Shown here: one piece after another, positions 1-13,916 of the stretch
Position numbering within the stretch: the stretch's first letter is position 1
How the letters are laid out: every line of letters begins with the position of its first letter
NCBI GenBank assembly: GCA_025352435.1
Contig: JANXTN010000031.1
Span: 1 to 13,916 of the forward strand
Direction of reading: 5' to 3'
Length of the DNA: 13,916 nt
Source of the DNA: Ferruginibacter sp.
Lineage (GTDB): Bacteria > Bacteroidota > Bacteroidia > Chitinophagales > Chitinophagaceae
Position numbers and translations under genes: made by a program
The notes under the pieces: generated by a model
The model's input: the letters and a program-made list of their open reading frames with translations, nothing else
Database searches by the model: none
What the model was told of the DNA's origin: nothing

Positions 1-1
1 C

Positions 2-112
2 GCAACCTTGGGCAACTTTCATAAAATATTTGATAAACGAATAAGTGGATTAATAGATGAACTTCAAAGCTTGCTAAGAATTGCAAGTTCACATTTGCAA
101 AATATTAATTAA
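2..112 (+). CDS. C-terminal fragment of an unidentified protein (5' end outside window)
   Basis: This frame is open from the window edge to a TAA at 110-112 and gives about 36 residues, beginning ATLGNFHKIF and ending SSHLQNIN. The other two plus frames stop within the first 45 bases. The segment has regularly spaced hydrophobic residues (L, F, I, L, I, L, LL, I, L), consistent with a terminal amphipathic helix. No family can be assigned from so short a tail, and a chance open frame is possible. If real, the gene runs convergently toward the NagB/PIG-L gene, and the hairpin element at 191-270 lies in its 3' region. Confidence 0.35.
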   Translation, partial: ATLGNFHKIFDKRISGLIDELQSLLRIASSHLQNIN

Positions 113-190
113 TCTAGATAATTCCTTCATCTCATTTCGCATTCGAATTCAATATTCGCTTGAATGTACTCAACAAAAGATGAAAGATGA

Positions 191-270
191 TACAAAGCCC
201 AAGGGCTGGCGGATAGAAGTGGAAATCCTTTTTGCTGCCTTTCAGCAAAAAGATTGTAACGCAGAGCCGC
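191..270 (+). ncRNA. Structured intergenic element, probably a dispersed Bacteroidota repeat/RNA motif
   Basis: A perfect 10-bp stem (CTTTTTGCTG at 228-237, CAGCAAAAAG at 243-252) has a 5-nt loop. It is enclosed by a second potential stem: GGCT (204-207) with AGCC (265-268) and GCG (209-211) with CGC (260-262). Between the stems lies an asymmetric internal loop holding GATAGAAGTGGAAATC on one side and GATTGTAA on the other. From memory, closely similar GATAG-AAGTGGAAATCC-TTTT ... AAAAGATTG-AACG strings, with variable hairpin sequence, recur between genes of many Bacteroidota; I could not search for this. No T-tract follows the hairpin on either strand, so it is a poor classical terminator. 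The strand is taken from the remembered core. Confidence 0.45.
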
Positions 271-327
271 TACAAATGCTGAACAAAATTACCTCAGCAC
301 ACAGCCCCACAAAATAATCTAAACCCT

Positions 328-2250
328 CTAAAACCTCCACCGCACAAAGGCTTCCATGGCGGCGTACTCTGCTAGGCCAAGTTTGTTGTAGAGGTCTGCG
401 GTGGCTTTGTTGCGCTCTTCGGCTCGTTTCCAAAACTCACGGCTATCTGCCCCTTGGAAGACTACGCCATCTTTTTGGCTCTGGTGTTTAAAGATGCCGT
501 TGCGTTTTTTAAGCACCTGATCTGGACTCATGGGCACGGCCATTTCTATTATATCTATATCCCACTCCGCCCATGCGCCTTTATAAAGCCACAGCCAGCA
601 ATCGTTCATAAAGGGCTGAGGCTTTAATCTTTTTACGGCTTCAAAAACAGCATCGAGACAAACTCTGTGTGTGCCGTGTGGATCTGCAAGATCGCCTGCG
701 GCATAAATCTGGTGCGGTTGTATTTGCTGTATTAATTTTTCTATGATGTTATAATCTTCTTCGCGGAGTTCGTTTTTTTCTACGAGACCAGTTTCGTAAA
801 AAGGCATGTTTAAAAAGTGCGCATTCTCAGGGGGCAAGCCTACAAACCTACAGGTGTTTTTTGCTTCTCCTTTACGGATAGTGCCTTTTACCTGGCGCAG
901 TGCGGGGATGTCTTTTTCGCCATTGCGTTTTACTTTTAAAAAGGCCAGTGCATCATCGTACATCTTTTCTGTGTCTTCGCTTTTTAAATTAAACTGCTCG
1001 TTGTAATCTTTTACAAACTCTATAAAACGCAGGGCTTCATCATCTGCCACTGCAATGTTACCGCTGGTTTGGTAGGCCACATGTACATCGTGTCCCTGAT
1101 CTAATAATCTTTGAAAAGTGCCCCCCATAGAAATGATATCATCATCGGGATGCGGACTAAAAATGAGTACTCTTTTTTTGGCAGGATTTGCACGCTCTGG
1201 CCTGTGCGTATCTTCTGCATTTGGCTTGCCGCCGGGCCAACCGGTAATGGTATGTTGCAATTGATTAAACACTTCAATATTGATATCGTATGCCTGCCCA
1301 TAGAGCGCTAACAAATCGCTCAAACCATTTTGATTGTAATTATTGTTGGTGAGTTTTAAAATAGATTTTTGCAGCGTAAAAGATAAATTTGTTACAGCTT
1401 TTTTAATAAGGTTTTTATTCCAGAAAACATCATCTGTAAGCCACGGCGTTTTTATGCGGGTGAGTTCTGCAGAACTGCTTTCATCCAGCACGAACTGCAC
1501 ATTTTGATGACCTTGCAAATAAGATGCAGGCACAAACTCTGTTACGGGGCCTTCCACAGCTTCTTTTACAATGTTTGCCTTCGCATCGCCCCATGCAAGA
1601 AGCACAATTCTTTTTGCTTTTAATATGCTGCCAATGCCCATTGTAATTGCCTTGCGAGGCACATTAGCGAGACCGCCAAATTGATAAGCGGCATCAAATC
1701 GGGTAAGATTATCCAGCGTTATTAACCTGGTAACGGAACTAACATGGCTGCCGGGTTCATTAAAACCAATGTGGCCATTGCGGCCGATACACAGCAATTG
1801 AAAATCTATACCTCCAAATGAAGCCACCTTTTGTTCATATGCTTCACAATGTTTTTTTACATCTTCAGGATTTATATCTCCCTGCGGAATAAAACAGTTT
1901 TGCTTTTTTATGTTGATGTGGTTGAACAAATTTTCGTTCATAAACCTGCCATAGCTTTGTATAGCATCTGGCTGCAGGCCAAAATATTCATCTAGGTTAA
2001 AGACAACAACGTTTTCAAAATTTAAGCCTTGCTCTTTGTGCAAACGAATTAATGCCGTGTAAACTTTGCGTGGTGTAGCGCCCGTTGCAAGCCCTAACAC
2101 AGTTCTTTGTCCCACTGTGTTTTTAGAAGTGATGAGTGCTGCTATTTCGTTTGCAACTGCATTACAAACTTCTTCAACAGAAGTATAGATAAGTGTATCT
2201 ATTTTCTCAAAAGATAATAGCCGCCTTGGGCTTGTTGTTTCATTGACCAT
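328..2250 (-). CDS. NagB-like glucosamine-6-phosphate deaminase domain fused to PIG-L/LmbE deacetylase domain
   Basis: The 640-residue protein has two domains. Residues about 20-290 resemble glucosamine-6-phosphate deaminase: a phosphate-binding loop LGLATGATP (52-60), FNLDEYFGL (84-92) with D87 matching the catalytic Asp72 of E. coli NagB, GRNGHIGFNEP (156-166) and GDAKA (221-225). Residues about 355-640 resemble PIG-L/LmbE zinc deacetylases, with SPHPDDD (365-371) and DPHGTH (523-528) supplying likely metal ligands. The same two-domain layout is known in Bacteroides (the BT_0258 type, a putative deaminase). E. coli NagB has Asp141 in the H143-containing active-site motif; here that position is Asn158, while His160 and Glu165 remain. 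Deaminase activity is therefore uncertain. The gene is divergent from murQ with 132 bp between them, and no separate nagA or nagB is in the window. One inferred role is deacetylation, perhaps with deamination, of amino sugars from MurQ. The start ATG at 2250 gives a typical NagB lead-in. Confidence 0.9.
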   Translation of the reverse strand: MVNETTSPRRLLSFEKIDTLIYTSVEEVCNAVANEIAALITSKNTVGQRTVLGLATGATPRKVYTALIRLHKEQGLNFENVVVFNLDEYFGLQPDAIQSYGRFMNENLFNHINIKKQNCFIPQGDINPEDVKKHCEAYEQKVASFGGIDFQLLCIGRNGHIGFNEPGSHVSSVTRLITLDNLTRFDAAYQFGGLANVPRKAITMGIGSILKAKRIVLLAWGDAKANIVKEAVEGPVTEFVPASYLQGHQNVQFVLDESSSAELTRIKTPWLTDDVFWNKNLIKKAVTNLSFTLQKSILKLTNNNYNQNGLSDLLALYGQAYDINIEVFNQLQHTITGWPGGKPNAEDTHRPERANPAKKRVLIFSPHPDDDIISMGGTFQRLLDQGHDVHVAYQTSGNIAVADDEALRFIEFVKDYNEQFNLKSEDTEKMYDDALAFLKVKRNGEKDIPALRQVKGTIRKGEAKNTCRFVGLPPENAHFLNMPFYETGLVEKNELREEDYNIIEKLIQQIQPHQIYAAGDLADPHGTHRVCLDAVFEAVKRLKPQPFMNDCWLWLYKGAWAEWDIDIIEMAVPMSPDQVLKKRNGIFKHQSQKDGVVFQGADSREFWKRAEERNKATADLYNKLGLAEYAAMEAFVRWRF

Positions 2251-2382
2251 AAGAAGATTTTTGAATCTTTTATTTCAGCTAAATATAGTTTGTTTTTTTA
2301 AAGATTCTTTCTGGTGAATTGAAAATTAATACAGAAATATTAAGCCGTAAATTGCATTTGCATTAAACAAATAAAAAAGAAT
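2251..2382. promoter_or_regulatory. Divergent promoter region between nagB-like gene and murQ
   Basis: This 132-bp AT-rich gap must hold the leaders of both divergent genes. It contains an inverted repeat, GAATCTTT (2263-2270) and AAAGATTC (2300-2307), and a small local hairpin AAGATT-tttg-AATCTT (2254-2269). On the minus strand TATATTTA (about 2279-2286) matches the Bacteroidota -7 consensus TAnnTTTG at seven of eight positions, but no good -33 TTTG partner is visible. No consensus promoter was seen for murQ. The promoter assignments are weak; the regulatory role follows mainly from the gene arrangement. Confidence 0.4.
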
Positions 2383-3207
2383 ATGCAGGAATTTATTAGG
2401 GTAACCGAGAGCACAAGTAATTACAATGATCTGGAAAAAATGAGTGTGCAGGAGATACTGGTAAATATTAATAAAGAGGATGAAACTGTTGCTGCTGCTG
2501 TGCATGCGGCTATGCCGCAAATAGAAAAACTGGTAACTATCATTGTAGATAACATGCTGGCAGGTGGTAGATTATTTTATATGGGTGCAGGCACGAGTGG
2601 ACGATTAGGTATATTAGATGCAAGTGAAATTCCCCCAACTTTTGGTATGCCTTATGGCATCATCATCGGGCTAATTGCCGGGGGAGAAAAAGCAATACAA
2701 AAAGCCATCGAAAATGCTGAGGATAGCCTCACACAAGGGTGGCTTGATTTGGAGGAACATGGCATAAATAAAAATGATGTAGTGATAGGAATTGCTGCAA
2801 GCGGTACAACGCCTTATGTAATTGGCGCACTGGAAGCATGCAGAAATAAAAATATAACAACTGGCTCTATAAGCTGTAACCAAGGCTCACCGCTGAGTGC
2901 AGCCGCAGACTATCCAATTGAAGTTGTAGTAGGCCCCGAGTTTGTTACTGGTAGTACCCGTATGAAAAGCGGCACGGCACAGAAGCTGGTGTTGAATATG
3001 ATATCAACTGCCGTGATGATACAGATAGGACGAGTGGAAGGAAATAAAATGGTGAACATGCAACTGACTAATGAAAAATTGGTGGACCGTGGCACCAAAA
3101 TGCTGATGGAAAAAACAGGTTTGGAAGATTATGAAACAGCGAAAAATCTGTTATTGAAATATGGAAGTGTGAAGAAGGCGATGGATCATTTGGCGAGTGG
3201 GAAGTAG
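2383..3207 (+). CDS. murQ: N-acetylmuramic acid 6-phosphate etherase MurQ
   Basis: MurQ cleaves the lactyl ether of MurNAc-6-phosphate to GlcNAc-6-phosphate and D-lactate in the cytoplasm, a step of peptidoglycan recycling. The 274-residue protein is a single SIS (sugar isomerase) domain enzyme, a little shorter than E. coli MurQ (about 298). Diagnostic motifs are VTES near the start, GAGTSGRLGILDASE (68-82), IPPTFG (83-88), IAASGTTPYV in the middle and GSTRMKSGTA in the C-terminal half. Glu82 and Glu113 align with the two catalytic glutamates reported for E. coli (Glu83 and Glu114). The ATG at 2383 puts the conserved TES motif at residues 8-10, as expected. The gene diverges from the nagB-like gene and converges on anmK, whose product makes its substrate. 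Its last codons (LASGK, stop) are written in the GGCGAGTGGG repeat that fills the downstream region, so the extreme C-terminus may come from repeat invasion. Confidence 0.96.
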   Translation: MQEFIRVTESTSNYNDLEKMSVQEILVNINKEDETVAAAVHAAMPQIEKLVTIIVDNMLAGGRLFYMGAGTSGRLGILDASEIPPTFGMPYGIIIGLIAGGEKAIQKAIENAEDSLTQGWLDLEEHGINKNDVVIGIAASGTTPYVIGALEACRNKNITTGSISCNQGSPLSAAADYPIEVVVGPEFVTGSTRMKSGTAQKLVLNMISTAVMIQIGRVEGNKMVNMQLTNEKLVDRGTKMLMEKTGLEDYETAKNLLLKYGSVKKAMDHLASGK

Positions 3208-3262
3208 GGAGGGGCGAGTGGGTAGAAAGCTAGTGGCTACAGGGGAAGGGCGAGTTGGGGTT
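3192..3262 (+). repeat. G-rich GGCGAGTGGG / CTAGTGGC degenerate repeat tract
   Basis: GGCGAGTGGG occurs at 3192-3201 and again at 3213-3222, 21 bp apart, followed by GTAGAAAGCTAGTGGC and GGCGAGTTGGGG (3249-3260). The tract begins inside the last codons of murQ. It is made of the same words (GTGGG, TAGAAA, CTAGTGGC), in inverted orientation, as the tract at 3528-3590 beyond the gap, so both convergent genes are followed by it in the sense direction. I remember similar GAGTGG/CTAGTGGC strings in intergenic DNA of other Bacteroidota, but this is unverified. Confidence 0.6.
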
Positions 3263-3583
3263 TTGCAAGTAGCGGATTTATAAGTATTTTTTTTATTTCA
3301 ATATTATCAAGAGTTATAAATTTTATTGTTCCATATAAGACAACATCCTCTAGCGTTAATTTCAATGCCTTTTTAATTGATCGTATTGTCCAAAATAATA
3401 AAACTACTTGTGAGTTTTTAATCCCCAAAAAATAACAGTTTTAATTTTTTTTACTCAGAAAATTCGTTGGCCAAGTTGCCCACTTTATATTGTCCACTTT
3501 CTTATTCTACTCAATGTTATTTTTTCCCCACTAGTCATTTCCTTCTAGCCATTTTCTACTAGTCACTCCCCACTCCCACTAGC
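3208..3583. other. Convergent intergenic region without a convincing gene
   Basis: These 376 bp separate the 3' ends of murQ and anmK. Both edges are repeat tracts in inverted orientation. The interior (about 3263-3470) is AT-rich with long T runs. A minus-strand open frame of 63 codons with a TTG start (3237-3428) reads into the left repeat tract, so its last residues are repeat-encoded, and it resembles no family I know. No clear intrinsic terminator for either gene was found. The layout of inverted repeats around a short AT-rich core could be a decayed small element, but no transposase or target duplication is evident. Confidence 0.5.
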
Positions 3584-3590
3584 CTAACCT
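3528..3590 (-). repeat. CTAGYCA repeat tract with 14-bp period
   Basis: CTAGTCA (3531), CTAGCCA (3545) and CTAGTCA (3559) start exactly 14 bp apart, each followed by a pyrimidine-rich spacer. CTCCCACTAGCC (3573-3584) follows out of phase. Two CCACTTT words further left (3480 and 3494) are also 14 bp apart and may be decayed units. The tract ends at the stop codon of anmK (3584-3586). Read on the minus strand it becomes CTAGTGGG/GGCTAG, the inverted counterpart of the tract after murQ. Confidence 0.65.
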
Positions 3591-4774
3591 GCAAAACTGA
3601 TCTTCCCCATACCCACACTTGGTGCAGTCTTACCAAAATTTGTTTCTCCGCCGCAAAATGCTTCATTGGCAAGTACTGCAAATAATATGGCTTCTTTTGC
3701 ATCTGGATTAATTCCTAATTCGCCTGTTGTTTTAAAAACTATTTCGGGTAATTGTTCTGTTATATTTTGCATAAGCAGAGGATTGTGCATGCCACCACCA
3801 CTGCCGTAAATAACTACATTGGTATTAGTTGATATTTGCTCAATGGCAGTAACAATCATATCTGCAGAAAATTTATTCAGCGTTGCCATTACATCGTATG
3901 CATTTAAATGATTTGTGTTCGAGGCCTGTTGCGCATTCGCTAAATAAACCAGATTAAACAATTCAGGCCCGGTAGTTTTTGGGAATGGCTTTGTAAAAAA
4001 TTCATTGTCCTTTAGAGATGCTAGAAGTGTATCTTCAACCTTTCCATGCAATGCGAAGCTCGCATTTTCATCATAATATTTTGCAGGAAAATGTTTCTGT
4101 ACATAAGCATCCATCATGGTATTTCCCGGGCCAACATCTGAGCAAAAAATATTATCAGCATTTTTATCGCCGGGTAAGTAAGTAAAGTTTGCAATGCCAC
4201 CAATATTTAATAATATGCGATTCTCACCAAGTTTGCTTAGCAATATATAATCTCCATAAATCGCCAATGGCGCACCTTCGCCACCTGCTGCAATATTTTT
4301 TTGTCTAAAATCGCTGATAGTTATTATGCCGGTCTTTACAGCGATATGATCACCATCTCCAATCTGCAAAGTGGCATTCCCAAAATCTGTCAGCCCATGC
4401 AAAGTTTTTGGCGCATGGTAAATAGTTTGGCCATGGCTTGCAATAATATCTACATCTGTATTTTTAATATTCCACTTTTGCAAAAGAGCAATTATTATTT
4501 CTGCATGTTGTATTCCAACCCATGCATTCAACAGCGTGAGTTTTTCCAGATCAATTTGTTTCTTGCTGAATATTGATTTTATTTCTTTCTTAAAAAAATC
4601 ATCATAAGGCACAGTTTCAAATTGCAGCAAATTCATTTCTATCTCGTTTCCACTTCCTTTAAAATTACAAAGCGCCACATCTAATCCATCTAAAGAAGTG
4701 CCACTCATCAGCCCTATGATAATTCGGGTTTCTTTTTGTGCAATACTGTGCAGGTGAGCAATATTTTTATTCAT
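3584..4774 (-). CDS. anmK: Anhydro-N-acetylmuramic acid kinase AnmK
   Basis: AnmK phosphorylates 1,6-anhydro-MurNAc with ATP while opening the anhydro ring, yielding MurNAc-6-phosphate, the substrate of MurQ. The 396-residue protein has the ASKHA-fold signatures of the family: GLMSGTSLDGLDVAL (21-35), ASHGQTIYH (112-120), FGNATLQIGDG (131-141), NIGGIANFTY (190-199), SDVGPGNTMMDA (212-223) and GSGGGMHNP (324-332). Asp213 in SDVGPGN matches the catalytic Asp182 of characterised AnmK enzymes. It is slightly longer than E. coli AnmK (369), partly through a short N-terminal lead of about 17 residues before the first motif. It follows susD on the same strand after 60 bp, but a strong terminator sits in that gap, so it may be expressed from read-through or separately. 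It converges on murQ across a repeat-rich gap. Confidence 0.96.
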   Translation of the reverse strand: MNKNIAHLHSIAQKETRIIIGLMSGTSLDGLDVALCNFKGSGNEIEMNLLQFETVPYDDFFKKEIKSIFSKKQIDLEKLTLLNAWVGIQHAEIIIALLQKWNIKNTDVDIIASHGQTIYHAPKTLHGLTDFGNATLQIGDGDHIAVKTGIITISDFRQKNIAAGGEGAPLAIYGDYILLSKLGENRILLNIGGIANFTYLPGDKNADNIFCSDVGPGNTMMDAYVQKHFPAKYYDENASFALHGKVEDTLLASLKDNEFFTKPFPKTTGPELFNLVYLANAQQASNTNHLNAYDVMATLNKFSADMIVTAIEQISTNTNVVIYGSGGGMHNPLLMQNITEQLPEIVFKTTGELGINPDAKEAILFAVLANEAFCGGETNFGKTAPSVGMGKISFAG

Positions 4775-4785
4775 AAAAGGAAGAT

Positions 4786-4814
4786 AAAAAAACAGCGACT
4801 TGTTATAGTCGCTG
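4786..4814 (-). terminator. Intrinsic terminator between susD and anmK
   Basis: Read on the minus strand, CAGCGACT (4814-4807), loop ATAACA, AGTCGCTG (4800-4793), then seven T (4792-4786). This gives a perfect 8-bp GC-rich stem followed directly by a U tract. It lies 20 bp after the susD stop and ends 11 bp before the anmK ATG. It would end most susCD transcripts or reduce expression of anmK relative to them. No alternative antiterminator stem was found by eye. Confidence 0.85.
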
Positions 4815-4834
4815 AATTAAAAAATATTTAAGAT

Positions 4835-6166
4835 CTATATAGCAGGATCTGCCGGAGTATTAGGATTTAATGCTCTTTCGTTTGCAGGGTACGGATAAAA
4901 ATTTCTGTTTCTTTCATCTGTAGGTGTTGGATTATCAGAAGGCGATGGTCTACCGAATCTTCTGTTATCTTCTAACCTCAATCCCTGAAGATACAGCTCT
5001 GCGCTTCTTTGTCTGTAAACTTCCAGTAATAAATTAGCCACGTCCACCGGACCGGCATAAGGAGGTAAATTTGCATTTACTCCAAATGGATCACCGGATG
5101 ATTGCGTACGCACTGCATTAATTTCTATCAACGCATCAGCTGCAGTTCCTAAGCCGGTTCCACGTAAAATTGATTCAGCTTTTATTAAGCGCATTTCATC
5201 CGGTAAATAAACAGGTATTGCCGATGTTTGTGTAGTGAAGAAACCTGCCATCGTCCGTAAAATATCCGGACCACTTGTAAATACTGGTGTGGTTGTGTAG
5301 AAATTTCTTCTTGCATCAGCCATATCATAAAATGCAGGTGGCAATCCAAAATAATCTCTTGGTCTAAATGCGGGAGAAATTCCAAGGTTATTCCAACCGG
5401 GATTGGAGCTAGTAGAGCTGTAGACAAATATAGATTTACTGGTGGGCGACACTAAAGCTGCTGCACTTTTTGCAGCTGCAAAATTGCCTGCCATCAAATT
5501 ATATCTTGCTCTGTATGCATTTATAACATTCGCAAGATCAAAGTTTGTTCCACCCAAAATCTTGGTCGTAAATTCCTGTGAAGGTGCTGTAGTTGCAACG
5601 GCAGCAGCAGCTTCATCTAACAGGACAACAGCAGTTTGCAACGCTGCAATTCTTCCTACAAAAATGGCCTTACCGTTACGATCAGTTTGAGTAGGACATT
5701 TTTCAAAACCTGTTGCGAGGGCACCAATTGCCATTGCCTTAAATAATTTTGCATTTGCAATTACGCCGCTTAGTGTTGCAGGATCGCTGGCTAAAACTGT
5801 TGGCGCATTATTTATCAAATCTTCTGCAGCAGCCATTGTACGCATACTGCTCGAAAATAGATTTACCAGATTATTATTATCGGTTGGTAAATTTTTACCG
5901 CCTGCTTCCAAATCAATAACATTTGCAAGAGTAGAAATTCCTTTTATCTCTCTGCTTGTACAAGCGGTAGTAATAATAAGAGGACCTAAGTTATTTGTTG
6001 AGTAGTATTGAACTAATGCCAAACTGTATCTCAGCATGCCTTCTCTTGTTGTTAGAACCTCAGCCGATGAAGCTGCATTCAAATTTGTAAAATCTTTTTT
6101 GCAACCACTAATTACTAAACTGCTTGCTGCAAAAAAGAACAATGTTTTATAAATTAATTTTTTCAT
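4835..6166 (-). CDS. SusD/RagB-family nutrient-binding outer-membrane lipoprotein
   Basis: SusD-like proteins are surface lipoproteins that cap a SusC channel and bind the substrate. The 443-residue protein starts with a lipoprotein signal: a positive start, a hydrophobic stretch, then ISGC with Cys22 as the lipidated residue, followed by KKD. The middle is alanine-rich and helical, in keeping with the TPR-like core. The C-terminal part has the family-typical EVYRQRSAELYLQGLR (382-397), then the NFYPYPANERALNPN region (422-436). It is shorter than most SusD proteins (about 500-600), so peripheral loops are likely reduced, and the substrate cannot be read from sequence. Its start lies 18 bp after the susC stop, the usual operon arrangement. 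The neighbouring anmK and murQ suggest, by inference only, a peptidoglycan-derived or amino-sugar substrate. Confidence 0.9.
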   Translation of the reverse strand: MKKLIYKTLFFFAASSLVISGCKKDFTNLNAASSAEVLTTREGMLRYSLALVQYYSTNNLGPLIITTACTSREIKGISTLANVIDLEAGGKNLPTDNNNLVNLFSSSMRTMAAAEDLINNAPTVLASDPATLSGVIANAKLFKAMAIGALATGFEKCPTQTDRNGKAIFVGRIAALQTAVVLLDEAAAAVATTAPSQEFTTKILGGTNFDLANVINAYRARYNLMAGNFAAAKSAAALVSPTSKSIFVYSSTSSNPGWNNLGISPAFRPRDYFGLPPAFYDMADARRNFYTTTPVFTSGPDILRTMAGFFTTQTSAIPVYLPDEMRLIKAESILRGTGLGTAADALIEINAVRTQSSGDPFGVNANLPPYAGPVDVANLLLEVYRQRSAELYLQGLRLEDNRRFGRPSPSDNPTPTDERNRNFYPYPANERALNPNTPADPAI

Positions 6167-6184
6167 TTTACTTTTTTTAAATAA

Positions 6185-9100
6185 TTAAAAGGTTACGTTG
6201 ATACCTAGCGCAAATGTTCTTGGGAGTGGCACTTCCACAAAATCGAAACCTCTTGTGCTATTGCTTTGCCCGGCAGTATTTATTTCAGGGTCATAACCGC
6301 TATAGTTATCAAAGCTTACTAAATTTCTGCCTGATGCCGTTACTCTAATATTCTGAATCCATTTCACTTTTGGTTTAAGATCATAGCCCACACTCAACTC
6401 TCTTAATTTTACATAATCGCCTTTTTCAATAAACTCTTCAAAAATCGGGAAAAGTGCTACACTTGTTCCTCTTGGTACTTCTCCTTTCAATTCTTTCTCA
6501 TAATCAACCAATCCACCATAATCTGAACGCTGTCCTACACGGCGGGTAAAATTGAACACATCAAAACCAAATGCCCCGTCAAACTGCAAACGGAAGGATA
6601 GTTTTTTATAATTTACTTCATTGATAAATGATAAAAATTGTTTTGGTAAAGGACTGCCTATTACTTTATTTAATAAACTTCCAGATGGCTGACCATTGGT
6701 TCTTTGAACTGTGTAGGTACCGTTAGGTCCTTGAATACCTTTTTCTCTTTGTGGCAAACCTGCCGGAGTTAACAACAAACTTCCATCAGGATTTCTTGCA
6801 TAAAACTTACTGTAAAAAGCGCCTGCAGCATAGCCATTTACCGCCCCTACCAAACCAAAACCGTCGCCGGATAAAACAAATCCTCCTGACTGAAAACCTG
6901 TTCTGTCCGTTAAAATTTCAATACCACTTACCACATTTTTGTTTTGGCTGTAAGAAACTGTAGAAAGCCATGTAACATTTTTAGATTTTACCGGTACAAA
7001 TCGCAACAATAACTCTATGCCTTTGTTTGATAAATTGCCTATATTTTGTACTTGTTTTGAATAACCACTGCCAGGTGCAAGTGTAATATTTTGAATAAGA
7101 TCTTTTACATCTTTTTTGTAATAATTAAATTCAACACTTATTCTGTCATTCAATAAACTGATATCAGTTCCAACTTCAAATTCTGTTTGTTGCTCCGGCT
7201 TTATTCCCTCATTACCTAAGTTAGCACTTGGGAAATATCCTGTAGAAGAGTTGTATTGGCTCGGATTAAAATTTGTAAATCTTGCAAATGTGTTAATCCC
7301 TGTGAGATTACCAGACCTACCCCAAGCAGCCCTCAATTTTACGCTCGAAATATATTTACTTATTTTTTCGTTCCAGAATTTTTCATTTGATAAAATATAG
7401 GAACCACTCACTTTGGGATAATATTGGTTTCTGTTTTCCTTTCCAAAAACTGACGCCGCATCAGATCTTATTGCGCCGGTAATAAATAATCTATTATCTA
7501 TGTCGAAGGACTGTTGAAGGTATTTGCCCCAAAAAGAACGCTCCTCTCTGTTCTCACCTGCTACTACTGTTCCATTGTTTGTTGTTTGCCCAAAGGGCGC
7601 AAGATTTGTTGCATCTTGAGCAGTAGTAAGTGTTTTGTCATATTGAATTGTTCCACCAATAGTAGTGGTACTTTGAAGCCACTTTTTTATGTCAATTCTG
7701 TAGGTAGCATTAAAATCGTTGTTTAACTGTACTACTGTTGCATCTGCTCTGCGGCTGTATCCGGTGGGGTAAGATGCTGTGGTATTATTGGTGGGAATAA
7801 ATGCAGTTGCAATTTGCGTGTAGTTGTCAATTCCAAAATTATAATCGAAGGTTAAACCCTCTACAGGTTTTATTTTAATAGCGGCATTAGCAATAACTCT
7901 GTTTGTTCTTTGTTTGAAATCAAACCTGTCAATAGCTTCCAAAGGATTTGTTCTTTGAACACCAAGTGCGTTTAAAGTAACGGAAGGATATAAACCAGTT
8001 GTTGGATTTTTGTGTGGATCTACATAATTGTTTGCAAAAATAAATCCGGTAAGTGCACCATAATCTGAATTTATTCCACCGTTTGGAATGTCTCTGCTCA
8101 CGCTGTAACTATAACTTGCCCCTGCTGATAATGAAATGTATTTATTTATTTTTTGATCAAGGCTTAATCTTAAACCGCTTCTATTAAAATTTGTATTACC
8201 TACAATTCCCTGATTGTTTAAGTTAGACAAAGAAAAATAATACTTTGTTTGGCTCGAACCTCCCGAAACTGCTAAACTATTTTCAGTTCCTATTGCTTTT
8301 CTAAAAATCTCGTCCTGATAATCGTAACGGGTTACAGGCTTTGTAGATGCATCAGTTAAATTATTGGGGTTGTTAAATACAAACGGTACTTTATTTACCT
8401 GCAATGTTTTTCTTATTGAACTAGTTTTTAGTTGTGTGCTGAAGGTGATTGTAGGTTTACCTTCCTTACCTCTTTTTGTAAATAATTGCACCACACCGTT
8501 ATTTGCTCTGGAACCATAAATAGCTGCAGCAGATGCACCTTTCAAAATTTCGATATGGTCAATGTCATTGGGGTTTATATCTGCTAGTCTATTTTGAGAT
8601 CCTCCACCAAGGTCAATCAACTGGCGGGAATCATTATTGATGATCACTCCATCTAACAAATAAAGTGGATCTGATGAACCGCCTAAGGTGCTTACACCTC
8701 TCATAGTAATGCTAATGCCACCTGCAGGGTTGCCGGAGTTTTGGTTAACCTGTGCGCCAACTACTTTTCCTTGCAAAGCTCCATCAATTGACGATGCGCC
8801 ACTATTTCTTATATCTTTCGCAGAAACTGTAGCTATAGCATTTCCTAATTTTCGTTTACTTGTTGCTACAAGCGTACCTGTAACAACTACCTCATCTAAG
8901 CCTAGAACGTCGGTTGATAAAATATTGTTTGCAGAATATTCGTTTTCACCTGCGAGAATTTTTAAAGTACTTGTGTTTACCTTATAACTGACACCGGAAT
9001 ATTCAAGCACATATGTTCCGGGTTTAAGGTTAGCATTGATAAGATAATTTCCATCTGGGTCTGTAACAGCGCCAAAGTTTGTTTTCTTTATGGACACATT

Positions 9101-9241
9101 TGCATTGGTTACCGTCTTGCCTGTGTTGTCTGTAATTTTTCCGGAAATACGAACCTGCGCCATAGATGAAAATCCTGCTAAAAGAAACAGAATAACCAGT
9201 AGGCTTGGCAGACGCAGAAATTGTTTAATAAATTTTTTCAT
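6185..9241 (-). CDS. SusC/RagA-family TonB-dependent outer-membrane transporter
   Basis: SusC proteins are TonB-driven beta-barrels that import oligomers with their SusD partner. This one is 1018 residues, a normal length. Residues 1-29 form a Sec signal peptide ending SSMAQ. Residues about 31-109 form a carboxypeptidase-regulatory-like domain (ISGKITDNTGK; DPDGNYLI). LDEVVVTGT (115-123) is the TonB-box-like segment before the plug (about 120-260), which contains DPLYLLDGVIIN and EILKGASAAAIYGSRA (231-246). The rest is barrel strands, ending in the aromatic residue of LGINVTF. There is no extra N-terminal STN domain, so a sigma/anti-sigma signalling partner is not expected. It is the first gene of a minus-strand cluster, divergent from a DeoR-type regulator, which points to control by a repressor. 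No glycoside hydrolase is encoded nearby, unlike a classical polysaccharide-utilisation locus. Confidence 0.95.
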   Translation of the reverse strand: MKKFIKQFLRLPSLLVILFLLAGFSSMAQVRISGKITDNTGKTVTNANVSIKKTNFGAVTDPDGNYLINANLKPGTYVLEYSGVSYKVNTSTLKILAGENEYSANNILSTDVLGLDEVVVTGTLVATSKRKLGNAIATVSAKDIRNSGASSIDGALQGKVVGAQVNQNSGNPAGGISITMRGVSTLGGSSDPLYLLDGVIINNDSRQLIDLGGGSQNRLADINPNDIDHIEILKGASAAAIYGSRANNGVVQLFTKRGKEGKPTITFSTQLKTSSIRKTLQVNKVPFVFNNPNNLTDASTKPVTRYDYQDEIFRKAIGTENSLAVSGGSSQTKYYFSLSNLNNQGIVGNTNFNRSGLRLSLDQKINKYISLSAGASYSYSVSRDIPNGGINSDYGALTGFIFANNYVDPHKNPTTGLYPSVTLNALGVQRTNPLEAIDRFDFKQRTNRVIANAAIKIKPVEGLTFDYNFGIDNYTQIATAFIPTNNTTASYPTGYSRRADATVVQLNNDFNATYRIDIKKWLQSTTTIGGTIQYDKTLTTAQDATNLAPFGQTTNNGTVVAGENREERSFWGKYLQQSFDIDNRLFITGAIRSDAASVFGKENRNQYYPKVSGSYILSNEKFWNEKISKYISSVKLRAAWGRSGNLTGINTFARFTNFNPSQYNSSTGYFPSANLGNEGIKPEQQTEFEVGTDISLLNDRISVEFNYYKKDVKDLIQNITLAPGSGYSKQVQNIGNLSNKGIELLLRFVPVKSKNVTWLSTVSYSQNKNVVSGIEILTDRTGFQSGGFVLSGDGFGLVGAVNGYAAGAFYSKFYARNPDGSLLLTPAGLPQREKGIQGPNGTYTVQRTNGQPSGSLLNKVIGSPLPKQFLSFINEVNYKKLSFRLQFDGAFGFDVFNFTRRVGQRSDYGGLVDYEKELKGEVPRGTSVALFPIFEEFIEKGDYVKLRELSVGYDLKPKVKWIQNIRVTASGRNLVSFDNYSGYDPEINTAGQSNSTRGFDFVEVPLPRTFALGINVTF

Positions 9242-9525
9242 GAGTAATATTTTTGGTAGATAATTAGATGCTAAGGGAACGAAGTAACATTCAATATTGC
9301 AGTTGTTTTAAATTGAAAACATTACGCAGTTGCCTCAGACACAGGAAAAGTAAAATAAAAACCGCAAAAAAATGCAACTCACATAGCAAATAGTTATAAA
9401 GTTTATCCACAATTTACGTATCGAAATGTGTATTATCTTTAACATCCCCAATTTAAAATTTAATTAATTTACAAACCTTGCGGATATTTGCGTTTTTAAT
9501 ACCTAACTAATTTTCAACTGAAAGC
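9242..9525. promoter_or_regulatory. Divergent regulatory region between susC and the DeoR-type gene
   Basis: This 284-bp AT-rich region must carry the promoters of both genes. Near susC it holds two direct GCAGTTG repeats (9299-9305 and 9326-9332, 27 bp apart) flanking an imperfect palindrome GTTTT-aaattg-AAAAC (9305-9320). A GCAACT in inverted orientation follows at 9374-9379. These are candidate operator elements for the adjacent repressor. On the minus strand, TTG (9412-9410) and TATTTG (9392-9387), 17 bp apart, loosely resemble a Bacteroidota promoter for susC. No convincing consensus was found for the regulator gene. There is no sign of a coding region. Confidence 0.4.
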
Positions 9526-10272
9526 ATGCTCAAAAAAGAGAGACAGGCTGTTATTTTACGAAATGTAAACCTGCACAATCGATTACTGGTTACAGATCTT
9601 AGTGAAGAAATTAAAGTCTCAGAAGATACTATCAGGCGAGATTTGCAGGAGCTTGCAGATGATGGAAAACTTATAAAAGTACATGGCGGGGCGCTGTCAA
9701 AATCGTTTCACAATTCCTTTAATTCATCTGCAGTTTATGCAATGGAAAATAAAAAGATTATTGCTCAAAAGGCTGTGACACTTATTAAAGATGGCATGTT
9801 TGTTTTAACGAGTGGGGGTACAACGATAATAGAAATGGCAAAAGCGCTTCCACAGGATTTACATGCTACTTTTATTACAGGCAGTGTGCCGGCTGCATTT
9901 GAATACATGAAACATCCAAATATTGAAATTGTTTTAATAGGTGATAAACTATCTAAAGGCTCGCAAATAACCGTTGGTGGGGAAGCGATTGCAAAAATAA
10001 GACAGATCAGAGCTGACATTTGTTTCTTAGGAATTAATGCCTTGCATATCAACCATGGGCTGACGGATAACGACTGGGACATTGTACAGGTAAAAAAAGC
10101 TATGATGGAATCGTCAGCAAAAAATGTAGTACTGACTATTTCTGAAAAAATAAACACTACCCAACGTATTCGGATTTGTGATACAAAAAATATTGATATT
10201 ATTGTGACAGAATTACCAGAAGGTGATGAATTGCTGCATCCATTTAAAAAGATCGGATTAAAAATATTGTAA
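9526..10272 (+). CDS. DeoR/GlpR-family transcriptional regulator
   Basis: This is a 248-residue DNA-binding regulator, the standard size for the family. Residues 1-57 form the winged helix-turn-helix: KERQAVIL at the start, recognition region VSEDTIRRDLQEL (31-43), then DDGKLIKVHGGAL (45-57). From about residue 75 comes the DeoR C-terminal sensor domain, whose fold is related to sugar-phosphate isomerases: LTSGGTTIIEMAKAL, then GDKL, VGGEA, DICFLGINAL and GLTDND. Members usually repress sugar catabolism genes and are released by a phosphorylated sugar. Divergent transcription from susC suggests control of susCD, perhaps also murQ and the nagB-like gene, with an amino-sugar phosphate as a reasonable but unproven ligand. 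A terminator follows, so the gene is probably monocistronic. Confidence 0.93.
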   Translation: MLKKERQAVILRNVNLHNRLLVTDLSEEIKVSEDTIRRDLQELADDGKLIKVHGGALSKSFHNSFNSSAVYAMENKKIIAQKAVTLIKDGMFVLTSGGTTIIEMAKALPQDLHATFITGSVPAAFEYMKHPNIEIVLIGDKLSKGSQITVGGEAIAKIRQIRADICFLGINALHINHGLTDNDWDIVQVKKAMMESSAKNVVLTISEKINTTQRIRICDTKNIDIIVTELPEGDELLHPFKKIGLKIL

Positions 10273-10302
10273 GTCTGAATTGAGTAATCCCCCGAAAAAC
10301 CG

Positions 10303-10348
10303 AAAAAAATTCCACATCACAAAAGGGTGTGGATTTTTATTTTTGTTG
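10303..10348 (+). terminator. Intrinsic terminator after the DeoR-type gene
   Basis: CCACATC (10312-10318) pairs with GGTGTGG (10326-10332) through six Watson-Crick pairs and one G-U pair, around a 7-nt loop. An outer A-run (10305-10309) pairs with T 10334-10338 past one bulged base. Downstream is TTTTTATTTTTG. It lies about 30 bp after the regulator's stop and separates it from the LOG-family gene. The outer A/T stem might also work weakly in reverse, but no minus-strand gene needs it. Confidence 0.75.
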
Positions 10349-10428
10349 TAAAACCTTTGTTGTTTTAAAATTAATGCTGACAATTAAAATTTATTAATGA
10401 CTTTACAATCTCTTTAATAATAGTTATC

Positions 10429-10965
10429 ATGAGCATAAAAGCAATATCAGTTTTTTGTGGAAGTAAATTTGGTAAAAATCCCGTGTATGAAGAGCACACA
10501 AGATCTCTTGGAAAATTGCTTGCAGAAAAAAATATTGATGTGATTTACGGAGGTGGAAACCGAGGCCTGATGGGCGCTGTAGCTAATGCTGTTTTGGATA
10601 ATAAAGGCAATGTTACTGGCATTATTCCCGAACTTTTGCAAACAAAAGAAATTACACATGAATCACTTACAGAAACACATGTGGTAGATGGAATGCATAG
10701 TCGAAAAAAAATGATTTATGAAAAATGCGATGCCGCTATTATTTTACCTGGTGGGTATGGTACGCTTGATGAAGTTTTTGAAATGCTTACCTGGAATCAA
10801 TTAAAAATTCACAGCAAAAAGATTTTCATTTTAAACTCAGCAGGTTTTTATGACCACCTTGTAGCACATATTTCCCATTTGCACTATGAAGGCTTTTTAT
10901 ACAATCACCCTGATGACCAGCTCACAGTAATCAATGAGCCTGTTGCACTTTTAAAATATCTTTAG
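10429..10965 (+). CDS. LOG-family protein (TIGR00730-type nucleotide 5'-monophosphate phosphoribohydrolase)
   Basis: LOG-family enzymes hydrolyse nucleoside 5'-monophosphates, in some cases cytokinin ribotides, to a free base and ribose-5-phosphate. The 178-residue protein has a Rossmann-like fold with the expected sequence landmarks: SVFCGSKFG at the start (compare the usual VFCGS), YGGGNRGLMGAVA (40-52), the catalytic SRKKM motif (91-95) and PGGYGTLDE (107-115) with Glu115. Length and motifs are complete. In most bacteria the physiological substrate is unknown, and a cytokinin role should not be assumed. It lies after the regulator's terminator with its own 80-bp leader. Its TAG stop (10963-10965) overlaps the TAA of the convergent outer-membrane protein gene (10962-10964). 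It has no obvious link to the amino-sugar genes. Confidence 0.93.
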   Translation: MSIKAISVFCGSKFGKNPVYEEHTRSLGKLLAEKNIDVIYGGGNRGLMGAVANAVLDNKGNVTGIIPELLQTKEITHESLTETHVVDGMHSRKKMIYEKCDAAIILPGGYGTLDEVFEMLTWNQLKIHSKKIFILNSAGFYDHLVAHISHLHYEGFLYNHPDDQLTVINEPVALLKYL

Positions 10966-11618
10966 AATCTTCTGCGCTCCGTTCTTCTGTTTTCGTTTCT
11001 TCCATCTTTGCCTTGAAATAAGGCGATGTTATATCCTGCTCGTATTACAGGTGTTACCCTGCCTTGGTTATCAGTGTAGGGGGAATTAGATTTTTTAAGA
11101 ATATCAAATAATACAGAAATGTAGTAAAAAGTTTTATTGTTGGCATCCCTTCCGCTGGCAAACCCCGGCCCTATTAAAAAACTGGGAACATTTATTTTAG
11201 TTACAACATCAGGAATTCCATTGCCGTAAATCTGTTTGTACTGTATAAAATTATATTCATATTGTGCATGTGCAAACAAGAATTTTACGGGATATAACCT
11301 TACAAATGCACTGGGCCCAATTACAGATTGACGTAGCTTTTGCGTGGTATAATAATCTCTTTGCGAAAAATAACTATAGCTTAAACCCACAGCTACATCT
11401 ACATACTTATTTACACTATATCCAAAATAAGGACCTATCCCCACAGAAAAATTACCCGAACCTAAACCTAATGCCACGTTTCCTCCTGCAAATAAATTTT
11501 CCTTTTTAAATCCTCCTTCTTTTATTTCCTGCTCCTCTTCTACTTTCTTTTCTGTTTGCGCTTTTACGGTTGATAAAAGAACAAAACCAAAGCTCATTAA
11601 CATAACCATTTTCTTCAT
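10962..11618 (-). CDS. Predicted outer-membrane beta-barrel protein with Arg-rich tail
   Basis: No specific function is recognised. From the ATG at 11618 the product is 218 residues. An upstream in-frame TTG would add seven charged residues in front of a good signal peptide, so the ATG is preferred. Residues 1-20 are a Sec signal ending STVKA before Gln21. An acidic linker (KKVEEEQEIKE) follows, then alternating amphipathic strands rich in Gly, Tyr and Phe (NVALGLGSGNFSVGIGPYFG; VAVGLSYSYFS; FLFAHAQYEYNF), typical of a small 8-strand porin-like barrel. After the last strand-like segment (AGYNIALF) comes a tail of about 17 residues with seven arginines (GRNENRRTERRRF), unusual for a barrel C-terminus although it ends in Phe. 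The gene follows the GlcD-type oxidase by 28 bp on the same strand without a hairpin, so co-transcription is plausible. Confidence 0.8.
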   Translation of the reverse strand: MKKMVMLMSFGFVLLSTVKAQTEKKVEEEQEIKEGGFKKENLFAGGNVALGLGSGNFSVGIGPYFGYSVNKYVDVAVGLSYSYFSQRDYYTTQKLRQSVIGPSAFVRLYPVKFLFAHAQYEYNFIQYKQIYGNGIPDVVTKINVPSFLIGPGFASGRDANNKTFYYISVLFDILKKSNSPYTDNQGRVTPVIRAGYNIALFQGKDGRNENRRTERRRF

Positions 11619-11646
11619 ACTAATTTTTTTATTTTTCAAGTTCTGT

Positions 11647-13068
11647 TTACTTCAAATCAAAAATTTTACCAGTATTTAAAATATTGTTTGGATCAAAAGT
11701 TTTTTTAATTCCCCGCATGATATTCAATGTTACTTCATCAAACATAATGGGGATAAATTCTTTTTGTATCAATCCAATTCCATGCTCACCGCTGATGGTA
11801 CCGCCTAAAGATTTTATCAAAACAAAAAGCGCTTTTAATGCAGGAACTATTTTTTCATTATTGAGACTATATACACATCCTTCTTTTTTTATGCGTACAT
11901 GCAAATTACCATCGCCTGCATGACCATAGCAAACAACTTCAAAATCGTATTGAATGCTCAAATCCTTTATTCCTTTTATTAGCTTAGGCAATTCAGCCCT
12001 TGGCACCACTGTATCTTCTTCAATGGTATAGCCATCAATTTTCACCGCCTCTGCAACTCTCCTCCGAAGCTTCCACAATTCCGCTTTTTGCTGCGCATCA
12101 TCGGCAAAATATATTTCACCACAATCAAAACCGGCAAGCACATTGGCAATGGCTTCTATTTCTTTCATCAACACATCCATATCATTTCCATCCACTTCAA
12201 TAATTATATGCGCTGCCACATCATCATCAATTTTTACGGAACTGCTGTCAACAAATTTGCTTACAATTTTTAATGCGTTTGCTTCAACCAATTCCAATGC
12301 ACTTGGGGTAAAACCTGCACGAAATATGGCGCTTACAGCAGCTCCGGCTTTTTCAAGATCATTAAAAGGAACCAGCATTAACAGGTCGTGTGTTGGATGC
12401 GGTATTAGTTTCAACACAATCTTTGTCACCAACCCAAGTGTACCTTCGCTGCCAACTATCAACTGCGTTAAATTATAACCTGTAGAATTTTTTAAAACGT
12501 TCGCACCTGTCCATATAATTTCTCCCGTGGGCAAAACAACCTGTAGATTTAAAACATAATCTTTTACCACACCATATTTTACAGCCTTTGGGCCGCCACT
12601 ATTTTCCGCAATATTGCCACCAATAAAACAACTGCCATAACTGCTTGGGTCCGGCGGATAAAACAATCCTTTTTCCTTTACGGCATTTTGCAACACCTGT
12701 GTTATCACACCGGGTTCGGTTGTAACCTGTAAATTTTTCTCGTCTATATCGAGAATGCTGTTCATACGTTGAAACGAAATAATTACGCCGCCATATTGTG
12801 CTAGGGCTCCACCACTCAATCCTGTGCCTGCACCTCTCGGCGTTACCGGAATTTTATGAGCATTGCAAATCTTCATCACTTCGCTAATCTCTTCTGCGGT
12901 GCGTGGTTTTATAACAATATCAGGTAAAAAGTAAAGATTTTCAGTTTCATCTTTTGCACAATTGTCAAGCGTTTCTTCGTCAACAAAAACATTTTCATCG
13001 CCCACAATATTTTTAAATGCTGCTGAATATTCACTGTAAGATTTAGTCCTTTCCGCAACAATTTCCAT
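11647..13068 (-). CDS. FAD-linked oxidase of the GlcD/D-lactate dehydrogenase family
   Basis: This 473-residue flavoprotein belongs to the vanillyl-alcohol-oxidase/PCMH superfamily that includes GlcD (glycolate oxidase subunit) and D-lactate dehydrogenases. The FAD-binding half includes KPRTAEEISEVM (54-65), PVTPRGAGTGLSGGAL (74-89), YPPDPSS (137-143), GGNIAENSGGPKAVKYG (150-166) and VGSEGTLGLVTK (205-216). The C-terminal oxidase half has the metal/substrate histidine motif GHAGDGNLH (382-390) and SGEHGIG (426-432), and ends NILNTGKIF. All expected parts are present and the length is standard for a single-chain enzyme without an iron-sulfur extension. It oxidises a 2-hydroxy acid, D-lactate or glycolate, passing electrons to an acceptor not visible here. 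D-lactate released by MurQ about 8 kb away is an attractive substrate, but the genes are not in one operon. It starts 81 bp after the PorP/SprF stop. Confidence 0.93.
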   Translation of the reverse strand: MEIVAERTKSYSEYSAAFKNIVGDENVFVDEETLDNCAKDETENLYFLPDIVIKPRTAEEISEVMKICNAHKIPVTPRGAGTGLSGGALAQYGGVIISFQRMNSILDIDEKNLQVTTEPGVITQVLQNAVKEKGLFYPPDPSSYGSCFIGGNIAENSGGPKAVKYGVVKDYVLNLQVVLPTGEIIWTGANVLKNSTGYNLTQLIVGSEGTLGLVTKIVLKLIPHPTHDLLMLVPFNDLEKAGAAVSAIFRAGFTPSALELVEANALKIVSKFVDSSSVKIDDDVAAHIIIEVDGNDMDVLMKEIEAIANVLAGFDCGEIYFADDAQQKAELWKLRRRVAEAVKIDGYTIEEDTVVPRAELPKLIKGIKDLSIQYDFEVVCYGHAGDGNLHVRIKKEGCVYSLNNEKIVPALKALFVLIKSLGGTISGEHGIGLIQKEFIPIMFDEVTLNIMRGIKKTFDPNNILNTGKIFDLK

Positions 13069-13149
13069 GGAGTTAATTTTAGGTAAAGTTCGTATTTATG
13101 AAGTAATGGTGTAGGAGCAAAATAATTTATAAGTAAGAAAACAACTAAC

Positions 13150-13916
13150 TTAAAACTTAGGACACAAAGTTTGTCTGTCGCTGTTGCCGGGATAAAAACC
13201 TTTTTTTACAATGCTGAATTCTGCAGCACCACGGTAGTTATTAAAAGTTTTTAAAGGAGAAACAGTAGCATCGTAGCTAAATGTAAAAGCAGTTTTTTTT
13301 GTTTCAAAACCAATTGTAGGTATAATGGCATCTTTGTACCTGTAATATAGCCCTGCTATTAATTGAGTTTCACCAAACTCCGAAAGATTGTAATTGGCAT
13401 TGATACCGGCATTTAATTCTATAGAACGTTGCTGTGTTGTAAAATAAATATTTGGGTTGATGATCACCCGTGGACTTACTTTTAAAATAGCATTTACAAA
13501 ACCTATCTGTCTCATTGGAATTTTTCCTGCATCCGTATTGTCGCCAAAAAAGCTTTCCTTGGGTTTATTTACGTGATGAATGGAATAGCCGGCATTTATA
13601 TAAATATCTTCTTTTGGAAAATATGCGTAGTTTAAACCAACCTGCATATCAAAATAACTGATATTGAGATTTGTGAACTGTACCCCCGTTGTAGTGTTTC
13701 CATCAAAAAATTTTCCGTTAAACTGATCAGGAAATTTTAATGCACTTGGATCAATTCTTTTTGAAGCATAACCAAGATTAAAGCCAGCACTTAACAAACT
13801 GCTTAATCCCAGCATTTGATGATATGCAACAGATGCATAAAATTTATCTGATCGAAGTCCCCCGCTACCGGCTTGGTCACTTAAAATTACGCCTCCTAAC
13901 CCAAGCCAGCCATTTT
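13150..13916 (-). CDS. PorP/SprF-family type IX secretion system membrane protein (N-terminus outside window)
   Basis: The reading frame is open to the window edge, so the Met at 13815 is internal. Translation beyond it continues as NGWLGLGGVILSDQAGSG and SDKFYASVAYHQMLG, typical of the family. About 255 residues are visible of an expected 300-350, so the signal peptide and first strands are missing. Family features are the AYHQMLG/SAGFNLGYASKRIDPSAL stretch, repeated outer-membrane strands (LNISYFDMQVGLNYAYFP; INAGYSIHH), YDATVSPL near the end, and a Cys-containing terminus CPKF. Members are linked to type IX secretion and gliding in Bacteroidota. Many genomes carry several paralogues, often beside large secreted adhesins, so whether this copy is essential cannot be judged. 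Confidence 0.9.
   Translation of the reverse strand, partial: NGWLGLGGVILSDQAGSGGLRSDKFYASVAYHQMLGLSSLLSAGFNLGYASKRIDPSALKFPDQFNGKFFDGNTTTGVQFTNLNISYFDMQVGLNYAYFPKEDIYINAGYSIHHVNKPKESFFGDNTDAGKIPMRQIGFVNAILKVSPRVIINPNIYFTTQQRSIELNAGINANYNLSEFGETQLIAGLYYRYKDAIIPTIGFETKKTAFTFSYDATVSPLKTFNNYRGAAEFSIVKKGFYPGNSDRQTLCPKF

Follow-up and report, generated by a model that had tools for sequence, protein, structure and literature searches.

Flavo-1 in Ferruginibacter and its relatives: a conserved single-strand fold that may belong to a dispersed repeat

The structured element near the start of the window (the whole analysed stretch of 13,916 nucleotides from a Ferruginibacter sp. contig, JANXTN010000031.1) belongs to the Flavo-1 family (Rfam RF01705), and comparison of copies indicates that in this lineage its fold extends past the Rfam model into an outer stem, P1, and a 3' box. 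Weinberg et al. (2010, PMC2864571) tabulated Flavo-1 as a probable RNA with no regulatory role assigned to it, and a section and table of a 2022 review place it among the most abundant sRNAs (PMC9029176). On balance we slightly favor a different view: that Flavo-1 is a dispersed non-coding repeat, similar to REP and MITE elements, that depends on the folding of its plus strand for its own spread or upkeep, and is not an sRNA gene. If so, reported sRNA abundance reflects copy number and searches for target genes are misdirected.

Membership of the window element in Flavo-1 is settled. The Rfam covariance model aligns in full with a score of 59.3 bits against a gathering cut-off of 42 (E 5e-11 in the window), bearing out the resemblance that the original prediction had suggested, and in itself the copy is an ordinary Flavo-1 copy. 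The perfect 10-bp hairpin of that prediction can be read directly from the sequence, with CTTTTTGCTG (228-237) forming ten pairs with CAGCAAAAAG (243-252). The loop sequences it named are also present, GATAGAAGTGGAAATC at 212-227 and GATTGTAA at 252-259, but what it described as one asymmetric internal loop is two 3x3 loops with short helices between them. Its outer stem (204-211 with 260-268) was misplaced: folding and the Rfam alignment instead pair 209-212 with 267-270, and a further stem joins 203-208 to 302-307 (Table 1). One additional mismatch, A215 opposite G264, is seen in the window copy. The neighboring glucosamine-6-phosphate deaminase-like gene has its 3' end toward the element, and an ORF at 81-317 passes through the element.

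Table 1. Features of the Flavo-1 copy and its neighbor gene, in window coordinates
Feature	Position	Strand	Basis
Flavo-1 (RF01705) match, full model 1-76	192-277	+	covariance-model score and alignment
P1 outer stem, 5' strand GGGCTG, unpaired in the Rfam model	203-208	+	predicted fold; pairing test over copies
P1 outer stem, 3' strand CAGCCC	302-307	+	predicted fold; conserved 3' box (gCCCcaaa-like) in G000 and G030
P2 base, 5' strand GCGG, pairs with 267-270	209-212	+	Rfam alignment, predicted fold
P2 base, 3' strand CCGC	267-270	+	Rfam alignment, predicted fold
Internal loop 1, GAA opposite GCA (261-263), GNA/GNA type	216-218	+	sequence, column counts
Short helix GT, pairs with AC 259-260	219-220	+	alignment, fold; UA/CG covariation here
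Internal loop 2, GGA opposite GTA (256-258)	221-223	+	sequence, column counts
Apical hairpin, 10 perfect pairs (228-237/243-252), exchangeable tip	228-252	+	sequence, fold, tip comparison
Small hairpin P3 (TGCTGA/TCAGCA), predicted in window copy	277-299	+	predicted fold
Glucosamine-6-phosphate deaminase-like protein, neighbor gene	328-2250	-	NF002557, 1036 bits

The plus strand of 203-307 folds at -36.1 kcal/mol versus -23.3 +/- 3.1 for 200 shuffles (z -4.1, none as good). The minus strand of the same stretch also folds well (z -3.6, 1 of 200 as good), and 209-270 alone gives z -2.7 (4 of 200). For the orthologue L247, a stretch chosen without part of its P1 gives no significant fold (z -1.3, 19 of 200). 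Internal loops are mostly G-N-A opposite G-N-A, a GNA/GNA arrangement that would be expected to form sheared G-A pairs; in the window's own genome (G000) and a second Ferruginibacter genome (G030), the four A columns hold A in 81, 72, 81, and 79 of 82 copies, while one GNA loop is relaxed in Flavobacterium sp. SLB02 (G034). In G000 and G030 (37 and 41 copies), conservation starts about 37 bases before GATAG and continues for about 45 bases past AGC. The P1 strands of each copy pair better with each other than with permuted partners (z 5.3, 0 of 500 permutations as good; 88 of 90 G000 and G030 copies), with all five P1 pairs formed in only 17 of the 88 by the score used. The same test is not significant in G034 (z 1.0, 88 of 500 as good; 53 of 60 copies). 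An earlier, looser test gave a weaker signal in G000 (own 13.63 versus 12.67, sd 0.29) and G030 (13.84 versus 12.99, sd 0.36) and none in G034 (11.86 versus 11.88). P3 was rejected as a general family feature, the corresponding region having a mean z of -0.17 with 12 of 90 copies below -2. A sub-family (L041, L246, L298, L316, L123, and L106) combines a P1 of the GCGTG/CACGC kind with a small hairpin following the main one, and occurs in Ferruginibacter-type and Flavobacterium genomes alike.

Constant loops with compensating stem changes, as anticipated by the original prediction, are seen in alignments of many copies. RNAalifold on 40 copies yields 16 pairs; in 13 of them both sides have changed with pairing maintained. 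The same 40 copies supplied a model, which served to align 82 matches from G000 and G030 and 61 from G034, with 95.1% and 94.8% of cells paired, respectively. Double-changed cells number 172 against 55.8 in shuffles for the former set and 205 against 61.3 for the latter, both alignments leaning to the structure of a model whose building set overlaps the aligned copies. With the innermost of the 16 pairs left out, 2052 paired cells contain 54 G-U and 18 A-C oppositions; the plus strand is therefore the strand whose fold is kept. Such a fold fits both RNA and single-stranded DNA, so the conserved RNA fold originally proposed holds as a one-strand fold, but not necessarily as RNA. A repeat identity for Flavo-1 would show that even strong covariation is not in itself proof of a functional RNA.

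Copies are dispersed, as had been supposed. Of 150 candidates scored in the window's genome (2.75 Mb, 84.85% complete), 44 match at E <= 0.001 and 30 of these exceed the cut-off, and matches recur in other Bacteroidota genomes, as membership in Flavo-1 would require. No match was found in 14 control genomes. Scoring 109 candidates in each of 30 genomes, the window's own among them, gave matches in nine: 18 congeners contain 0 to 4 each, and a genome from another family (G019) at least 106. Counts reach 66 in G030, a Ferruginibacter MAG (the genome of L051) with a neighbor protein at 89% identity, 94 in G034, and 31 in Polaribacter sp. MSW5 (G031); three other genomes scored alongside have 2, 0, and 3. 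Across a phylum sample, 28 of 198 genomes have a match (22 candidates scored per genome, making per-genome counts lower bounds). A further genome, G039, shows 17 BLAST matches to one copy plus its flanks.

Many sites are shared between the two Ferruginibacter genomes. At least 24 of the 44 G000 copies have a counterpart at the corresponding G030 site; both flanks support 18 of these, and one flank supports the other 6, including the window's own copy. Flank comparison matched 22 G000 copies (among 46 of the 66 G030 copies), and a flank search with seven further copies added L027 and L207. Among the remainder, L213 has matching flanks in G030 with the element absent, the flanks of L037 lie apart there, and L044 (one flank only), L050, and L210 gave no paired flank matches in G030. 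Two G030 places match L036, and L218 stands opposite two elements in that genome. In all 24 alignments (22 copies) the element is more identical than the adjoining 90 bases, with gaps counted as mismatches and the flank taking in part of the extended element. Over 24 pairs and 308 scored cells (52 gapped cells set aside), we counted 14 double changes against 2.5 expected if the two sides were independent; 10 keep pairing and 4 do not. Changes on one side only number 28; pairing survives in 11 of them, and in the other 17 one copy is left unpaired. This conservation and paired change could mean that the host selects the element site by site, which would count against the repeat reading.

Different parts of the element tell different histories at these sites. 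When G030 copies are ranked on lower arms and loops, the orthologue comes first in 14 of 24 cases and is among the top three in 20; ranked on the hairpin tip, it comes first in 7 of 24, with a median rank of 12.5 of 46. At five of the 24 shared sites (L023, L027, L028, L030, and L035) the tip has been exchanged, being 96 to 100% identical to that of another G030 copy and less than 40% identical to the orthologue's over the same columns. The tip is kept in the orthologue at L022, L034, L045, L046, L207, and L212. Low tip identity arises partly from the alignment of runs and gaps (e.g., L036 and L024). One site, L313, has three different tips in three Flavobacterium genomes. Because exchange or conversion would yield compensated arms in a single step, double changes at shared sites are no proof of host selection.

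Occupancy also varies between relatives. At a G034 site between genes that we take from their translations to be nuoH and nuoI, the hairpin is missing from G041 and G050, where the matches abut or overlap by three bases and the 3' box is kept, a case that looks like deletion from the sequence left behind. The same site is filled in G043, G052, G038, and G049, holds other sequence in G037, and is a bare short gap in G044 and G046. Four genomes were searched for ten more G034 sites, and eight of these (without L291 and L270) were aligned in the genomes whose stretches were compared. L298 and L261 are filled in G034 and G039, the former absent from G041, G043, and G050 and the latter from G043 and G050. 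L309 is likewise filled in G034 and G039 and absent from two of G041, G043, and G050. L303 is absent from G041, G043, and G050 and has an interrupted copy in G039 (L423), in which a long extra inverted stretch, apparently nested, lies inside the 3' part. The L286 element is absent from G039, L293 has no recognizable element in G050, only the 5' half of L263 is retained in G043, and L313 is occupied in G039 and G043 but unoccupied in G041. Absence at a site could reflect either a lack of insertion or a later deletion. No clear target duplication is visible at the empty sites; P1 forms an inverted repeat near the element ends in G000 and G030, which is not significant in G034. In the flanks of several G000 and G030 copies (e.g., L036 and L253), a GTTGAAAAAAGATTTA-like stretch precedes the hairpin and recurs more loosely after it, as a near direct repeat.

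The position of copies relative to genes follows no consistent rule. With simple ORF calls, 133 of 150 copies have a gene on both sides and 2 overlap a long ORF. Between tandem genes, 34 copies read in the same direction and 48 in the opposite one; convergent genes enclose another 31 and divergent genes 20. The corresponding with/against counts are 22/18 in G034, 7/19 in G030, and 5/11 in G000, and convergent/divergent counts are 16/4, 4/8, and 11/8, so that no preference for orientation or gene end is consistent across the three genomes. Uneven counts within single genomes do speak against the repeat reading. In a comparison for replication-strand bias in G034, 37 copies lie on the plus and 33 on the minus strand (70 of 94 matches), with GC skew too unclear to locate the origin. 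The -7 box has the consensus TAnnTTTG. Boxes reading into the element occur in 8 and 10 of 136 copies against a far-flank background of 8, 7, 10, and 3; boxes reading away are commoner (16 and 24 of 136). The full TTG-N17..22-TAnnTTTG arrangement is present in the 130 plus-strand bases ahead of the element in 0 of 136 copies, a weak test given that far flanks score only 0 to 3 of 136. Three Flavobacterium species (L123, L106, and L108) form an exception: the element there has a promoter-like sequence (judged by eye) on one side and a start codon on the other.

Taken together, the data on orientation, promoters, and turnover lean toward a DNA repeat, and individual sites may in addition have a selected RNA role. 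We prefer the repeat reading because it accounts for scattered copies, their indifference to genes, exchanged tips, and empty sites. It is weakened by the placement between a promoter-like sequence and a start codon in three Flavobacterium species, and the comparisons revealed no transposase, target duplication, or fresh insertion. Mechanistically, a putative trans-acting enzyme would recognize the folded plus strand by its long imperfect hairpin, GNA/GNA loops, variable tip, and often a closing P1. Recognition could take place on single-stranded DNA during replication, or on an RNA intermediate, when copies are copied or converted. A fold requirement imposed by such an enzyme would allow covariation to develop even where a copy does nothing for the host, and old copies would then persist, slowly changing, or decay. 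A bolder version, which we regard as unlikely, is that Flavo-1 represents a new kind of non-autonomous Bacteroidota element that needs no Y1 transposase and trades tips as cassettes via a folded intermediate of single-stranded RNA or DNA, its covariation reflecting its own replication and not a host RNA function.

Persistence at many shared sites is better explained by a host RNA role. A cis-acting element kept for the host, whose transcribed plus-strand fold affects mRNA stability, processing, or translation, would also account for the excess of double-changed cells (172 and 205), conservation with compensation at shared sites, and placement ahead of start codons in the three Flavobacterium species and between the presumed nuoH and nuoI. 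We nevertheless consider it possible more than probable, given inconsistent orientation, no excess of -7 boxes reading in, and related species that have the same site without the element. In addition, the mapping data of one F. psychrophilum study include hits sense or antisense to transcribed regions and many hits in none (PMC9723704). A trans-acting family, as the Rfam type 'Gene; sRNA' and the strong plus-strand fold would have it, is very doubtful in light of dozens of divergent copies with changing tips and the empty, if weak, promoter search. The terminator hypothesis is the least probable of all. Hairpins do lie between genes, and the gene ends that face copies show a slight excess of 3' over 5' (153 versus 130, summed), but the window copy has a T-run in its 5' arm, an A-run in its 3' arm, and no T-run after the hairpin, a polarity that is wrong on both strands and agrees with the original prediction that this is not a simple terminator; most copies inspected look alike.

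Mobilization by a RAYT/IS200-type enzyme, as for REP elements, would suit a short, palindromic, extragenic, multicopy sequence with a strand-specific fold. It is a shade more doubtful still than a trans-acting RNA, since G031 (31 matches) and G039 (17 BLAST matches) have no Y1_Tnp match. Y1_Tnp occurs in 24 of 30 genomes whatever their Flavo-1 copy number, and 49 of its loci, inspected with flanks of about 1.5 kb or as far as the contig reaches, contain one weak Flavo-1 match (E 0.054); no RAYT/Y1 gene flanked by copies was found at these loci. RAYT-mobilized REPs carry a tagging tetranucleotide, GTAG/GGAG, at the hairpin foot. Like REP/BIME sequences, Flavo-1 is short, structured, extragenic, multicopy, present in either orientation, and patchy between species; unlike them, it has no Y1 partner that we found and has a longer imperfect hairpin, GNA loops, and an exchangeable tip. 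ERIC and MITE-type sequences are non-autonomous intergenic palindromic repeats with no evident gene of their own. Flavo-1 shares the intergenic location, palindromic form, lack of an evident gene, and variable occupancy between species, but shows no clear target duplication, and the search for a parental transposon, which identified none, covered Y1 alone. Set against RF01705, the window copy is a full-length Bacteroidota match with the same loops and stem plan; differences are the predicted continuation into P1 and the 3' box outside the model, and an sRNA-gene listing that the evidence here does not favor. In the open-licence literature, as far as the relevant passages go, we found no description of Flavo-1 as a dispersed repeat, and those of PMC9723704, PMC2864571, PMC9029176, and PMC3733652 do not call it a mobile repeat.

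Two minor observations concern tips and gene neighborhood. The tips of L049, L211, and L249 contain GAGGAACGA. A palindromic repeat close to G034 copies (in the flanks of L262 and L311) has this sequence too, on its opposite strand; judged from sequence, it is as if one repeat had entered another's tip. Window positions 328-4774 and 6185-9241 form an amino-sugar recycling neighborhood, with genes in the order glucosamine-6-phosphate deaminase-like, MurNAc-6-phosphate etherase, anhydro-MurNAc kinase, and then a SusC/RagA receptor.
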